The position numbers were made by a program, and so were the translations under genes. This document shows positions 1 to 64,000 of a stretch of DNA of 64,000 bases, in pieces. Origin of the DNA: Stenotrophomonas sp. 57 (GTDB taxonomy: Bacteria > Pseudomonadota > Gammaproteobacteria > Xanthomonadales > Xanthomonadaceae); the NCBI RefSeq assembly GCF_030291075.1, contig NZ_CP127407.1, forward strand, positions 2,416,001-2,480,000, read 5' to 3'. The notes beneath the pieces are model-generated. The model was not told where the DNA came from and did not search any database. It worked only from the letters and a program-made list of their open reading frames with translations. The number at the start of each line of letters is the position of its first letter. Position 1 is the stretch's first letter.

Positions 1-220
1 CATCCTCACGCAGCTGCTGGGCCGCACGCTCCAGCGTTGCGTCCACCGCCATGCGCACCTGCGCGCGCAGCTGGTCGCCCCGCAGCGCGCGCAGCTGGGC
101 CGACTGCCGGGTCAGCAGTGCCGTGGCAATCACCGCCACCAGCGCCACCACCAGCAGGGCGACGATCACCGCCATGCCACGTTGACGGACACTTGAAACA
201 GAAGGCATCCGGGCTGACAT
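1..220 (-). CDS. gspK: General secretion pathway protein GspK, N-terminal part (cut by window edge)
   Basis: Only the first 73 codons are inside the window. The translation begins MSARMPSVSSVRQRGMAV and continues into a hydrophobic helix rich in Val, Ala and Leu (about residues 16-37), followed by a polar Gln/Arg-rich stretch. An RG dipeptide before the helix and the absence of a Glu at +5 are typical of the minor pseudopilin GspK, which caps the type II secretion pseudopilus tip with GspI and GspJ and is cleaved by the prepilin peptidase. The start ATG lies 9 bp after the gspG stop, so the two genes are co-transcribed. In P. aeruginosa the Hxc system has the same gspG-then-gspK order (hxcT, hxcX). 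Assignment rests on the N-terminus and context only. Confidence 0.75.
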   Translation of the reverse strand, partial: MSARMPSVSSVRQRGMAVIVALLVVALVAVIATALLTRQSAQLRALRGDQLRAQVRMAVDATLERAAQQLRED

Positions 221-229
221 CGGCCTGCC

Positions 230-667
230 TCACAGCTGCCAGGAGCCGATGTCCGCGTTCCCGGCGTCGCCCCCGGGCTTGCTGTCCGCACCCAGCGAGA
301 ACACATCGATGTCGCCGTGGGTGCCGGGAATCTGGTACTGGTAAGGATGGCCCCACGGATCATTCGGGAGGCGGTCCAGATAGGGCGTGACCGGCATCGC
401 ACCACTGCCCTGCGGGGGCTTCACCAGTGCCTGCAGCCCTTGCTCGGCGCTGGGATAGCGCCCATTGTCGAGCTTGAACAACTTCAACGCCTGCATCAGC
501 GCCGCGATGTCCTGTCGCGCCGCGACCACGCGTGCCTGGTCGGGGCGATCCATCAACCGTGGCACGATCAACGCGGCGAGGATGCCGATGATCACTACCA
601 CCACCATGATCTCGATCAGGCTGAAGCCCTGCTGCCGAGCCCTGCAACCGCGAACCTGCCTTGCCAT
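230..667 (-). CDS. gspG: Type II secretion major pseudopilin GspG
   Basis: 145 residues, the usual GspG size. A short basic leader is followed by the prepilin peptidase site QQGFSLIE (cleavage before Phe, Glu at +5) and a hydrophobic helix. The C-terminal globular part shows GspG hallmarks: DNGRYPSAEQGLQALV, DPWGHPYQY, and the calcium-site-like loop around FSLGADSKPGG. GspG polymerises into the periplasmic pseudopilus that pushes folded exoproteins through the secretin. The gene lies downstream of two paralogous unknown genes and an STN/ECF/FecR triad, and immediately upstream of gspK. No gspC-F or gspD gene is visible here, so the rest of the machine must lie beyond the left edge or elsewhere. 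Confidence 0.93.
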   Translation of the reverse strand: MARQVRGCRARQQGFSLIEIMVVVVIIGILAALIVPRLMDRPDQARVVAARQDIAALMQALKLFKLDNGRYPSAEQGLQALVKPPQGSGAMPVTPYLDRLPNDPWGHPYQYQIPGTHGDIDVFSLGADSKPGGDAGNADIGSWQL

Positions 668-724
668 TGTTCCGCCCTCGTCATCCTGGGAGAGACCGCT
701 GCGCCATGGTCAGCGGTGCATGTG

Positions 725-1306
725 TCAGTACGATAAACATCCGCGTGCAATTCGCTGCGCGGGCGCCTGAGCAGACGCTCGTGCGGCCCGTACCCGTGCC
801 GCCTCGATCAGTTGCGGCGGCACGCTGGCCAGCGTTTCGTCGATGCAAGCCCGCAGCAACGGATGCACGCACGCCTGCAGCAGGCGCACGCACTGCATCG
901 GCGACCACGCGGTACCGTGGTCGAGGCCAATGAACATCCTGTATGCCTGGTGGTAGCGCAGGTCGTCGTACACGCGCTGCGCGCCGCTGAGATCACGCAC
1001 GACCACCAGCAGGGCCGCACGTTGCAGCAGCCGCGTATCGCCGGCATCAAGCGGCAGCGCGCCCATGGCCGGGTCGGGCCAGGGGCGCAGGTGCAGATCG
1101 AGGGCGCTCCGCAATGCCGCCAGTGGATGCGCACTGCTGTCCAGCGCAGCCCAACGCGCCGCGTCCGCCCAGGCATCGCTGGACAGCATCCAGACCCATG
1201 AATGTCCATAGCGTTGCACGTTCAGTGGGGCGTGCCGCGCCTGCTCCAGCGACTGGCTCAGGTGGCGATCCAGCTCCAGCATGCTGATCCTGCGACTGTC
1301 TGCCAT
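725..1306 (-). CDS. Unknown protein with Phd/YefM-like N-terminal segment, copy 2
   Basis: 193 residues, no signal peptide or membrane segment. Residues about 8-55 (ISMLELDRHLSQSLEQARH, then VQRYGHSWVWMLSSDAW) follow the pattern of Phd/YefM antitoxins: a short strand, an amphipathic helix, then a strand with a RxG-type turn. The remaining 140 residues are helical and Leu-rich and match no family I recognise. It is clearly paralogous to the protein at 1427-1978 in length, in the N-terminal motif and in the Trp-rich middle. It sits between the FecR-like gene and gspG in one transcription direction. In the P. aeruginosa vre-hxc locus this position holds other hxc genes, so a role tied to this secretion system is possible but unproven. 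No toxin partner is seen. Confidence 0.6.
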   Translation of the reverse strand: MADSRRISMLELDRHLSQSLEQARHAPLNVQRYGHSWVWMLSSDAWADAARWAALDSSAHPLAALRSALDLHLRPWPDPAMGALPLDAGDTRLLQRAALLVVVRDLSGAQRVYDDLRYHQAYRMFIGLDHGTAWSPMQCVRLLQACVHPLLRACIDETLASVPPQLIEAARVRAARASAQAPAQRIARGCLSY

Positions 1307-1426
1307 CGGCGCCGCCCATGCTCCGCGACGCGTGGTGCGTCGTACTCTGGAGAAGACGTCAGCAAGGCAGGTGAAGCGACACCGGGAACGTAACGCTGTG
1401 CGCTGGTTGGTGCTTCATCGGCAACG

Positions 1427-1978
1427 TCATCGCAGCGCCATCCGCTTGCAGGCTTCACGCTGCAGGCGTGGCGCGTCACCGCCGCAGCGGCGGGCTAACA
1501 TCGCCACGTCGCTGCGCGCGGCGAATGCGACCCATGCATCGGTCATGTCCACGTCATCGCACCATGACGCCATCGCGACGCACAGCGCCGGCAGCTGCCA
1601 GCCCTCCATCAGGCCGTGGCTGCCTGCCACGAACCAGTGCCACAGCCGGTGGTGCAGCACCTGCTCGTGCAGCTGCACGAGATCGTCAACGCCATGCATG
1701 TCCATCAGCAGCAACGCGCGCGCAAGCGCCGCAGGTGGCAGTGCCCCGCTTTCAGGCAACGGCAACAGCTGCTGCTGCAGCCGCAGCAGCATCGCCAACG
1801 GATGCGACTGCGGGTCGAATTCCAGCAGCACGGCCTGCTGCCGCCACTGCGCGTCGGACACCACGCACACCCACGGCGAGCCGTACCGGTGCACCATCAG
1901 GGGGCGCCGCTGCGTGGTTTCCAGCAACGCCGACAGATTGCGGCGCAGATCCAGCACGCCGATGGTCTCGTTGCGCAT
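1427..1978 (-). CDS. Unknown protein with Phd/YefM-like N-terminal segment, copy 1
   Basis: 183 residues. The N-terminus (IGVLDLRRNLSALLETTQRR, then MVHRYGSPWVCVVSDAQW) is a close fit to the Phd/YefM antitoxin fold, more so than its paralog at 725-1306. The rest is a Leu/His-rich region with WHWFVAGSHGLMEGW and no known motif. Paralogy with the next gene suggests a tandem duplication: 120 bp separate them and both are read with gspG and gspK. Upstream, 58 bp separate it from the FecR-like gene. The function is unknown. The absence of a toxin-like neighbour argues against an ordinary toxin-antitoxin pair; a DNA-binding or autoregulatory protein for this secretion locus is a reasonable guess. 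Confidence 0.6.
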   Translation of the reverse strand: MRNETIGVLDLRRNLSALLETTQRRPLMVHRYGSPWVCVVSDAQWRQQAVLLEFDPQSHPLAMLLRLQQQLLPLPESGALPPAALARALLLMDMHGVDDLVQLHEQVLHHRLWHWFVAGSHGLMEGWQLPALCVAMASWCDDVDMTDAWVAFAARSDVAMLARRCGGDAPRLQREACKRMALR

Positions 1979-2036
1979 CCCTGGCTTCTCCTTGCTTGCA
2001 ACAGCCCTGCGCGGTGCGCACGGCCAGCGTCTTCAT

Positions 2037-3017
2037 CTAACCAAGGACGGCAATGCCACCGGGAAAGCGACGCAACGCCAGCGACATCGTCAACCGAAGC
2101 TGCTCCAGCGCCGCATCCGGATCATCAATGCGGAAGCGCCCGCTCACCGGGGCGCGCGCCAGCGCCGATTCACCCAGCAACACCTGTCCACGCCGGTAGC
2201 GATTGATTTCGTCGACCACCTCGCGCAGCGGTGCGCGGCGGAACACCAGCATGCCTTCGGTCCAGGCGCTCACTTCCGAGGCCACGGCCTCGGCCACCAC
2301 GCCACTGAGACGCTCGTCGTACCGGGTCTGCTGGCCGGCCTGCAGCTGCAGCCGGCCCTGCGGGTGCTCGATGCGGGCGCTGCCGTGCAGGCAGGTCACC
2401 CGCACCTGCCCCTGGGTGTTGCGCACGTCCAGGCGCACCGCACCTTCATCGGCGATCACGCAGCCTGTACCCGCAAACAGCGCCAGGCGCAGGCCGGCGC
2501 GGGTCTCGATCGCGGCCTGGCCCTGCACCAGTTCGAAACCTTCACCCTGCGCGTCAGCGCGCCGGCGCAGGCTGCTCTGCGTATCCAGTTCGATCTTCAG
2601 TTGCGGCGAAGGCGCGATCTGCAGCCGTTCACCGGTTCCGGTATGGAAATCGGCCGCCATCGCCGCCACCGACGGCCACATCCCCAGCGGTGGGCGGATC
2701 GCTGCCACTACGGCCAGGCTGGCCGGCGCCGCGATGGCGGCACCGAGGAAGGCACGGCGGCTCCAGCGCTGGGCGGGCGTCGGCGCGACAGGCTGCCGTG
2801 CCTCTGCAGGTAGCTGCTCGCCCGCCAGGCGTACCTGCTCCCATTGCCGGCGCGCACGGCCGAACGCCTCGCGATGATGCGGGTCCGCCTCACACCATGC
2901 GCGGAACCTGTCTCCATCGGCGGCGGTGGCTTCGCCCGAGGTCAACCGCACCACCCACGCGTGGGCCTGACGCTCGACGGCATCCAGCGGGCGTTGCGGG
3001 CGATCGTCAGGATCCAT
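2037..3017 (-). CDS. FecR-family anti-sigma factor / sigma regulator
   Basis: 326 residues with FecR architecture. The N-terminal cytoplasmic part (about 1-85) carries the DUF4880-like segment with WVVRLTSGEATAADGDRF and FRAWCEADPHHREAF. A basic stretch and one membrane helix follow (about 90-115, FLGAAIAAPASLAVVAAI). The periplasmic FecR domain includes FHTGTGERLQIA and QGQAAIETRAG, and a C-terminal STN-like region ends near DAALEQLRLTMSLALRRF. Family knowledge: it holds the ECF sigma factor inactive and relays a signal from a periplasmic STN domain. Its partners are the ECF sigma at 3087-3617 and the STN protein at 3634-4314, both encoded just upstream. In P. aeruginosa the equivalent would be VreR. 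Confidence 0.88.
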   Translation of the reverse strand: MDPDDRPQRPLDAVERQAHAWVVRLTSGEATAADGDRFRAWCEADPHHREAFGRARRQWEQVRLAGEQLPAEARQPVAPTPAQRWSRRAFLGAAIAAPASLAVVAAIRPPLGMWPSVAAMAADFHTGTGERLQIAPSPQLKIELDTQSSLRRRADAQGEGFELVQGQAAIETRAGLRLALFAGTGCVIADEGAVRLDVRNTQGQVRVTCLHGSARIEHPQGRLQLQAGQQTRYDERLSGVVAEAVASEVSAWTEGMLVFRRAPLREVVDEINRYRRGQVLLGESALARAPVSGRFRIDDPDAALEQLRLTMSLALRRFPGGIAVLG

Positions 3018-3086
3018 GAGGGCTCATGCCGGTCCCGCACGCTGCGGGGTTCTGCTCGGCGTCAAAGTGTAGACGGATGCCGCCGC

Positions 3087-3617
3087 TCAGAACCGCACCT
3101 GGCGTCCCTGACCGCTGCGCTCGGCCAGGTAGTCCTGGGCCGCCTTCAGTTCGCGCTGCACCAGCCGCAGCGACACACCGAGGTGATCGGCCACGTCCCG
3201 CTGCTGCAGGCCATCCACACGGATTGCCAGCAGGATGCGCCGGCGGCGCTCGGGCATGCGCTTCAGCAGCCCGACCATGTCCTCCAGCGCGAACTCCAGT
3301 TCGGCAGCCTGTGCCGGGCCCGGTGACGGGTCGGCCATGTCCATCAGCGTGTCCACCTCCTCCAGGCTCAGCAGCCGGTGGTCGGCACGTTGGCGGTCTA
3401 TCACGGTGTTCATGGCCATGCGCAGCAGGTAGGCCGCTGGATTCTGCACGGCGTCCAAGCGGTCACGACGCGCACTCAGGCGCATCCAGGTGTCCTGCAA
3501 TGCATCGCCGGCCAGCTCCTCCGAACCCAGCTTGCGCACCAGCCGGCGCTTCAGCTCGTCATAGGCACCCAGAAGGTGGTCCATCAGGTCAACTGCCCCA
3601 GCCGTACCGTTGCTCAT
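3087..3617 (-). CDS. FecI-type ECF RNA polymerase sigma factor
   Basis: 176 residues from the chosen ATG at 3617, which has AAGGA about 9 nt upstream; a longer frame starting at 3659 lacks one. Sigma region 2 is visible as ELAGDALQDTWMRLSAR and NPAAYLLRMAMNTVIDRQR. Region 4 is visible as LKRMPERRRRILLAIRVDGL and the helix-turn-helix RDVADHLGVSLRLVQREL. Such sigma factors are released by a FecR partner when an outer-membrane or periplasmic signal is sensed. The gene starts 16 bp after the STN gene and is followed 69 bp later by the FecR-like gene. The likely target is the downstream secretion operon, by analogy with VreI and hxc in P. aeruginosa; that is inference. Confidence 0.9.
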   Translation of the reverse strand: MSNGTAGAVDLMDHLLGAYDELKRRLVRKLGSEELAGDALQDTWMRLSARRDRLDAVQNPAAYLLRMAMNTVIDRQRADHRLLSLEEVDTLMDMADPSPGPAQAAELEFALEDMVGLLKRMPERRRRILLAIRVDGLQQRDVADHLGVSLRLVQRELKAAQDYLAERSGQGRQVRF

Positions 3618-3633
3618 GTTCGAATCCTTGAAG

Positions 3634-4314
3634 TCATGGAAGGGGGGCGCGCCGGCCACAGTCGTGGTCGGCGCCGGAAGGGCGGATCTGCAGCGTCACC
3701 GGCTGCGGCAGCGCGGCGGCATCGGCTGCCACCGTCAGCGCCTGCAGCGCCTGCAGCAGGCGTGCATCGCGACGGGCATTGCCACTGCCGGAAAGCAGTT
3801 CGGGGGAATGCACCTGGCCGTCACTACCAACGCTGAAACGCAGGGTCGCGGCATAGCGACCTGGAGCCAGCTCGGGATCGTTACAGAACGCAGCCCGCAG
3901 GCGTTGCTGCAGGCCACCGTAGCGACGGCGCCGCTCGGCATCGGGAAGTTCCGGGCCAACGCCGGGTTTGGCCGTGGAGGACGTGCTCCGACGCAGCACC
4001 ACCCGCTGGTCGCCGATTACCTCGGCCTTGATGCCGGAATCCTGCAACAGAACCTGCAAGGCCGGCAGCGGCGCAAGGCTTTCGCGAAGCGCGTGACTGT
4101 TGCGGCCCGCGGCAAGCTCGCCCGGGTACATCACCGACCAGCCACTGATGACGCTGAAGCGCTCGATCGCCTGTTCCAGCGGCTGCGCGGGGATGTCGTA
4201 GGCATGGACACCGTCCTGGGCTGCCGCGGCAAAGGCCAGCAGCAGCCATCCAGCGATGGCCAGCCTCCACGTTCTGATCGCATGGTGTCCATTCAGCCCC
4301 CTGACGTCGAACAC
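3634..4314 (-). CDS. Barrel-less signalling protein: STN domain plus TonB-C-like domain (VreA-like)
   Basis: About 226 residues from a GTG at 4314 that has GAGGG 4-5 nt upstream; the frame stays open to 4368, so the start is uncertain. A hydrophobic export signal (IAGWLLLAFAAAAQ) precedes a secretin/TonB short N-terminal (STN) domain: YDIPAQPLEQAIERFS, then GWSVMYPGEL and LQVLLQDSGIKAEVIGDQR. Where a TonB-dependent receptor would continue into a plug and barrel, this protein ends with a compact region resembling the TonB C-terminal domain (YAATLRFSVGSDGQV, then LQALQALTVAADAA). P. aeruginosa VreA has this unusual make-up and works with VreI and VreR at the hxc type II secretion locus. The order STN, ECF sigma, FecR, then pseudopilins is the same here. 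Confidence 0.8.
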   Translation of the reverse strand: MFDVRGLNGHHAIRTWRLAIAGWLLLAFAAAAQDGVHAYDIPAQPLEQAIERFSVISGWSVMYPGELAAGRNSHALRESLAPLPALQVLLQDSGIKAEVIGDQRVVLRRSTSSTAKPGVGPELPDAERRRRYGGLQQRLRAAFCNDPELAPGRYAATLRFSVGSDGQVHSPELLSGSGNARRDARLLQALQALTVAADAAALPQPVTLQIRPSGADHDCGRRAPLP

Positions 4315-4528
4315 ATGACCCTCGGCAGCGACAGCAGCTGCAAGCGGATCAAACCGTACCGGGAGCACATGTCATTGCGATGACTGCCGCGCACTGCCAA
4401 CGGACGGGCCAGGTTCGCTGGAGCCAGTCACGAATCAGGAGTCAACGAATCGAACAGACATGTTCATCTGCTCCTGGGGTGAGAGCCCGTTGCGCAGCCA
4501 CGGGATCCGGCCCCGTGCCGACCCCACC

Positions 4529-4548
4529 GTGTCGACCAAGGTCGACAC
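4529..4548. repeat. Perfect 9-bp-arm palindrome (SMAG-related)
   Basis: Arms GTGTCGACC and GGTCGACAC flank an AA spacer. The same type of palindrome, with TGTCCACC/GGTGGACA arms, occurs at 57805-57822, there ending in GTAG on the minus strand. It is probably a member of the SMAG-like short palindrome family of S. maltophilia; here the GTAG terminus is not intact. Confidence 0.55.
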
Positions 4549-4604
4549 CCACCAAGAACAACGCATGCCGTTCCGGCAGATCGCGGGAAGCTGAAAGGCG
4601 GCGT

Positions 4605-4698
4605 GGCGGTATGGCCAGGCAGGACCGTTGGCGCCATGGATGGCGCCATCGAGCCCCCAAGGACGGGTTTACGGCGTGTCCTGCCTGACCATACCGCC
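4605..4698. repeat. Long hairpin element with conserved 52-nt loop, copy 1
   Basis: The arms at 4605-4625 and 4678-4698 are complementary at 20 of 21 positions, the exception being a G-U-type pair. The loop (4626-4677) matches the loop of a second element at 62855-62950 at 48 of 52 positions, yet the arms of the two copies are unrelated in sequence. The loop contains the inner palindrome GGCGCCATGGATGGCGCC. Each copy lies close to SMAG units. The base-paired but divergent stems suggest the folded form is what matters, as RNA or as extruded single-stranded DNA. Confidence 0.75.
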
Positions 4699-4747
4699 CC
4701 GCCGCCCCAGGCAGTATCGCCGTTGCTGTTGCTGTCGCTCCTGAAGG

Positions 4748-4771
4748 TTGCCGGCCAGCGGCCGGCACTAC
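4748..4771 (-). repeat. SMAG palindrome, single unit
   Basis: Read on the minus strand it begins GTAGTGCCGGCCGCTGGCCG and closes as a hairpin. The same core occurs twice in inverted orientation at 62710-62772. A GTAG end next to a stem is the defining feature of SMAG (S. maltophilia GTAG) repeats. Confidence 0.8.
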
Positions 4772-4811
4772 CCGCGGGCGCCGGGTGCAACCCGGCCGCA
4801 AACCCCATTCC

Positions 4812-5018
4812 TCAAAGCGGCAGCTGGGTCGTCTGCTTGATCCGCTGCATCGGAATCTCGGTCTTGGTGTTCTGCACCCCGGCAATCCGGTTCAGGTGCT
4901 GCATCTGGAACTGCCGGTAGGCATCAAGATCGGCCACCGCCACCCGCAGCAGGAAATCGCAGACACCAGCCATCAGATGGCATTCAAGCACTTCCGGGAA
5001 AGACTTGATGCTGTTGAA
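4812..5018 (-). pseudogene. Lrp/AsnC-family regulator remnant (C-terminal domain only)
   Basis: The last 68 or so codons of an open frame match the C-terminal ligand-binding (RAM) domain of Lrp/AsnC regulators: SFPEVLECHLMAGVCDFLLR, then DLDAYRQFQMQHLNRIAGVQ, ending near RIKQTTQLPL. A complete member has about 150-165 residues with an N-terminal helix-turn-helix; here homology stops at about 5018 and the region beyond, toward azlC at 5090, does not encode the missing half in any frame I read. Because Lrp-type genes often sit divergently from azlCD, this looks like a regulator that lost its DNA-binding half in a local deletion or replacement. It is probably non-functional. Confidence 0.75.
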
Positions 5019-5089
5019 TGGCATCAACGCAACCCGATTTCGCGATCGGAGCGCTAGCGTGGGCCATCCCCACCTCGTTGTGCCGTTCC

Positions 5090-5821
5090 ATGGACGCCCG
5101 TACCACCCTCCCCCTGCCCGACACCTGCGATACCGCGCCACGTGCCGAATTCCTGCGCGGCCTGCGCGCCGCCGTGCCCGTGATGATCGGCTTCATTCCC
5201 TTCGCCCTGGTGCTTGGCGCCCAGGCCGCCCAGAAAGGCCTGAGCGCACTGGAAGTGCCACTGATGACCGGCCTCAACTTCGCTGGCGGCTCGGAGTTCG
5301 CCGCCGTCGAACTGTGGACCTCGCCACCGCACATTGCACTGATCGTGGCCATCACCGCGCTGGTCAACAGCCGTCACCTGCTGATGGGCGCCAGCCTGGC
5401 CCCGCTGCTGCAGCACCTGCCGCGCCGCCGCGTGCTGCCGGCCCTGTTCTTCATGTGCGACGAAAGCTGGGCGATGGGCGTGGCCGATGCGCGCCGACGC
5501 GCGCTTGGCTTCAGCCTGGCCTACTACCTGGGCGTCTCGGCCGGCCTGTACACGGTCTGGGTAGCCTGTACGGCACTCGGCGCGATCGTTGGCCCGATGC
5601 TGGGCGACATCCACGCCTACGGCTTCGACATGGCCTTCCCCGCCGTGTTCCTGGTGCTGCTGCGTGGCATGTGGCAGGGCATGAAGGCCGCACGTCCGTG
5701 GCTGGTCAGCCTGGTGGTTGCCGCTGCGACCTACCTGCTGGTGCCAGGTGCGTGGTACGTGGCCAGCGGCGCATTGGCCGGCCTGGCGGCTGCCTGGCTG
5801 CTGGCGGAGGACGGCGCATGA
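5090..5821 (+). CDS. azlC: AzlC family branched-chain amino acid exporter, large subunit
   Basis: 243 residues from the ATG at 5090; an in-frame ATG at 5018 would add residues overlapping the lrp remnant and unlike the family. Conserved AzlC features: FLRGLRAAVPVMIGFIPFAL, LGAQAAQKGLS, NFAGGSEFAAVELW and NSRHLLMGASLAP, followed by several membrane helices to the C-terminus. AzlC forms the pore of a two-component exporter with AzlD that removes branched-chain amino acids and analogues. The stop overlaps the azlD start (ATGA at 5818-5821), so translation is coupled. The usual divergent Lrp-type regulator is reduced to a fragment just upstream, so expression may be constitutive or controlled in trans. 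Confidence 0.9.
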   Translation: MDARTTLPLPDTCDTAPRAEFLRGLRAAVPVMIGFIPFALVLGAQAAQKGLSALEVPLMTGLNFAGGSEFAAVELWTSPPHIALIVAITALVNSRHLLMGASLAPLLQHLPRRRVLPALFFMCDESWAMGVADARRRALGFSLAYYLGVSAGLYTVWVACTALGAIVGPMLGDIHAYGFDMAFPAVFLVLLRGMWQGMKAARPWLVSLVVAAATYLLVPGAWYVASGALAGLAAAWLLAEDGA

Positions 5822-6132
5822 CCTTCAACGGCCTGATCCACTGGACCTCGGTGCTGACCATCGTGCTGATGGCTGCCGCCACCTACCTGACCCGCATCGT
5901 CGGCTTCCTCGCGCTGCGCAACCGCACGTTGAGCAAACGCGCCGTGACCGTGATGGAAGCCGCACCGGGCTGCGTGCTGATCTCGGTGATCGCCCCGGAC
6001 TTCGTCGCCGACAAGCCGGCCGACCTGGCCGCACTGGCGATCACCCTGCTGGCCGCCACGCGGCTGTCGATGCTGCCGACGGTGCTGATCGGCGTGGTCT
6101 CGGCGGGTGTGCTGCGCTATCTGATGGGGTAG
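5818..6132 (+). CDS. azlD: AzlD family amino acid exporter small subunit
   Basis: 104 residues, the normal size. Three to four hydrophobic helices are visible, starting VLTIVLMAAATYLTRIVGF, with the family feature of an Arg after the first helix and a central MEAAPGCVLISVIAPDF segment. It pairs with AzlC, with which its ATG overlaps by 4 nt. The stop at 6130-6132 is followed within 10 bp by a GC-rich hairpin that can end the transcript before the convergent glgX gene. Confidence 0.88.
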   Translation: MTFNGLIHWTSVLTIVLMAAATYLTRIVGFLALRNRTLSKRAVTVMEAAPGCVLISVIAPDFVADKPADLAALAITLLAATRLSMLPTVLIGVVSAGVLRYLMG

Positions 6133-6141
6133 CTACCGGTA

Positions 6142-6160
6142 CGCCGGGCAACGCCCGGCG
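6142..6160. terminator. GC-rich hairpin between convergent azlD and glgX
   Basis: Arms CGCCGGG (6142-6148) and CCCGGCG (6154-6160) flank a 5-nt loop. GTAG tetranucleotides occur on both sides (6129-6132 and 6165-6168), so this may be another SMAG-type unit used as a bidirectional terminator. No U-tract follows. Confidence 0.5.
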
Positions 6161-6184
6161 CACTGTAGTGGCGCCGCAGTGCAA

Positions 6185-8305
6185 TCACGTGCTGCTGCTT
6201 GCCGCCAGCAGGCACAGGCTGCGCGGCTGCAGCGTCCAGGCGCCTTCCCCATCCGGTTCCAGCGACGTTTCCTCTGTCTGCAGGAGTACGCGGCGGAACG
6301 ACAACGCTTCATCCGATGCGCAGAACCGCTGCGGCTGGTCCCCGGCGTTCAACAGCAGGGCCAGGCTGACATGCCGCCCGGGCTCGCGCAGGCCGCTGTC
6401 CGGACTGCGACCGTCCAGCACGATCAGCAGCGCACGCAGTGCCGGGTCATGCCAGTCCGCCTCTTCCATGCTGCGGCCGTCAGGATGCCGCCAGTCGATA
6501 TCGCGCAGGCCCAGCGCTTCATCGTATTCACCGCGCAGGAACCGGTTCCGGCGCAGCAGGCCATAACGACGGCGCAGCGACAGCGCCCGCCGCACGAACG
6601 CCACCTGCGCCTGGGCTGCCGGCTGCGCCGCACGCTCCCAGTCGATCCAGCTCAGTGGATTGTCCTGGCAGTAGGCGTTGTTGTTGCCCTGCTGCGAATG
6701 GCCGAACTCATCCCCGGCGAGCAGCATCGGAGTGCCCTGCGCCAGCAGCAGCGTGGCCAGCAGGTTGCGCATCTGCCGCGCACGGATGGAGAGAATCTCC
6801 GGATCATCGGTCTCACCCTCCACGCCATGGTTGCTGGAAAGGTTGTGGGAATGGCCATCACGGTTGTCCTCGCCGTTGGCCTCGTTGTGGCGATCGTTGT
6901 AGCTGACCAGATCGTGCAGGGTGAATCCATCATGCGCCGTCACCAGATTGATGCTGGCCGACGGCCGCCTGCCGTGGTGTTCGAACAGGTCGGCCGAGCC
7001 GGTGAAGCGCGTGGCAAACTCCGCCAGCTGGCCGCCATCGCCGCGCCACAGCGCGCGCACCGTATCGCGGAAGCGGTCGTTCCATTCGGCCCAGCCCGGC
7101 GGAAACTGGCCCAGCTGATAGCCGCCCGGGCCGATGTCCCAGGGCTCGGCAATCAGCTTCACCTGGCTCAGGATCGGGTCCTGGCGTACCGCATCGAGGA
7201 AGCTGCCCGAAGCGTCGAAGCCATGCCGTTCGCGGCCGAGGATGGTTGCCAGGTCGAAGCGGAACCCATCCACCCGCATCTCGGTCACCCAGTAGCGCAG
7301 AGAGTCCATGACCATGCGCAGCGCACCGGCATTGGTCAGGTCGAACGTGTTTCCGGTGCCAGTATCGTTGATGTAGTAGCGGCGATCATCGGCCAGGCGG
7401 TAGTAGCTGGCGTTGTCGATGCCCTTGAAGGACAGCGTAGGGCCCAGCTCGTTGCCTTCGGCCGTGTGGTTGTAGACCACGTCCAGGATGACCTCGATGC
7501 CCGCGTTGTGCAGGCGCGCGACCATCTGCTTGAACTCGGCCACGGTGCCCAGCGACAGATAGCGTGCCTGCGGCGCGAAGAAGCCGATGGTGTTGTATCC
7601 CCAGTAGTTGCGCAGCCCGCGCTCGAGCAGCTGCTGGTCATCCACGTAGGCATGCACTGGCAGCAGCTCGATGGCGGTCACCCCCAGCTGGCTGAGGTGA
7701 TCGACCACTGCGTCATGACGCAGGGCAGAGAAGGTACCGCGCTCGGCCTGCGGGACGTCGGGATGCTGCATGGTCAGTCCGCGCACGTGGGCTTCGTAGA
7801 TCACGGTCCGGTCCCAGGGCGTGGCAGGTGCACGCTCGACACCCCAGCTGAAGGCCGGGTCGATCACGGCGCAGCGCGGCATGTAGGCGGCGCTGTCGCG
7901 ACGGTCGAAGCTGAGGTCACCATCGCGGTGGCCCAGGGTGTAGCCGAACAGGTGTGGGGCCCACTTCAGTTCGCCGACAATCTGCTTGGCGTAGGGGTCC
8001 AGCAGCAACTTGTTGGGATTGAAGCGATGGCCTTCCTCCGGAGCATAGGGACCATGCACTCGGTAGCCATAGCGCTGGCCGGGCCGCACGTCCGGCAGGT
8101 AGCCGTGCCAGATCTCGTTGGTGTACTCGGGCAGCGCGATACGCTCGACTTCACGGTTGCGCGCGTCGAACAGGCAGAGTTCCACCCGGGTGGCATGCCG
8201 CGAGTACAGCGCGAAGTTCACGCCCAACCCGTCCCAGGTCGCCCCCAGCGGGAATGGCCGGCCTTCGCGCACCCGTGAGGTCTGCGTCCACTTACGGCTC
8301 GCCAT
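6185..8305 (-). CDS. glgX: Glycogen debranching enzyme GlgX
   Basis: 706 residues from the ATG at 8305, matching the family. The N-terminal CBM48-like part (PFPLGATWDGLGVNFALYS) precedes a GH13 barrel: IELLPVHAYVDD, DVVYNHTAEGNELGPTLSFK, MRVDGFRFDLATILGRE with the nucleophile Asp, LIAEPWDIGPGGYQLGQFPP with the acid/base Glu, and VTAHDGFTLHDLVSYNDRHN. GlgX hydrolyses the alpha-1,6 branches left on phosphorylase-trimmed glycogen, freeing maltotetraose-sized oligosaccharides that can feed MalQ and TreY encoded upstream. Its start overlaps the DUF2934 gene stop. The reading frame extends upstream beyond 8305, but the ATG starts the conserved region. Confidence 0.95.
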   Translation of the reverse strand: MASRKWTQTSRVREGRPFPLGATWDGLGVNFALYSRHATRVELCLFDARNREVERIALPEYTNEIWHGYLPDVRPGQRYGYRVHGPYAPEEGHRFNPNKLLLDPYAKQIVGELKWAPHLFGYTLGHRDGDLSFDRRDSAAYMPRCAVIDPAFSWGVERAPATPWDRTVIYEAHVRGLTMQHPDVPQAERGTFSALRHDAVVDHLSQLGVTAIELLPVHAYVDDQQLLERGLRNYWGYNTIGFFAPQARYLSLGTVAEFKQMVARLHNAGIEVILDVVYNHTAEGNELGPTLSFKGIDNASYYRLADDRRYYINDTGTGNTFDLTNAGALRMVMDSLRYWVTEMRVDGFRFDLATILGRERHGFDASGSFLDAVRQDPILSQVKLIAEPWDIGPGGYQLGQFPPGWAEWNDRFRDTVRALWRGDGGQLAEFATRFTGSADLFEHHGRRPSASINLVTAHDGFTLHDLVSYNDRHNEANGEDNRDGHSHNLSSNHGVEGETDDPEILSIRARQMRNLLATLLLAQGTPMLLAGDEFGHSQQGNNNAYCQDNPLSWIDWERAAQPAAQAQVAFVRRALSLRRRYGLLRRNRFLRGEYDEALGLRDIDWRHPDGRSMEEADWHDPALRALLIVLDGRSPDSGLREPGRHVSLALLLNAGDQPQRFCASDEALSFRRVLLQTEETSLEPDGEGAWTLQPRSLCLLAASSST

Positions 8306-8462
8306 CGGTGCCCTCCTCCCCGCGCGCAGCAGCAATCTCGGCTTCCACCAGGCGCTCGGCCATGTGCCAATGCCGCTGCTGCTGGTCGTCCGGCCGCCCT
8401 TCCGCTTCCCATATCTGATGGGCCAATGCCTCAATCCTCTGCCGTCGTTCCCTGCTGTCCAT
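8292..8462 (-). CDS. Small DUF2934 protein
   Basis: 56 residues. RQRIEALAHQIWEAEGRPDD, then HWHMAERLVEAE, is the DUF2934 pattern of a short helical protein with conserved Ile-Trp and a repeated acidic patch. The family has no established biochemical role but is often encoded among glycogen and trehalose genes in proteobacteria. The gene overlaps the 3' end of treY by 32 bp and the 5' end of glgX by 14 bp, which puts it in the same operon and makes translational coupling likely. Being so short, it is easily missed in annotation. Confidence 0.75.
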   Translation of the reverse strand: MDSRERRQRIEALAHQIWEAEGRPDDQQQRHWHMAERLVEAEIAAARGEEGTDGEP

Positions 8463-11004
8463 TCCTGTCCGTCTCCTCGTTGATCCATACCGCCAACGGG
8501 CTGCCAGCCAGAAGCCGTGCCGCGTCCTCGGTTGCCTTGAATTGTTCGATGCGCCCGTCCAGCAGGTTGCGCATGGGTCCTGTCGGCAGCCCGTGCAGCG
8601 TCACCCCAGCGCCGACGTCGTATGCTGCGCGCAGGCCGGGCCCAGGCACGGCGGTGGGCGAGCCACGCCGCACGATCACCAGCAGCACCTGCGCCTGATG
8701 CCTGCGCGCGAATGCCAGCCAGGGCGAACACGCCGGTGCAGACAGCGGCTGCAGTTGGCCGTGCAGGAACAGCTGCGGGTGCCTGCGGCGGCACTCCAGC
8801 AAGCGCCTGAGCAGAAATGCCTTGATGCCACCGTCCCGCCAGTCCTCCAGCAGGGCGGGCCAACCGCGCGTATCGCGCAGCCACGCCTGCCGCACTGGAT
8901 AGTCCACGGCACGCCGGTTGTCCGGGTCCACCAGGCTCAGGTCCCAGCCTTCTCCGCCCTGGTAGAGGTCGGGCACGCCGGGCAGGCAGTGCTGCAGGCA
9001 CAGCTGTGCCAGGCCGTTGCAGGCGCCCGCCGGCGCAATGCGCGCCACGAACGTCGCCAGCGCCTCCCGCACCGGCTGCAATGGCGCTCCATCCAGCAGC
9101 GCGTGCAGCCACTGCGCGGCGGCCTCCTCCACCGCCACGTCAGGATCGGACCAGCTGCTGACCCGTTTGCCCTCGCGCAACGCCTTGGTCAGCCATTGCA
9201 CCATCCTCGATGCGAAGTCGGCGTCCGGGTTACCGTGCATCGGCCACGCGGCCACGAGCGCCTGCCATAGCGCATAGGCCTCGGCACCCGGCAACGGCAT
9301 CGGCGCGCCAGCGCGGGTCGACATCCGGCTCCAGCGCCGCACCGCGTCCCGCCACTCGACCGTGCAGGTGCTGAGAACCGCAAGACGCGCCCGGCTGTCG
9401 GCTCCGCGCTTGTGATCGTGGGTTGCCAGCGCAAGCAATGCCCGCGGATGGCGCTGCAGGCGTCCCACTGCGTGTTCCAGCAGCTCGCGCCCCTCCATGC
9501 CCAGCCGCTGCGGATCACTTCCGACTTCGTTGCGCGACAGCAGCCTGAAGTAACGATAGAAGCCTGTGTCTTCCACCGACTTGGCATTCAACGGCGCGGC
9601 CAATTGCCCGAATCTCACCCGCAGCGCGCGCTCGGCCTCCGCCTCGCCGGGAAGTGCCCGCAGCAGCAGATCCAGTGCCGCGCGTGCCGTGCCGTCCAGT
9701 GCCTCGCGTGCTGCCACGGCAGCGTCCACCAAGGCCTTCCGTTCACCCGCATCCTGCAGCGAATAGGGGCGGTAGGTACGGTAGTGCCGCAGCAGCGCGG
9801 CCAATGCACGGGCCAGCGCAGCGGCTCCGATATCGGCCTCGGCCAGTCGGGGCTGCAGGACCCGCTGCGCGCTGCGCAATAGTCGCTGGAAGTCGGCGTG
9901 AAGCGATGTGCGCAGCAGCATGCCGCGGGCATCCTGCTGCACCTTGTCAAAAGCGCGCGCGTCGCCACTCGCCGCTTGCCAGGCGCGGGAGAGCGCGGGC
10001 GCAGCCGACGGATCATGCAGCCACGCGCCAACCTGGTCCATGAAGTCATAGCCCGTCGTGCCGTCGCAGACCCAGCCATCGGGCAGCTGTTCGTCCTCCG
10101 CCAGTATCTTCTCCACATGCAGGCTGACGGCCTGCGGGTCACGACCGCCGGCCGCGCAGGCCGCGTCGAGCGACGCCCGCAGGTGTTGCAGATAGGCACC
10201 GGGTGACGACAGGCCATCCACGTGGTCGATGCGCAGGCCGTCCACCCATCCCTCGCGTACCAGCCGCAGCGGCAGCGCATGCACTGCCTCGAACACATCC
10301 TCGCGCTCCACCCGCAGCGCGGCCAGTTCGTTGATATCGAAAAAGCGCCGGTAGTTCACCTGATCGCCCGCCGTGCGCCACCAGGCCAGCCGGTAGTGCT
10401 GTCGCTGCAGCAGCGTGTGCAACCGTTCGACGCTGCGGTTGCAGCGTTCCGCCCATGCCGGCCACTGCGCGGGTGCCAGCGGATGGCCGCGCGGAGACAG
10501 CGGCAATGCCAGCCCGTGATGACGCAGCGTCGGCCGCTCATCATCCACTGCCACGCGCAACACGCCATCACGCACGGCGTCGTGCAACGGCCGGTCCAGT
10601 ACAGGCAGCCAGAGCCGGCCCTCGCAGCCCGGCGCCTCCCACTCGATGTCAAACCATGCTGCGTGCGGGCTTCGAGGCCCGTGCATCAGCACGTCGTTCC
10701 ACCAGGGCGTCCGCGTGGATGCCGCAAGATGGTTGGGTACGATATCCAGGATCAGTCCCAGGCCATGCGCGCGCGCCGCAGTCGCCAGTCGCTGGAAGGC
10801 TTCTTCGCCGCCCAGTTCCGGGTTGATGCGGGCCGGGTGGATGCCATCATAGCCATGCGTGGACCCGGGCATCGCAGCGCTGATCGGCGAAAGGTAAAGG
10901 TGGCTGACGCCCAGCACGGCGTAGTACGGCAGCTGGGCAGCGGCAGCCTCGAAGTTGAAGCCTGCATGCAGCTGCAGGCGTGCGGTGGCACGCAACCGGG
11001 TCAT
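8431..11004 (-). CDS. treY: Malto-oligosyltrehalose synthase TreY
   Basis: 857 residues from the ATG at 11004, whose A is within a 4-nt overlap with the malQ stop. N-terminal RATARLQLHAGFNFEAAAAQ and LYLSPISAAMPGSTHGYDGI are TreY-specific. The GH13 core shows LILDIVPNHLAAS, WVDGLRIDHVDGLSSPGAYL, and the C-terminal PGVPDLYQGGEGWDLSLVDP. The enzyme converts the reducing-end alpha-1,4 bond of maltodextrins to alpha-1,1, making maltooligosyl trehalose for TreZ. It is in the fifth position of the glgA-glgB-treZ-malQ-treY-glgX block. It is somewhat longer than archaeal TreY, as usual in proteobacteria. Confidence 0.95.
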   Translation of the reverse strand: MTRLRATARLQLHAGFNFEAAAAQLPYYAVLGVSHLYLSPISAAMPGSTHGYDGIHPARINPELGGEEAFQRLATAARAHGLGLILDIVPNHLAASTRTPWWNDVLMHGPRSPHAAWFDIEWEAPGCEGRLWLPVLDRPLHDAVRDGVLRVAVDDERPTLRHHGLALPLSPRGHPLAPAQWPAWAERCNRSVERLHTLLQRQHYRLAWWRTAGDQVNYRRFFDINELAALRVEREDVFEAVHALPLRLVREGWVDGLRIDHVDGLSSPGAYLQHLRASLDAACAAGGRDPQAVSLHVEKILAEDEQLPDGWVCDGTTGYDFMDQVGAWLHDPSAAPALSRAWQAASGDARAFDKVQQDARGMLLRTSLHADFQRLLRSAQRVLQPRLAEADIGAAALARALAALLRHYRTYRPYSLQDAGERKALVDAAVAAREALDGTARAALDLLLRALPGEAEAERALRVRFGQLAAPLNAKSVEDTGFYRYFRLLSRNEVGSDPQRLGMEGRELLEHAVGRLQRHPRALLALATHDHKRGADSRARLAVLSTCTVEWRDAVRRWSRMSTRAGAPMPLPGAEAYALWQALVAAWPMHGNPDADFASRMVQWLTKALREGKRVSSWSDPDVAVEEAAAQWLHALLDGAPLQPVREALATFVARIAPAGACNGLAQLCLQHCLPGVPDLYQGGEGWDLSLVDPDNRRAVDYPVRQAWLRDTRGWPALLEDWRDGGIKAFLLRRLLECRRRHPQLFLHGQLQPLSAPACSPWLAFARRHQAQVLLVIVRRGSPTAVPGPGLRAAYDVGAGVTLHGLPTGPMRNLLDGRIEQFKATEDAARLLAGSPLAVWINEETDRNGQQGTTAED

Positions 11005-12845
11005 CGTCCCGCCTTGCGTCGCGTGGCGCTGAATCGGGCAATACGCGCGTCGGCCGCGTCCGTATCCCACGCAAGCGGCAAGCGTCGGCGCCAGTTCGGG
11101 TGACCGTTGACGGTACCCGGCAGGTTCACCTGCGCGCGGCTGCCCAGCGCATCTTCCAGCGGCAGCAGCGCCAACCGTGAAGGTGCGTGCGCCACCAGTG
11201 ACAGCGCACGCGCTTCCAGCGTCGCGCCCTCGCCCCGGGCGACTGCGGCCAGCGCCTGTACCTCGCTGGCACGCGCGTGCAGCGCCGCGGGAAGCCCCGT
11301 CAGCTCACCCAGGCGTGCACGCCAGCGCAGGTCGCGCCCGCGCAGCCAGCCTGCCAGCGGCGGCAGATCATGGGTGGAGGGCATGGCCACCGCATCGCGG
11401 CGCCACCGTGGCGCCGGCAGGAAGCGCTCACCGCTGCGGGCGAACGGGAGCACCTCAAGCCCCAGCACGCCACGGGCTGCCAGTCGCTGGCGGATACCCG
11501 GAGGAACCACGCCCAGGTCTTCGCCAATCAGCACGCAGCGATGGCGCCACGATTCCAGCACCAGCAGGTTGATCAGATCATCGAACGGATAGCGCAGGTA
11601 CACCCCCTCCCCTGCGCCCGCGCCACGAGGCAGCACCCACAGCCGCTGCAGGCCCAGGATGTGGTCGATGCGCAATCCGCCGCGACCCGCCATCACGGCG
11701 CGCAACACGCGGATGAACGGTTCAAACCCCTCGCGCAGCAACGCAGAGGGTGACCAGCTGGTGATCCCCCAGGCCTGGCCCAGCGGATTGAACGCATCCG
11801 GCGGCGCGCCCAGCTCGAGGCCCTGCAGCAGGCGATCGCCGCCGGTCCGGGCCTCGACGCCCTGCGGTGCGCAACCCACTGCCAGATCCGCGATCAGTCC
11901 GATCGACGCGCCGTCGTCGCGCAGTCCCGCCTGCACCTGCGTCCAGCCTTGCCGCGCCAACCACTGGGCAAACGCATGGTCGTCGGCGCTTCCAGTGAAT
12001 CGGTCGGCGGCGTGCTGGCAATACTGCAGCAGGGGTCCGCCCTGCGCATCGCACCACGTCTGCATCTGTTCGTACTGTGCCGGCGCCTGCTGCCGCAGCC
12101 ATTGGCGCACTTGGCGCAGCCAGCGCCACTTCACCGCCGCCGAGTGCGGCCAGTCGATGCGGCGTGCTGCGGTAGCCGCTTCAACGGCCATCGCCAGTGC
12201 TTCGTCCTCGCGCAACACGCTGCTGGCGACCTCCGGCAAAACCTGCGGCAGCGACACCTGCAGCGGGTCGAGCCAGCGGCGGTCGCTGGGCGAGTACGGA
12301 CTGTAGCCCGGGCGCGGTGGCAGGCCGGCGTGCAGCGGACTCAACGCCAGTGCATCGCCGCCGTAACGGTGCAGCAGCTCGCGCCACCGCGCACAGCCGG
12401 CGCTGTCACCGATGCCGGCATCACCGGGCGCGCGCAGGCTGTAGACCTGCGCCGACAGACCCCAACCGCGCAGCATGCCCTGCGGCCACCAGGCACGCTG
12501 CGGTGCCACCGCAACCGCCTGTTGCTGACCGCCCTGCCGCCACTGCCAGTAGCCTGGCTGATCCGGAACCCGCCAGCGCCCTTGCGCGTCCTCACGTGCA
12601 GGCAACGCTGCGCCCTGCTCATCCACCCAGCACGCCGCGCCCGTTGCCTCAGGCATGGCCAGGAGCTGACCACAGCAGGCAGTGAGCAACGGGCGGGACA
12701 CCGGCGTACCGTCGCACGCGAGCTCCGACAGCACGGCGCGCAGCACGTCGGGCGCAACCTCGCGCTCTGCTCCGGCCACGTCGCTCCAGCGGACCAGCAG
12801 GCCCGCACGGCGAGCCACCTCCCGCAGGGCCGCATCCGTATTCAT
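11001..12845 (-). CDS. malQ: 4-alpha-glucanotransferase (amylomaltase) MalQ
   Basis: 614 residues from the ATG at 12845. Conserved GH77 features: WGLSAQVYSLRAPGDAGIGD, ALSPLHAGLPP, SPYSPSDRRWLDPLQVSLPQ, IGLIADLAVG, PPDAFNPLGQAWG, GLRIDHILGLQRLWVLPRG with the nucleophile Asp, LIGEDLGVVPPGIR with the acid/base Glu, and the STHDLPPLAGWLRG segment. MalQ transfers glucan units between maltodextrins, producing chains long enough for TreY. Its ATG overlaps the treZ stop and its stop overlaps the treY start, each by 4 nt, so these enzymes are made in a coupled manner. Confidence 0.94.
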   Translation of the reverse strand: MNTDAALREVARRAGLLVRWSDVAGAEREVAPDVLRAVLSELACDGTPVSRPLLTACCGQLLAMPEATGAACWVDEQGAALPAREDAQGRWRVPDQPGYWQWRQGGQQQAVAVAPQRAWWPQGMLRGWGLSAQVYSLRAPGDAGIGDSAGCARWRELLHRYGGDALALSPLHAGLPPRPGYSPYSPSDRRWLDPLQVSLPQVLPEVASSVLREDEALAMAVEAATAARRIDWPHSAAVKWRWLRQVRQWLRQQAPAQYEQMQTWCDAQGGPLLQYCQHAADRFTGSADDHAFAQWLARQGWTQVQAGLRDDGASIGLIADLAVGCAPQGVEARTGGDRLLQGLELGAPPDAFNPLGQAWGITSWSPSALLREGFEPFIRVLRAVMAGRGGLRIDHILGLQRLWVLPRGAGAGEGVYLRYPFDDLINLLVLESWRHRCVLIGEDLGVVPPGIRQRLAARGVLGLEVLPFARSGERFLPAPRWRRDAVAMPSTHDLPPLAGWLRGRDLRWRARLGELTGLPAALHARASEVQALAAVARGEGATLEARALSLVAHAPSRLALLPLEDALGSRAQVNLPGTVNGHPNWRRRLPLAWDTDAADARIARFSATRRKAGR

Positions 12846-14560
12846 GCGGCGATCCAGCGCGCAAGCGCACCGCCGCCCGACGGCAGCATCGCGGCCGCAT
12901 CCGGCCCCACGACGCACTCGCCGGCCGGCATCGCGTGGGCCACCGGCGACGGACCCACATTGATCGCGATCCACCACTGGCCCGTTGGCAACTGCCAGCC
13001 CGCCTGCACCGCGCCCTGGCCCAGCACGCGCGCGCCCAGCGACCGCGCCTGCAGCAGGCCGGGCTGCAGATAGCGCCTGCGCAGGGCGAGGAACTCACCC
13101 GTGCAGCGAAGCCAGTGCTGCGACCAGGGATCATCGCCGGGTGGCAGCGTGTACGAGGCCTGCAGGGTCGCCGGGTCGTTCGGGTCCGGAATGCGCGCGC
13201 GCGAGGCGGGATCGGCAAAGGCGCTGAAACCCGCGAATTCGCGGCGACGTCCCTCGCGCACGGCCTCGTCCAGCGGTGGCGCGTAGTCGGTGAAGAACAG
13301 GAATGGCGATTGCGCCTGCCACGGTTCGCCCATGAACATCAGGGGGACCATCGGCGTCAGCAGGGTCAGGGCCAGCGCCGCGCGCAGCGGCGCAGGATCG
13401 GTCAGCATCGACAGGCGCTCACCGAAGGCGCGGTTGCCCACCTGGTCGTGGTTCTGCGCGAATACCACAAAACGCGCGGGCGACAGGTCGACGCTGGGCT
13501 CGCCACGGGGATGGCCGTGCAGGTCCGGCTCGCCCTGCCAGGCGAATCCTTCGGACAGGCAGCGCGCCAGGAGTGTTTCGGCGCGCCCGGCATAGGCCGC
13601 GTAATAACCTTCCTGCTCGCCGGTCAGCATCACATGCAGCGCGTTGTGGAAGTCGTCGTTCCACTGCCCCTGATAGGCGCCCCGCAGCCAACGCGCCTGG
13701 TTGCGTTCGTTCTCCAGAACCAGGTGCGCCCGCGGCACCGCAGCGCGTACCTCATCGGCCAGCTGCTGCAGGAATCGGTCATCGTCAATGGCGTGCACCG
13801 CATCCAGGCGCAGGCCGTCGAAGCCGTAATCGCGCAACCACATCAACGCATTGTCGACGAAGAAGCGCCGCACCCATGGCTGGCGGAAGTCGATGGCCTC
13901 GCCCCAAGGGGTGGTGCGGTCGTCACGAAAGAACCCCCGTGCATAGTCGCGCAGACGGTTCCCCTGCGGCCCGAAGTGGTTGTAGACCACATCCAGCAGC
14001 ACCGAGAGCCCTGCATCGTGCGCCGCGTCGACAAAGGCCTTCAGCGCGGACGGACCGCCATAGGCCTGCGCGGGTGCATACGCGAACACGCCGTCGTAGC
14101 CCCAATTGCGGCCACCGGGAAACTGCGCGACCGGCATCAGTTCAATGGCGGTGATGCCCAGGGCCGCCAGCATCGGCAGCTGCGCGGTCAACGCCGCGAA
14201 GCCGCCGCCGGCCTCGATGTGCACTTCATAGATCACCAGGTCCTGCCAGGTATGCCCCTGCCACGTGGGCTGTGCTCCATCCGTGCCAAGCACGACCGCG
14301 CTGTCACCAACGACGCCGTCCGGTTGCCAGCGCGAGGCCGGGTCGGGCACGTCCTGGCCGGACGGCAGGCGGAACCGGTAGCGGTCACCATGCGACGCCT
14401 GTGTCTGCAGCCAATGGCAGCCGTCCGGGTCGCGGTGCATCGGCCGCAGCACGCCCTCCAGGCGCAGCGCCATGGTGTCTGCGTCCGGTGCCCACACACG
14501 GAACTCGACACCTTCACCGTCCACCGGCCAAGCGCCCAGGCGCGGAGCCACTGTGGTCAT
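12842..14560 (-). CDS. treZ: Malto-oligosyltrehalose trehalohydrolase TreZ
   Basis: 572 residues. A CBM48-like N-terminus ([20 protein letters not shown]) precedes the GH13 catalytic domain: [62 protein letters not shown] with the nucleophile Asp, HLVLENERN with the acid/base Glu, and [17 protein letters not shown]. The enzyme releases free trehalose from maltooligosyl trehalose made by TreY. It starts in a 4-nt overlap with glgB and ends in one with malQ. No otsA/otsB route is encoded in the window, so this is the local trehalose pathway. Confidence 0.95.
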
Positions 14561-16791
14561 GCGTCAACCTGCAGATACAGCGTGGACAGCGGCGGCAGGG
14601 TCAGCCGCAGCGACTGGGCGTGACCATGCATCGGCCTCGGCTCGGCATGCACTGCACCGAGGTTTCCCGCATTGCCGCCACCGTAGTAACCGCTGTCGGT
14701 GTTGAGCCGTTCGATCCAACACCCCGGTTGCGGCACGCCGACCCGGTAGCCGTCGCGACGCACCGGAGTGAAGTTGCTCACCACCAGAAGGGTGCGGCCG
14801 CTACCAGCAGGATCCCGGCGGATGAACGCGTAGACGCTGTTGCGGCTGTCGTCGGCCACGCTCCAGTCGAAACCGCGTTCGTCGCGTTCGTCGCGATGCA
14901 ACGCAGGTTCGGAACGCAGCACGGCATTGAGGTCGCCCACCAGGCGTGACAGGCCCTGGCCCTCACTGCTGGCCGCCCGTACCCAGTCCAGTGCCGCATC
15001 GTGCGACCACTCCTGTGCCTGGCCGAACTCGCCGCCCATGAACAGCAGTTTGCTGCCCGGGTGCGCCCACATGAAACCGTAGTACGCCCGGAGCTGGGCC
15101 AGCCGCTGCGCCGGCTCGCCCGCCATCTTGGCCAGCAGCGCTCCCTTGCCGTGCACCACCTCGTCATGCGAAAGCGGAAGCACGAACCGTTCGGAGAAGG
15201 CGTAGACCAGGCCGAAGCTGATCTCACTATGGTGATGCTGGCGATGAACCGGATCGCGCCCCAGGTACTGCAGGGTGTCGTGCATCCAGCCCATGTTCCA
15301 TTTGTGGGTGAAACCAAGCCCGCCCTGCTCCACCGGCGCGGTCACCCCCGGCCATGCAGTGGATTCCTCGGCGATCACCAGCACGTCCGGGAAGCGCTCC
15401 CTCAGTGTCCGGTTCATCCGCCGTAGAAAAGCGACCGCCTGCAGGTTCTCGCGCCCACCCTGCTCGTTGGGTATCCACTGGCCCTCGGCACGGCTGTAAT
15501 CCCGGTACAGCATCGACGCCACGGCATCCACGCGCAGACCGTCGATGTGGAACCGCTCCACCCACTCCAACGCACTGCCGATCAGGTAGGCGGCCACTTC
15601 GTTGCGGCCATAGTTGTAGATCAGCGTGTCCCAGTCGGCATGCACCCCTTCGCGCGGGTCGGCATGCTCGTACAGCGCGGTGCCATCGAACCCGGCCAGG
15701 CCATGCGCATCGTTCGGGAAGTGCGCGCTCACCCAGTCCACGATCACCCCCACGCCGGCCTGATGACAGCGGTCCACGAAGCGTGCGAAGGCCTGTGGCG
15801 TGCCATGGCGCGCCGTCGGCGCGTAGATCCCGAGTGGCTGATAGCCCCAGGAACCACCAAAGGGATGCTCGCTGACCGGCAGCAGCTCGATGTGGGTGAA
15901 GCCAAGCCCTACCACGTACGGAATCAACCGGTCGGCCAAGGTATCCCAGTCCAGCGGCGAACCATCGTCGCTGCGCTGCCAAGAGCCCGCATGCACTTCG
16001 TAGATGGACAGCGGCGTGCAGGTTCCCGCCTGCCGCCGGGCCGCCAGCCATGCATCATCGTGCCACTGCATCGGCTCGGCCAGGGGCACCCGCGAGGCGG
16101 TGGCCGGTGGCCGCTCGGCCCAGCGCGCCATCGGGTCGAACTTGTCGGGCATCACCCGGCCGTCGGCGCCGACAATGCGGAACTTGTAATGGGCACCGGC
16201 CTGCACGCCAGGCAGGAACAGCTCCCACACCCCGGCGGTGTGGCGCAGCCGCATCGGATGGCGCCGGCCATCCCACCCGTTGAAATCGCCGACCACGGCA
16301 ACCCTCCGTGCGTTGGGGGCCCACACCGCGAAGCGCACCCCGTCGATCCCCTGTACCTGCATCGCTACTGCGCCCAACTGCCGCGCTGCATCAGCATCAC
16401 CGGCATGGAAATGCTCCAGCAGCGCCTCATCCAGCAGCGGACCGAAGGAATAGGCATCGTGCACCTGCTCCACACCCTGCTCGAAATGCAGGGCGAGCAG
16501 CGGTACGGGCGCTTCACCTGCTGCACCTTCGAACAGGCCGGGCAAGGGGCCCGGTTGCAGGTCCCAGCGCCGATCCGGGCCCGCAATCACCTCCACGCGA
16601 CGCGCGTGGGGCACCAGAACGCGCAGCTGGCGCTGGCCATCGGGCTGTTGGTGCGGCCCGAGCCAGGCAAACGCATCGGCCGGCCGCGCATGGACCAGGT
16701 CCTCCAGCGCCGACGCGATGCGCTGATCCAATCCCGTCTCCGGGATCGTTTCATCCTCCAGGGCGGCCAGATGCAGGCTGTCGTGACTCAT
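14557..16791 (-). CDS. glgB: 1,4-alpha-glucan branching enzyme GlgB
   Basis: 744 residues from the ATG at 16791, which overlaps the glgA stop. Two N-terminal CBM48-like domains (the second around [20 protein letters not shown]) precede the GH13 barrel: [56 protein letters not shown] with the nucleophile Asp, [15 protein letters not shown] with the acid/base Glu, and [16 protein letters not shown]. GlgB introduces alpha-1,6 branches into the linear glucan made by GlgA. The start is fixed by the coupled overlap and by family length; open frame continues upstream but within glgA. Confidence 0.96.
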
Positions 16792-18314
16792 GCGGCCACC
16801 TGGCAGGTCTGCTGGTACAGGGCCAGATAGGCGCGCCCCGCCGCATCCCAACCGCCCGGCCGCAGCATGGCCGCGCGGCGCATGGCCTGCAGCAGGCCGG
16901 GCAGGCGGAAGGTGCGCATCGCCCGTTCCACGCAGCGGCGCAGGCCATCGGCATTGGCGCCGTGGAACAGGAATCCGGTCACGCCATCCTCGACGGTATC
17001 GACCAGCCCGCCGGTCGCGTGCGCGATCGGCAGGCAGCCGAAGCGCTGCGCGTACATCTGGCTCAACCCACAGGGTTCGAAACGCGAAGGCATCAGCAGG
17101 AAATCGGCGCCAGCAAACATCTGGCGGGCCAGCGCCTCTTCGAAGCCGATGAATGCGCCCACCCGTCCGGGGTAGCGCCGGGCCAGCGCCTGCACCTGCG
17201 CTTCCACCTGCGGCTCGCCGCCACCGATGATGACCAGCTGGCCGCCGGCCGCCACGATCTGTGGCGCCACGTCGCATGTGATGTCCAGGCCTTTCTGGTG
17301 CACCAGGCGGGAGACCACCGCGAACAGCGGGCCGGTCGACGGCGCCAGACCGAACGCCTTGCGCACCGCATGCGCATTGGTGGCGCGCCCGGTCCACTCA
17401 CCAATGCCGAAGTGGGCCTTGAGATGGATATCGCGGCGCGGGTCCCAGCTGGCGTCGATGCCGTTGACGATGCCACTCAGGTGTCCGCCGGCCGCGCGAC
17501 GCGCCAACAGATCATGCAGCCCGCAGCCGTCATCCGGGGCGGTGATCTGCTGCGCGTAGCGCAGGCTGACCGTGTTCAGGCGCGTGGCGTTGGTGATCCC
17601 GCCCTGCAGGAACGACATCTGCCCGTGGAAGTGCAGTTCATCCAGGTGTTCGGCCGGTACGCCCAGCACAGGTGCAAGCGCGTACGGAAACAACCCCTGG
17701 TACGCCAGGTTGTGGATGGTCAGCAGGGTCGGCACGGTGGTCCGGTCCCAACGCACGTAGGCGGCCGCCATGGCCACAGGCCAATCATTCAGGTGCAGAA
17801 GCTGCGGCGACCAGTCCAGCCCGGCACGCCCGGCCGCAATCTCCGCCGCTGCGTGTGAGAGCGTGGCGAAGCGAACCGCATTGTCCTTCCACTCCTGGCC
17901 CTGCCCATCGACGTAAGGCGAACCTTCGCGCTCGTACAGCTCTGGCGAGAGCAGCACGTAGATCGGTAGGCCGTCTGCCTGCACTGCCATGCCGATCCCG
18001 CACGCAGGCAGGCCCGCTCTCGCGCTGACCTGTCCCACCCGCCGCAGCTGTGGCAGGCGCTGCAGTACTTCCGGGTAGCCGGGCAGCAGCACGCGCGAAT
18101 CACAGGCGCCGCGCACCGCACGCGGCAGGGCTGCGGCCACGTCGCCCAGGCCTCCGGCCTTGATGAAGTCGGCCATCTCGGTCGCGACGAACAACACACG
18201 CTGTACCAGTTCCGGCAGCTGCAGTGGTTGCGAGTGGCCACGGCGGGTGCCGATCGGCACGGGCGTGACCGGAGAGATCGCAACGGGTGAAGCGGACTGG
18301 GCGGCGCGGGCCAT
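16788..18314 (-). CDS. glgA: Glycogen synthase GlgA
   Basis: About 508 residues from the ATG at 18314; the true start is uncertain because the first 30 residues are not conserved. GT5 features: [20 protein letters not shown] (the ADP-glucose binding KxGGLGD motif), [54 protein letters not shown], and the C-terminal [20 protein letters not shown], which carries the donor-site Glu. It extends glucan chains from nucleotide-glucose. It is the first gene of the minus-strand glycogen/trehalose operon. The pyrophosphorylase gene glgC is not in this window, so the sugar-nucleotide donor must be made elsewhere. Confidence 0.93.
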
Positions 18315-18662
18315 GGGGATGATCTCGGATGCTTCAGGCAGACAGACGCCAGCGGCGCCCGGACGGGCGCTAATGCTGGGAAGGAAGTCGACGCAGGACG
18401 TGGGGGACGTCAGCGAGAGGCTCAGGACGACAATAGCCCTGCATGCGATCAATCAACCGTGAAGCCATGGCGATTTCTTTGTGACAAGGCGTCATGAGCT
18501 CAGTACACATGACAGGCGCCCGCCTCCTGGCCGTGTCTCCTGCCATGGGGCCGAGCCCATGCCCGGCTGCCGGCAATCCCGCGTGCAACGTGAGCCGAAC
18601 TGGGTTGATTTCTCAAGAGACTCACCCTGCGACACCCGGTCGCAGGCCAGCGCGCCACCCGC

Positions 18663-18676
18663 TTGACCAATGTCAA
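18663..18676. promoter_or_regulatory. FNR/CRP-type operator upstream of PAS/diflavin operon
   Basis: TTGACCAATGTCAA is a perfect palindrome of TTGAC and GTCAA around CAAT, close to the FNR consensus TTGAT-N4-ATCAA. Its centre is about 56 bp before the ATG at 18726; a start site at -41.5 spacing would fall near 18711, with an AT-richer TATCTC candidate -10 just before. A regulator of the right family is encoded at 22846-23622. The palindrome includes the TTG codon that would be the start of a longer PAS frame. Confidence 0.6.
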
Positions 18677-18725
18677 ACCGCCCGCTGCCGTGCGGGCGTA
18701 TCTCTATGCAGGACCCGAAAACGCC

Positions 18726-19115
18726 ATGCAGAACGTCATGGTGATCTCCACCACCGACCTGCAGGGCAACATCACCTACGCCAACGACCTGTTCTGCGCG
18801 CTCACCGGCTTCGCCCGCGAAGAGCTGATCGGCCAGCCGCACAGCATCGTGCGCCACCCGGATGTGCCCAAGGCGGTCTACAAGGACATGTGGGACACCA
18901 TCAAGGCCGGCAAGACCTGGACCGGCATCGTGCCCAACCTCGGCAAGGGCGGTGTGCTCTATGTGGTCGATACCACCGTGCAGCCGCTGTTCGACGCCGA
19001 CGGCAACATCACCTCGTACATCAGCATCCGCCGCGTGGTGAACGACCTGATGCAGAACTACGACCTGGTCGAGTTCAGCAAGGAAAAGTTCGACGACTTC
19101 TACGCGGCCGCGTGA
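18726..19115 (+). CDS. Aer-like PAS domain protein
   Basis: 129 residues from ATG 18726, with AGGA about 11 nt upstream. The frame is open to a TTG at 18663, but that codon lies in the FNR-type palindrome, so the shorter form is preferred. The whole protein is one PAS domain like that of the aerotaxis receptor Aer: VISTTDLQGNITYANDLFCA, FAREELIGQPHSIVRHPDVP, KAVYKDMWDTIKAGKTWTGI, ending with TSYISIRRVVND. In Aer this fold binds FAD and senses redox state. No output domain is attached. Its TGA overlaps the GTG of the diflavin reductase, so the two are produced together; a role as flavin-based redox sensor for that enzyme or for a kinase is inference. Confidence 0.82.
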   Translation: MQNVMVISTTDLQGNITYANDLFCALTGFAREELIGQPHSIVRHPDVPKAVYKDMWDTIKAGKTWTGIVPNLGKGGVLYVVDTTVQPLFDADGNITSYISIRRVVNDLMQNYDLVEFSKEKFDDFYAAA

Positions 19116-20641
19116 ACGCCCTCCCGACCAGTACGCCCGTCAGCCGCCTGCTGGTGGGCTTCGCGTCCGAGTCGGGCAATGCCCGCGCCCTGGCCCAGCG
19201 ACTGGGCGCGGACCTGCAGCCGCACGGGCCGCAGGTGCTCCCGTTCAACGACATCGACGTGGCCAGTCTCGGCCAAGGCGATGTGCTGCTGGCGATTTCC
19301 AGCTCGTTCGGCGATGGCGAACCGCCGGCCAACGGCGAGCGGTTCTTCGAAACACTGCGCCAGACCCCGACGCTGAGCGGCCTGCGCTATGCGGTGTTCG
19401 GCCTTGGTGACACCGGCTACCCCAGCTTCTGCGGCTTCACCAAGGCGCTGGATGCTGCGCTGAGCGAGCGCCAGGCGCAGCCACTGCTGCATCGGGTGGA
19501 CGCCGACCTGGGCTACGAGCAGTTCTTCCAGCAATGGCAGCCGGTGCTCGGCCAGGTGCTGGATGGCGACCTCAACGCTGGCCAAGACCTGCACCTGCAG
19601 GTCACCGCCTATGGCGAAGACAATGCCTTTGCCGCCCCCATTCTCGAACGTCGCCGCTTGAACAGCAGCGACCCGGCCGCATGGCATCTGCAGTTGGACA
19701 TTGCCGGCAGTGGCATGGCCTACCGCGCGGGCGACACCCTGCACGTAGTACCCGAGAACGACCCTGCCCTGCTGCAGGCATTGACCACCTGGTACGGCGA
19801 CACGGCCGCCGTGGCCGCCCTGCACGACCGCGAGCTGCGCCTGCTGAGCAAGGGCGTGCTTCGCGAACTGGCCAGGCTCGGTGGCAGCGAGCTGCTGAAG
19901 GGCCTGCTGAAGGTCAGCCAGAAGCGCGAGCTGGAAGCCTACCTGCACGGCCTGGACCTGCTGGACGTGCTGCAGGACCACGCCACGCCGGACAGCGTGC
20001 CGCTGGCCCGACTGCGTGAACTGCTGTCACCGCGGCTGCCGCGCGCCTATTCCATCGCCTCGCACCCGCGCGACGACCAGCTGAGCCTGTGCGTGCGCGA
20101 AGTGCGCTACAGCCTGCGCGGCCGCGAGCGCTTCGGTACTGCCACCGGCAGCCTGCTGCATGGCGGCGACCATGCCCGTGTGTACTGCCGCTCCAACCCC
20201 GGCTTCCACCTGCCCGATACCGGCGAGGCACCGCTGCTGCTGGTCGGCACCGGTACCGGCATTGCACCGTTGATGGGCCTGATGCAGGAACTGCAGGCCA
20301 CCGGCTGCGAACGCGAAGTGCACCTGGTGTTCGGCGAGAAGCACCGCCAGCACGACTACCTCTACCGCGAACAACTGCAGGACTGGCACACGCGTGGCGT
20401 GCTGGCCGGCCTGCATACCGCGTTCTCGCGCGATGGTGTCGAAAAGGTCTATGTGCAGCACGTGCTGCAGCAGCGCGCCAGCGAGATGCGTGATGTGCTG
20501 GCCCGTGGCGGGCACCTTTACCTGTGCGGCAACAAGCGCCACCTGGAAAGCGCGGTGCGCCAGGCCATCGATGCCATCGGCGGCAAAGGCCACTGGGACA
20601 CGCTACGGGGTGAAGGCCGCATCCACTGCGAGCTGTATTGA
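19112..20641 (+). CDS. Diflavin oxidoreductase (CysJ / P450-reductase type)
   Basis: 509 residues from a GTG at 19112 that overlaps the PAS stop. Three modules: an N-terminal flavodoxin domain (LVGFASESGNARALAQRLGA, SSFGDGEPPANGERFF, FGLGDTGYPSFCGF); an FAD-binding ferredoxin-reductase-like domain (RAYSIASHPRDDQLSLCV, GSLLHG); and an NADPH-binding domain (LLLVGTGTGIAPLMGLMQEL, YLCGNKRHLESAVRQAI). Electrons flow NADPH to FAD to FMN to an acceptor. Sulfite reductase alpha subunits are similar, but no cysI or cysH is adjacent, so the acceptor is unknown. The PAS partner and FNR-type site suggest low-oxygen or redox-controlled use. Confidence 0.87.
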   Translation: MNALPTSTPVSRLLVGFASESGNARALAQRLGADLQPHGPQVLPFNDIDVASLGQGDVLLAISSSFGDGEPPANGERFFETLRQTPTLSGLRYAVFGLGDTGYPSFCGFTKALDAALSERQAQPLLHRVDADLGYEQFFQQWQPVLGQVLDGDLNAGQDLHLQVTAYGEDNAFAAPILERRRLNSSDPAAWHLQLDIAGSGMAYRAGDTLHVVPENDPALLQALTTWYGDTAAVAALHDRELRLLSKGVLRELARLGGSELLKGLLKVSQKRELEAYLHGLDLLDVLQDHATPDSVPLARLRELLSPRLPRAYSIASHPRDDQLSLCVREVRYSLRGRERFGTATGSLLHGGDHARVYCRSNPGFHLPDTGEAPLLLVGTGTGIAPLMGLMQELQATGCEREVHLVFGEKHRQHDYLYREQLQDWHTRGVLAGLHTAFSRDGVEKVYVQHVLQQRASEMRDVLARGGHLYLCGNKRHLESAVRQAIDAIGGKGHWDTLRGEGRIHCELY

Positions 20642-20652
20642 TCCACTGATCC

Positions 20653-20725
20653 TGTAGAGCCGAGCCCACGCTCCGCTCCCGTTGGCGGCAACGCGAAAGC
20701 AGCCGGGTATGGACTCGGCTCTACA
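20653..20725. terminator. SMAG-type hairpin between convergent genes
   Basis: Perfect 12-bp arms TGTAGAGCCGAG (20653-20664) and CTCGGCTCTACA (20714-20725) enclose 49 nt. GTAG occurs at the end of the stem on both strands, fitting an inverted pair of SMAG units. It lies between the 3' ends of the diflavin reductase gene and modC and probably serves as a bidirectional terminator or mRNA-end stabiliser. Confidence 0.65.
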
Positions 20726-20733
20726 ACCGCAGC

Positions 20734-21402
20734 TCAACCACCGACAATGCGGCCGTCCACCACGCGCGCCACCTGCTGGCCGAACATCGCCACGTCCTGG
20801 GGGTCGTGGCTGATCAACAGCAGCGGAATGCCGGTCTTGTCCAGCACCGCCTCCAGCTCCTGGCGAAGGTGCTGGCGCAGGTCGTGGTCCAGCGCGGAGA
20901 ACGGTTCATCCAGCAGCAGCGCCTGTGGCTGCGTTACCAGCGCACGGGCCAACGCCGTGCGCTGGCGCTGGCCACCGGAGACCTGTGAAGGCAGCAGATC
21001 GCCCACTGTGTCAATGCGGAATGCGTGCAGCCACTGCTCCACCGCGTCGAAGCGTTGCCCGGGACGCGGATTGAGCAAGCCCTTGTGCAATCCAAATGCC
21101 ACGTTCTGGCGCACGCTCAGGTGCGGGAACAACGCGTAGTCCTGGAACACATAGCCCAGCCGCCGACGCTGCGGCGGCAGGTTCACGCCGGTGGCCGCAT
21201 CGAACAGGGTCTGCCCCTGCAGCCGAACATACCCTTGGCCAGGCCGCAGCAACCCGGCCACCGCCTTCAGGGTCAGGCTCTTGCCGGCACCGGAGGGACC
21301 GAACAGCACCACCTGCTGCTGCGTGCACTGCAGCGATACGTCCAACACGAAATCCTGGCCGGCTGCCTGCAGGCGGCGCTGCACCTGCAGGTCAAGCCAC
21401 AT
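20734..21402 (-). CDS. modC: Molybdate ABC transporter ATP-binding protein ModC
   Basis: 222 residues. Walker A is FGPSGAGKS, the Q-loop YVFQDYALFPHLSV, the signature VSGGQRQRTALARAL and Walker B ALLLDEPFSALD, followed by the H-loop LISHDPQD. The protein ends after the ATPase core; the C-terminal molybdate-binding Mop/TOBE domain of longer ModC proteins such as that of E. coli is absent. It energises ModB for molybdate import. The ATG lies 11 bp inside the modB end. It is the last gene of a long minus-strand Moco/molybdate run. Confidence 0.9.
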   Translation of the reverse strand: MWLDLQVQRRLQAAGQDFVLDVSLQCTQQQVVLFGPSGAGKSLTLKAVAGLLRPGQGYVRLQGQTLFDAATGVNLPPQRRRLGYVFQDYALFPHLSVRQNVAFGLHKGLLNPRPGQRFDAVEQWLHAFRIDTVGDLLPSQVSGGQRQRTALARALVTQPQALLLDEPFSALDHDLRQHLRQELEAVLDKTGIPLLLISHDPQDVAMFGQQVARVVDGRIVGG

Positions 21403-22075
21403 CGCGCAGCTCCCGGCGACGTCCGCCCACCAGCCGCGCAGCCAGCAACAGGATCACGATGCAGACCACCGAGGTGAGGATCACCAGCGCATTGGCCTTC
21501 CCATCCTGACCGGCCTGCACCGCCTCGTAGATGGCGATCGACAGCGTCTGCGTTCGACCCGGAATGCTGCCGGCCACCATCAGCGTCGCGCCGAATTCGC
21601 CCATCGCGCGCGCAAACGCCAGCAGCAGGCCGGCAAGAATGCCACGCCACGCCAGCGGCAGCGTGACGCGGAAGAACACGGCTGCTTCGGACACGCCAAG
21701 CGTGCGCGCGGCCTGCTCGAGCTGCCCGTCCACATTCTCGAACGCGGCGCGTGCCGGCTTGAACACCAACGGAAACGAGGCCACCGCCGCCGCGATCACT
21801 GCAGCCTGCCAGGTGAACACCAGGTTGATGCCGAACCACGATTGCAACCATGCCCCGACCGGGCCATTGCGGCCGATCAGTACCAGCAGGTAGTAACCCA
21901 GCACCGTCGGCGGCAGCACCATCGGCAGGGTCAGCAGCGAATCGAGCAGCTCGCGGCCGGGAAAGCGGCGACGCGCCAGCAACGCGCCCAATGCTACGCC
22001 CAGCACGAGGTTGATCGCGGTGGCCCAGCCGGCCACCTTCAGCGACAACCCCAGCGCGCTCCAGTCCAGATCCAT
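21392..22075 (-). CDS. modB: Molybdate ABC transporter permease ModB
   Basis: 227 residues with about five membrane helices. The binding-protein-dependent transport signature is visible as AARTLGVSEAAVFFRVTLPL, with the EAA-loop glycine, and GRNGPVGAWLQSWFGI is typical of ModB. FARAMGEFGATLMVAGSIPGR is the conserved GEFGATxxxxGNxPG-like ModB motif. It forms the membrane channel for molybdate together with ModC. The ATG at 22075 lies 3 bp after the modA stop. Confidence 0.93.
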   Translation of the reverse strand: MDLDWSALGLSLKVAGWATAINLVLGVALGALLARRRFPGRELLDSLLTLPMVLPPTVLGYYLLVLIGRNGPVGAWLQSWFGINLVFTWQAAVIAAAVASFPLVFKPARAAFENVDGQLEQAARTLGVSEAAVFFRVTLPLAWRGILAGLLLAFARAMGEFGATLMVAGSIPGRTQTLSIAIYEAVQAGQDGKANALVILTSVVCIVILLLAARLVGGRRRELRDVA

Positions 22076-22078
22076 GCC

Positions 22079-22822
22079 TCAGGGCGTGCCGAACCCGTGT
22101 TTGGCCAGGATCGCCTGGCCCTGTGCCGAGCGCACGAAGGCAGTGAAGCGCTTGGCCTCCGCCTGCTGTGGGCTGGCCTTGATCACGGCCAGCGGATAGG
22201 CAATGCGCCCAGACACCGGCACCGCAAAGGCGCGACGCACCCGGTCAGGCATCGCCTGCGCATCGGTGGCATAGACGAAGCCGGCATCCACTTCACCGCG
22301 CGCCACGTAGTCCAGCGACTGGCGAACATTCTGCGTGGTGATGGCCTTGCTCTGCACCGACGGCCACAGGCCCGCCGCTTCCAGTGCACCTTTGGCATAG
22401 CGGCCCACCGGTACGCTGTCCGGGGTGCCCAGTGCGATGCGCTGCACGCCAGCACCGGCCAGCTCCTTCAAGGTGCGCGGCGCGGCCTTGGCGTGCGGCG
22501 GCACCACCACCCACAGCGCGTTCACCGCGAACACCTCGCGGGTACCCGCCGCCAGCAGATCCTGCTGCTGGGCCTGGTCCATCGTGGTTTCGTCGGCCGA
22601 TGCGAATACGTCCACCGGCGCACCACGGCTGATCTGCTGCAGCAGCACACCAGAGGCGGCGAAGTTGAAATCAACCCTGGCGCCCGGGTGTGCCTTCTCA
22701 TAGGCGGTGCCCAGTTCGCGGAAGCTCTCGGTCAGGCTCGATGCCGCCGACACCGTCAGCTCGGCCGCCCAGGCTGGCACCGTGGCCAGCAGTCCCAGCA
22801 ACAACAGCCCCGCTCGCATCAT
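22079..22822 (-). CDS. modA: Molybdate-binding periplasmic protein ModA
   Basis: 247 residues with a Sec signal peptide (AGLLLLGLLATVPAWAAELT). Family features: VSAASSLTESFRELGTAYEK, FNFAASGVLLQQISRGAPVD, FASADETTMDQAQQ and LALGTPDSVPVGRYAKGALE, followed by GFVYATDAQA. The protein captures molybdate (and tungstate) in the periplasm for ModBC. The gene starts 23 bp after the FNR-type regulator stop and is likely co-transcribed with it, tying metal uptake to oxygen-responsive control. Confidence 0.94.
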   Translation of the reverse strand: MMRAGLLLLGLLATVPAWAAELTVSAASSLTESFRELGTAYEKAHPGARVDFNFAASGVLLQQISRGAPVDVFASADETTMDQAQQQDLLAAGTREVFAVNALWVVVPPHAKAAPRTLKELAGAGVQRIALGTPDSVPVGRYAKGALEAAGLWPSVQSKAITTQNVRQSLDYVARGEVDAGFVYATDAQAMPDRVRRAFAVPVSGRIAYPLAVIKASPQQAEAKRFTAFVRSAQGQAILAKHGFGTP

Positions 22823-22845
22823 GGGTCGGCCCCTCGCTTGCCTGA

Positions 22846-23622
22846 TCAGTCCAGTCCGGATTCCCGGGCCACGGCCATCGCCGCCAGCCGCTCGGGTTGC
22901 AGCAACAGCATCTCACGTTGATTGACCGCAATCACACCCTCGTCGCTCAACCGGCGCAGCACCCGGCTCACCGTTTCCGGGGCCATCCGCAGGTAGTTGG
23001 CGATCTCGGTACGGGCCATGCTCAGGTTGAAGCAGGTGGCCGAGAATCCGCGCCGGGCATAGCGCTCGGAAAGATCGAGCAGGAACGCCGCCATGCGTTC
23101 CTCGGTGCGATGGTTGGCCGCCAGCGTGGCGACCTTGCCGATTTCGGCACTGAGCAGGCTGAACAGCCGCGCCTGCAACCCCGGCATGCGCGTGGCCAGC
23201 AGGCTCAATCGCGGAAACGGGATCCGGCACAGGTAGACCGTATCCAGTGCCACCGCATTGCAGGGGAAGCGCGCGCCATGGATGGCGTTGAGCCCGATCA
23301 CCTCGCCGGGCAGGCTGAACCCCAGTACCTGCTCGTTGCCCTGGCTGTCATCGACGAAGGTCTTTACCATGCCCGCGCGGACCGCTGCGATCGAATCGAA
23401 CGGATCGCCGGCACGGAACAGGTAGTCACCGGCCTGGAACGGCCCCACGTGGTCAACCAGCACATGCAGCTCGCCCAACGCAGCCTTGTCGTAGCCCTGC
23501 GACATGCAGGCGTCCGAGAACGCACAGGTACTGCAGAAGTGCAGCGCGTCGCCGTCATCGGCCGCCGCCGGATTGGGCGTGGCCGGTCGGGACGCAGAGG
23601 GAGCGGAGGGGTTCAGGGGCAT
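22846..23622 (-). CDS. Oxygen-sensing FNR/ANR-type transcriptional regulator
   Basis: 258 residues. The N-terminal cluster motif FCSTCAFSDAC (C-x2-C-x5-C) and a fourth Cys in VYLCRIPF correspond to the four [4Fe-4S] ligands of E. coli FNR (C20, C23, C29, C122). The cyclic-nucleotide-binding-like fold spans about residues 50-160; the helix-turn-helix near the C-terminus is MARTEIANYLRMAPETVSRV with the Glu-Ser-Arg-type recognition helix. FNR proteins dimerise and bind TTGAT-N4-ATCAA when anaerobic. Here the gene lies between Moco biosynthesis genes and modABC, so molybdoenzyme use is probably coupled to oxygen status. A candidate target palindrome lies at 18663-18676. Confidence 0.9.
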   Translation of the reverse strand: MPLNPSAPSASRPATPNPAAADDGDALHFCSTCAFSDACMSQGYDKAALGELHVLVDHVGPFQAGDYLFRAGDPFDSIAAVRAGMVKTFVDDSQGNEQVLGFSLPGEVIGLNAIHGARFPCNAVALDTVYLCRIPFPRLSLLATRMPGLQARLFSLLSAEIGKVATLAANHRTEERMAAFLLDLSERYARRGFSATCFNLSMARTEIANYLRMAPETVSRVLRRLSDEGVIAVNQREMLLLQPERLAAMAVARESGLD

Positions 23623-23690
23623 TGCAGCAACGCAGGAACGAAGGCCTCCATCATACGTCAGCGCGCCACCCGGCCCTGCGCATCATGCGG

Positions 23691-24056
23691 CTACTCCGGC
23701 GCAGGTTCAGCACGTCGCTGAGGGCCACGCTGCCGCATGCTGTCGCGCACGTCCACGTCGAACTGCAGCTGCAGCATGCTGTCGTCATCCAAGGCGATAC
23801 CGAAGCTCAGCCCATCCCGGCAGGGCAGCCTGCCCGCCAGCGACTCAACGGCTTGGCGAGGCAGTACCAACCGGCAGAACGTCCCGCCATCGAGCAGCAC
23901 CGCCTGATCGCCGGCATGCAGCGACAGCGCTACGCCCCAGCCGCCGCTGCCGCCGAAGCGGGTCAGGTTCTCGACTGACTCTCCGGCCAGCAAGCGTGCC
24001 AGATCTTCCTCATCCACGCGCAGGCGCATCGATTGCTGTTGCAGCTGGACTTTCAT
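23691..24056 (-). CDS. Conserved hypothetical protein in Moco operon
   Basis: 121 residues from the ATG at 24056, which overlaps the mobA stop (ATGA), so it is translated with mobA. It has no signal or membrane segment. The sequence MKVQLQQQSMRLRVDEEDLA, VENLTRFGGSGGWGV, and DGLSFGIALDDDSMLQLQFD resembles the small DUF7009-type proteins seen beside molybdenum-cofactor genes; the assignment is from memory. The function is unknown. A 68-bp gap separates it from the FNR-type gene downstream. Confidence 0.7.
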   Translation of the reverse strand: MKVQLQQQSMRLRVDEEDLARLLAGESVENLTRFGGSGGWGVALSLHAGDQAVLLDGGTFCRLVLPRQAVESLAGRLPCRDGLSFGIALDDDSMLQLQFDVDVRDSMRQRGPQRRAEPAPE

Positions 24057-24595
24057 GCTGTGATGGATTCCCACTCTGATGGCGTATTGCAGTTGAGCAG
24101 CAACGCCTGATCCTCGGGTGCCAATGGCAACCGGGTCACGCCCAGGCGTTCCTGCAGGGCGCGCAGTGAACGTCGCGCCATCGGATCATCAATCAAGTCC
24201 CGCAGCACGCGGCGGCAATGATCATCGATCTGCAACCGCATCGGCAACGGTTCATCGTCGAATACCGTGCAGGCGCGCCCTTGATCGGCCTGCAGAAGTA
24301 GCAACAGCGCGGGCGTCATCCGCGGCGTATCGACAGGCACCACCCAAGCGGGGCCACCAGTCATCTGCATCGCCACGCTGTAGAGCCCGCCCAGCGGCCC
24401 ACAACGTGCCACGCGGTCCGGCACGCCGCCAAACGCCGGGTAGTCACCGCTCACCCACACCCGCCCGGCGCCCGCCTGCTTCAACACGCCGCGCATGTGT
24501 TCCAGCAGGGTGCGGCCCTGCCAGGGCAGCAGCGCCTTGTCGCGCCCCATCCGGCTGGACAGGCCACCGGCCAGCACGATGCCGTCGATGGTCAT
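24053..24595 (-). CDS. mobA: Molybdenum cofactor guanylyltransferase MobA
   Basis: 180 residues. The GTP-binding N-terminus IVLAGGLSSRMGRDKALLPW is diagnostic, followed by VWVSGDYPAFGG, DRVARCGPLGGLYSVAMQMT and VVPVDTPRMTPALLLLL. MobA attaches GMP to molybdenum-molybdopterin to give the bis-MGD form used by nitrate reductase and other DMSO-reductase-family enzymes. It is separated from moaE by a SMAG hairpin and overlaps the downstream small gene by 4 nt. Confidence 0.92.
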   Translation of the reverse strand: MTIDGIVLAGGLSSRMGRDKALLPWQGRTLLEHMRGVLKQAGAGRVWVSGDYPAFGGVPDRVARCGPLGGLYSVAMQMTGGPAWVVPVDTPRMTPALLLLLQADQGRACTVFDDEPLPMRLQIDDHCRRVLRDLIDDPMARRSLRALQERLGVTRLPLAPEDQALLLNCNTPSEWESITA

Positions 24596-24599
24596 CGCA

Positions 24600-24626
24600 G
24601 TAGAGCCACGACATGCGTGGCTGTAC
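24600..24626 (+). repeat. SMAG palindrome between moaE and mobA
   Basis: Begins GTAGAGCCACG and folds with CGTGGCTGTAC; stem AGCCACG/CGTGGCT. It lies in the 36-bp gap between moaE and mobA inside an otherwise tightly packed operon, where such hairpins often adjust downstream mRNA levels. Confidence 0.6.
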
Positions 24627-24631
24627 CGACG

Positions 24632-25132
24632 TCAATGCGGGTGATCGTGCGGGTGGTCATGGGCATCGGCGGGTTCGCTGTCCGCATGGCACAGGCTGCA
24701 ACCTTCGCTCCACTGGCTGTCGCCGTCCTCGTAATGCTCCTGCTTCCAGATCGGGCACTGGTGCTTCACCACCTCGATCAACTGCCGGCAGGCGCGGAAC
24801 GCCTCGTCACGGTGCGGGCTGCCCGCCGCCGCCACCACCGCCACATCGCCGATGCCGAGCCGGCCCTTGGCATGGGCCACATACAGCTTCAGCTTCGGCC
24901 CGAACGTGGCTTCGACCTCTGCCGCCAGACGCTTGAATTCGTTCAACACCAACGGCTCGAACAGGTCGTAGGTGATCCCGGTCACCGGCCGGCCCACATT
25001 GACGTCGCGCACCTTGCCGATGAACACATCGATGCCCCCGAAGCCCGGATCGGACACCGCGGCGATGCCATCGGCCGGATCGATCGCCGCCTGCGCGCGA
25101 TCCACCACCTTCGCGATGATCGTCTCGCTCAT
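24632..25132 (-). CDS. moaE: Molybdopterin synthase catalytic subunit MoaE with metal-binding tail
   Basis: 166 residues. Core MoaE features: VDVFIGKVRD-like DVFIGKVRDVN, TYDLFEPL, KLKLYVAHAKGRLGIGDVAV, and the catalytic Lys region CPIWKQEHYEDG. MoaE binds cPMP and receives two sulfurs from MoaD thiocarboxylate to make molybdopterin. The last 20 or so residues are unusual: CSLCHAD followed by a His-rich end HDHPHDHPH, a likely metal-binding tail beyond the normal family end. moaD lies 3 bp upstream. Confidence 0.92.
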   Translation of the reverse strand: MSETIIAKVVDRAQAAIDPADGIAAVSDPGFGGIDVFIGKVRDVNVGRPVTGITYDLFEPLVLNEFKRLAAEVEATFGPKLKLYVAHAKGRLGIGDVAVVAAAGSPHRDEAFRACRQLIEVVKHQCPIWKQEHYEDGDSQWSEGCSLCHADSEPADAHDHPHDHPH

Positions 25133-25135
25133 CGA

Positions 25136-25399
25136 TCAGCCCCCGCTCACCGGCGGCAGGATCGCCACCCGGCCATCGTCGGGCAGCGCCTCGTGGTCGC
25201 GCAGTACGCGTTGCTGGTCGGCGAATGCCGAGTAATCCAGCAGGCCGGCACGGAAACCCGGCCAACGCAGTGGCAGAAGCTCGCGCAGCGCCTGGCGCAG
25301 GTCGGCCACGGTGCCACCGGCCACCTCCACCGCGATTTCACGGCTGGCATCCAGTTCGGAAAACGCACCGAACAACTGCAGATTCACCTGTCTCATCAC
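25136..25399 (-). CDS. moaD: Molybdopterin synthase sulfur-carrier subunit MoaD
   Basis: 87 residues, ubiquitin-like, ending in ILPPVSGG; the terminal Gly-Gly is adenylated and thiocarboxylated to donate sulfur to MoaE. VNLQLFGAFSELDASREIAV and DGRVAILPPV fit the family. Its ATG overlaps the moeA stop by 4 nt. Sulfur activation requires MoeB, which is not in the window. Confidence 0.9.
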   Translation of the reverse strand: MMRQVNLQLFGAFSELDASREIAVEVAGGTVADLRQALRELLPLRWPGFRAGLLDYSAFADQQRVLRDHEALPDDGRVAILPPVSGG

Positions 25400-26649
25400 G
25401 GCTCCTGCCTCGCCAGCTGCACCGGGTCCTGATGACCCCAGCCCTGCACGCGCACTGGCGTGCCGGCAGGGGCGAGACCGCCCTCGGCTTCCAGCACCAC
25501 CCAGGCGTTGGCCTGCAGCATGGACATCAAACGGAACGACTCCTGCCCAGCCAGCACGCGCGCACTCAGGCGGCCCTGCGCGTCCACTTCCACCCGCGCC
25601 CGCGCATGGAAGCGCAGGCCCGGCGGCGTGCGCACGTCGGCCTGCAGCGGCAACGTCAGCACCCGCTCGGGTGCCAGCCCCAGCAGGCGGCGCAGCACCG
25701 GCTCGACAAAGAAGCGCTGGCCGACGGCAGCGGAGACCGGGTTGCCCGGCAGGCCGAAATACAGCACGCCATTGGGCAGCACCGCGAACAGCAACGGCTT
25801 GCCGGGGCGGATCGCCACCTTGTGGAACACGATGCGCGCACCCCGGCCGCGCAGCGCGTCGGGAACAAAATCGTAGCGGCCGGCCGACACCGCGCCGGTG
25901 CTGATCAACAGCTGCGCACCCGCGTCCAGCGCTTCATCCAGCACGGCATTGAAGGCGGCCACGTCGTCGCCCACCGTGCCCTGCCAGACCACCTCGGCAC
26001 CGGCGGCCTGCAGGCGGCCGACCAGATACGGCCGGTTGCTGTCACGAATCTGCCCGGATGCCAGCGTCTGCGCCGCCTCGGTCACCAGCTCCTTGCCGGT
26101 GGCAATCACCGCCGCTTTTGGCCGCGCCACCACCGCCACCTCGCCCACGCCGATGGCATGCAGCAGAGTGCGCGCGTTGATGTCCAGCACCTGCCCGGCC
26201 TGCAGCACGCGCTCGCCGTCGCTAACGTCTTCGCCACGCAGGCGCACGTTCTGGCCCGGCTTTACCGTGCCCTTCAGGGCAATGCGGGTCGGGCGTCCTT
26301 CCTCGCTGGCGAGGATCTCCACGTTCTCGACCGGCACCACCGTATCCAGCCCGACCGGCATGCGCGCACCTGTCATGATTTCCCAGGCGCCCTCGCCGCC
26401 TTCGGCACCGGCATCGCCGGCCGCCTGCCAGCCCTGCACGCCGAATTCGGTACCGGCCCCGAGCGCCGCGCCGTTGGCGCGAAGCGCGAAGCCGTCCATT
26501 GCCGAATTGTCGAACGGCGGCAACGACTGCCCACTGATGATGTCACTGGCCAGAGTGCGGCCGCCGGCCTCATGCAGCGGCAGATGTTCGGCCGGCAGCG
26601 GCGTGGCCGCCTCCAGCAGGTGCTGCAAGGCCTCGCTGTAGGCAATCAT
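25396..26649 (-). CDS. moeA: Molybdopterin molybdenumtransferase MoeA
   Basis: 417 residues from the ATG at 26649, coupled to the moaCB stop. Typical features: SLPPFDNSAMDGFALRA near the N-terminus, ITGA-like MTGARMPVGLDTVVPVENVE, RLRGEDVSDGERVLQAGQ, STGAVSAGRYDFVPDAL and PGKPLLFAVL, then LPGNPVSAAVGQRFFVEPVL. MoeA inserts molybdate into adenylylated molybdopterin, joining the ModABC uptake branch to the cofactor branch of this locus. Confidence 0.93.
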   Translation of the reverse strand: MIAYSEALQHLLEAATPLPAEHLPLHEAGGRTLASDIISGQSLPPFDNSAMDGFALRANGAALGAGTEFGVQGWQAAGDAGAEGGEGAWEIMTGARMPVGLDTVVPVENVEILASEEGRPTRIALKGTVKPGQNVRLRGEDVSDGERVLQAGQVLDINARTLLHAIGVGEVAVVARPKAAVIATGKELVTEAAQTLASGQIRDSNRPYLVGRLQAAGAEVVWQGTVGDDVAAFNAVLDEALDAGAQLLISTGAVSAGRYDFVPDALRGRGARIVFHKVAIRPGKPLLFAVLPNGVLYFGLPGNPVSAAVGQRFFVEPVLRRLLGLAPERVLTLPLQADVRTPPGLRFHARARVEVDAQGRLSARVLAGQESFRLMSMLQANAWVVLEAEGGLAPAGTPVRVQGWGHQDPVQLARQEP

Positions 26650-27656
26650 GCGTGGCCAGCCCCCTTGACCATCGCCAAGGCGTGGCCCAGCACCGGCGCC
26701 AGGATGTCCAGGCACTGCGCCGCCGCCTTTGGGCTGCCGGGCAGCGCGAACACCAGCATGTTGCCCAGCTGCACCACCTCGGCGCGGCTCAGCCAGGCCA
26801 TCGGCGTGTGCTGCGCGCTCAAGGCCCGCACCATCTGCGCCAGCCCATGCACCGGCCGCGCATTCAACGAACGCAGCGCCTCCGGGGTCAGGTCACGCGG
26901 GCCCAGCCCGGTACCGCCGGTACACAGGCACAGGCGCACGCCCTCGGCCGCCAAGGCCTGCAGGCGGGTGGCCAACGGCTCGATGCCATCAGGCAAGACC
27001 TCGGCGGCTACCACTTCGCCACCCAGTTTTTCCACGCCAGACACCAGGGTCGGGCCAGAGATATCCTCATAGGTGCCGTCGCTGGCGCGATCACTCAGCG
27101 TGATCACCGCGCAGGCCGCGCCTTCCAGGCCCTTCGGCGCACGCGGCTTGAAACGCTCACGCTCGGCCTCGTCCATGCCATCCGGGTGCAGCCAGACACC
27201 GCGCTTGCCGCCTTCCTTGAACAGCAGGCGGATGCCTTCGATGCGCAGCGCCGGCTCCACCGGCTTGCTCAGGTCATACAACGTCAGCAGCGCCGCATTG
27301 ACGCCGGCCAGTGCCTCCATCTCCACGCCGGTGCGCGCCTCGCTGGCGCACTCGCACCACACGCGGATCGCCTGCCGTTCCGGCACCGGCGCGCAGAACA
27401 CCTGCACCAGCTCCAGCGGCAGGGGATGGCACAGCGGCATCAGCATCGACGCCATCTTGGCGCCCTGCAGGCCGGCAATCTCGGCCATCACCAGCGCATC
27501 GCCCTTGGGCAGGCGGCGCTCGACAATCAGCGGATACGCCACCGGACCGGCATGAAGCTCGCCCACCGCCACCGCACGACGGCGGCTGATGCGCTTGTTG
27601 CGGACATCGGCCATATGGAAGGCCGCGTTCAATTCCCCACTCATCGTGTTGCTCAT
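26646..27656 (-). CDS. moaCB: Fused MoaC-MoaB, cyclic pyranopterin synthase plus MoaB
   Basis: 336 residues. Residues about 1-160 are MoaC: FHMADVRNKRISRRRAVAVG, the substrate motif PLCHPLPL and LYDLSKPVEP with the catalytic Asp and Lys. Residues about 175-336 are MoaB/MogA-like: AVITLSDRASDGTYEDISGP, CLCTGGTGLGPRDLTPEALR and LVFALPGSPKAAAQCLD. MoaC makes cPMP from the MoaA product; MoaB-type domains adenylylate molybdopterin in some organisms. The fusion is known in several proteobacteria. Both ends overlap neighbours by 4 nt. Confidence 0.92.
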   Translation of the reverse strand: MSNTMSGELNAAFHMADVRNKRISRRRAVAVGELHAGPVAYPLIVERRLPKGDALVMAEIAGLQGAKMASMLMPLCHPLPLELVQVFCAPVPERQAIRVWCECASEARTGVEMEALAGVNAALLTLYDLSKPVEPALRIEGIRLLFKEGGKRGVWLHPDGMDEAERERFKPRAPKGLEGAACAVITLSDRASDGTYEDISGPTLVSGVEKLGGEVVAAEVLPDGIEPLATRLQALAAEGVRLCLCTGGTGLGPRDLTPEALRSLNARPVHGLAQMVRALSAQHTPMAWLSRAEVVQLGNMLVFALPGSPKAAAQCLDILAPVLGHALAMVKGAGHA

Positions 27657-28633
27657 CCTCCGATCGAGGCCAGGTGCGGGGTCAACCCGGTCTGGCCCTG
27701 GTGCAGTCCGTGCCCGGCCGCTTTCAGGCCAAGCTGGGTGGTGATGCGTGCCAAAAGCGCGTCATGGTCCTCGTCGCGTTGCAGCAGCGGGCGCAGCGGC
27801 ACGCCGAACTCGCCGAACAGGCACAGCCGCAGGTCGCCCTTGGCGGTCACCCGCAGGCGGTTGCAGCCCTTGCAGAAGTCACGCGAGTACGGCGCGATGA
27901 TGCCGATGCTGCCGCGATGGTCGGGGTGGCCGAACTCGCGCGCCGGGCCGGCATCGGCGGCGCGCGGGCGCTCGTGCCAGCCAGCGGCCAGCAGCTGCTC
28001 GATCACCACGTCGGCACGCAGGTGGTGGCGCTGGAAATAGGCTTCGTTGTCGCCGGTGCGCATCAGTTCGATGAAGCGCACGCTGAAGGGTCGATCGCGC
28101 AGGTAGTCCATCCACTGCGGCAGCTCGTCGTCGTTCAGGCCACGCAGCAGCACCGCGTTGAGCTTGATCGCCGGCAGGCCCAACGCCTGCGCCAGGGCCA
28201 GGCCCTGCTGGATCTCCGGCAGGCGGTCATGGCCGGTGATGGTCTTGAAGCGTTCGCGCTGCAGGCTGTCCATGCTCACGTTCAGCGCAGTCAGGCCTGC
28301 CCGGTGCCATCCCGGCAGGCGCCGCGGCAGCAGCGTGCCGTTGGTGGTGATGGCCACCTTGCGGATGCCCGGCACCGCCGCCACGGTGGCGATGATCTCG
28401 TCCAGATCCTTGCGCAGGCTGGGCTCGCCACCGGTCAGGCGGATCTTGCTCATCCCCAGCGCTGCAAAGGCCCGCACCAAGCGGCCGATCTCCTCCACCT
28501 GCAGGAAACGCGGGTGGCCATCGGCCTGGTACCCGTCGGGCAGGCAGTAGCTGCACCGGAAGTTGCAGGCTTCGGTGAGCGACAAGCGCAGGTACGGAAA
28601 GCTGCGTCCGAAGCTGTCGGTGAGTTGGCTCAT
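27653..28633 (-). CDS. moaA: GTP 3',8-cyclase MoaA (radical SAM)
   Basis: 326 residues from ATG 28633, preceded by AGGAGG at a good distance. The radical SAM motif is ACNFRCSYC (C-x3-C-x2-C); the second cluster ligands are in FCKGCNRLRVTAKGDLRLCL, and the protein ends in the functional Gly-Gly tail (ASIGG). MoaA performs the first step of molybdopterin synthesis, rearranging GTP for MoaC, whose gene follows in a 4-nt overlap. It is the first gene of the Moco operon. Its ribosome-binding site lies within the 3' strand of a predicted leader helix, so translation may be controlled by RNA folding. Confidence 0.95.
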   Translation of the reverse strand: MSQLTDSFGRSFPYLRLSLTEACNFRCSYCLPDGYQADGHPRFLQVEEIGRLVRAFAALGMSKIRLTGGEPSLRKDLDEIIATVAAVPGIRKVAITTNGTLLPRRLPGWHRAGLTALNVSMDSLQRERFKTITGHDRLPEIQQGLALAQALGLPAIKLNAVLLRGLNDDELPQWMDYLRDRPFSVRFIELMRTGDNEAYFQRHHLRADVVIEQLLAAGWHERPRAADAGPAREFGHPDHRGSIGIIAPYSRDFCKGCNRLRVTAKGDLRLCLFGEFGVPLRPLLQRDEDHDALLARITTQLGLKAAGHGLHQGQTGLTPHLASIGG

Positions 28634-28847
28634 GGCTGTTCCGCCTCCTGGTACCACCCTGCAGCCCTGCCCCTGAACGGGTTGTCGACCCCAGCCCGCA
28701 GAGTGCGCTGGGGCGTTGAAAGCGTCAACCCGGGAGGCACGCAGCCTGAATTGGCGCCGCCTGTCGTGATAGGCCCGCCCCGCCCGTCCCGTTCGCCGTG
28801 ACAAACTCGACGCCTGTCGCAGATTGCAGGCTGCGGGCGGATCACCA
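28634..28847. other. moaA upstream region
   Basis: Apart from the leader helices at 28643-28738, this 214-bp stretch has no credible ORF. The moaA promoter should lie around 28740-28800 on the minus strand; the DNA there is very GC-rich and no clear -10 element stands out. Confidence 0.4.
28643..28738 (-). promoter_or_regulatory. Structured 5' leader of moaA, candidate riboswitch
   Basis: Read 5' to 3' on the minus strand, three nested helices form: GCCTCC (28738-28733) with GGAGGC (28648-28643); CGGGTTG (28732-28726) with CAACCCG (28684-28678); and CCCCAGC (28713-28707) with GCTGGGG (28695-28689) closing an 11-nt loop. The first two helices stack directly on the 5' side. The outermost 3' strand contains the moaA Shine-Dalgarno, so the paired state would block initiation. 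Moco-responsive leaders occur upstream of moaA in other gammaproteobacteria, but I cannot say that this matches that RNA class. Confidence 0.55.
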
Positions 28848-29130
28848 CGCCAGCGAGCGCTGGCGGGGCTTAACAGCGTGGGAGAATGCCGAAAGCGTCT
28901 CCAATCGAGTGATTCCTGCAACTCTTCTGATTGGCATTGCACAGCGTCAGGGGCTCAGATGGCATGCCACCGGAAAACGGTGGCCGGGCTTCGAACACCC
29001 GAGTTGATGTTGATGTATGCGCTTGCCAGCCGGCTATGGCGGGCGGTGCGTGGGGGCCTTCGGGCCCGCCGGACTGACATCAACCCGGTGTTCGAACCAC
29101 GTACCGCCCGCCACTTTTATGGGTGGCGGC
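28848..29130 (+). other. Highly structured non-coding segment, candidate RNA or repeat cassette
   Basis: Four paired elements occur in 283 bp: an 8-bp-arm palindrome CGCCAGCG/CGCTGGCG (28848-28865); a hairpin GCCACCG-GAAAA-CGGTGGC (28966-28984); a long-range inverted repeat between 28990-29010 and 29077-29096 (about 17 of 20 positions, both containing TTCGAACACC or its complement and TTGATGT); and a hairpin CCGCCAC/GTGGCGG (29108-29129). Frames through it are Arg/Ser-rich and look untranslated. A small ORF follows. I know of no name for it; the layout suggests a structured RNA or a conserved cassette head. Confidence 0.5.
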
Positions 29131-29238
29131 TACCGATTGCCCTGCACGGAGCCTTGCCATGAACGAATCGGACTTCCCCCATCTGCACGCCTACGCAGCG
29201 CCGCCGGCGGCGACGGTTCGCCACAGGCTAAGCCAACA

Positions 29239-29532
29239 GTGGACAGGAACACCTTCACTGCCAATCTCCACCGCATCGGCTCCGGTGCGGCGGCCGACGG
29301 ACAACCCTGGCCGGAGCGGCATCAGCTGCCCGGGCGCTGCCTGGCCCTGGCCGATGCCGATTGTGCGTTGAACGGGTTGCGGGTAGTGCTGGAAATGCTG
29401 CGGGCAGCCGAACGCACCCGGCAGAACGGCGAACCCGGGCAGTACGTGGGTGACCGGGTGATGGAGGGGTTGGTCATGGCCTGCCAGTCGTTGTGCGCGC
29501 AGGCGGTGGGGCGGTTGCAGCCCGAAGGGTGA
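29239..29532 (+). CDS. Small hypothetical protein
   Basis: About 97 residues from a GTG at 29239; the start is uncertain since the frame is open from 29017 and no good ribosome-binding site is visible. The second half looks like real protein: ALADADCALNGLRVVLEMLR, then VGDRVMEGLVMACQSLCAQA, an amphipathic helical pair with a Cys-Gln-Ser-Leu motif. It follows directly on the structured segment at 28848-29130. I do not recognise a family; the size and helix pattern recall short DUF3077/DUF6124-like proteins of pseudomonads. Confidence 0.5.
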   Translation: MDRNTFTANLHRIGSGAAADGQPWPERHQLPGRCLALADADCALNGLRVVLEMLRAAERTRQNGEPGQYVGDRVMEGLVMACQSLCAQAVGRLQPEG

Positions 29533-29577
29533 ACGCGATGCGCCACGCCCTTCGGCGAGGACCACTTTCAGCAGGTG

Positions 29578-29937
29578 TCAGTGCTCGCTGAAAGCGCTCC
29601 TCAGATCGACCCCGATGATCGGTGAGAAGTCCACTTTGCACAGCTCCAGCTCGAAGAGCTGATCGTGATTGTCCAGGCACAGGGTGACTCTCACCGGCAC
29701 GCCGTCGGCATCGGCAAGCATTGCAGTGGCAATGTCGCTTCCGAAGACCTGGGTCGTGCTGGACAGGAACACCACGCCTCCGAATCCGACGACCTCCACG
29801 TCCTCCACCTGGGCGAGCGCCAGATCCTTCAACAACCGTTCGCACAGCTCGTTCGTCTCGGGCAGCAGCCTGTGGATGAGGGAGACCTCGTCGGGGGTGA
29901 GGAATCTGGGCACGGGATGTCCTTCAGGGCACTGCAT
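29578..29937 (-). CDS. DUF6984-like probable immunity protein
   Basis: 119 residues from ATG 29937, with GGAGG about 6 nt upstream; the frame is open beyond but that part overlaps the next gene. VPRFLTPDEVSLIHRLL at the start and QLFELELCKVDFSPIIGV near the end match the DUF6984 pattern as I remember it. It is the second small gene downstream of a truncated Rhs toxin tip, a typical place for immunity genes. Acidic, cytoplasmic. Base composition around 29.9-30.7 kb is less GC-rich than the core genes, consistent with horizontal gain. Confidence 0.65.
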   Translation of the reverse strand: MQCPEGHPVPRFLTPDEVSLIHRLLPETNELCERLLKDLALAQVEDVEVVGFGGVVFLSSTTQVFGSDIATAMLADADGVPVRVTLCLDNHDQLFELELCKVDFSPIIGVDLRSAFSEH

Positions 29938-29956
29938 CCTGCCTCCCCCGCAAAGA

Positions 29957-30268
29957 CTACTGTGAGTAATTGACTTCTTTAGTGACATTTCCACTTCGGT
30001 CGTACCATCGCCACACACCGGCCTTATGCCCATTCTTAAACTGTCCACGCATACGAATATACCCATCATCTGCGGCGAAAAATGGACCATCAGCAATCTC
30101 GCACCCCTTCAAAGAGCCCGCTTTTCCCCACGGCTCGGTCTTCAGTCGAGCGGGCTCAACACATTCTATCCGCTCATCGTCGAACGAATTCGTCGTTGCG
30201 CCCTGCTTCTGATCCGCACATGCCGAAGAAAGTGACGCCAGCAGGACGCATGTCATGTATCTCTTCAT
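29957..30268 (-). CDS. Lipoprotein with MORN/YwqK-like repeat, probable immunity protein
   Basis: 103 residues. The N-terminus MKRYMTCVLLASLSSACADQ is a signal with a likely lipobox Cys, placing it in the periplasm or at a membrane. The C-terminal half reads YIRMRGQFKNGHKAGVWRWY and then DRSGNVTKEVNY, the MORN-like unit seen in YwqK-type antitoxin and immunity proteins. It starts 2 bp after the Rhs tip gene, so it is probably the cognate immunity protein; a periplasmic site would suit a toxin acting on the cell envelope. Confidence 0.65.
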   Translation of the reverse strand: MKRYMTCVLLASLSSACADQKQGATTNSFDDERIECVEPARLKTEPWGKAGSLKGCEIADGPFFAADDGYIRMRGQFKNGHKAGVWRWYDRSGNVTKEVNYSQ

Positions 30269-30270
30269 AC

Positions 30271-30993
30271 CTACCTCAGCCCAGGAACCTTCGAGTTGAG
30301 CAATCGTTTGTTCTGCTCTTGCTGCAGTTCGACTGTACTAGCATTCCAAAGTGTCTTGGCTACAAATGATTGGCAATGGTTGGCAGGCCCCCACCTACCA
30401 AGTGATCTCCCTATCTGAAGCTGGGAATTGACTCTCGCTTCGTCGATATTTTTAACCACTTTGCATGATGCTCCAGGCTCATTGCTACGACCGACATGGT
30501 TGGTCACCTGCACGGGATCGCCCGGCATGTCTCCACTGTCGTTACAAGGTACGTTTCCACGAGTGCGACCCATGCCTGCCTCAACTGTATCCGTACGAAT
30601 CCATTGGTGATCAATTGGATTGTTGGATACTCCAAAGGCCGGCTGACTACATACAAGTACTTCCAAGCCCTCAGGGCCAATCCAACTCATCGGATTTCCC
30701 ATCACGTAGCCAAAGGTATTTGGCCCCGCTGCGAGCCCAATCGGATCACTCTGCGAATAACGACCCACCGCAGGGTCATACTCCCGCTGGTAGTTGTAGA
30801 ACAGCCCACTCGCATCCGTCGCCTGCTGGCCCGGGAAGCGCAGCGCCAGTTCGAACGCCACACCATCCCCGTCCGGGCCTGCACTCGGAATCTGGTTGCC
30901 GAACACCTCGCTCTTGTTGCTCCACTCCCAGATCGAGACATTCCGTACCGGATCGATCACCACGCGCGGTGTGCCCAGATGATCCGGCTGCCG
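30271..30993 (-). pseudogene. Rhs protein remnant: core C-terminus plus intact toxin tip
   Basis: Homology begins abruptly near 30990 at QPDHLGTPRVVIDPVRN and runs through the Rhs-associated core end (FNYQ-like LFYNYQREYDPAVGRYSQSD, PIGLAAGPNTFGYVMGNPMS). The following 130 residues form the variable tip, with DHQWIRTDT, AGMG and WGPANHCQSFV. A His placed before an N-x-C-x-x-F motif is the order of the permuted NlpC/P60 (LRAT-like) papain fold, so a peptidase, amidase or acyl-transfer toxin is plausible. The thousands of residues of shell and N-terminal sequence of a working Rhs protein are missing. Two immunity-like genes follow. The fragment may persist as an orphan tip for recombination. 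Confidence 0.7.
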
Positions 30994-30999
30994 GCACAA

Positions 31000-31137
31000 T
31001 CTGCCGCACACGCCCTGCTCTTCTCGGGCTTCACGCGTGGCTCGCACCGCTACCTGGCAACCGGCCACACCCTCCAGCGCGAGGATCCTGCTGCGGTGGT
31101 CGCCGCGATTCAATCGGTCTCCGACACAGCGAAGTAG
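31000..31137 (+). pseudogene. Fragment of an alpha/beta-hydrolase-like gene (C-terminal end)
   Basis: About 45 codons read ALLFSGFTRGSHRYLATGH, then TLQREDPAAVVAAIQSVS before a stop. The GHTLQREDPAAVVAAI pattern is the catalytic-His segment and final helix of alpha/beta hydrolases. No upstream part exists: the sequence switches to the oppositely oriented Rhs remnant at about 30995. It therefore marks a rearrangement junction that truncated both genes. Confidence 0.5.
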
Positions 31138-31172
31138 CCGTTCCGGGCAACGGCTTCGCCCGTTGTTCCCCT

Positions 31173-31967
31173 CTACTGCCCTCGCAGGCGCACCGCGAAG
31201 TACCGCGCCGGGGAAAGGCCAAGCGCTTTCTTGAACATCGTGATGAAGGCCGTCACCGACTCATAGCCCAGCGTCTCGGAAACGCGTTGTACCGGTGCAC
31301 CCGCGGCAAGTTCACGAATGGCGATGAGCAGGTGCAGCTGCTGCCGCCAGCGCCCGAAGGACAAGCCCGTTTCCCGTTCGATGAGCCGGGTCAACGTGCG
31401 CTCGCCCAGGGCCAGGCGCACGGCCCACTGGCCGATGGTGCTGCGGTCTGCCGGATCCGCCGACAGCGCCGCAGCCAGCGCACGCACCTTCGGGTGATGG
31501 CTGACCGGCAACGACAGGTGCTCGGCCGGCATCTGTACCAGCTCGTCCAGCAATACGCGCGCCAGCCGGTCGGTGTGGCTGCCATGCGGGTAGTCCAGCG
31601 GCGCGTCGGCCAGGTGCAGGATCATCTCGCGCAGCATCGGGGAGATCGCCAGCGTCACGCATTGCATGGGCAGATCGACGATGCCGGGCTCGACGAACAG
31701 GTAGCACAGGCGCGCGTTGGCGGTGGCGCGGTTGCTGTGGGGCATGCCACCGGGAATCCAGACGCCACACTGGGGCGGCACGATCCACAGTGCGTTGGCC
31801 ACTTCGCAGGTCACCGCCCCATGCAGCGCAAGAATAAGCTGGCCCTTCCGGTGCTCATGCACGGGAATCTCCGCATCGTGCTCGGCCACCTGCAGGCGGC
31901 TGGCAACCGCCGGGCGATCGGTCTCGTCCGGGTCCAGGTCAAAGCCGGGGAGCGAAATGCGAGCCAT
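31173..31967 (-). CDS. AraC-family regulator with cupin N-terminus
   Basis: 264 residues from ATG 31967; the frame is open further but the conserved part starts MARISLPGFDLDP. The N-terminal cupin-like domain has EIPVHEHRKGQLILALHGAV and GVWIPGGMPHSNRA. The C-terminal double helix-turn-helix includes SIG-like STIGQWAVRLALGERTLTRL and RVSETLGYESVTAFITMFKK followed by LGLSPARYF. It diverges from the FUSC efflux operon with 70 bp between the starts and is the obvious regulator of it. AraC proteins of this YdeC-like class often sense aromatic or toxic compounds. Confidence 0.9.
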   Translation of the reverse strand: MARISLPGFDLDPDETDRPAVASRLQVAEHDAEIPVHEHRKGQLILALHGAVTCEVANALWIVPPQCGVWIPGGMPHSNRATANARLCYLFVEPGIVDLPMQCVTLAISPMLREMILHLADAPLDYPHGSHTDRLARVLLDELVQMPAEHLSLPVSHHPKVRALAAALSADPADRSTIGQWAVRLALGERTLTRLIERETGLSFGRWRQQLHLLIAIRELAAGAPVQRVSETLGYESVTAFITMFKKALGLSPARYFAVRLRGQ

Positions 31968-32037
31968 TCTCACATTGACCGGTTTTAGCGATTGATTGTC
32001 ATTGTAGCGAAATTCGCCATGGCGGCCGATCACTAGC

Positions 32038-34008
32038 ATGAGCCGCATGCACTTCCCCATCCCACTCCTCCCCCACGTGCTCCAGGCGTTTGCACGGTTG
32101 AAGAGCCCTGCCCTCCGGACCGACCAGGAGGCGGTGCTGTTCTCGCTCAAATGCCTGCTCGCCGCGTCGCTGGGGCTGTATGTCTCCCTGCGGATCGGCC
32201 TGAATCGCCCGTTCTGGGTAATCGGCACGGTTTATCTGGTGTCGCAGCCCCTTTCCGGGGCGACACTCAGCCGCGGCCTGTTCCGTCTGCTCGGCACCGT
32301 GGGCGGGGCCGTCGCCACCGTTGTGCTGGTGCCACGCTTCGCCAATGCCCCCCTGGTGCTGAGCGCCGCACTCGCCACCTGGATGGCGCTGTGCCTGTAT
32401 CTGGCGATGATCGACCGCACCCCACGTGCCTATGCGTTCCTGCTGGCCGGCTATACCACCAGCCTGATCGGGTTTCCTGCGGTGATGGTGCCGGAGGACG
32501 TGTTCACCATTGCCATCACGCGGGTGCAGGAAATCGCCATCGGCATCATCGCCGCCACGCTGGTACATGCGTTGGTGCTGCCGCGCCGGGTCTCGATGCG
32601 CGTGCACGCGCGGGTTGCTGCCGTGCTGGATGATGCCGAACGATGGACACGCGACATGCGCGCCGGTGCATCGGACACGGTGCTGGCGACCGACCGCTCG
32701 AAAGTGGCAGCCGACCTGCTTGAGCTGCATGTGCTATCGATCCACCTGCCCTTCGACAGCGCCCACGGCGTGGCCCAGGTGCAGATCCTGCGTGCTTTGC
32801 ATGACCGGATGCTGGACGTCCTGATGCTGTCCAGCGCGGAGGAGGACTCCGTCGACCGGCTGCGTTCACCGCAGGCCAGCACAATGGACCCACTTGGCTG
32901 GCGCGAGCTGATGCAGACCGGCCTTGCCGCGCAACAGGCCGAGCTCGACCTCGCCCACGCCGACTGCCGCGTGCTGCAGGCACAACTGCACACCGCCCGG
33001 CCCGACTGGCGCTGGCATGTACCTGCCCGCCTTGCGCGGCATGTGCAGGGTGCGGCACTTCACCGGGATCATCGGCTCGCGCTGCGCAGCGCGCTGGGCG
33101 CGTTCGTCGGCATCCTGCTGAGCTGCGTTCTGTGGATCGTCACCGGCTGGTCGGAGGGCGCCACGGCGGTGTCCATCATCGGCACGGCGTGCGTGCTGTT
33201 CGGCACGATCGAAGCGCCAGCGCCGCATGTCATGCGCTACCTGGTCGGCTCCGCCATCGGTGTCGCCGTCGGTCTTGTGTACGCCCTGGTGATCATCCCT
33301 TCGCTGTCGGGTATTGCCGGCCTGGTCGCCGCGCTGGCGCCGGTACTGCTGCTGTGCGGATCGTTCCTGGCCCGGCCGCCCTTCATCATGGCCGCCCTGG
33401 GTGTGGTGCTGACCTTCCCGCTCATCGCCGGCCTGGGTGCGACCAATGCGATCAACGTCGTCGGCGCACTCAACAACAGCGTTGCGTTGTTCGTCGGTAC
33501 GACGGTGGCACTGTGCAGCATGCAACTGTTCCAGACCGCCGATACGGGCCGTAACCGCGCTCGGCTGGAGCGTTCGATCCGCCGGGACGTCGCACGACAC
33601 GCCGCCGGACGAGGTGATGTGACACGCGCCTGGCTCAGCCGCATGCTGGATCGCATCGGGCTGCTTGCTCCCAGGCTGCAGGGCCGTTCCAGCGCGGGAC
33701 ACGACCTGCGGGCATTGTTTGCAGACGTTCGTGCGGCACGTGCATCCAGCCAACTCCGGGCACTGGAAAGGTGCCTGGACAATCCGCAGGCCCGGGCGCT
33801 TCATGCACTGCTGATCGAACGCATCGCCGAGCATTTCAGGGTTCGTGCCCACCCGCCGCGCCGTATCGACACCCCTCTTCTGGAAGTGCTGGACCGAATG
33901 CGTGAAGCAGTGGTTACCAGCAGCGGGGCTGATCGGAAGCATCTGTCGCACCTTCTCTGCGGGTTGCGCCGCGACCTTCTCGTACCTTTGCTCACCCACC
34001 GGCGCTGA
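32038..34008 (+). CDS. FUSC-family inner membrane efflux protein (AaeB-like)
   Basis: 656 residues with the FUSC duplication: an N-terminal membrane block (about 35-180, FSLKCLLAASLGLYVSLRIG, NRPFWVIGTVYLVSQPLSGA), a cytoplasmic middle (about 190-340), a second membrane block (about 350-500, LRSALGAFVGILLSCVLWIV), and a C-terminal soluble part. This is the aromatic acid exporter/fusaric acid resistance type. It works with the DUF1656, HlyD and outer-membrane-factor proteins encoded next to form a trans-envelope pump. The gene begins 70 bp from the AraC start. The start ATG at 32038 has no strong Shine-Dalgarno. Confidence 0.92.
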   Translation: MSRMHFPIPLLPHVLQAFARLKSPALRTDQEAVLFSLKCLLAASLGLYVSLRIGLNRPFWVIGTVYLVSQPLSGATLSRGLFRLLGTVGGAVATVVLVPRFANAPLVLSAALATWMALCLYLAMIDRTPRAYAFLLAGYTTSLIGFPAVMVPEDVFTIAITRVQEIAIGIIAATLVHALVLPRRVSMRVHARVAAVLDDAERWTRDMRAGASDTVLATDRSKVAADLLELHVLSIHLPFDSAHGVAQVQILRALHDRMLDVLMLSSAEEDSVDRLRSPQASTMDPLGWRELMQTGLAAQQAELDLAHADCRVLQAQLHTARPDWRWHVPARLARHVQGAALHRDHRLALRSALGAFVGILLSCVLWIVTGWSEGATAVSIIGTACVLFGTIEAPAPHVMRYLVGSAIGVAVGLVYALVIIPSLSGIAGLVAALAPVLLLCGSFLARPPFIMAALGVVLTFPLIAGLGATNAINVVGALNNSVALFVGTTVALCSMQLFQTADTGRNRARLERSIRRDVARHAAGRGDVTRAWLSRMLDRIGLLAPRLQGRSSAGHDLRALFADVRAARASSQLRALERCLDNPQARALHALLIERIAEHFRVRAHPPRRIDTPLLEVLDRMREAVVTSSGADRKHLSHLLCGLRRDLLVPLLTHRR

Positions 34009-34012
34009 CCTC

Positions 34013-34222
34013 ATGCTTCCTGATCTTTCGATTGATGGCGTGCTGATTCCCGGCCTGCTTGCGGTGGCCGTCGCCGCGCTGGCGCTGTCGGTACTGACCT
34101 CACGTCTCCTCGCCAGCCTCGGTCTGTACCGGTTGTTCGCCGCGTGGCCACTGGTGGGCCTGTCCCTGTTCGTGATCCTGGCGGAGCTGATGATCCGGCT
34201 CGCGCCCCTGTTCGAGAAATGA
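34013..34222 (+). CDS. DUF1656 small membrane protein
   Basis: 69 residues, two predicted membrane helices (LLAVAVAALALSVLTSRL and WPLVGLSLFVILAELMIR), N-terminal LPDLSIDGVLIPGLL. DUF1656 proteins such as AaeX are standard partners of FUSC/HlyD pumps. It starts 4 bp after the FUSC stop and ends 1 bp before the HlyD gene. Confidence 0.88.
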   Translation: MLPDLSIDGVLIPGLLAVAVAALALSVLTSRLLASLGLYRLFAAWPLVGLSLFVILAELMIRLAPLFEK

Positions 34223-34223
34223 G

Positions 34224-35108
34224 ATGAAACACACGCTTGCTGTCATCGGGCGCTGGAGCGCAACCCTGGTGGTGTTCGCAATTGCCGTCGTCGCCGCACT
34301 GGCCATCTGGCATCGCTACGAAACACACCCGTGGACGCGCGATGGGCGGGTGCGCGCCGATGTGGTGCGCGTTGCATCGGACATGGGGGGGCTGGTGACC
34401 CAGGTGCTGGTGCACGACAACCAGCGAGTCAGCGCCGGACAACTGCTGCTGGTGCTGGACCAGCCGCGCTTCGCTGCCGCGCTTGAGAAGGCCGACGCAG
34501 CGGTCAGCAGCGCAGGCGCCACGCTGGCCCTGGCCCGCCGCGAATCGGCGCGGGACAACGCACTGGGCAACCTGGTCGCTTCGGAAACCCGCGAACGCAA
34601 TGCCGCCAAGGTCGATACCGAGCTGGCCGCCCTGGCGCAGGCGCGGGCCGAACAGCGCGTTGCCCGGCTCAATGTGCAACGCACCGAGGTGCGCGCGACC
34701 ACCGATGGCATCGTCACCAACCTGGACCTGCACGCGGGCGACTACCTGCAGCCGGGTGCACAGGCGCTGGCGCTGATCGACACCGGCAGCCTGCGCATCG
34801 AGGGCTATTTCGAGGAAACCAAGCTGGGCTGCATCACCGAGGGCGATGCCGCCGTGTCCCGGCTGATGGGCGACGACCACGACGTGCGCGGGCACGTGGA
34901 TACCATCGCCGCCGGCATTGCCGACGATCAGCGCTCAAGCACGCACAACCTGCTCCCCGCTGTGGCGCCAACTTATACCTGGGTGAGGCTGGCACAGCGG
35001 ATCCCGGTACGCATCCGCATTGATGATGCGCGGCCGGATACCCGCCTGATCGTGGGCCGCACTGCGAGTGTGACGATCACGCCCTCGGCACAGGGAGCCT
35101 GCAAGTGA
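34224..35108 (+). CDS. HlyD-family periplasmic adaptor (AaeA/EmrA-like)
   Basis: 294 residues. One N-terminal membrane anchor (TLVVFAIAVVAALAIW) precedes the biotinyl-lipoyl-like half HPWTRDGRVRADVVRVASDM, a helical hairpin, the second lipoyl half VRATTDGIVTNLDLHAGDYL and a beta-barrel region GYFEETKLGCITEGD. It bridges the FUSC pump to the outer membrane channel. The stop overlaps the next start (ATGA-type, GTG at 35105). Confidence 0.92.
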   Translation: MKHTLAVIGRWSATLVVFAIAVVAALAIWHRYETHPWTRDGRVRADVVRVASDMGGLVTQVLVHDNQRVSAGQLLLVLDQPRFAAALEKADAAVSSAGATLALARRESARDNALGNLVASETRERNAAKVDTELAALAQARAEQRVARLNVQRTEVRATTDGIVTNLDLHAGDYLQPGAQALALIDTGSLRIEGYFEETKLGCITEGDAAVSRLMGDDHDVRGHVDTIAAGIADDQRSSTHNLLPAVAPTYTWVRLAQRIPVRIRIDDARPDTRLIVGRTASVTITPSAQGACK

Positions 35109-36541
35109 GCGTGCGAACAGTACGTGGTGGGCTGCTCGCCCTGCTGCTGCCGATGACGGCCTGCGTGTCAGGCCCCGACTATCACCTGCCTGCCGATGCT
35201 GTCGCAGTCTCTCCCCGGGCGGCGCAGGCCTTCGTCTCGGGCCAGGAGGCTTCGTTCAGCCATGACGCACCGCCGGATCGGTGGTGGCACCTGTATGGCG
35301 ATGCCCGGCTTGACGCCTACGTCCGCGAAGCACTGGCGGCCAACACCGACCTGCGCGCCGCCGATGCCAACCTTCGGCGCGCCAGCGCTACCGTTCTGGA
35401 GTATCGCGCGCGCGGTGCCGTGCAGGCCGACGTGGATGCATCAGGCACGCTCACCCATGCCGGTGGCTACACCCAGGCGCCGGCCGCTCCGCAGTCCTAT
35501 GCGCTGGGCCTTCAGCTCTCCTATCCACTGGATCTTGCAGGCGGCATCCGCCGCGGCATCGAGGCCGCCAACGCGGACGCGGAGGCTGTCGCTGCGGCAC
35601 GGGACCAGGTCCGCGTGGTCGTCGCTGCGGCCGTCACACGTGCCTATCTCCAGGTGTGCACCCGCAATCACACGCTCGCCGCAACCCGGCAGGTGCTGGC
35701 GATCCAGCACGCCACGCTGGAGGCAACCCGCCGCCTCGCCGCAGGCGGTCGAGGAACGGACTTCGATGTCAGCCGTGCCGGTGCCGCCGTCAACCACAGC
35801 GCGGCGGCAGTACCGCACCTGCTGGCAGAACGCCAGGCCGCACTGTTCGAACTGGCCGCATTGATGGGCAGGCTCCCGGCAGACTATCCCAGGGAGGCCG
35901 AAGCGTGCCCGCGCCCCCCGGAGCTGGAGCAGGCATTGCCAGTCGGAGAGGGCTGGCAGCTGCTCCAGCGGCGCCCTGACATACGCGCAGCAGAACGCAG
36001 CCTGGCTGCCGCGACTGCCTTGATCGGCGTCGAGACGGCCGGTCTCTATCCGCAGATCACCCTGGGCGCCTCTTCGGGCGTGGCTGGCACGCCGGCGCAT
36101 CTACTGTCGGCCAACAGCTTTGGTGCGAACATCGGTCCCGTGCTGTCATGGCACTGGCCCAACCGCCGCGTGGCCAAGGCCCGCATCGCGGCGGCCGGCG
36201 CCAATGTGGATGCCGCTCTTGCTTCCTTTGACGGCATCGTGCTGCAGGCACTGCGCCAGACCGAGACCGCGCTTTTTGCCTGCACGCAGGAGCTTGAACG
36301 CGAGCGCAGCCTGGCGCAGGCGCGTGGGGATGCAGCGCGCGCCGCCGGGCAGGCGCAGCAGCTCTACCGTTTTGGCAGGATTGATTTTCTCGACCTGCTT
36401 TCGGCGCAGGCCGCGCTGGCAGATGCGGAATCCGCGTTGGCCACCTCGCGCGCGGAGCGGGTCGACCGCCAGATGGAACTGTTCCTGTCACTGGGCGGCG
36501 GTTGGGCTGCGGGCGACACGGCCGATGGTGCGACACGCTGA
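35105..36541 (+). CDS. Outer membrane efflux lipoprotein (NodT/OprM type)
   Basis: 478 residues from a GTG at 35105. The signal peptide ends with the lipobox MTACVSGPDY. Two outer-membrane-efflux repeats follow: DRWWHLYGDARLDAYVREAL, LGLQLSYPLDLAGGIRRGIE, then LLQRRPDIRAAERSLAAATA, GLYPQITLGASSG and SWHWPNRRVAKARIAAAGAN. The protein forms the trimeric channel of the FUSC/HlyD pump, completing the four-gene operon begun at 32038. It is the usual length. Confidence 0.93.
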   Translation: MSVRTVRGGLLALLLPMTACVSGPDYHLPADAVAVSPRAAQAFVSGQEASFSHDAPPDRWWHLYGDARLDAYVREALAANTDLRAADANLRRASATVLEYRARGAVQADVDASGTLTHAGGYTQAPAAPQSYALGLQLSYPLDLAGGIRRGIEAANADAEAVAAARDQVRVVVAAAVTRAYLQVCTRNHTLAATRQVLAIQHATLEATRRLAAGGRGTDFDVSRAGAAVNHSAAAVPHLLAERQAALFELAALMGRLPADYPREAEACPRPPELEQALPVGEGWQLLQRRPDIRAAERSLAAATALIGVETAGLYPQITLGASSGVAGTPAHLLSANSFGANIGPVLSWHWPNRRVAKARIAAAGANVDAALASFDGIVLQALRQTETALFACTQELERERSLAQARGDAARAAGQAQQLYRFGRIDFLDLLSAQAALADAESALATSRAERVDRQMELFLSLGGGWAAGDTADGATR

Positions 36542-36674
36542 GATCATCTTCGCAGCAGCAGGCGCCAACCGATCTGTTCATGAACGGCATGCCTACACCC
36601 TTATTCATTCACATGGCCCGCCCTATATTTGCGTTAACAGCGCCGCATGCCGCGGCCATGACGGAGGCATCCCG

Positions 36675-37022
36675 ATGACATCCATACGTCTGCTTGCCAT
36701 TACCGTAAGTACGGCCGCAGCGCTCGCCGTAGCTCCCGCCTTCGCTGATCCGCCGCATCACGCCCGCGGCAACGGCCCGCCGCCGCATGCCGGCGGCCCC
36801 CACCACCGTGATGCGCCGCCGCCCGGCTGGCAGAAGAAGGCCTGGCGACGTGGTGAGCGCCTGCCGTGGGCCGAAGTGGATCGCCGCTACTGGGTCGACG
36901 ACTATGCGCGCTATCACCTGCGTGAGCCGGGCCGCGACCGGCGCTGGGTGCGCCAGTCCGATAGCGAGTACCTGCTGGTGGAAATCGCCACCGGCTTGAT
37001 TGTTGACGCGCTGCATCGTTGA
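36675..37022 (+). CDS. RcnB-family periplasmic protein
   Basis: 115 residues with a cleavable signal peptide (TVSTAAALAVAPAFADPP). A His/Pro/Gly-rich linker with HH and PPH clusters precedes the RcnB domain: RRGERLPWAEVDRRYWVDDY, YHLREPGRDRRWVRQSDSEY, LLVEIATGLI. RcnB in E. coli is linked to nickel/cobalt homeostasis; the His-rich linker suits metal binding. It stands alone with 133 bp upstream that hold a TTCATGAA-centred palindrome (36576-36585) of unknown meaning. Confidence 0.82.
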   Translation: MTSIRLLAITVSTAAALAVAPAFADPPHHARGNGPPPHAGGPHHRDAPPPGWQKKAWRRGERLPWAEVDRRYWVDDYARYHLREPGRDRRWVRQSDSEYLLVEIATGLIVDALHR

Positions 37023-37094
37023 ATGCGGAGCGTGCCGGGGCCCTGTAGCCGTGGCCCCGGCGGCGCTTCCACCCTACGAAGGCCGTCATGAACG

Positions 37095-37625
37095 ATGCGA
37101 ACCACCGGAATCCAGAGCGCGCTTCTCGCTGCGTGTCTCACCACAGGCGTGCCGGCCCAGGCAAGTCAGCCCCCATCCTCAGCTGATGTGAAGGCCATCG
37201 AACAGGTGGTCGAATCGTTCCGCACCTCGTTGATCAACAAGGACAAGCCGACCTACATGGGCCTGTTCTTCTCCGACAAACCGGAAGACATCGGCTGGCA
37301 GTTCGTTTCCGAGGATGTGCGCCTGCAGGACATCCGCAAGGCCAAGCCCGATGCAATCAAGGCGCGGCAGATCCCGGCCAACAACTTCGTCGCGCTGATC
37401 GACGGTGCGGTGGCCTCGCCGAAGCCGAAGGAGGAGAAATTCTCCAGCACGAAGATCGAAACGGATGGCGATGTGGCCTCGGTGTCGTTCGACTACAGCT
37501 TCCACGACGAGGGGGTGAAGACCAACTGGGGCAAGGAGATGTGGCAGCTGATCCGCACCGAACAGGGCTGGAAGATCTTCTCGGTGATCTATTCGATCCG
37601 CGATTCACGCAGCCCGGCCGATTGA
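37095..37625 (+). CDS. Exported NTF2/SnoaL-like protein
   Basis: 176 residues. A signal peptide (SALLAACLTTGVPAQAS) precedes an NTF2-like fold: AIEQVVESFRTSLINKDKPT, FYFSDK-like LFFSDKPEDIGW, VASVSFDYSFHDEGVKTNWG and WQLIRTEQGWKIFSVIYSI. Members are small periplasmic proteins with a pocket but usually no assigned substrate. It lies between the RcnB gene and the two-component system, in the same direction, with 104 bp to the next start, so co-regulation is possible. Confidence 0.78.
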   Translation: MRTTGIQSALLAACLTTGVPAQASQPPSSADVKAIEQVVESFRTSLINKDKPTYMGLFFSDKPEDIGWQFVSEDVRLQDIRKAKPDAIKARQIPANNFVALIDGAVASPKPKEEKFSSTKIETDGDVASVSFDYSFHDEGVKTNWGKEMWQLIRTEQGWKIFSVIYSIRDSRSPAD

Positions 37626-37729
37626 ACGTCGCTTGACGCGGCCGAACCCAGGCCGCGATCCATTCAGCATGCGCATTGGCAATCAGTCAGGGATCGGGCA
37701 CAGTTCGGCCACGCGCAAGGACGCACGCC

Positions 37730-38404
37730 ATGACCCGCCTGCTGATCATCGAAGACAACCCCGAGCTCGTAGCCAACCTGTACGCTTTCTTTGAGCCTCT
37801 CGGCTACGTCCTGGACGACGCCCGCGACGGCGCCAGCGGACTACGCTGGGCAACGCAGCACGATTACGACGCCATCCTGCTGGACCTGATGCTGCCGCGC
37901 CTGGACGGCATGACGCTGTGCCAGAAGCTGCGCCAGGAATTCCAGAATCCGGTGCCGATCCTGATGCTGACCGCGCGCGACCCGGTGGATGACCGGGTGC
38001 AGGGCCTTGCCTTGGGCGCGGATGACTACCTGGTCAAGCCGTGCTCCCTGAAGGAGCTGGATGCGCGGATCAAGGCCCTGGTCCGCCGGGCACAGGGTCG
38101 CCAGGTCCAGAACGTGCTGGCGTGGAAGGACCTGCAGGTGGACACGCGCTCGCCACAGGCCTGGCGCCAAGGCCGCTGCATTGCCCTGACGCCTACGTCG
38201 CACAAGCTGCTGATGTGCCTGGTGCGCGCCGCGCCTGCCGTGGTGCGCAAGCAGGAAATGGAATACCTGGTCTGGGGCGATGAACCACCGGACAGCGGCG
38301 CGCTGCGAACACACATTCATGAGCTGCGCCTGCAGGTGGACCGCTGCTTCGACACCGCACTGATCACCACGGTGCATAGCGTCGGCTGGCGCATGCTGGC
38401 GTGA
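37730..38404 (+). CDS. OmpR-family response regulator
   Basis: 224 residues from ATG 37730. The receiver domain has the acidic pair in LIIEDNPE, the phospho-accepting Asp in AILLDLMLPRLDGM, the Thr in LMLTARDPVDD and the Lys in DDYLVKPCS. The winged-helix domain shows ALTPTSHKLLMCLVRA and SGALRTHIHELRLQVDR. Its stop overlaps the kinase start by 4 nt. Both dgkA and eptA downstream have tandem 11-bp repeats suited to a dimer of such regulators. It is comparable to PmrA-like regulators of lipid A modification, but that identity is inferred. Confidence 0.92.
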   Translation: MTRLLIIEDNPELVANLYAFFEPLGYVLDDARDGASGLRWATQHDYDAILLDLMLPRLDGMTLCQKLRQEFQNPVPILMLTARDPVDDRVQGLALGADDYLVKPCSLKELDARIKALVRRAQGRQVQNVLAWKDLQVDTRSPQAWRQGRCIALTPTSHKLLMCLVRAAPAVVRKQEMEYLVWGDEPPDSGALRTHIHELRLQVDRCFDTALITTVHSVGWRMLA

Positions 38405-39633
38405 GCCCTGCGTCCCTCTACCGCCGCCTGAGCCTGCGTACCCGCATCACGATCTCGTTCGTGCTGTCGATGGCCGGCGCCATGGGTTTCATCATACTGG
38501 CCGAACAGGTCGACTACGACCAGGTCAGGGCCGCTGTGGTCGCGCGCACCCAGCACGGCGAAGTGCAAAGGCTGCAGGCCTTGCTGGATCGTGGCCAACG
38601 CCCAGTCCTGCCACCAGGGACCCAGCTGTTCGATGCCCAGGACGTGCCTGTCGTGCTGCGCCAGTACGGCCCGGGCTACCACGGCGAAGAGGCGCCAAAT
38701 GAGTGGCACCTGAGCGTCTTCGACAACGGCGGCCAGCGCTACTACCTGCTGCAGGACGCGGCGCACTACGGCTATCTGGAACACCTGATCAATGCCTTCG
38801 CGGCACTGGTAATTTCGATCTGCGTGCTCGGCGCCTTCCTGATCGGCCGCAAGGTAGCGACGCACGTCATCGCGCCCATCACGCGATTGGCGGACGCGGT
38901 GCAGGACGGCCAGAAGCCCTTTCCCTACCAGAACGCCCGCGACGAGATCGGTGTACTCGCCCGCGCCTTCGCCCAGCACAGTGACGAGCTCGAACGGTTC
39001 CTGCATCGCGAACAGTGCTTCAGCGGCGACGCCAGTCACGAACTGCGCACGCCGCTGGCGATCATCGGCGGCGCTGCGGAGACGCTCGCCTGCCAGCTTC
39101 CGGCCGACAGCCACCTGGTTCCCAGCGCCGAGCGCATCATGCGCACCACCCGGGAGATGCAGCGCCAGCTGACCTGCCTGCTGCTGCTGTCACGCGCGCC
39201 CAGTACCGTGCCGCGCAACGAGGTGGCCCTGCGTCCGCTGATCGAATCCTGCATGGAGCGCTGCCAGCCCTGGATTTCCGGAAAGCCGGTAATCGTTGTG
39301 TTTGATGCCCGGCATGACGCCGTGCTGGACACCAACGCGGATCTGGCGCACAGCGTGATCTGGAACCTGCTGCGCAACGCCTGCCAGTACACCGAATGCG
39401 GCGAAGTGCGGATCACCCTCCACGACTCCGCACTCATCGTCGCCGATACAGGCCCCGGCCTGCCTTCCAGTATCGACCCACAGCAGTTCGAGCGTTTCCT
39501 GCCCGGCAACCCGCACAGTGGCGAGGGACTGGGGCTGTCGATCGTGCAGCGCATCGTCGAGCATCTGGGCTGGAGGATGACGGTGCACTCCTCGCAGCAG
39601 GGATGCCGGTTCAGCCTGGAGTGGCCCCTCTGA
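38401..39633 (+). CDS. Sensor histidine kinase
   Basis: 410 residues from a GTG at 38401. Two membrane helices (about 15-33 and 125-150) flank a periplasmic sensor domain of about 95 residues. A short HAMP is followed by the His-box FSGDASHELRTPLAIIGG, the N-box VIWNLLRNACQY, the G1 box VADTGPGL and the G2 box GEGLGLSIVQRI. Its partner is the overlapping response regulator. The C-terminus ends 58 bp before dgkA, an interval holding a direct-repeat motif shared with the eptA promoter. Confidence 0.93.
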   Translation: MSPASLYRRLSLRTRITISFVLSMAGAMGFIILAEQVDYDQVRAAVVARTQHGEVQRLQALLDRGQRPVLPPGTQLFDAQDVPVVLRQYGPGYHGEEAPNEWHLSVFDNGGQRYYLLQDAAHYGYLEHLINAFAALVISICVLGAFLIGRKVATHVIAPITRLADAVQDGQKPFPYQNARDEIGVLARAFAQHSDELERFLHREQCFSGDASHELRTPLAIIGGAAETLACQLPADSHLVPSAERIMRTTREMQRQLTCLLLLSRAPSTVPRNEVALRPLIESCMERCQPWISGKPVIVVFDARHDAVLDTNADLAHSVIWNLLRNACQYTECGEVRITLHDSALIVADTGPGLPSSIDPQQFERFLPGNPHSGEGLGLSIVQRIVEHLGWRMTVHSSQQGCRFSLEWPL

Positions 39634-39645
39634 CGGTTTCCTGAC
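39630..39645 (+). promoter_or_regulatory. Direct-repeat operator upstream of dgkA
   Basis: CTGACGGTTTCCTGAC contains two CTGAC half sites with an 11-bp period, as bound by OmpR-type regulators. The eptA upstream region has CTGACAACTTCCTGAT at 40089-40104. The shared pattern is CTGAC-N3-TTCCTGAY, and each copy ends 46-47 bp before its start codon. The site overlaps the last codons of the kinase gene. Confidence 0.6.
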
Positions 39646-39691
39646 GCGCGCGTACACATGCTGGGACGACTCACTTCACGGCGGAGCCCGC

Positions 39692-40078
39692 ATGCAGCAT
39701 CCCAAGGACAGCAGCAAGTACCCGCACGGCAAGACCGGCCTGCGCCGCATCCTGCATACCCTGATCCACTCACGCGACGGCTTCATCGCCACCTTCCGTG
39801 GCGAGGCCGCCTTTCGCCAGCTGTTGCTGCTGCACGCGCTGCTGATGGTGGCGGCCTTCGTGCTGGACATCAGCACGGTCGAGCGGGCACTGGTGCTGGC
39901 GGTCTGCTTCATCAGCCTGCTGGTGGAGCTGCTCAACTCGGCGATCGAAGCGGTGGTTGATCGCATATCACTGGAACAGCATCCGCTGTCCAAGAATGCC
40001 AAGGACATGGGCAGCGCTGCGCAGACCACCGCACTGTTGATGGTGGGCGCGGTGTGGGGCGTGATCCTGCTGGGCTAG
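39692..40078 (+). CDS. dgkA: Diacylglycerol kinase DgkA
   Basis: 128 residues with three membrane helices. Family motifs: GLRRILHTLIHSRDGFIATF, GEAAFRQ at the first helix, and the signature LLVELLNSAIEAVVDRISLE, ending KNAKDMGSAAQTT. DgkA phosphorylates diacylglycerol to phosphatidic acid in the inner membrane. It is encoded just before the phosphoethanolamine transferase, which generates diacylglycerol as by-product, the same functional pair as mcr-3 with dgkA on plasmids. Confidence 0.94.
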   Translation: MQHPKDSSKYPHGKTGLRRILHTLIHSRDGFIATFRGEAAFRQLLLLHALLMVAAFVLDISTVERALVLAVCFISLLVELLNSAIEAVVDRISLEQHPLSKNAKDMGSAAQTTALLMVGAVWGVILLG

Positions 40079-40088
40079 TCCACCCATC

Positions 40089-40104
40089 CTGACAACTTCC
40101 TGAT
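40089..40104 (+). promoter_or_regulatory. Direct-repeat operator upstream of eptA
   Basis: CTGACAACTTCCTGAT: two CTGA half sites 11 bp apart, matching the dgkA site at 39630-39645 at 12 of 16 positions, and at the same distance from the start codon. A GATACT hexamer some 12 bp further downstream could be the -10 element. Confidence 0.6.
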
Positions 40105-40151
40105 AAAGCCGTTTCGATACTGCGCGCACTCCCGTACCGCGGAACCTGCTC

Positions 40152-41963
40152 GTGCGTCAATGCCTCCGTTTTCCACGGCCCCATCCGATCGTTCTGGTCT
40201 GGGCCGCCGCACTGTTCTTCACCACGTTTGGAAACATCGCCCTCTGGAAGACGCTGTGGGGCCTGACCGACCTCAACAGCCTGCGCAGCGTGCTGTTCCT
40301 GGCCAGCTTGCCGGTGGTGCTGTTCTGCCTGTTCAACCTGGTGCTGACGCCACTGCTGGCACTGCCAGTCCTGCGCAGGCCGCTGCTGGCCGTACTCATC
40401 GTCACCAGCGCCGCCTGCAGCTATTTCATGCTGCACTACAACGTGCTGATCGATCGCAGCATGGTGCAGAACGTGTTCGAGACCAACCAGGCCGAACTGA
40501 ACGCCTACCTCTCGCTGCCGCTGCTGCTGAGCCTGCTGATGCTGGGCGTGCTGCCCGCTGCCGGGCTGGCTTGGGTACGCACCACCAGCGGAGCGGGTTC
40601 GATACGTTCGCTGCTGGTGTGGCCGGCCAGCGTCCTGGCGTCGTTGCTGGTGCTGCTGGCGATCGGCTTCGCGTTCTACAAGGACTATTCCTCGCTGTTG
40701 CGCAACAACCGCTACATCCGTGACCAGGTGCTGCCGTTGAACGTCGTGCGCCATACACACGGTTATCTGAAAAGCCTCTACAGCACCCGCCAGCAACCCT
40801 TGCGCCCGATCGGCGAGGACGCGAGGCGCGTACCGGGCCCGCGACCGAAGCTTGTGATAATGGTCATCGGCGAGACCGCGCGATCACAGAACTTCCAGCT
40901 CAATGGCTACCTACGCGCGACCAATCCCCGACTCTCGCGCAAGGAGGGCGTCATCAGCTTCAGTGATGTTTCCTCATGCGGAACCGCAACGGCGATCTCG
41001 GTGCCGTGCATGTTCTCGCAGATGACCCGCCGCCAGTACGACGATGTACGCGCAGCGACCGAGGAGAACGTGCTCGACATCCTGCAGCGCACCGGCATCA
41101 GCGTGCTTTGGCGCAACAACAACAATGGCGGCTGCAAAGGCGTGTGCGAACGCGTGCCCACCGAGGACATGCCCGCGCTGAAGGTGGCCGGCCAATGTGT
41201 CAATGCCGACGGCACCTGCTACGACGAGGTGCTGCTGCATCAGCTCGGCACACGCATTGACGCCATGAACGGTGACGCCCTGGTCGTGCTGCACCAGCTG
41301 GGCAGCCACGGCCCGACCTACTTCGAGCGCTACCCTGCCACATCGCGGGCATTCGTCCCGACCTGCGACAGCAACCAGATCCAGCGTTGCAGCAACGAGG
41401 CGCTGGTCAACACCTATGACAACACCCTGGTGCATACCGACCTCGTGCTGGGCCAGGCCATCGATCTGCTGCAGGGCTATTCGGACCAGCGCGATGTAGC
41501 CCTGATCTACGTCTCCGACCACGGTGAGTCACTGGGCGAACGCGGCATGTACCTGCATGGCACGCCCTACTTCATCGCCCCGCGCGAGCAGACCCAGGTA
41601 CCTATTGTGATGTGGTTCTCGCCGGACTTCGGCCGCAACGTCGGCCTTGATATGGCGTGCCTGAGCACTACTGCGCTGCACGAGGCACACAGCCATGACA
41701 ACGTCTTCCATTCACTGCTGGGCCTGTTCGGCGTCAGCAGCGCGGTGTACCAGCGCGATCTGGATGTGTTCGCCGGATGCCGGGCGTCGGCCACGCCATC
41801 GGTGGCCGCCTCGCCGACGAGAAAACAGCGCCGGCTGATGCCGGTCGCTGCCCGGAACGTGGCGCGTTACTGCGCCGCCAGGGCGAAATCCAGGCCTGCA
41901 CACACCGCTGCCACCTGGGCGTCGTTGCATTCCTGCGGGTTGGTGCGCGGGCTGTCCGGGTAG
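40152..41963 (+). CDS. eptA: Lipid A phosphoethanolamine transferase (EptA/MCR family) with C-terminal run-on
   Basis: 603 residues from GTG 40152. Membrane helices lie in the first 170 residues; the periplasmic sulfatase-like domain has VIGETARSQNFQLNGY, the nucleophile Thr in SSCGTATAISVPCMFS, QLGSHGPTYFERYP and YVSDHGESLGERGMYLHG for zinc binding. It adds phosphoethanolamine to lipid A, lowering polymyxin binding. Homologues end at about 545-550 residues, near VFAGCR; here the frame continues about 55 residues of low-complexity sequence and overlaps the convergent M14 gene by 97 bp, suggesting a lost stop codon. The shared upstream repeat suggests control by the two-component system at 37730-39633. 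Confidence 0.92.
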   Translation: MRQCLRFPRPHPIVLVWAAALFFTTFGNIALWKTLWGLTDLNSLRSVLFLASLPVVLFCLFNLVLTPLLALPVLRRPLLAVLIVTSAACSYFMLHYNVLIDRSMVQNVFETNQAELNAYLSLPLLLSLLMLGVLPAAGLAWVRTTSGAGSIRSLLVWPASVLASLLVLLAIGFAFYKDYSSLLRNNRYIRDQVLPLNVVRHTHGYLKSLYSTRQQPLRPIGEDARRVPGPRPKLVIMVIGETARSQNFQLNGYLRATNPRLSRKEGVISFSDVSSCGTATAISVPCMFSQMTRRQYDDVRAATEENVLDILQRTGISVLWRNNNNGGCKGVCERVPTEDMPALKVAGQCVNADGTCYDEVLLHQLGTRIDAMNGDALVVLHQLGSHGPTYFERYPATSRAFVPTCDSNQIQRCSNEALVNTYDNTLVHTDLVLGQAIDLLQGYSDQRDVALIYVSDHGESLGERGMYLHGTPYFIAPREQTQVPIVMWFSPDFGRNVGLDMACLSTTALHEAHSHDNVFHSLLGLFGVSSAVYQRDLDVFAGCRASATPSVAASPTRKQRRLMPVAARNVARYCAARAKSRPAHTAATWASLHSCGLVRGLSG

Positions 41964-42790
41964 ACCTCGGTCGTGGTGGCAAAACGCGCGTCGGTGAAGC
42001 CAGCGCAGGCGCCGATCGAACGCGACTCGCCCCAGACCACGCCCGGCGACTGCAGCGGCAGGCCGACCAGGTTGCCCTCGGCGTCGGCCGGGGCGATATG
42101 GGTGACCGGCGCGACCGCGGTGATCAATGCCTTCTGGAACTCGGCCTGCGGATCTTCGCTGTTGCCGATTACATAGAAGCCATCTGGAATGGTGTCGCGC
42201 TCGAATGGCTTGCCGTCGCGGGCGCAACGGGCCGGATCGAACTCGTGCAGATCGCTGTCGGTGGTCTCGTGCAGATCCAGGTGCACCAGCAGGTTCGGCT
42301 TGCGCTCGGCCACCCAGGCCATCAGCGCGGCCGCCTCCTCGATCTGGCCGCCGTCACGGAAGCTGCGGTTCGGGTCGATGGCATCCGGGTTCCAGCGCTG
42401 GATGCGCTCGTAGCCCCAAGGGCTGACGCACGGCGCCACGATCAGGTTCAGCCGGCCCAGGTAACGCTCAGCCTGCTGTTCCAGGAACTGCAGGGCACCG
42501 TGCACACCGCTGGTCTCGTAGCCATGCACGCCACCGGTGATCAGCGCGGTCGGCAGCGCCGGGTTCCAGTCGTGGTTGACCACGGCGAACAGCGGATAGT
42601 GGTCCGGCGCATAGTCCAGCTGGCCGTACTGGATCACGTCGAAGATGCTGTCGTCCAGGCGCTCAAGCGCGGCCACCACGTCGTCCTGGTAGCTGCGCTG
42701 GCGCTGCTGGCGGGCCCGCCACTGTGCACGTTCCGCGTCGCCCCAGGGCTGTCCGGGGGTGCCGATCGGGTAGAACTGCGCAACAGTCAT
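41867..42790 (-). CDS. M14-family zinc carboxypeptidase
   Basis: 307 residues. Zinc ligands are visible in ITGGVHGYETSGVHGAL (His and Glu, the HxxE motif) and LLVHLDLHETTDSD (His); TEVYPDSPRTN near the end holds the probable catalytic Glu. RIQRWNPDAIDPNRSF is the substrate-binding Arg/Asn region. It resembles succinylglutamate desuccinylase/aspartoacylase-like members of M14. No signal peptide, so cytoplasmic. It is divergent from the DUF3348 gene (145 bp apart) and its 3' end is overlapped by the eptA run-on. Confidence 0.85.
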   Translation of the reverse strand: MTVAQFYPIGTPGQPWGDAERAQWRARQQRQRSYQDDVVAALERLDDSIFDVIQYGQLDYAPDHYPLFAVVNHDWNPALPTALITGGVHGYETSGVHGALQFLEQQAERYLGRLNLIVAPCVSPWGYERIQRWNPDAIDPNRSFRDGGQIEEAAALMAWVAERKPNLLVHLDLHETTDSDLHEFDPARCARDGKPFERDTIPDGFYVIGNSEDPQAEFQKALITAVAPVTHIAPADAEGNLVGLPLQSPGVVWGESRSIGACAGFTDARFATTTEVYPDSPRTNPQECNDAQVAAVCAGLDFALAAQ

Positions 42791-42935
42791 GGGGAACTCC
42801 AGGGGGTCGAACGATGGGTGCAGCCGGACATTCTAAGCCTTGTCGCGCCTGCGGGCGCCCCCGCCCCGCCCTCGCCTTCATCCAGCCGGGGTCATCTGGT
42901 TGTAAAATCAACGGTTTTTGGCCCCTCACCCCTTG

Positions 42936-43589
42936 ATGGCGAACGCAGCGCAGCCGGTCCTGGGTGGACCGGAGTTCCTCCGCCTGCTCGCCCGTCTCAG
43001 CGACGGCGCGATGCCGGCCACCAGTCCCGCCCTGACCGATCGCCTCGGCCAGTGGGTGGACTGGAGCCGCGCCGTGGCGCTGTCCGGGGCGCTCGGCGGG
43101 CGCCTGCCCGAGGCAGGCGAGGCCACCGAAGCGGTCGAGGATGTGTTGGCCGACTGCGCCCAGGCCCGCGCCAGCCTGCTGGCCTCGATCCGCGAGGATG
43201 CCGAGGCCGAGCGCCTGCTCGACCTGGCGGAAGCCGCCGCTGCGCCCAACTTTGCCTCGCTGCGCCAGCGCTACCGGGTGCTGCAGCAGGCCATCCAGAC
43301 CGCCACCGGGCGCCTGCGCGGCCGCCTGCGCGACCAGTTGGTACAGGCGTCGCCGGAACTGGCGCGGCTGGCCGAGGTCGATGCGGTGATGGAGCAGACC
43401 CTCACCCCGCGCGAGCACAGCCTGCTGGCCACTGCGCCGGCGGTGCTCGGCGCCCGTTTTGAACGCGTGCACGGCCAGCCTGGCTGGCGCGCGGCCTTCC
43501 GCCATGACATGCGCACGCTGCTGCTCGCCGAACTGCAGCTGCGCTTCCACCCGATCGAAGGGCTGCAAGACGCCCTGCGCTCCTACTGA
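42936..43589 (+). CDS. DUF3348 protein, first gene of stator-like operon
   Basis: 217 residues from ATG 42936, preferred over an in-frame TTG at 42918. The protein is soluble and largely helical: GGPEFLRLLARLSDG, LGQWVDWSRAVALSGAL, TPREHSLLATAPAVLGARFE and WRAAFRHDMRTLLLAELQLR are recognisable DUF3348 blocks. There is no known biochemical activity. The next gene, a MotA/ExbB-like membrane protein, starts 10 bp after its stop, and DUF3348 genes are regularly found at this place, so it is probably an accessory or cytoplasmic partner of the membrane complex. An AT-richer TGTAAAAT 20 bp upstream may be the promoter -10. Confidence 0.82.
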   Translation: MANAAQPVLGGPEFLRLLARLSDGAMPATSPALTDRLGQWVDWSRAVALSGALGGRLPEAGEATEAVEDVLADCAQARASLLASIREDAEAERLLDLAEAAAAPNFASLRQRYRVLQQAIQTATGRLRGRLRDQLVQASPELARLAEVDAVMEQTLTPREHSLLATAPAVLGARFERVHGQPGWRAAFRHDMRTLLLAELQLRFHPIEGLQDALRSY

Positions 43590-43599
43590 CCGGAACACC

Positions 43600-45864
43600 A
43601 TGTCCAGAACTGCTTTCCATGTCGTTGTTTTCCTTGTCGGCCTGCTGGCCGTGTGCTGGATCGGCATTGGCTACGTTTCGGTGCATCCGCTGGGTGCAGC
43701 GGTAGCGGCAATCATCGCGGCCTGCTACATCGCCGGTGGCGTAGAGCTGTACCGTTACCGCCAGGCCAGCAATGGCCTGCGCAGCGCGCTGAACGACCTG
43801 TCCAGTGCGAAGGCAAGCCTCGCCCCCTGGCTGGAGCGCGTGCCGGTGGGCCTGCGCAACGCCGTGCGCCTGCGCGTGGAAGGCGAGCGCACCGCCCTGC
43901 CCGCACCGGTACTGACCCCGTACCTGGTGGGGCTGCTGGTGCTGCTGGGCATGCTCGGCACGCTGCTGGGCATGATGGACACCCTGCGCGGCACCGGGCT
44001 GGCGCTGCAGAGTGCGACCGACATGGCCGCGATCCGCGGCTCGCTGGCCTCGCCGGTGCAGGGCCTGGCGGTGGCATTCGGCACCTCGATCGCCGGTGTG
44101 GCCAGCTCGGCCATGCTCGGCCTGCTGGCGGCACTGCTGCGTCGTGACCGCCTGCAGGCCGTGCAGCAGCTGGACCGCGCCATTGCCAGCGACCTGCACC
44201 CGTATTCGCAGGCCTGGCAACGTACCGAATCGCTGCGCCTCCTGCAGGCACAGTCCGCCGCCCTGCCGGCGCTGGTCGACCGCCTGCAGGCGATGACGCA
44301 GACGTTTGAACAACACAGCACGGCCGCCAACGAGCGCCTGCTGGCCGGCCAGGCCGAGTTCCTGACCCAGAGCCAGGCGCTGCAGGAACGCCTGGCGGTG
44401 TCGCTGCAGGAGTCGCTGCGCGAGGGGGCTGAAGCCAGCGCCGCTGCCATCGGTGGCGCGCTGCAGCCGATGGCCGAAACCACTCTGACCGGTCTGGCTC
44501 ACCATGGCGAAGCACTGCACGCCCGCATCGAGCAGGCCGTTCAGCAGCAGCTGGCCGGCCTGAGCGACGGCTTCGAGCGCAGCCGCGTTGCGACCGAAGC
44601 GAGCTGGGCCAAGGTAGTGGGTGAACAGAGCCAGGCACAGCAGGCACTGGTACACGATCTGCGCCAGCACCTGCAGGCGTTCAGCGATGGTCAGGGCACG
44701 CAGGCCGAAGCACTGGTCGCGTGCATCGGCGAGCGCCTGCAGGCCGATGCACAGGGCAATGCGGAGGCCTTGCGTACCGCCGCCGAGCAGCAGCAGGCCC
44801 TGAACAGCGCGCTGGTCGAGCGCCAGCAGCAGGCGTTGATCGCCGCCAGCGAGCATCTGGACGCGCGTGCGCAGGCGCTGCTGCAGGCACTGGAACAGCA
44901 GCACAGCGCCAATCAGTCGCTCTTCCAGGACCACGAACAGCAGCGCTTGCAGGATTGGCAGGCCGCGCAGGCAGCTGCTGCCACCGCGCACGCCGAGCTG
45001 CAGGCCAGCCTGGACCGCCGCGAACAGCAACGCCAGGCGCGCTGGGACGCGGTCAGCGCCGAACTGCAGCAGGCCCACGCCGCGCTGCAGGCGCAGCTGC
45101 AGGCCGGCGACGAACAGCGCCTGCAGCGGTGGAGCGATACCCTGCAGCACGTTTCCACCGATCTGGCCGAGCGCCTGCAGGCCAACGGCGAGCGCCTGGC
45201 TGCGCAGCAGCAGCAGGTCTGCGACACGCTGGCGACGACCGCACAGCAGATCGGCGAGAACGGCCGCGCCCAGGCCAGCGCCACGCTGGCCGAAGTCTCC
45301 ACCCTGCTGCAGACCGCTGCCGCCGCACCGAAGGCCGCTGCCGACGTCATCAATGAGCTGCGCAGCACGCTGTCCGAGAGCCTGGTGCGCGACAACGCAA
45401 TGCTGGAAGAACGCGGCCGCCTGCTGGCCACCGTGCAGACCCTGCTCGATGCGATCAACCATGCGTCGCACGAGCAGCGCACGGCGGTGGACGCGCTGGT
45501 CGGTGGCTCGGCCGAGTTGCTGGAACGCGTCGGCAACCGCTTCACCGACCATATCGCTGCCGAGACCGGCAAGCTGGACGGCATCGCCGCCGCGCTCAAC
45601 GGAAGTGCTGCCGAGGTGGGCCAGCTGGCCGGCACCTTCGGCGAAGCGGTCGCGCAGTTCGGCGCCACCGCCACCGAGCTGTCCGGCCGCCTGGAACAGA
45701 TCGGCGGTGCACTGGATGCATCGCTGGCGCGCAGCGATGAACAGCTGGCCTACTACGTGGCGCAAGCGCGCGAGGTGGTCGACCTCAGCCTGCTGTCGCA
45801 GAAGCAGGTGATGGAAGAACTGCAGCATCTGGCCGCGCGCCGCGGCAAGAGCGGCAACGCATGA
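43600..45864 (+). CDS. DUF802 protein: MotA/TolQ/ExbB-like membrane base with long coiled-coil tail
   Basis: 754 residues. Four membrane helices: about 6-26, 30-50, 107-127 (VGLLVLLGMLGTLLGMMDTL) and 157-180 (AVAFGTSIAGVASSAMLGLL). The last two, with Gly/Thr/Ser-rich faces and an intervening SPVQGLAVAFGTS, follow the MotA/ExbB/TolQ proton-channel pattern. Residues about 185-740 are a Gln/Ala/Leu-rich coiled coil projecting into the cytoplasm. This plan, channel plus long tail, is also that of ZorA of Zorya anti-phage systems. The stop overlaps the OmpA/MotB-like gene by 4 nt, so the two proteins are very probably subunits of one ion-driven complex. The function is unknown. Confidence 0.88.
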   Translation: MSRTAFHVVVFLVGLLAVCWIGIGYVSVHPLGAAVAAIIAACYIAGGVELYRYRQASNGLRSALNDLSSAKASLAPWLERVPVGLRNAVRLRVEGERTALPAPVLTPYLVGLLVLLGMLGTLLGMMDTLRGTGLALQSATDMAAIRGSLASPVQGLAVAFGTSIAGVASSAMLGLLAALLRRDRLQAVQQLDRAIASDLHPYSQAWQRTESLRLLQAQSAALPALVDRLQAMTQTFEQHSTAANERLLAGQAEFLTQSQALQERLAVSLQESLREGAEASAAAIGGALQPMAETTLTGLAHHGEALHARIEQAVQQQLAGLSDGFERSRVATEASWAKVVGEQSQAQQALVHDLRQHLQAFSDGQGTQAEALVACIGERLQADAQGNAEALRTAAEQQQALNSALVERQQQALIAASEHLDARAQALLQALEQQHSANQSLFQDHEQQRLQDWQAAQAAAATAHAELQASLDRREQQRQARWDAVSAELQQAHAALQAQLQAGDEQRLQRWSDTLQHVSTDLAERLQANGERLAAQQQQVCDTLATTAQQIGENGRAQASATLAEVSTLLQTAAAAPKAAADVINELRSTLSESLVRDNAMLEERGRLLATVQTLLDAINHASHEQRTAVDALVGGSAELLERVGNRFTDHIAAETGKLDGIAAALNGSAAEVGQLAGTFGEAVAQFGATATELSGRLEQIGGALDASLARSDEQLAYYVAQAREVVDLSLLSQKQVMEELQHLAARRGKSGNA

Positions 45865-46499
45865 GCGACGAGCTGGAGGTCGATGGCGGCTCGCACGCCC
45901 CGATCTGGGCCGCCTTCGGCGACCTGATGTCGGTGCTGCTGGGCGCATTCGTGCTGATCCTGGTCGGCGTGGTCGCGGTGCAGCTGGAGCTGTCGCAGCG
46001 GCTGGACCAGGAAGTGAAACAGCGCCAGGCCGAGGCCAAGCGCCTGCAGACGCTGGAACAGGCGTTGGCTGGACCGCTGGCGGCCGGCCGCGTGACGCTG
46101 GTGGATGGCCGCATCGGCATCAGCGGCAGCGTGCTGTTCGCGCTGAACTCCGACCAGCTGCAGCCGGAAGGCCAGGAGCTGCTGCGCAGCCTGGCCGCGC
46201 CGCTGGCCGCCTACCTGGGCAGTCGCGAAGAGATCCTGATGGTCAGCGGCTTTACCGATGATGCGCCGGTGCGCGAAGGCAACCGCCGCTTTGCCGACAA
46301 CTGGGAGCTGTCCGCGCAGCGTTCGCTGACCGTGACCCGCACCCTGATCGCCGATGGCGTACCGGCTGACGCCGTGTTCGCCGCCGCGTTCGGCAGTGAG
46401 CAGCCGGTCAGCTCCAATGCCAGTGAAGAAGGCCGCGCACGAAACCGCCGCGTGGAAATCGCGCCGATTCCCAAGCCCAAGGCCCCGGATGGCAAGTAA
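45861..46499 (+). CDS. MotB-like OmpA-domain protein
   Basis: 212 residues. One membrane helix (about 15-41, WAAFGDLMSVLLGAFVLILV) carries an Asp at 21 where MotB and ZorB have the proton-binding Asp. A short linker leads to the OmpA/MotB peptidoglycan-binding domain: VLFALNSDQLQPEGQELLRS, MVSGFTDDAPVREGNRRF, NWELSAQRSLTVTRTLI and SNASEEGRARNRRVEIAP. It would anchor the DUF802 ring to the cell wall, as MotB anchors MotA. It starts in a 4-nt overlap with the DUF802 gene; the DUF2894 gene begins 11 bp before its end. Confidence 0.9.
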   Translation: MSDELEVDGGSHAPIWAAFGDLMSVLLGAFVLILVGVVAVQLELSQRLDQEVKQRQAEAKRLQTLEQALAGPLAAGRVTLVDGRIGISGSVLFALNSDQLQPEGQELLRSLAAPLAAYLGSREEILMVSGFTDDAPVREGNRRFADNWELSAQRSLTVTRTLIADGVPADAVFAAAFGSEQPVSSNASEEGRARNRRVEIAPIPKPKAPDGK

Positions 46500-46866
46500 A
46501 CCGCCCGCCCTGGAAGGCCTGCGCGCATTGGTGCGTGACCTCGATGCGGGGTCGCGCTCGCTGCCGCATTACCCGCAGGTGCCGATGCTGCAGCAGGTGC
46601 AGCGCGAATGGTCGGAGCTGCGCAGCGAACTGCAGGTGCGCCGCTCGCTGCGCGCCGAGGCCCCCGCCGATGGCGGCCCGCTGAACTCGGCGGTGCTGGT
46701 GCAGCGCATGCTCGATACGATGCAGGCGACCAGCCCTGGCTACCTGCGCCATTTCATCGACTACGTCGACACCTTGTCCTGGCTGCAGGCGCTGCAGGAT
46801 GGCGCCGCCAGCGGCGGTGAGACCGCAAAGCCGAAACGGACACGCAAGCCGCGCAGCGCGGGTTGA
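46489..46866 (+). CDS. DUF2894 protein, last gene of stator-like operon
   Basis: 125 residues from ATG 46489, overlapping the OmpA/MotB-like gene. DUF2894 blocks: LPHYPQVPMLQQVQREWSEL, RSELQVRRSLRAEAPAD and SPGYLRHFIDYVDTLSWLQA, followed by a Lys/Arg-rich tail (KPKRTRKPRS) suggesting nucleic-acid or membrane-surface contact. Unknown function; always considered with its DUF802/OmpA neighbours. The overlap implies coupled translation. Confidence 0.8.
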   Translation: MASKPPALEGLRALVRDLDAGSRSLPHYPQVPMLQQVQREWSELRSELQVRRSLRAEAPADGGPLNSAVLVQRMLDTMQATSPGYLRHFIDYVDTLSWLQALQDGAASGGETAKPKRTRKPRSAG

Positions 46867-47109
46867 ACACATTACGCCGACCTCGTTCGGCGCCCCTTGG
46901 ACACGACAATCCTGATCCACGCTGCTGGTTACGCCAACATTGCTTGGCGCTTATCGACTCCCAGCAGCGCTGCTGTCCAATCGCTACCGCGAGCCAACCA
47001 CGTCAATGGTTGACCAACTTGAACAGCTTAGGGCGACTGCCATTGACGTCGAATGACGAATTCCACAGTGTCTTACTGCCCTCATTGCACACGAATTCAA
47101 TCTCAACAA
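46867..47109. other. Low-GC gap without a recognised gene
   Basis: About 240 bp between the DUF2894 stop and the SMI1-like gene. The base composition is visibly lower in GC than the neighbours and frames show no known domain. I see no promoter or repeat that I can support. Confidence 0.4.
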
Positions 47110-47574
47110 ATGCAGCCTTCAGTAGAAGCCAGACTTCTCAAGCTCCGCGCGAATCTCAACGAAGCCGAGATGTACCTTGGCCCTCCACTTGGACGTTCTG
47201 ACGTCGACGCGCTCCAGAGCTTGGTGCTTTCTACGCTAGGTATCACCCTGCCGGAGTCCTATCTGGGCATTCTTTCGCGCCACGATGGCTTGGCAGCAGC
47301 AGGAGTCTTCCTCTACTCGAGCACTTCACGCTCATACCGCGATGGCGGGTCAGCGCTTGCTTTTGTGGAAATGAACCTTCTCGCTTGCGACCAGGGATCC
47401 ATGGGCGGCTATGTAGAACTCGGAGAGAGCGATATGGATTGCTACGTCTTTGAATTCGCAACAGGGCGGTACCAGGTCCGTGACAAAGTAGCGTTCGATA
47501 ATGTCTACGAAGAACTCACTTCATTAGATGGCCTACTCGGTCACATCATCGGTCTGATCGAACAGCATTGCTGA
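47110..47574 (+). CDS. SMI1/KNR4-superfamily (SUKH, YrhA-like) protein, probable orphan immunity protein
   Basis: 154 residues from ATG 47110; an upstream in-frame ATG at 47053 would add a CPHC-containing segment that is not family-like. SUKH features: LVLSTLGITLPESYLGILSR, HDGLAAAGVFLYSS and YCYVFEF-like MDCYVFEFATGRYQVRD. SUKH proteins are commonly immunity proteins for contact-dependent or Rhs nuclease toxins. No toxin lies nearby. Lower GC and rarer codons than its neighbours suggest recent acquisition. Confidence 0.75.
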   Translation: MQPSVEARLLKLRANLNEAEMYLGPPLGRSDVDALQSLVLSTLGITLPESYLGILSRHDGLAAAGVFLYSSTSRSYRDGGSALAFVEMNLLACDQGSMGGYVELGESDMDCYVFEFATGRYQVRDKVAFDNVYEELTSLDGLLGHIIGLIEQHC

Positions 47575-47645
47575 ACAAACAGGTTCAAGAATGCCCATGC
47601 CACGCCGGGTTGGCATTCACAGCCACACCGGCTGCCTTCTGAATC

Positions 47646-47666
47646 AGCCGAGTCATGGGTTCGGCT
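47646..47666. repeat. Short inverted repeat between SMI1-like gene and entA
   Basis: AGCCGA (47646-47651) and TCGGCT (47661-47666) flank 9 nt between two convergent gene ends. It resembles a degenerate SMAG-type hairpin lacking GTAG and could act as a terminator. Confidence 0.4.
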
Positions 47667-47675
47667 CTGAGGAAC

Positions 47676-48434
47676 TCAGCCGCGCAGGGTGGCGCCACCG
47701 TCCACGTACAGGTCGCTCATCGCTACGTGCCCGGCCTGCTCGGAGAGCAGGAACATCACCGACTGCGCGATGTCCTCGGGGGTGGCCAGCTTGCGCAGTG
47801 GGATGCCGGCCTTGTAGGTCTCCAGGTTGCCGGCGATCACCCGTTCGGCGCCGTGCTCGTCCTGCCACATGCCGGTCTGCATCGGGGTCAGCGTGGACCC
47901 CGGGGCGACGATGTTGCAGCGGATGCCCAACGGCGCCAGCTCCAGCCCGAGGCAGCGGGTGAACATCGTGGCGGCGGCCTTGGATGCCGCATAGGCGGCC
48001 ATGCCATGCCTCGGCACACCGGCCGCATTCGAGCTGACGGTAACCATCGCGCCCTGCCCGCGCGGCGACATCACCCGCGCCAGGGCACGCCCGACATGGA
48101 ACACCCCGTCGGTGTTCACCGCGAACACCCGGCGCCAGTCGTCATCGCCGGTCTCGGTCACGCCGCCCACATGCAGCACACCGGCTACGCTGGCGGCCAG
48201 CATGATCGGCCCGATGCTGGACTCGACCTGATCCACCAGGCCGTCCACGGCGGCACTGTCGGTCACGTCGAGCGCAAAGGTGTGCACACGCACATCTGCC
48301 GTAACAGGCGCCTCGCGATCGGTCGCCACTACGGTGCAACCGGCCTCGGCCAGCAACCGCACCAGTGTCTCGCCGATGCCACCGGCAGCGCCGGTCACCA
48401 ACGCCACGCGGCCTTTGAAACCGGTCAACTGCAT
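47676..48434 (-). CDS. entA: 2,3-dihydro-2,3-dihydroxybenzoate dehydrogenase EntA
   Basis: 252 residues from ATG 48434. Short-chain dehydrogenase motifs: [20 protein letters not shown], the YxxxK site in [16 protein letters not shown], and the substrate-side region [20 protein letters not shown] characteristic of EntA. It oxidises 2,3-dihydro-DHB to 2,3-dihydroxybenzoate with NAD. It is the last gene of the siderophore operon; its ATG lies 10 bp inside the entF end. Confidence 0.93.
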
Positions 48435-51400
48435 GTTGCGATCTCCTGTTGTTCGTCCCATTGGCGCAAGCGTGCCGACAACCACGGTGCCAGCTGCGCC
48501 ACTGCGTCGCGGCCGGTCAGCTCGGCATGCAGGAACGGCAGTTCCAGCGCCTGCACCCTGCGCGCATGCGCCCGCCACAACGCCGACTGCAGCTGTGGCC
48601 GTGCCTGATGATCGTGGCCCGCGCGGACGTGCACCAGGGTGCCGTCGAACGGCTGGTGAATGTGTTCGCGGATCAGTCGATTGGTGCCGGTCACGGCGCG
48701 CACCACGCCGTCCAGCACCACATCCGGCAGACTGCCGAGCGCACTGCCGCCACGACGCAGGAACGCGAGAATGCGTTCCCGGCTGTCCAGTTCCGGATGC
48801 GCATCCGGGTCATGACCGGCAATCGCCAGCAGTGCCCGCAATGCGGCGATGGCATCGGGCTCCGGCTCGGCCCGCCAGCACTCGCAGGGATAGGCGTCCA
48901 GCAGTACAAGTTCGCCGACCTCGCGCCCGATCTCATGCAGTCGCACCGCCATCGCCTGGGCGAGGATGCCACCCACCGACCAGCCCAGCAGGTGCACCGG
49001 CCCCTTCGGCTGTAGTGCGACCACCCGCTGCACGTAATCATTGGCCATTGCCTCGATACTGGGCGGCAACGGCTGCTTCGGATCGAGTGCCGGCGACTGC
49101 AGGCCATAGACCGCACGCGCCGGCTGCAATGCCCGGGCCAGGGCACGGTAGTTCCAGGCAATGCCACCGGCCGGGTGCAGCACGAACAGCGGCACGGTGT
49201 CGGCCTCGGGCGCAGCCAATGCGATCACCGGGCCCAATGCGTGATCAGCGAGCGCAGGCGGCTCAGCAATGCGTACCGCAAGCGCAGCCACCGTGGGTTG
49301 TGCGAACAGCGCCCCCAGGCCGAGATCGCAGCGCCAGCGCTGCTCAATGGCCAGCAGCAGGTGCACCGCAGACAGCGAATCGCCGCCTAGGCTGAAGAAG
49401 TCGGCGTCGACCGCCACCGGCTCGGCGAGGCCCAGGGCCTGAGCGAACAGGCCCGCCAGCTCCCGCTCCAGCGGTGTGCGCGCGGCCATCCCTGCCAGCA
49501 CCTGCTGCGGCGGCTTCGGCAGCGCGTTGCGGTCGAGCTTGCCGTTGGCCGTCACCGGCCAGTGGTCCACACCGACAAACGCCGAGGGCACCATATAGTC
49601 CGGTACGCGCGTGGCCAGGTGGCTTCGCAGCAACACAGCATCGGCACGCGCGGTTGGCACATAGGCGACCAGCCGGGCATCGCCGGGCGCGTCCTGGCGC
49701 AGCAGCACTTCCACCCGCTCCATGCCGGGCAGTTCGCGCAGTGCCGCCTCGATCTCGCCCAGTTCGATGCGCAGGCCGCGAAGCTTCACCTGATGGTCGC
49801 TGCGGCCCAGGTATTCGACCGCGCCATCGCCACGCCAGCGCGCCACGTCACCGGTGCGATAGATGCGCTCGCCAGGCAGGAACGGGTCGGCAAGGAAACG
49901 CTCCGCGGTCAGGTCGTCGCGGCCCAGATAGCCACGCGCCAGCTGCACGCCACCGAGGTAGAGATCGCCTGCCACGCCCACCGGCAGCGGCTGCATCCGG
50001 GCGTCCAGCACGTACAGGCGGGTGTTCCAGACCGGGAAGCCGATCGGTACCGGTCGCGAGCGATCCTGGGCCGGGGCGGGCCAGTAGCTCACATCCACTG
50101 CCGCTTCGGTCGGGCCATACAGGTTGTGCAGGTCGGCGTGCATGCGCGCATGGAAGCGATCACGCAACGCTGCATCCAGCGCCTCGCCACTGGTGAAGAC
50201 CCGTCGCAGCTGCAGGCCTTCAGAGGCCGGTGCAGCGAGGAAGGCATCAAGCATCGACGGCACGAAATGCACCGTGGTGATGCCATGCTCGCGGATCAGC
50301 CGCGCCAGTTCGGTGGGGTCACGATGCGCGTCCGGTCCGGCGACCACCAGCGTGGCCCCGCACAGCAGCGGCAGGAAGAACTCCCAGACCGACACATCGA
50401 AGGTGGCCGGGGTCTTCTGCAGCACGCAGTCGTCTGCCTTGAATCCATAGTGCTCGCGCATCCACAGCAGGCGGTTGACGATGGCGCGGTGTTCGATGAC
50501 CACGCCCTTGGGTTCCCCGGTCGAGCCGGAAGTGTAGATCACGTAGGCCGCATCGTCAGGTGCAGGATCGGCCCACGGCGCGGCAAAACTCAGCGCAGTC
50601 CACTGCTCCGGCGCAAGCACCGGCACATCGGCCACACGCGCCGAGACGTCCGCCGCTGCCAGTACGCACACCGGCTGTGCCGAGGCCAGAATACGCGCCA
50701 GGCGATCGTCGGGATGAGCAAGGTCCAACGGCAGATAGGCGGCTCCGGCACGCAGCACCGCGACCAGCGCCATCACCAGCTCCAGCGAGCGCGGCAATGC
50801 CACCGCCACCACGCTGCCCGGGCGGACGCCCATCGCGCGCAGCTGTGCTGCCAGCGCGAAGCTGCGCGCTTCCAATGTCGCGTAGTCCAGCGTGGAAACA
50901 CCGGAGACCAGCGCGGGTGCGTGCGGATCACGGTCCATGCCCTGCTGCAGCAGCTCGACCAACGTGGTCGGTGGCAGCGCATGCGCGGTGGCATTGAAAC
51001 CATGCACCACCTGCTGCGCTTCTTCGGCGGTGGCCAACGGCACGGCCGCGATGTCTTCAGCCTGCAGTGCCGCCGACACGAAATGCAGCAGCCGCGCCGC
51101 ATGCGCCTGCACATCCCCGCGACTGTACCGCGCGGGGTTGGCCTCGATCTCCAGATCCAGCAGGCTCTGGCCATCACCACGGAAGCCCAGCGTCAGGTCA
51201 TCCACAGGCCCGGTGCACAGCACCTCCAGGGTCGCCTGTAAGCCTGGCAGGGCCAGTGGCCTGTAGAACGGCTGCACATTCACCATCGGACCGTGCAGGC
51301 GCTGCTGCGCGCCCACCAGGCCCAGATCCCGGCGCAGTTGCTCGCCTCGGTAACGGCCATGCTTGCGCCCCTGGCTGAGCTGGCGACCCAGGCCCCGGGC

Positions 51401-52312
51401 AAAGGCCTCGACGCTGCCCTCGCCGGCCGCCACGCGCAGCGGCAACACATTCATGACCATCGCCGGCACCCGCGCCGACGCATTGCCCAGCCGCCCCATG
51501 TAGGGCACGCCCAGCACCACTTCATCGGCGGCACTCATCCGCCGCAGGTACTCGGCCGACAGCGCAGCCAGCACATCCGGCCAGGGTTGCAGCCAGCCTG
51601 TCGATACCTGCAGCAGGCGCTCGCGGAACGCCGCATCAAGCGGCTGCACCCAGCGCAGCGCGTCGTTGCTTGACTCCAGCGTTCCCGCCACGCCAGCGCC
51701 GGCCGGTGCGCCCTGCATCTGTTCGCGCCACCACTGCCCAGTTGCTGCACGGCGCCGATCGGCCCGGTAGGCGACGTCATCGGCCAGCACGCCCGCCAGC
51801 CCTGGCAGCGGCTCACCTGTACGACCGGCATACAACGCGCACACACGATCGGTGAACAGCGCCATGCCGTAGCCATCGGCGGCCAGATGGTGCACACGCA
51901 GGTACCAGACCCAGCGCTGCTCGCCCAGATCAAGCAGCAGCTGCTGGCTGATCCGGTCGCGGGTGGGATCCACCGGGCTCAGCCGGTCGGCCAGCATCAG
52001 GCTGCGCGCCGCAGCTGCGGGATCCGCCTCGGCGGAAACATCACGTACCGAAAGCCGTGGCACGTGCGCCGGCTCATGCCACTGCACGGGCTGGCCATCG
52101 GCACCCTCGGCAAAGCGCAGCGCGAAGGCCTCGGCTTCGACCGCCGCCTGGTCTGCCGCCGCAACGAACCCCGCCACGTCCAACGGGCCGTCGATCCACA
52201 CCGCATGCGCGGTATTGAATGACGGATTGTCCGGCGCCAGCCGCTGTGCGAACCACAGTCCGGACTGGGCCTCGGTCAGCGCCACCGGCATGGCCAGCGC
52301 GACGGCGTTCAT
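48425..52312 (-). CDS. entF: Non-ribosomal peptide synthetase EntF
   Basis: 1295 residues from ATG 52312, with domain order C-A-T-TE. Condensation domain (about 10-440): [10 protein letters not shown]. Adenylation domain (about 460-970): [55 protein letters not shown]. Carrier domain: [15 protein letters not shown] with the phosphopantetheinyl Ser. Thioesterase (about 1050-1290): [15 protein letters not shown] with the nucleophile Ser. In enterobactin synthesis EntF activates serine, joins it to DHB and cyclises the trimer. S. maltophilia makes an EntC-dependent catecholate reported to differ from enterobactin, so the product is not certain. A PPTase (EntD) is needed and is not encoded here. 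Confidence 0.94.
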
Positions 52313-52566
52313 GCGCTCTGCGCGGCCTGTAGCGCCTGCACAACGCCCCACCACTGGCGCAGCGTGGTGTGCTCGGCCAACTGCGAGAACTCCAGCGGAA
52401 GGCCGGTGTTGCCCCAGGCCAGGACCAGGCCGAGCATGCGCATCGAATCCAGGTCCAGGTCGATCAGGTTGTCGTCGTCACCGATCTCGGCCGGCGAACA
52501 TTCCAGAACGCGCGCCACGTCGGCTCGCATCCGCTCCAGATCCAGCACCTCACCCGTGGCGGCCAT
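52309..52566 (-). CDS. Stand-alone aryl carrier protein (EntB')
   Basis: 85 residues from ATG 52566, sharing TGATG with the entB stop; a GTG one codon upstream is also possible. It is a single carrier domain: LECSPAEIGDDDNLIDLDLD followed by SMRMLGL, the Ser carrying phosphopantetheine. In E. coli this aryl carrier is the C-terminal domain of EntB; here it is a separate protein, the EntB' of the S. maltophilia entCEBB'FA operon. It holds DHB loaded by EntE and presents it to the EntF condensation domain. Confidence 0.88.
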   Translation of the reverse strand: MAATGEVLDLERMRADVARVLECSPAEIGDDDNLIDLDLDSMRMLGLVLAWGNTGLPLEFSQLAEHTTLRQWWGVVQALQAAQSA

Positions 52567-53198
52567 CACAGCACCTCCAGCAGCTGGTCGGTGGTCATCG
52601 GCACCCCGCTGGTGCGCGCGATCCAGTGCAGCGCCTGATCGTGATCGGCGCGCGAGAAGTCCGCTACCGCATCGGCGGCGATGAAGGCCTCGATATCACG
52701 CTGGAACGCCTCGACCACGGTCGCGGTGCAGCCGATATGGGCGTACACGCCGGTCACCAGCAGCTGGTCGCGCCCACGCACCCGCATCAGCGTTTCCAGG
52801 TTGCTGCGCTGGAATGCGCTGTAGCGATGCTTCACCAGCACGTGCTCGCCTGGCTGCGGTGCCAGCGCCTCGATGATCGGTTCGTGGTCGGCACTGCGGC
52901 GCATGCCCGGCCCCCACAGGTCGGCCTGCAGGCCACGGTCGCGGCGGTCCTGGTCGCCGTGCTGGGCGGTGTAGAACACCGGAATGCTGTGCGCGCGGCA
53001 ATGCGCCAGCAGGCGTGCGATGTTGTCCACGGCCGGGCGCAGTGGTGCATTACCGGCGTCGAATGCGGCCAGGAAATAGCGCTGCATGTCGTGCACCAGC
53101 AGCGCGACACGATCGCGGTGCGGGCGCCACGGCCCACGCGCGTGCGGGAGTTCGGCGGCGGTCGGCAAGGGATAATCGGTGATACGGGGCAGCGCCAT
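52566..53198 (-). CDS. entB: Isochorismatase (EntB N-terminal domain equivalent)
   Basis: 210 residues, ending where E. coli EntB would continue into its carrier domain. Catalytic features: VALLVHDMQRYFLAAF with the Asp, VLVKHRYSAFQRSNLE with the Lys, and LLVTGVYAHIGCTATVVEAF. It hydrolyses isochorismate to 2,3-dihydro-DHB and pyruvate. Starts and stops are joined to both neighbours by TGATG overlaps, so EntE, EntB and the carrier are made in step. Confidence 0.92.
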   Translation of the reverse strand: MALPRITDYPLPTAAELPHARGPWRPHRDRVALLVHDMQRYFLAAFDAGNAPLRPAVDNIARLLAHCRAHSIPVFYTAQHGDQDRRDRGLQADLWGPGMRRSADHEPIIEALAPQPGEHVLVKHRYSAFQRSNLETLMRVRGRDQLLVTGVYAHIGCTATVVEAFQRDIEAFIAADAVADFSRADHDQALHWIARTSGVPMTTDQLLEVL

Positions 53199-54850
53199 CA
53201 GCGCGTTCCTCCTGTCTGTTGCAGATGACGCGCGCGCAGCTGCGCGCGCAGTTCGCGGCGGCTGATCTTGCCGACCGCAGTGGTATCGAAACTGTCGACG
53301 AACACGACCTGGTCGGGCACCTTGAACGCGGCCAGGCCACGCGTGCGCATCCAGGCCTTCAGTGCGGGTGCCTTGAACGGTTCGCCCTGCGGGATCACGA
53401 AGGCACAGCTGCGCTCGCCCAGGTATTCATCGGGAATGGAGACCACGGCGGCATCGAACACGCCGGGGTGCGCCAGCAGGTGGTCCTCGATCTCTTCGGC
53501 GGAGACCTTTTCGCCGGCGCGGTTGATGTGGTCGCCCGCCCGGCCCTGTACCACCAGGTAGCCACCGGGCAGCTGCTGCACGCGGTCGCCGGTACGATAG
53601 AAGCCGTCATCGGTGAACGAGCGCGCGTTGGCCGCCGCATCGTTGTGGTAGCCACGGATGGTGTACGGGCCACGCGTCAGCAGGTGCCCGACCTCGCCCT
53701 CCGCCACCGGCTGGTCATGGTCATCGACCACGCGCACCTCATCATCCGGACTGATCGGTCGCCCCTGGCAGGCCACGATCAGGTCTTCCGGATCGTCCAG
53801 CCGGGTGTAGTTCACCAGGCCCTCGGCCATGCCGAATACCTGCTGCAGGGTGCAGCCCAGGCCGTCGATCACGCGTCGCGCGGCTTCCGGCACCAGCTTG
53901 GCCCCACCCACCTGCAGTACCTGCAGGCTGGACAGATCGTGCTTGCTGGTTGCAGCCGCCTGCGCCCAAAGCAACGCCAGCGGCGGCACCAGGCCACAGC
54001 AGGTCACCCGCTCCCGCGCGATCAGCGGGAAGGCTGCGTCCGGGCCGGGACCGGGGCTGAGTACCACGCGGGCACCGGCGTACAGCGCACCGAAGAAGCC
54101 CGGCGAGCTCATCGGGAAGTTGTGCGCGGCCGGCAACGCGACCAGATAGACGCTGTCGCGGTCGATGCCGCAGATCGCGTTGCTGGCACAGAACGAGTAG
54201 ATGTAGTCGTCGTGCGTGCGTGGAATCAGCTTGGACAGCCCGGTGCTGCCACCGGATATCTGCAGGAACGCCACCGACTGCGGGTCCGGATCGGCCGGCA
54301 ACTGGCCGCGGTCGCCCTGCAGCGTCTCCAGCGCGGTGAACTCCTGTGCATCGCCATCGATCACCACCTTGCGTATCGCGGGCACTTCAGCCTGCAGCGC
54401 CCGCGCCAACGTAAGGTGATCGAAGCCGTCATGCAGGTCGGTGGTGATGTAGGCACTGGCCTCGGCCTTGTTGGCGAAATGCACCAGTTCGGTGATGCGG
54501 TGCGCAGGCAGCGCGTACACCGGCACCAGCCCAGCGCGGAACAGGCCGCAGACCGTAGTGATGAACCCTGCGCTGTTGCCCAGCTGCACCAGCACCCGCT
54601 CGCCCGGCTCCAGGCCGAGTGCCAGCAGGCCCGCGCCGATGCGTCCGGCCTCATGCCAGAGCTGCGCATAGCTCAGGCGCACATCGCCGGCGACCACCGC
54701 GATGTCGTCGGCGTAGCGTTCCGCGCGTTCGCGCAGGAACAACGGGAAGGTCTCGCCGCGCCAGTGGCCTGCTTCGCGATAGCGCGCAGCCAGTTCATCG
54801 GGCCACACCTGCTGCAGGGGCAGACGGGAAGAAACGTGGGACGTGTTCAT
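53198..54850 (-). CDS. entE: 2,3-dihydroxybenzoate-AMP ligase EntE
   Basis: 550 residues from ATG 54850, overlapping entC. ANL-superfamily motifs: [20 protein letters not shown], the DHB-pocket region [57 protein letters not shown] and the C-terminal [11 protein letters not shown] with the catalytic Lys. It adenylates DHB and loads it on the aryl carrier encoded two genes downstream. Confidence 0.95.
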
Positions 54851-56040
54851 GCGGCAGGCTCGATCGAAGGCGCGGACGAGTGGACGCCCAGCGCATTCAA
54901 CAGGGCAGCGAACTTCGCTGCGGTTTCGGCCACCTCGGCTTCTGGTAGCGAGTCGGCGACGATGCCGGCACCGGCATACAGGCGCAACTGCGTGCCCTGC
55001 ATCCGCGCACAACGGATCGCCACATACCAGTCGCCGTCGCCCTGCGCATCCAGCCACCCCACGGCGCCGGCGTAGAAGCCACGCGGAACCGGCTCAAGCT
55101 CGCGGATGCGCTGCAGTGCCGCCATTCTCGGCGTCCCGCAGACCGCCGGTGTGGGATGCAGCTGGGCCAGCAGTTCGGCCGCAGGGGTCTGCGGATCCTT
55201 CAGGGTCGCGTGGATGCGGGTACCGAGGTGCCACATGCTTGCAGTGGCATGCAGCACCGGGCGCGACTGTGCATCGATGTGGCTGCAGTACGGCGAAAGG
55301 CCATCGACGATGGCCTCTACCACGTGGCGATGCTCGTCATGGTCCTTGGTGGAGGCCAGCAGCGCCTGCGCGGCATGCTCGTCCTCTGCGGCATCGGCGC
55401 TGCGCCGGGCGGAGCCCGCCAGCGGGTGCGACAGCAGTTCGGCGCCGCGCTTGCGCAGCAGCAGCTCCGGCGTGGCACCGACCAGCCAGGCCGGTGCCTG
55501 GCCGGGCTCCACCGGAAGCGGCACTGCATAGGTGGCCACCGAGGGATCGGCGCCAAGACGTGCCAACAACCGTTCCGGAGACAACACCTGGCGCGTGCGT
55601 GCCAGCAGGCTGCGCGCCAGCACCACCTTGCGCAGGTCGTGCCCGGGCGCGCGCAGCGCCTGCACCGCCGTGGCCACTGCGGCGGCATAGTCCTGGGGCG
55701 CGGGCTCGGCCTGTGGGTCACCTTCCAGCGGGGGCGCTGCCTGTGGTTGCAGCGGCAGTGCAGGCAGCAGCCGCTCGGGCTGGTACAGCGCATCATCGGC
55801 GCGCGGTTCGAACGGCACCGCCCCGACCAGCAGGCCGGGGCCGCCGCGCTGCTGCGCGAAGAACGCGGCGACACGCCCGGCCAACGTCGCCAGTGCGCCT
55901 GCGGGCAACGCCGCGCGGCAACCACGTGCGTGCACATGCTGCCCGGCGTGCTGCAGCAGGAACAGCGACGCGTCGTCCACGCTCTCCAGCGTCGATGGCG
56001 CAGCCTCCGGCCACGCCCCCTGCATCAGGGAATCGTTCAT
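54847..56040 (-). CDS. entC: Isochorismate synthase EntC
   Basis: 397 residues from ATG 56040. Chorismate-binding family blocks: [92 protein letters not shown], and [20 protein letters not shown] with [15 protein letters not shown]. It converts chorismate to isochorismate, the first step of the siderophore pathway. It overlaps the exporter gene upstream and entE downstream, both by 4 nt. Confidence 0.94.
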
Positions 56041-57233
56041 GGGGTCTCCTTCATCCGATGCGCTGCGGCCAGCGCGCACAGCAACAGCAGCAGCGCACCC
56101 ACCAGCAGGTAAGGCAGGCTGGGCCCGCCGCGATACAACAGCGTGCCGAGCATCGGCCCGGCCACCATGCCCATCCCCTGCGCGGCAGCAACGGTGCCAG
56201 CGGTGGCGCCCTGCTCATGCGCTTCCACAGCATCGGCGGCCAGCGCCTGGAACGACGGAAACACGAAACCCATGCCGAAGGCGGCCAGTGCGTAGGCCGC
56301 CGGCAACTGCCAGGCCTGCTGCACGCCCGCCACCGATGCGAAACCGATGCCGGAAATCAGTGCACCGAAAACGATCCAGCGGCGTGGATGCACGTCCAGC
56401 TTCATCACCAGCGTCTGCGCCAGGATCAGGCCGACGCCAACCGCAGTCAGCGCGATGCCAGCCATGCGAGCGCCGGCCACCGCATCGAGCCCCAGCCGAT
56501 CAATCGCGAAAAAGCCCACCGTGACCTGCGCGATGGTCACCGAGACCATCGCGATGAAGGCGGCCAGCTGCGGCAGGCGCAGGCGCCGGTCGAGGCGGCT
56601 CATCGGCGCGCGACGCTGCGCGTTGGTGCCCACCACCGGTGGCGTCGCCGGTAGCCGCCACGCAAGCAATGCCAGCGCCAGCAGCGGCAGCAGTGCGGCG
56701 ACATACAGCGCCAGCGAGAGATTCGTATAGGCCAGCCAGCCCGCGGCCGCCGGGCCCAGCACCATGCCCAGCGCATTTGCGCTGCCCAGCCGCGCAAGGA
56801 AACTGGCGCGCTGTCCAGTCGGCGCCTTGTCGGCAATCAGCGCCGCAGCCGTGGGCGGCACGGCGGCGTAGAACAGGCCGATCAGGCCACGCGCCCCCAC
56901 CAGCACCAGCACCGATACCAGCACCGGCGGCACCGCCTGCAGGGCAACGTCGATGAACACGGCCAGCGCGATGTAGACCACGGTGTAGGCACCCATCGCC
57001 AGCATCAGCACGCGCTTCCGGCCGATGCGGTCGCTGAGCTGGCCCCACGGGCGCGCGGCCAGCATCCACAACACGCCTGCGGCAGTGACCGACAGGCCCG
57101 CATGCCATTCGGACAGGCCGAGCATGCGGACCACCGGGCCGATCACCGCGACGAAGGACATCATCGCCATGGTGCCGATCAGGGCAGCCAACACCAGCGC
57201 CGGCAAACCGGGAACGACGGGACGTGCGTGCAT
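56037..57233 (-). CDS. MFS transporter, probable siderophore exporter
   Basis: 398 residues with 12 predicted helices. The MFS loop motif between helices 2 and 3 is RPWGQLSDRIGRKRVLML. A central basic loop (RRAPMSRLDRRLRLPQ) separates the two halves. As first gene of the siderophore operon, overlapping entC, it most likely exports the finished catecholate, as EntS does in E. coli, although it is not obviously an EntS orthologue. A dyad (57321-57351) lies about 90 bp upstream of the start. Confidence 0.85.
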   Translation of the reverse strand: MHARPVVPGLPALVLAALIGTMAMMSFVAVIGPVVRMLGLSEWHAGLSVTAAGVLWMLAARPWGQLSDRIGRKRVLMLAMGAYTVVYIALAVFIDVALQAVPPVLVSVLVLVGARGLIGLFYAAVPPTAAALIADKAPTGQRASFLARLGSANALGMVLGPAAAGWLAYTNLSLALYVAALLPLLALALLAWRLPATPPVVGTNAQRRAPMSRLDRRLRLPQLAAFIAMVSVTIAQVTVGFFAIDRLGLDAVAGARMAGIALTAVGVGLILAQTLVMKLDVHPRRWIVFGALISGIGFASVAGVQQAWQLPAAYALAAFGMGFVFPSFQALAADAVEAHEQGATAGTVAAAQGMGMVAGPMLGTLLYRGGPSLPYLLVGALLLLLCALAAAHRMKETP

Positions 57234-57320
57234 GGAACACCAGCCGTAACAGGAAAGGATGAGCGGACGCGTCTGCGAGCCCTGCCCGGCATCCGTCCCG
57301 TTCAGGACCGGATGCCACCC

Positions 57321-57351
57321 TCAAATGATAACGGCTCGTATTTGCATTTGA
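57321..57351 (-). promoter_or_regulatory. Candidate Fur-type operator upstream of the siderophore operon
   Basis: TCAAATG (57321-57327) and CATTTGA (57345-57351) are perfect inverted arms around an AT-richer core with ATAACG and CGTAT. It is the only AT-rich dyad before the exporter gene start at 57233. Siderophore operons of this group are repressed by Fur with iron. The match to the 19-bp Fur consensus is only partial. Confidence 0.45.
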
Positions 57352-57386
57352 TACCCATTCTCTTGAATGGGCGTGCAACAGTGGGT

Positions 57387-57737
57387 TCAGCGCATTGCAC
57401 GCAGGCCGAGCAGACCGCGACGCTTGAACCACCATTCCAGCGGCAGCGTCACCAGCGGCGGGATAGCCGCCAGCAGGGCCAGGGCGCTGGCCCACCACGG
57501 CCAGCGCAGGCGCACCGCTGCGAACAGAGTGACCGCCACGTATACCAGGAAAGCCACGCCGTGCAGAGGCCCGAACAGCTTCACCAACGCCACGTTGGCC
57601 ATGGGGCCGTATTTCATCCACATGCCGATGAGCAGGCCGGCCCAGGTCACGGCCTCGATGAAAGCGACCGCCGCGAACAGGCGTCCGGTCGGGTGCATGG
57701 GGGAACGTTGGGTCACGCGGGGCTCCGGCATCGGCAT
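57387..57737 (-). CDS. DUF3817 membrane protein
   Basis: 116 residues, three membrane helices. Family pattern: LFAAVAFIEAVTWAGLLIGM, WMKYGP, and LVKLFGPLHGVAFLVYVAV. DUF3817 proteins are small integral membrane proteins of unknown role. Start uncertain: ATG codons at 57737, 57731 and 57698 all fit and none has a clear ribosome-binding site. A Fur-like motif touches the first of these. Confidence 0.78.
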   Translation of the reverse strand: MPMPEPRVTQRSPMHPTGRLFAAVAFIEAVTWAGLLIGMWMKYGPMANVALVKLFGPLHGVAFLVYVAVTLFAAVRLRWPWWASALALLAAIPPLVTLPLEWWFKRRGLLGLRAMR

Positions 57738-57757
57738 ATCAAATGCGAATGATACGC
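57737..57757. promoter_or_regulatory. Candidate Fur box at the DUF3817 start
   Basis: Contains AAATGCGAATGATACGC, with TATCA and TGATA as inverted ends. AATGCGAATGAT-type sequences are common in Fur boxes of pseudomonads and xanthomonads. It overlaps or abuts the possible start codon of the DUF3817 gene, next to the siderophore operon. Confidence 0.45.
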
Positions 57758-57772
57758 AGATGCACGCTCCAT

Positions 57773-57827
57773 GTAGAGTCGAGCCATGCTCGACTGCTGG
57801 AGCGTGTCCACCAAGGTGGACAACTAC
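57773..57827. repeat. Inverted pair of SMAG-type palindromes
   Basis: The first unit begins GTAGAGTCGAGC and folds with GCTCGACT (57773-57798). The second, on the minus strand, begins GTAGTTGTCCACC and folds with GGTGGACA (57804-57826). Together they form a dimer as described for SMAG elements. The GTAG of the second supplies the TAG stop codon of the LLM gene at 57824-57826. Confidence 0.65.
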
Positions 57828-58759
57828 CGTAGCGTGTATGGCAGAACATGCTCCCCGATCTCGCGCAACACCGCGTCCATCGGCCGCCCGTTGTCGACCA
57901 GGTTGAACATCACGTGCGCCACGCCCTGCGCATGCACGCGCAGCAGATAGTCACGCAGGCCATCGCGGCCGACCTTCAGGCCCAGCGGCAGCGGCTCGGC
58001 TGGCGCCTGCGGATCGGCCTGCAGGTCCAGCAGCATCGACTGCACGAACGGCTTGCCTGGCCCACCACGCTGCACCAGCGCCTGCTGCCACAGGCCGATG
58101 CGTCCCTCCTGCGCGGTCTCTTCGCGGTGATAGGTGGCCCAGCCTTCGGCCTCGCGCGCGATCCACTGAAGGCTCTGTCGCGCGGTACCCACCACCAGCA
58201 TCGGAATGCGCGTGGTGGGCGCTGGCAATACATCGAAGCCACCCGTGGCCTGCCGCACCGAAGCCCGTTTCTCCGCATCGGGGGACAGCGCGGCACGCAA
58301 CAGCGACCAACGCTCACGGAACGTCGCCGCCCTGCCCTCCAGGTCTTCGCCGAATGCCGCGAACTCTTCCGGCCGATCGCCCGACCCCAGGCCCAGCACA
58401 AAGCGCCCGTCGCTGATCCGGTCCAGGCTCAACGCCGACTTCGCCACCTGCAGCGGCTGCCGCAATGGCAGCACAATGGCGGCACTGCCAACGGCGATGC
58501 GGTCGGTTGCGGCAGCCAGCATGCCCAGCCACAGGAACGGGTCATCCAGCGCGCTGGCTGTCGCATCTGGTCCCTGCGGCACCATCAACGGCACGTCGCG
58601 CGTCCACAGCGCGGCAAAGCCGAGGTCATCGGCCAGCCGCGCAATGCGCCTCGCTTCACCCAGGTCGGCCAGCCCGTGCGCTGCCACCGGCGTCATCAGG
58701 CCCAGGCTAAGGCCCCGTTGCGGAAACAAGGCAGCGTTAGCAGGATTGAAATCACTCAT
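57824..58759 (-). CDS. LLM-class flavin-dependent oxidoreductase
   Basis: 311 residues, luciferase-like fold. Features: IARLADDLGFAALWTRDVPL, LAAATDRIAVGSAAIVLPLR, and KSALSLDRISDGRFVLGLGS followed by GDRPEEFAAFG; later PMLVVGTARQSLQWIAREAE. Such proteins use FMNH2 or F420; the substrate cannot be deduced. It stands alone, divergent from the GNAT gene, and its stop is inside a SMAG unit. Confidence 0.85.
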   Translation of the reverse strand: MSDFNPANAALFPQRGLSLGLMTPVAAHGLADLGEARRIARLADDLGFAALWTRDVPLMVPQGPDATASALDDPFLWLGMLAAATDRIAVGSAAIVLPLRQPLQVAKSALSLDRISDGRFVLGLGSGDRPEEFAAFGEDLEGRAATFRERWSLLRAALSPDAEKRASVRQATGGFDVLPAPTTRIPMLVVGTARQSLQWIAREAEGWATYHREETAQEGRIGLWQQALVQRGGPGKPFVQSMLLDLQADPQAPAEPLPLGLKVGRDGLRDYLLRVHAQGVAHVMFNLVDNGRPMDAVLREIGEHVLPYTLR

Positions 58760-58825
58760 GCGCGCAGCTTAGCGTGCAGGCATGGGGCAACGATGACGCG
58801 CCGCCCACCACCGGAAGAACACTGC

Positions 58826-59275
58826 ATGCCGAGGATCCGCCCTGCCCACGCCGATGACCTGCCCGCTATCAGCGCGGTATGCCTGGCCGCCTTCAACGCG
58901 GCGGTGGCACCCTCGCTCAGTGCAACCGGCGTTGCCACCTTCGGCAGTGTGGCTGCGGCAGATGCGTTCGGCGCGCGCCTGCTGGGCGACAACCACATCC
59001 TGGTGGCCGAGCACGAAAACCGCATCGTCGGCGTGGTCGAACTGACGGAAGGGCGGCACTTGGCCATGCTGTTCGTCGATCCCGGCTGCCAGGGCCAGGG
59101 CATCGGCCATGCCCTGTTCCAGGCCGTGCTGCCGCAGCTGCGCACGCCGACGATGAGCGTGCGCGCGTCATTGAATGCCGTAGCCACCTACCAGCGCTAC
59201 GGCTTCGTGCTGGACGGCGAGGTCGGCGAGTTCAACGGCCTGCTGTACCAGCCCCTCCGCTACGCCGCGCACTAG
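58826..59275 (+). CDS. GNAT-family N-acetyltransferase
   Basis: 149 residues from ATG 58826. N-terminal RIRPAHADDLPAISAVCLAA and the acetyl-CoA motif HLAMLFVDPGCQGQGIGHALF (Q/R-x-x-G-x-G/A form QGQGIG), then LNAVATYQRYGFVLDGE. Substrate unknown. It ends 12 bp from the convergent SDR gene. Confidence 0.88.
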   Translation: MPRIRPAHADDLPAISAVCLAAFNAAVAPSLSATGVATFGSVAAADAFGARLLGDNHILVAEHENRIVGVVELTEGRHLAMLFVDPGCQGQGIGHALFQAVLPQLRTPTMSVRASLNAVATYQRYGFVLDGEVGEFNGLLYQPLRYAAH

Positions 59276-59287
59276 CGGCGGCGGCGA

Positions 59288-60049
59288 TCAGACAAACATT
59301 CCACCGGAGGCTTCCACGCGCTGGCCATTGACCCAGCCCGTGGACGGCGACAGCAGCGCCACCACCACCGGGCCGATGTCATCGGGCCGGCCGGCACGAC
59401 CCAGCGCGGTGATCGACGACACCATCGCATTGACCTGCGCATCGTCACGCACGCGACCACCGCCGAAGTCGGTCTCGATGGCGCCCGGTGCCAGCGTGTT
59501 GGCGCTGATGCCACGTGCCCCCAGCTCCCTGGCCAGGTAACGGGTGAACACTTCAATGCCACCTTTCATCATCGCGTAGGCCGAACTGCCTGGCAGCGAG
59601 AAGCGCGCCAGCCCGCTGGACACATTGAGGATACGGCCACCGTCGGCAACCAGCGGCAGCAGGGCCTGGGTCAGGAAGTACGGCCCCTTCAGATGCACGG
59701 CCACGGCGTGATCGAACTGCGCCTCCGTGGTGTCGGCAATGGGTGCGTACAGGCCTTCGCCGGCATTGTTCATCAGGCCCTGCAGCGTGTCGGTACCCCA
59801 CGCCTGCAGCGCGTCGCGCAAGCGCTGGGCGAATTCCGGAAAGGCCGCGCTGTCGGCCACGTCCAGCGGCAGCGCCTGCGCGCGACGGCCCAGCGCCTGC
59901 ACCTGCTGCACCACCTCGGCGGCCGCCTCGGCCTGGGCGCGGTAAGTGATCACGATATCGGCGCCGTCGGCGGCCAGCGCGAGGGCAACATTGCGGCCGA
60001 GGCCGCGGCTGCCGCCAGTGATGAGGACGACACGAGAGGAAGCAGTCAT
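59288..60049 (-). CDS. SDR-family oxidoreductase
   Basis: 253 residues from ATG 60049, preceded by AGGTG. Motifs: VVLITGGSRGLGRNVALALA for cofactor, NNAGEG, LNVSSGL and the catalytic SSAYAMMKGGIEVFTRYLAR, ending with GRAGRPDDIGPVVVALLSPS. It resembles FabG-like ketoreductases with an NADP preference suggested by the Arg-rich early region. It is transcribed divergently from a LysR regulator, which probably controls it. Confidence 0.88.
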   Translation of the reverse strand: MTASSRVVLITGGSRGLGRNVALALAADGADIVITYRAQAEAAAEVVQQVQALGRRAQALPLDVADSAAFPEFAQRLRDALQAWGTDTLQGLMNNAGEGLYAPIADTTEAQFDHAVAVHLKGPYFLTQALLPLVADGGRILNVSSGLARFSLPGSSAYAMMKGGIEVFTRYLARELGARGISANTLAPGAIETDFGGGRVRDDAQVNAMVSSITALGRAGRPDDIGPVVVALLSPSTGWVNGQRVEASGGMFV

Positions 60050-60107
60050 GGCCACGCACCTGGAAAGGAGAAGGTGTGGCCAGACTATTGGGATTGCCGC
60101 CGCGCAT

Positions 60108-60127
60108 AAATCGCGCGATGCTGATTT
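60108..60127. promoter_or_regulatory. Candidate LysR operator between SDR and LysR genes
   Basis: AAATC (60108-60112) and GATTT (60123-60127) are inverted around 10 nt in the only AT-rich part of the 104-bp divergent intergenic region. LysR proteins bind such interrupted dyads with T/A-rich ends. Short match, so moderate support. Confidence 0.4.
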
Positions 60128-60153
60128 TACTGTTCAAATCAAGCGAACAATCC

Positions 60154-61062
60154 ATGGATCGCCTCGACACCCTGCGTGTCTTCCTGCGTGTTGCCGAGCT
60201 GGGCTCGTTCACCCGCGCGGCAGACAACCTGGGCCTGCCCAAGGCCAGCGTGTCGCAGGCCATTGCGCGCCTGGAGGGCGAGCTGGGCACGCAGCTGCTG
60301 CACCGGACCACCCGCCGTGTCCACCTCACCGCCGACGGCACCCAGCTGCAGCAGCGCGCACACGACCTGCTGGACGACATGGACGCTCTGCAGAACCTGT
60401 TCCGCCACCAGCCCAGCGAACTGAGCGGCCGGCTGCGGGTGGACATGCCTGGTGGCATGGCCCGCAACGTGGTGATTCCGCAGCTGCCGGCCTTCCTCGC
60501 CCTGCATCCTGGCCTGGAAGTGGAACTGAGCGCGACCGACCGCCGCGTCGACCTGGTACGCGAAGGATTCGACTGCGTGCTGCGGGTGGGAACGCTGGAC
60601 GACAGCAGCCTGGTCGCCCGTCCGCTCGGGCAGATGCGCATCGTCAACGTGGCCAGCCCCGGCTACCTGGCTGCGCGCGGAGTGCCGCAGGTCCTTGCGG
60701 ACCTCGACCACCACGACCTTGTTCACTACGTCGGCACGCTGGGCCAGCGCTCGCCCGGTTTCGAGTACTTCGACGGCCTGCACTACCAGAGCTGGCCGAT
60801 GCGCGGCGCGCTGACCGTCAACAGCGCCGATGGCTACAGTGCCGCGGCGCTGGCTGGGCTGGGCATCATCCAGGTGCCGGAACTGGGCGCCCGCGAAGCG
60901 CTGCGCACCGGCAGCCTGGTGGAGGTGCTGCCCGACTGCGTGGCAGAACCGATGCCGGTCAATCTGGTCTATGCGCAGCGCCGCCACCTGCCACGCCGGG
61001 TCGAAGCCTTCATGACCTGGTTGGCCGGATTGCTGGCGGCAGAGATGGAGCGCCTGGACTGA
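60154..61062 (+). CDS. LysR-family transcriptional regulator
   Basis: 302 residues from ATG 60154. The helix-turn-helix is MDRLDTLRVFLRVAELGSFT, RAADNLGLPKASVSQAIARL, EGELGTQLLHRTTRRVHLT. The effector domain begins LSGRLRVDMPGGMARNVVIP and resembles the CrgA/DmlR group. It is divergent from the SDR gene, a standard arrangement for quinone- or aldehyde-responsive regulation. Confidence 0.93.
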   Translation: MDRLDTLRVFLRVAELGSFTRAADNLGLPKASVSQAIARLEGELGTQLLHRTTRRVHLTADGTQLQQRAHDLLDDMDALQNLFRHQPSELSGRLRVDMPGGMARNVVIPQLPAFLALHPGLEVELSATDRRVDLVREGFDCVLRVGTLDDSSLVARPLGQMRIVNVASPGYLAARGVPQVLADLDHHDLVHYVGTLGQRSPGFEYFDGLHYQSWPMRGALTVNSADGYSAAALAGLGIIQVPELGAREALRTGSLVEVLPDCVAEPMPVNLVYAQRRHLPRRVEAFMTWLAGLLAAEMERLD

Positions 61063-61168
61063 GCGCCGCGCGGGGCGCACATGCCGCGCTTCATCCCGCT
61101 CATGAGCAAACTGAATCAGCGATGGGGGCCGGTCTTCCTACAATGCCGGCTTACCCTGCCTCTTCGAG

Positions 61169-62692
61169 ATGCTGCCGATGCGCGCTGCCCTCCCCCTGTT
61201 GCTGCTGGCCACCGCGCTGAGCGCCTGTTCCCCGGCCCAGGCGCCTCTGGCTGCGGCGAAGGCTGCCGAAGCTGCACCTGCCAAGGCCATCGCCTGGCGC
61301 CAGGGCGACGTCGATGATGCCTTCGCCGAAGCCGCCGACAGCGGCAAGCCGGTGCTGCTGTACTGGGGCGCCGTCTGGTGCCCGCCGTGCAACCAGCTCA
61401 AGGCGGGCCTGTTCAAGGACCCGGCCTTCATCGCGCTGACCGGCAAGTTCGTGCCGGTTTACCTGGATGGCGACGAGGAAGGTGCGCAGGCCTGGGGCGA
61501 GCGCTTCGGGGTACGCGGCTATCCGACCCTGATCGTGCTGGACCCACAGCGCAATGAACTGACCCGCGCGGCCGGTGGCAACGACGCTGCCGAATTGACC
61601 CGAGCGCTGACCGTCGCCGCCGGGCGCCGCAGCGCAATCGCCGCCACCCTGGCGACCGCCCTGGCCACGCCGGACAGACTGGCCGCCGAAGACTGGCAGG
61701 TGCTGGGTGACTACGGCTGGGAAGTCGACGCCAACCGCCTGGCCGGCGATCGCAAGAGCCAGGATGTGTTGCGCCAGCTGTCCAGGTCGGCACCGGATGC
61801 CGCCCAGCAGCGCCGCTTCGCCCTGCTGGCGCTGGCCACTGCGGAAAAGCCGGACGCATCGCCCACCGAGGTGCGCGAGCTGCTGCAGGCCGTGCTGGCG
61901 CAGCCCGCCGAAGTGCGCCGCAACCGTGAGTTGCTGGGCTATGCAGGCGCGCAGCTGGTCAAGCAGGCCAGTGCTGGGCCGGCGACCAGCAACACGCTGG
62001 GACAGCAGCTGCTGGTCGCGCTGGAGCGCGCAGATGCAGAGCGCGGCGACCGCGCCGACGACGCATTGTCGCGTGCGCTGACCGAAGTATCGCTTGGCCG
62101 CCAGCAGCAGCCGGAGGGCGCATTGCCCGCCGCACTGGTCGATCGGGTGAAGCAGCGCGTGGCTGCTGCCGATGCCGCTGCCACCGATGCGCATGCGCGC
62201 CAGGCCACGATCAGCAGCGCGGTCCATGCACTGCGGCAGGTCGGTGACGACGCGGGCGCCGAGTCGCTGTTGCTGGCGGAGCTGAAGCGCAGCGAGCAGC
62301 CGTACTACTACATGCCCGAACTGGCTGAACTGGCCGTGCAGCGCGGCGACACCGCCGGTGCGCTGGAGTGGTTGAAGCGTGCCTACGATGGCGCGCAGGG
62401 CCCGGCCACCCGCGTGCAGTGGGGCGTGCTGTATGTGGAAGGCCTGCTGAAGCTGGCACCGGACGATGCACCACGCATCGAGCAGGCCACCGCCTCGCTG
62501 ATCGCCGAACTGGAGGCGCAGCCGTCGGGCTACCACCAGCGCACCCGCCAGCGCTTCGAGCGCCTGGCCGGGCAGCTGAAGACGTGGAGTGGAAAGCACC
62601 AGGGCGCGGAAACGCTGGCGCGGTTGCAGCAGCGGATGCAGCAGGCGTGCGGGGATCAAGTCGACGGTGCCTGCAGGGATTGGTTGAGTTGA
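61169..62692 (+). CDS. Thioredoxin-fold lipoprotein with long helical C-terminus
   Basis: 507 residues; ATG at 61169 or 61178. The signal peptide ends in LSACSPAQ, a lipobox. A thioredoxin domain (about 40-155) has KPVLLYWGAVWCPPCNQLKA with the CPPC site and FGVRGYPTLIVLD with the cis-Pro. The remaining 350 residues are Ala/Leu-rich helices resembling TPR-like repeats, ending with a two-Cys tail (CGDQVDGACRDW). It is probably a periplasmic disulfide or cytochrome-maturation helper; partner unknown. A GATG-rich start region makes the exact start unsure. Confidence 0.85.
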   Translation: MLPMRAALPLLLLATALSACSPAQAPLAAAKAAEAAPAKAIAWRQGDVDDAFAEAADSGKPVLLYWGAVWCPPCNQLKAGLFKDPAFIALTGKFVPVYLDGDEEGAQAWGERFGVRGYPTLIVLDPQRNELTRAAGGNDAAELTRALTVAAGRRSAIAATLATALATPDRLAAEDWQVLGDYGWEVDANRLAGDRKSQDVLRQLSRSAPDAAQQRRFALLALATAEKPDASPTEVRELLQAVLAQPAEVRRNRELLGYAGAQLVKQASAGPATSNTLGQQLLVALERADAERGDRADDALSRALTEVSLGRQQQPEGALPAALVDRVKQRVAAADAAATDAHARQATISSAVHALRQVGDDAGAESLLLAELKRSEQPYYYMPELAELAVQRGDTAGALEWLKRAYDGAQGPATRVQWGVLYVEGLLKLAPDDAPRIEQATASLIAELEAQPSGYHQRTRQRFERLAGQLKTWSGKHQGAETLARLQQRMQQACGDQVDGACRDWLS

Positions 62693-62709
62693 TGAAGGCT
62701 CGGGTTCTG

Positions 62710-62772
62710 GTAGTGCCGGCCGCTGGCCGGCAACCCGACCCTGCTTGTATGCCGGCCAGCGGCCGGCACTAC
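62710..62772. repeat. SMAG dimer (two inverted units)
   Basis: Unit 1 (62710-62734) begins GTAGTGCCGGCCGCTGGCCG. Unit 2 (62750-62772) is its inverted copy, ending CGGCCGGCACTAC. The core equals that at 4748-4771. The pair lies in the 394-bp gap between the thioredoxin-fold gene and sodA, together with the hairpin at 62855-62950 and the SoxR-type site; a run of CTTTTG repeats lies at about 62780-62815. Confidence 0.8.
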
Positions 62773-62854
62773 CATTCCGCTTTTGCTTTTGCTTTTGCTC
62801 CTGCTCTTGCCTTTGACTCCGTCTCCGCGCCAGCGCAGGGAGCTATCCAGCGTG

Positions 62855-62950
62855 GGTGGGTGTGCGTAGCCGGGACCGTTGGCACCATGGATGGCGCCAT
62901 CGAGCCCCCATGGATGGGTTCACGGCGTGTCCCGGCTACGCACATCCGCC
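62855..62950. repeat. Long hairpin element with conserved 52-nt loop, copy 2
   Basis: Arms at 62855-62876 and 62929-62950 pair at 20 of 22 positions, the others being G-U type. The 52-nt loop (62877-62928) differs from the copy at 4626-4677 at four positions only, while the stems differ throughout apart from the GGAC/GTCC closing pairs. It sits about 60 bp before the MerR-type promoter of sodA. Confidence 0.75.
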
Positions 62951-63006
62951 CGCGCCCTCGCTGAACAGTCAAAGCGCCGGGAGCGCACGCCTTCCATCCA
63001 TGACCC

Positions 63007-63037
63007 TTGACCTCAACCAATGTTGAGGTGCGATAAC
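63007..63037 (+). promoter_or_regulatory. MerR/SoxR-type promoter and operator of sodA
   Basis: The operator CCTCAACCAATGTTGAGG (63011-63028) is a perfect palindrome with 7-bp arms (8 with flanking A/T) and closely resembles the SoxR box CCTCAAG-N4-CTTGAGG. A -35 TTGACC (63007-63012) and a -10 GATAAC (63032-63037) are separated by 19 bp, the overlong spacing typical of MerR-family activated promoters. It lies 50 bp before the sodA ATG. Confidence 0.7.
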
Positions 63038-63086
63038 GATCTCCCCGCGGCCAGCCTCTCTGGCCTTCCCCACGGAGATTGCTTCG

Positions 63087-63716
63087 ATGTCGTACTCGCT
63101 TCCCCCCCTCCCCTACGCCTACGACGCCCTCGAGCCGCATTTCGATGCGCGCACGATGGAGATCCACCACAGCAAGCACCACCAGACCTACGTCAACAAC
63201 CTCAATGCGGCCCTCGAGCAGGCTGGCCTGGCCGTACAACCGGTCGAGGCGCTGATTGCCAACCTTGATGCCGTGCCCGGGCCGCAGCGCAGCGCGATCC
63301 GCAACAACGGCGGCGGCCACGCCAACCACAGCCTGTTCTGGACCGTGCTCAGCGCCAGCGGTGGCGTACCCGATGATGAACTGGCAGCGGCCATCGACCG
63401 CGACCTCGGCGGTTTCGATGCCTTCAAGGACGCCTTCACCAAGGCCGCGCAGACCCGGTTCGGCAGCGGCTGGGCCTGGCTGACCAGCGATCGCGATGGC
63501 CGACTGAAAGTGGAAAGCAGCGCCAACCAGGACAGCCCGCTGATGGGTGCAACCGTTGGCCTGTCCGGCAACACCCCGATCCTCGCACTGGATGTCTGGG
63601 AACACGCCTACTACCTGCACTACCAGAACCGCCGCCCGGACTACATCGGTGCATTCTTCAACATCATCAACTGGGCCGAGGTCGGCCGGCGCTACCGCCA
63701 GGCCCGGGCCTCATGA
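63087..63716 (+). CDS. sodA: Superoxide dismutase, Fe/Mn type
   Basis: 209 residues. Metal ligands and signature: [15 protein letters not shown] (His), [11 protein letters not shown] (His), and [20 protein letters not shown] (Asp and His), plus GSGWAWL. A Gly at the residue before the second helix ligand and GSGWAWL favour the Mn form, but metal choice cannot be fixed. It removes cytoplasmic superoxide. A SoxR-type promoter lies upstream; the stop overlaps a flavin reductase gene by 4 nt. Shine-Dalgarno GGAG is about 9 nt before the ATG. Confidence 0.93.
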
Positions 63717-64000
63717 GCGGCGAGACATTACCGTACGCCGGGCCGTGGGCGGGGGTATTCCCCGCCCCGGCCCCGGTGCCGTCGGTCGAGATGCCGCCGC
63801 GTGCACTGCGGCGGCTGCTCGGTCACTTCCCCACCGGCGTGGCCATCGTCTGCGCGCGCGATGCGCAGGGCAATCCCATCGGCCTGACCATCAATTCGTT
63901 CGTGCCTGTGTCATTGCAGCCGCCACTGGTGCTGTGGAACCTGGCGTTGCACGCGCAGAGCCTGTCCACCTTCCAGCGCGCCACCCGCTTTGCAATCAGC
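63713..64000 (+). CDS. Flavin reductase-like protein, N-terminal part (cut by window edge)
   Basis: 96 codons are present. After a variable N-terminus, [40 protein letters not shown] and [20 protein letters not shown] follow the flavin reductase/FMN-binding split-barrel family (HpaC/RutF-like), which reduces free flavin with NAD(P)H. The ATG overlaps the sodA TGA, so both are produced from the same redox-responsive promoter. Confidence 0.85.

Follow-up and report, generated by a model that had tools for sequence, protein, structure and literature searches.

Four genes follow each other at positions 42936-46866 of the analysed stretch of Stenotrophomonas sp. 57 DNA (64,000 nucleotides, here called the window), and the question they raise is what the motor apparently encoded by them does and whether it has been described before. 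The original prediction, from which the coordinates are taken, had read them as a DUF3348, DUF802, OmpA and DUF2894 set, forming a proton-driven, stator-like complex in which two cytoplasmic proteins stand in place of ZorC, ZorD and ZorE. Pfam searches find the four families at that place and in that order. The system is Zorya type III, already in print; the observation was correct, its novelty was not. The proposed complex agrees with known Zorya, and the suggested mechanism is partly supported, being largely right, but not new, as type III was named in 2021. We consider it very probable that the locus is a Zorya type III anti-phage operon of an S. maltophilia-group genome, encoding an ion-driven ZorAB sensor-transmitter with DUF3348 and DUF2894 as partners.

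Gene layout and assignment to Zorya type III

The DUF3348 gene (42936..43589, + strand, 217 aa) matches Pfam PF11828 (E 3.9e-59) and the PADLOC model PDLC00658 (E 3.9e-77). It is followed, after a spacing of 10 nt, by zorA (DUF802; 43600..45864, + strand, 754 aa), which matches ZorA3, PDLC00647, with an E-value of 0 and 1077 bits, and PF05650 with an E-value of 2.5e-6. The zorB gene (45861..46499, + strand, 212 aa; ZorB3, PDLC00651, E 1.3e-115) overlaps the end of zorA in an ATGA. The start of the DUF2894 gene (46489..46866, + strand, 125 aa) is ambiguous, being either the ATG at 46489, within the end of zorB and overlapping it by 11 nt, or a GTG at 46423; its matches to PDLC00654 (E 1.6e-72) and PF11445 (E 9.1e-26), as those to Pfam, PADLOC and NCBIfam in general, were computed on the longer ORF from 46354 and not on the shorter start. 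The genes of this predicted operon therefore lie on one strand, overlapping or 10 nt apart, as had been noticed from the letters alone, and all four reading frames are open in the window. An antisense ORF of 848 aa at 43402-45948 is read as a shadow frame arising from the high GC content. DUF802 has a single match in the genome, a single contig of 4.44 Mb. The closest DUF3348 matches carrying names are mostly from Stenotrophomonas maltophilia or Stenotrophomonas sp., and the named loci at 95-97% identity belong to S. maltophilia and near Stenotrophomonas species.

All four genes are thus matched by type III models of PADLOC-DB, far ahead of the models of other types (1077 bits for ZorA3 vs 45.5 for ZorA1, 382 for ZorB3 vs 66.6 for ZorB1). 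Two results were counted against the Zorya reading: the NCBIfam ZorA_2 model reaches only 29.1 bits, with a cut-off of 100, and the best NCBIfam match of ZorB is an unnamed 'hypothetical protein' family. ZorC and ZorD were found neither in the operon, whose other two genes are DUF3348 and DUF2894, nor among the PADLOC families matched by 141 neighbouring genes at an E-value of 1e-10; the same search, of operon and neighbours, gave no ZorE match.

Zorya type III was defined in 2021 by Payne et al. from 6,401 loci (PMC8565338). These authors report having cloned the type III operon of S. nitritireducens DSM 12575, which lowered plaquing in E. coli, and propose both DUF proteins as regulators of ZorAB replacing ZorC, ZorD and ZorE. 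The names of the two proteins are in conflict: DUF3348 and DUF2894 are ZorF and ZorG, respectively, in Payne et al., and ZorG3 and ZorF3 in PADLOC-DB. The window has the same four families in the same gene order as the tested operon, which comes from the same genus, with identities of 47% for DUF3348, 50% for ZorA, 77% for ZorB and 40% for DUF2894, the last over 72 residues only. Activity may differ from that of the tested operon, given this moderate identity and a DUF2894 protein that lacks the N-terminal part, about 75 residues, present in many relatives. No assay of the window's operon was found in the literature, which was counted against the preferred explanation, and no study of type III structure or mechanism came up in the open-access literature, which leaves out most subscription papers.

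Other reports touch the same type. A Variovorax strain is listed with Zorya type III (PMC11953036). For B. cenocepacia K56-2, where Zorya III is predicted, infection is reported to have altered the transcription of only one or two genes, those at the start of the Zorya operons, and no predicted defence gene affected fitness against the temperate phage Bcep176 in a CRISPRi experiment (PMC12584637); both observations were counted against an anti-phage role.

Features of the four proteins

The hydropathy profile of ZorA suggests four membrane segments, at about residues 8-26, 30-48, 108-126 and 158-180. They rest on the reading of the profile and on the alignment, because the automatic segment count, which split peaks, returned exactly four in only 3 of 56 relatives. 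The last two segments correspond to the MotA/TolQ/ExbB region, as had been predicted. A profile of 25 ZorA N-terminal regions matches the solved type I ZorA (8vvn_C) with an E-value of 2.1e-6, over the last two helices only. T121, T162, S163 and S170 are invariant in the 25 sequences and fall inside the stretch aligned with 8vvn_C, which makes them candidate members of a Ser/Thr ring facing the ZorB Asp. In the solved complexes of types I and II the critical Asp is described as packing on a Ser/Thr ring of the surrounding ZorA subunits (PMC11890865).

The cytoplasmic tail of ZorA, residues 191-754 (44170..45864, + strand), contains DUF802 and consists of 564 residues with 4 prolines, and the original prediction of a long coiled coil stood as far as a long helical tail is concerned, but the tail as a whole is not a classical heptad coil. 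Its main period is 3.66 residues, near the hendecad value of 11/3; none of 500 shuffles reaches its power at 3.6 or 3.667, while at the heptad period of 3.5 the power of the whole tail is no better than that of shuffles. The best period lies between 3.655 and 3.675 in 48 of 54 relatives and between 3.56 and 3.60 in the other six (G037 and G366 were left out of the 56 for these statistics). In the window it starts at 3.70 close to the membrane and has fallen to about 3.57 over the final 150-190 residues, so the hendecad pattern is not uniform along the length.

Differences in ZorA length are mostly due to tail indels, of 11, 40, 51, 80, 84, 91, 102 or 116 residues. Multiples of 11 were considered as an explanation and rejected, since of 1808 pairwise gaps only 245 have such a length; the sizes fit whole helical turns instead, at about 3.64 residues per turn. 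Taken modulo 3.64, the indels cluster with R 0.85 over 38 events, and none of 5000 jittered sets is as high at any period between 3.4 and 3.9; having branches in common, the events are not entirely independent, and the test drops gaps shorter than 5 residues and tree edges below 60% identity (5 of 53). When the 18 distinct indel sizes alone are used, R is 0.73-0.74, a value reached by 1 of 5000 jittered sets. Insertions therefore keep whole helical turns, as an in-register helical bundle would predict. If tail length is quantised by turns, whole-turn insertions and deletions should be tolerated and fractional ones should not.

ZorB has a single membrane helix by hydropathy (residues 22-40), followed by an OmpA-type domain (PF00691, E 3.3e-18), from which peptidoglycan binding is predicted. 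The Asp that had been noticed at the MotB proton-site position is D21 (codon 45921..45923, + strand), in the motif F[GA]DLM, and is conserved in 56 of 56 relatives; it is the predicted ion-carrying residue, from its position in the translation and by comparison with the critical Asp of the solved complexes, reported as D24 in type I and D21 in type II (PMC11890865). According to the same study, defence by types I and II requires ion flow, the ZorA tail and peptidoglycan binding.

In neither DUF3348 nor DUF2894 was an enzyme domain recognised by Pfam, PADLOC or NCBIfam. DUF3348 is all-helical in an AlphaFold2 model (pLDDT 81.5), whose confidence is good apart from a large part of residues 1-60. 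A fusion to a second domain was considered for two loci, L103 and L111, with more than 500 in-frame residues upstream of DUF3348, and discarded, as codon-position GC marks these residues as the shadow of another gene. DUF2894 is predicted to be helical, at low confidence, and N66, S67, R73, Y85 and D94 are invariant in 84 sequences. A basic C-terminal tail, present in 116 of the 119 relatives counted and in the window, suggests a possible contact with nucleic acid or membrane. The window's protein is 125 aa long, against about 200 aa in many relatives, and the additional N-terminal part of many relatives is absent throughout the S. maltophilia clade; among the 84 aligned sequences, 35 have at most 144 aa, 35 carry the N-terminal motif (median 200 aa) and 14 are long without it.

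Compared with Zorya I and II (PMC11890865), the operon is alike in the channel helices and long tail of ZorA, and in the membrane Asp and OmpA-type domain of ZorB, whereas it lacks ZorC, ZorD, ZorE and any recognised nuclease or helicase, and its ZorA has four predicted membrane segments. As in MotAB, TolQR and ExbBD, its channel helices are of the MotA/TolQ/ExbB family and the partner helix bears an Asp, but it differs from these motors by the very long helical tail, by the two DUF partners and by ZorA3 and ZorB3 scores that win by hundreds of bits.

Distribution, surroundings and descent

DUF3348 is present in 87 of 91 Stenotrophomonas genomes, or 83 of 86 when those of good quality are considered. 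The four misses comprise G030, where a zorA3 match stands at a contig start, G071, with a completeness of 76%, and the pair G016 and G021, which are also without zorA3. Separately, an automatic count gave stop codons within the zorA matches of three genomes, G030, G055 and G068. All 35 genomes of a second genus (g18, taken as Xanthomonas) and all 20 of a third (g16) are positive, with one match per genome, and the two matches found in seven Stenotrophomonas genomes are adjoining pieces of one frame. The operon is present, nearly universally and at a single locus, in these three genera, whereas hsdR of type I restriction, used as a yardstick, is found in 19 of the 91 Stenotrophomonas genomes over cut-off and in 45 at an E-value of at most 0.001. 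Over the Xanthomonadaceae, 129 of 297 genomes carry DUF3348, spread over 19 of the 54 genera sampled, two genomes of this survey having an additional weak partial match; over the class, it was found in 8 of 369 genomes, four of them Xanthomonadaceae, and in 7 of 18 genomes of one genus from the same class. A plasmid collection contains 27 records with DUF3348 and 27 with DUF2894, all from betaproteobacterial genera with equal genus counts.

It is uncommon for a defence system to occur in nearly all species of three genera, and this was counted against the preferred explanation. Zorya distribution has been termed differential, as typical of anti-phage systems, type III being frequent in genera including Xanthomonas and Stenotrophomonas (Nat. 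Commun., PMC11890865). Core status of type III Zorya, likewise a defence system kept by nearly all members of a taxon, was reported earlier for Ralstonia solanacearum, with only 1.2% of the highly conserved anti-MGE systems, all kinds together, lying in defence islands (PMC13064858). That study counts within species, and its main text does not name Stenotrophomonas or Xanthomonas; the present counts run across the species of whole Xanthomonadaceae genera.

In all of the 56 fetched loci and in 79 of 80 named loci, two sets that overlap in part, the four genes stand unbroken in the order DUF3348-zorA-zorB-DUF2894; the one exception is cut by a contig end. Two annotated betaproteobacterial replicons, both of those read, show the same order in metabolic surroundings. 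Among the families flanking at least 2 of the 56 loci (407 in all), 352 are confined to one genus, 47 to two and 8 to three, out of 18 genera, and none occurs in more than 7 loci or 3 genera. Some genera therefore share a neighbourhood, but none is general. The original prediction would have been weakened by a constant link to a characterised process; this was looked for, and no other constant neighbour ties the operon to one.

The genes around the loci were scanned against PADLOC and Pfam models, with 141 of 156 neighbours of 39 of the 56 loci, picked by a rule on length and GC3, the long ones being cut at 3000 bases. At an E-value of 1e-10, PADLOC returned 21 families including the window's own four, each matched by only one protein. 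Most are helicase models, probably cross-matches of one protein, and SngC, PsyrT and PbeA were also matched. A defence-island setting was accordingly rejected, few neighbours in the 39 loci matching defence models. The 25 Pfam families listed, out of 133, are largely metabolic, transport or regulatory. The neighbourhood survey that had been proposed to tell a core operon from one in defence islands thus gave a core-like pattern in three genera, and no recognised defence genes as a setting around the 39 loci examined.

A tree of ZorA, ZorB and DUF3348 was built from 53 of the 56 genomes (G119 lacks RpoB, the frames of G366 are broken, and so is the ZorA of G037). Several of its shallow clades match the RpoB tree, but its deep branches do not. 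AU tests under LG+G4 reject the monophyly of five genera, namely g17 (p 5e-8), g16 (4e-79), g29 (0.002), g11 (0.0125) and g1 (0.002); the groups were chosen after the tree had been seen, and genera follow GTDB codes. Conversely, g7, g18, g4 and g27 are clades in the operon tree. Part of the non-monophyly may be taxonomy, as g1 and g17 are not single clades in the RpoB tree either. The pattern suggests an intact cassette moving between lineages and sites, and then retained.

These data bear directly on the strongest of the alternatives, according to which the operon would be a core motor of the Xanthomonadaceae, Zorya-related and serving envelope or chromosome maintenance, with the anti-phage effect in E. 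coli arising as a by-product of over-expression or making up only a fraction of what it does. Near-universal presence in the three genera (with the zorA3 match at a contig edge as the 88th of 91 Stenotrophomonas) against the patchy hsdR, the single locus per genome, purifying selection, the few recognised defence genes nearby, the lack of a recognised effector enzyme and the knock-down in B. cenocepacia, reported to be without effect under one phage (PMC12584637), are all in its favour. A core machine would, however, hardly be so dispensable as to be missing from 168 of 297 genomes of the family and from all sampled members of 35 of 54 genera, and the rejected monophyly of five genera suggests that the cassette passes from genus to genus in the manner of a defence system. 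Since, moreover, a homologous operon is reported to protect E. coli (PMC8565338) and core defence systems are known to exist (PMC13064858), we regard a maintenance motor as improbable, and an anti-phage Zorya type III operon as the better account.

Proposed mode of action and remaining alternatives

As an anti-phage operon of type III, the locus would most likely produce a ZorA5-ZorB2 motor in the inner membrane, driven by ion flow past Asp21 of ZorB. A phage that disturbs or crosses the wall would lead the OmpA domain of ZorB to engage peptidoglycan, and the motor would be released. Its motion, or a conformational change, might then pass along the helical tail of ZorA, about 560 residues, into the cytoplasm, where the all-helical DUF3348 and the small, helical DUF2894 with its basic tail could act at or near the tail as adaptor or effector, so that infection would be stopped. 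What we infer here is a 5:2 stoichiometry in type III, the triggering event, the sites where the partners bind and how infection is halted; the motor architecture has been described by others for types I and II (PMC11890865), and phage protection for a homologous type III operon (PMC8565338). The effector step is missing from this explanation, because no nuclease or helicase is recognised in the operon, unlike in types I and II, which are reported to carry a predicted helicase (ZorD) or nickase (ZorE; PMC11890865).

Two other explanations carry very little probability. An accessory flagellar stator or Tol/Ton-type motor, unrelated to defence, could account for the MotA_ExbB and OmpA domains and for the alignment of the last two ZorA helices with a ZorA of the MotA/TolQ/ExbB type. 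It is disfavoured by the ZorA3 and ZorB3 models, best by hundreds of bits, while the Pfam matches of MotA_ExbB in ZorA (E 3.4e-4, 20.8 bits, just below the cut-off of 22.9) and of MotB_plug in ZorB (E 0.068, 13.2 vs 24 bits) stay below their Pfam cut-offs; no flanking family is constant, and TonB-dependent receptors make up 5 of the 141 neighbours. No flagellar stator is known to have such a tail or such partners. A decayed, non-functional copy in the S. maltophilia clade, which the short DUF2894 and a DUF3348 of 217 aa against a 246-position model might indicate, is hardly credible with four open frames, a short DUF2894 common to many Stenotrophomonas entries, and dN/dS values, in five comparisons within the clade, of 0.03-0.07 for zorB, 0.05-0.13 for DUF2894, 0.11-0.19 for zorA and 0.10-0.23 for DUF3348. 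The operon is under purifying selection within the clade; in a sixth, far more distant comparison, dN/dS is 0.20-0.63, with dS up to 0.76.

With Zorya type III as the preferred reading, what the present analysis adds is the constancy of gene order, the retention in three genera as compared with hsdR, the absence of a common neighbour, the partners without a recognised enzyme domain and the whole-turn indels of the tail. A wider reading is rather unlikely but may deserve mention: an ion-driven machine without a nuclease, of which whole Xanthomonadaceae genera retain one near-obligatory copy and which repeatedly changes site and passes between lineages as an intact cassette without gaining extra copies, might act mechanically or on the nucleoid, through the tail, a DUF3348 adaptor and the basic tail of DUF2894, rather than by cutting DNA, and might have a native role beyond phage defence. 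A type III operon protects without a recognised helicase or nuclease, which raises the question of how the phage is stopped, and whole genera keep one copy, which raises the question of why. Given near-universal retention next to the patchy hsdR, Stenotrophomonas and the two related genera are a natural place to ask for the native role of the motor.

Naming of the partner proteins

The names ZorF and ZorG are interchanged between Payne et al. 2021 (PMC8565338) and PADLOC-DB, and this affects both partner proteins of the operon, encoded at 42936-43589 and 46489-46866. The DUF3348 protein (42936-43589) is called ZorF in the paper, and ZorG3 in PADLOC-DB.

Genes flanking the operon

Upstream of the operon lies a gene (40152-41963) for an EptA/EptB-type phosphoethanolamine transferase, carrying PF00884 and PF08019. 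It was not found in the retrieved stretch of several relatives' loci, and no connection between this gene and the Zorya type III operon was seen.

The ORF found directly downstream (47053-47574) encodes 173 aa, is characterized by a low third-position GC (0.55), and produced no match in a Pfam search. When relatives' loci were searched by tblastn, matches were obtained in six of them, all short and weak. This ORF is likely to be a recent insertion.

Two successive ORFs lie on the minus strand at 47676-52354. By its motifs the first resembles a short-chain dehydrogenase, and the second, of 1309 aa, appears to be a non-ribosomal peptide synthetase. L071 and L079 are among the further Stenotrophomonas loci in which the same pair adjoins the operon.

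Related loci

A Stenotrophomonas-type Zorya type III operon is also present in the related locus L217 (JAHREJ010000010.1), labelled as Bacillus subtilis SK7B5. The label is probably wrong, because the probable counterpart of this record, contig C10 of the compared genome G073 (G073:C10), is placed in the genus of the window.

Many relatives have a DUF2894 protein with roughly 75 N-terminal residues that are missing from the one encoded in the window (46423-46866), and this short form is shared with other entries of the S. maltophilia group.
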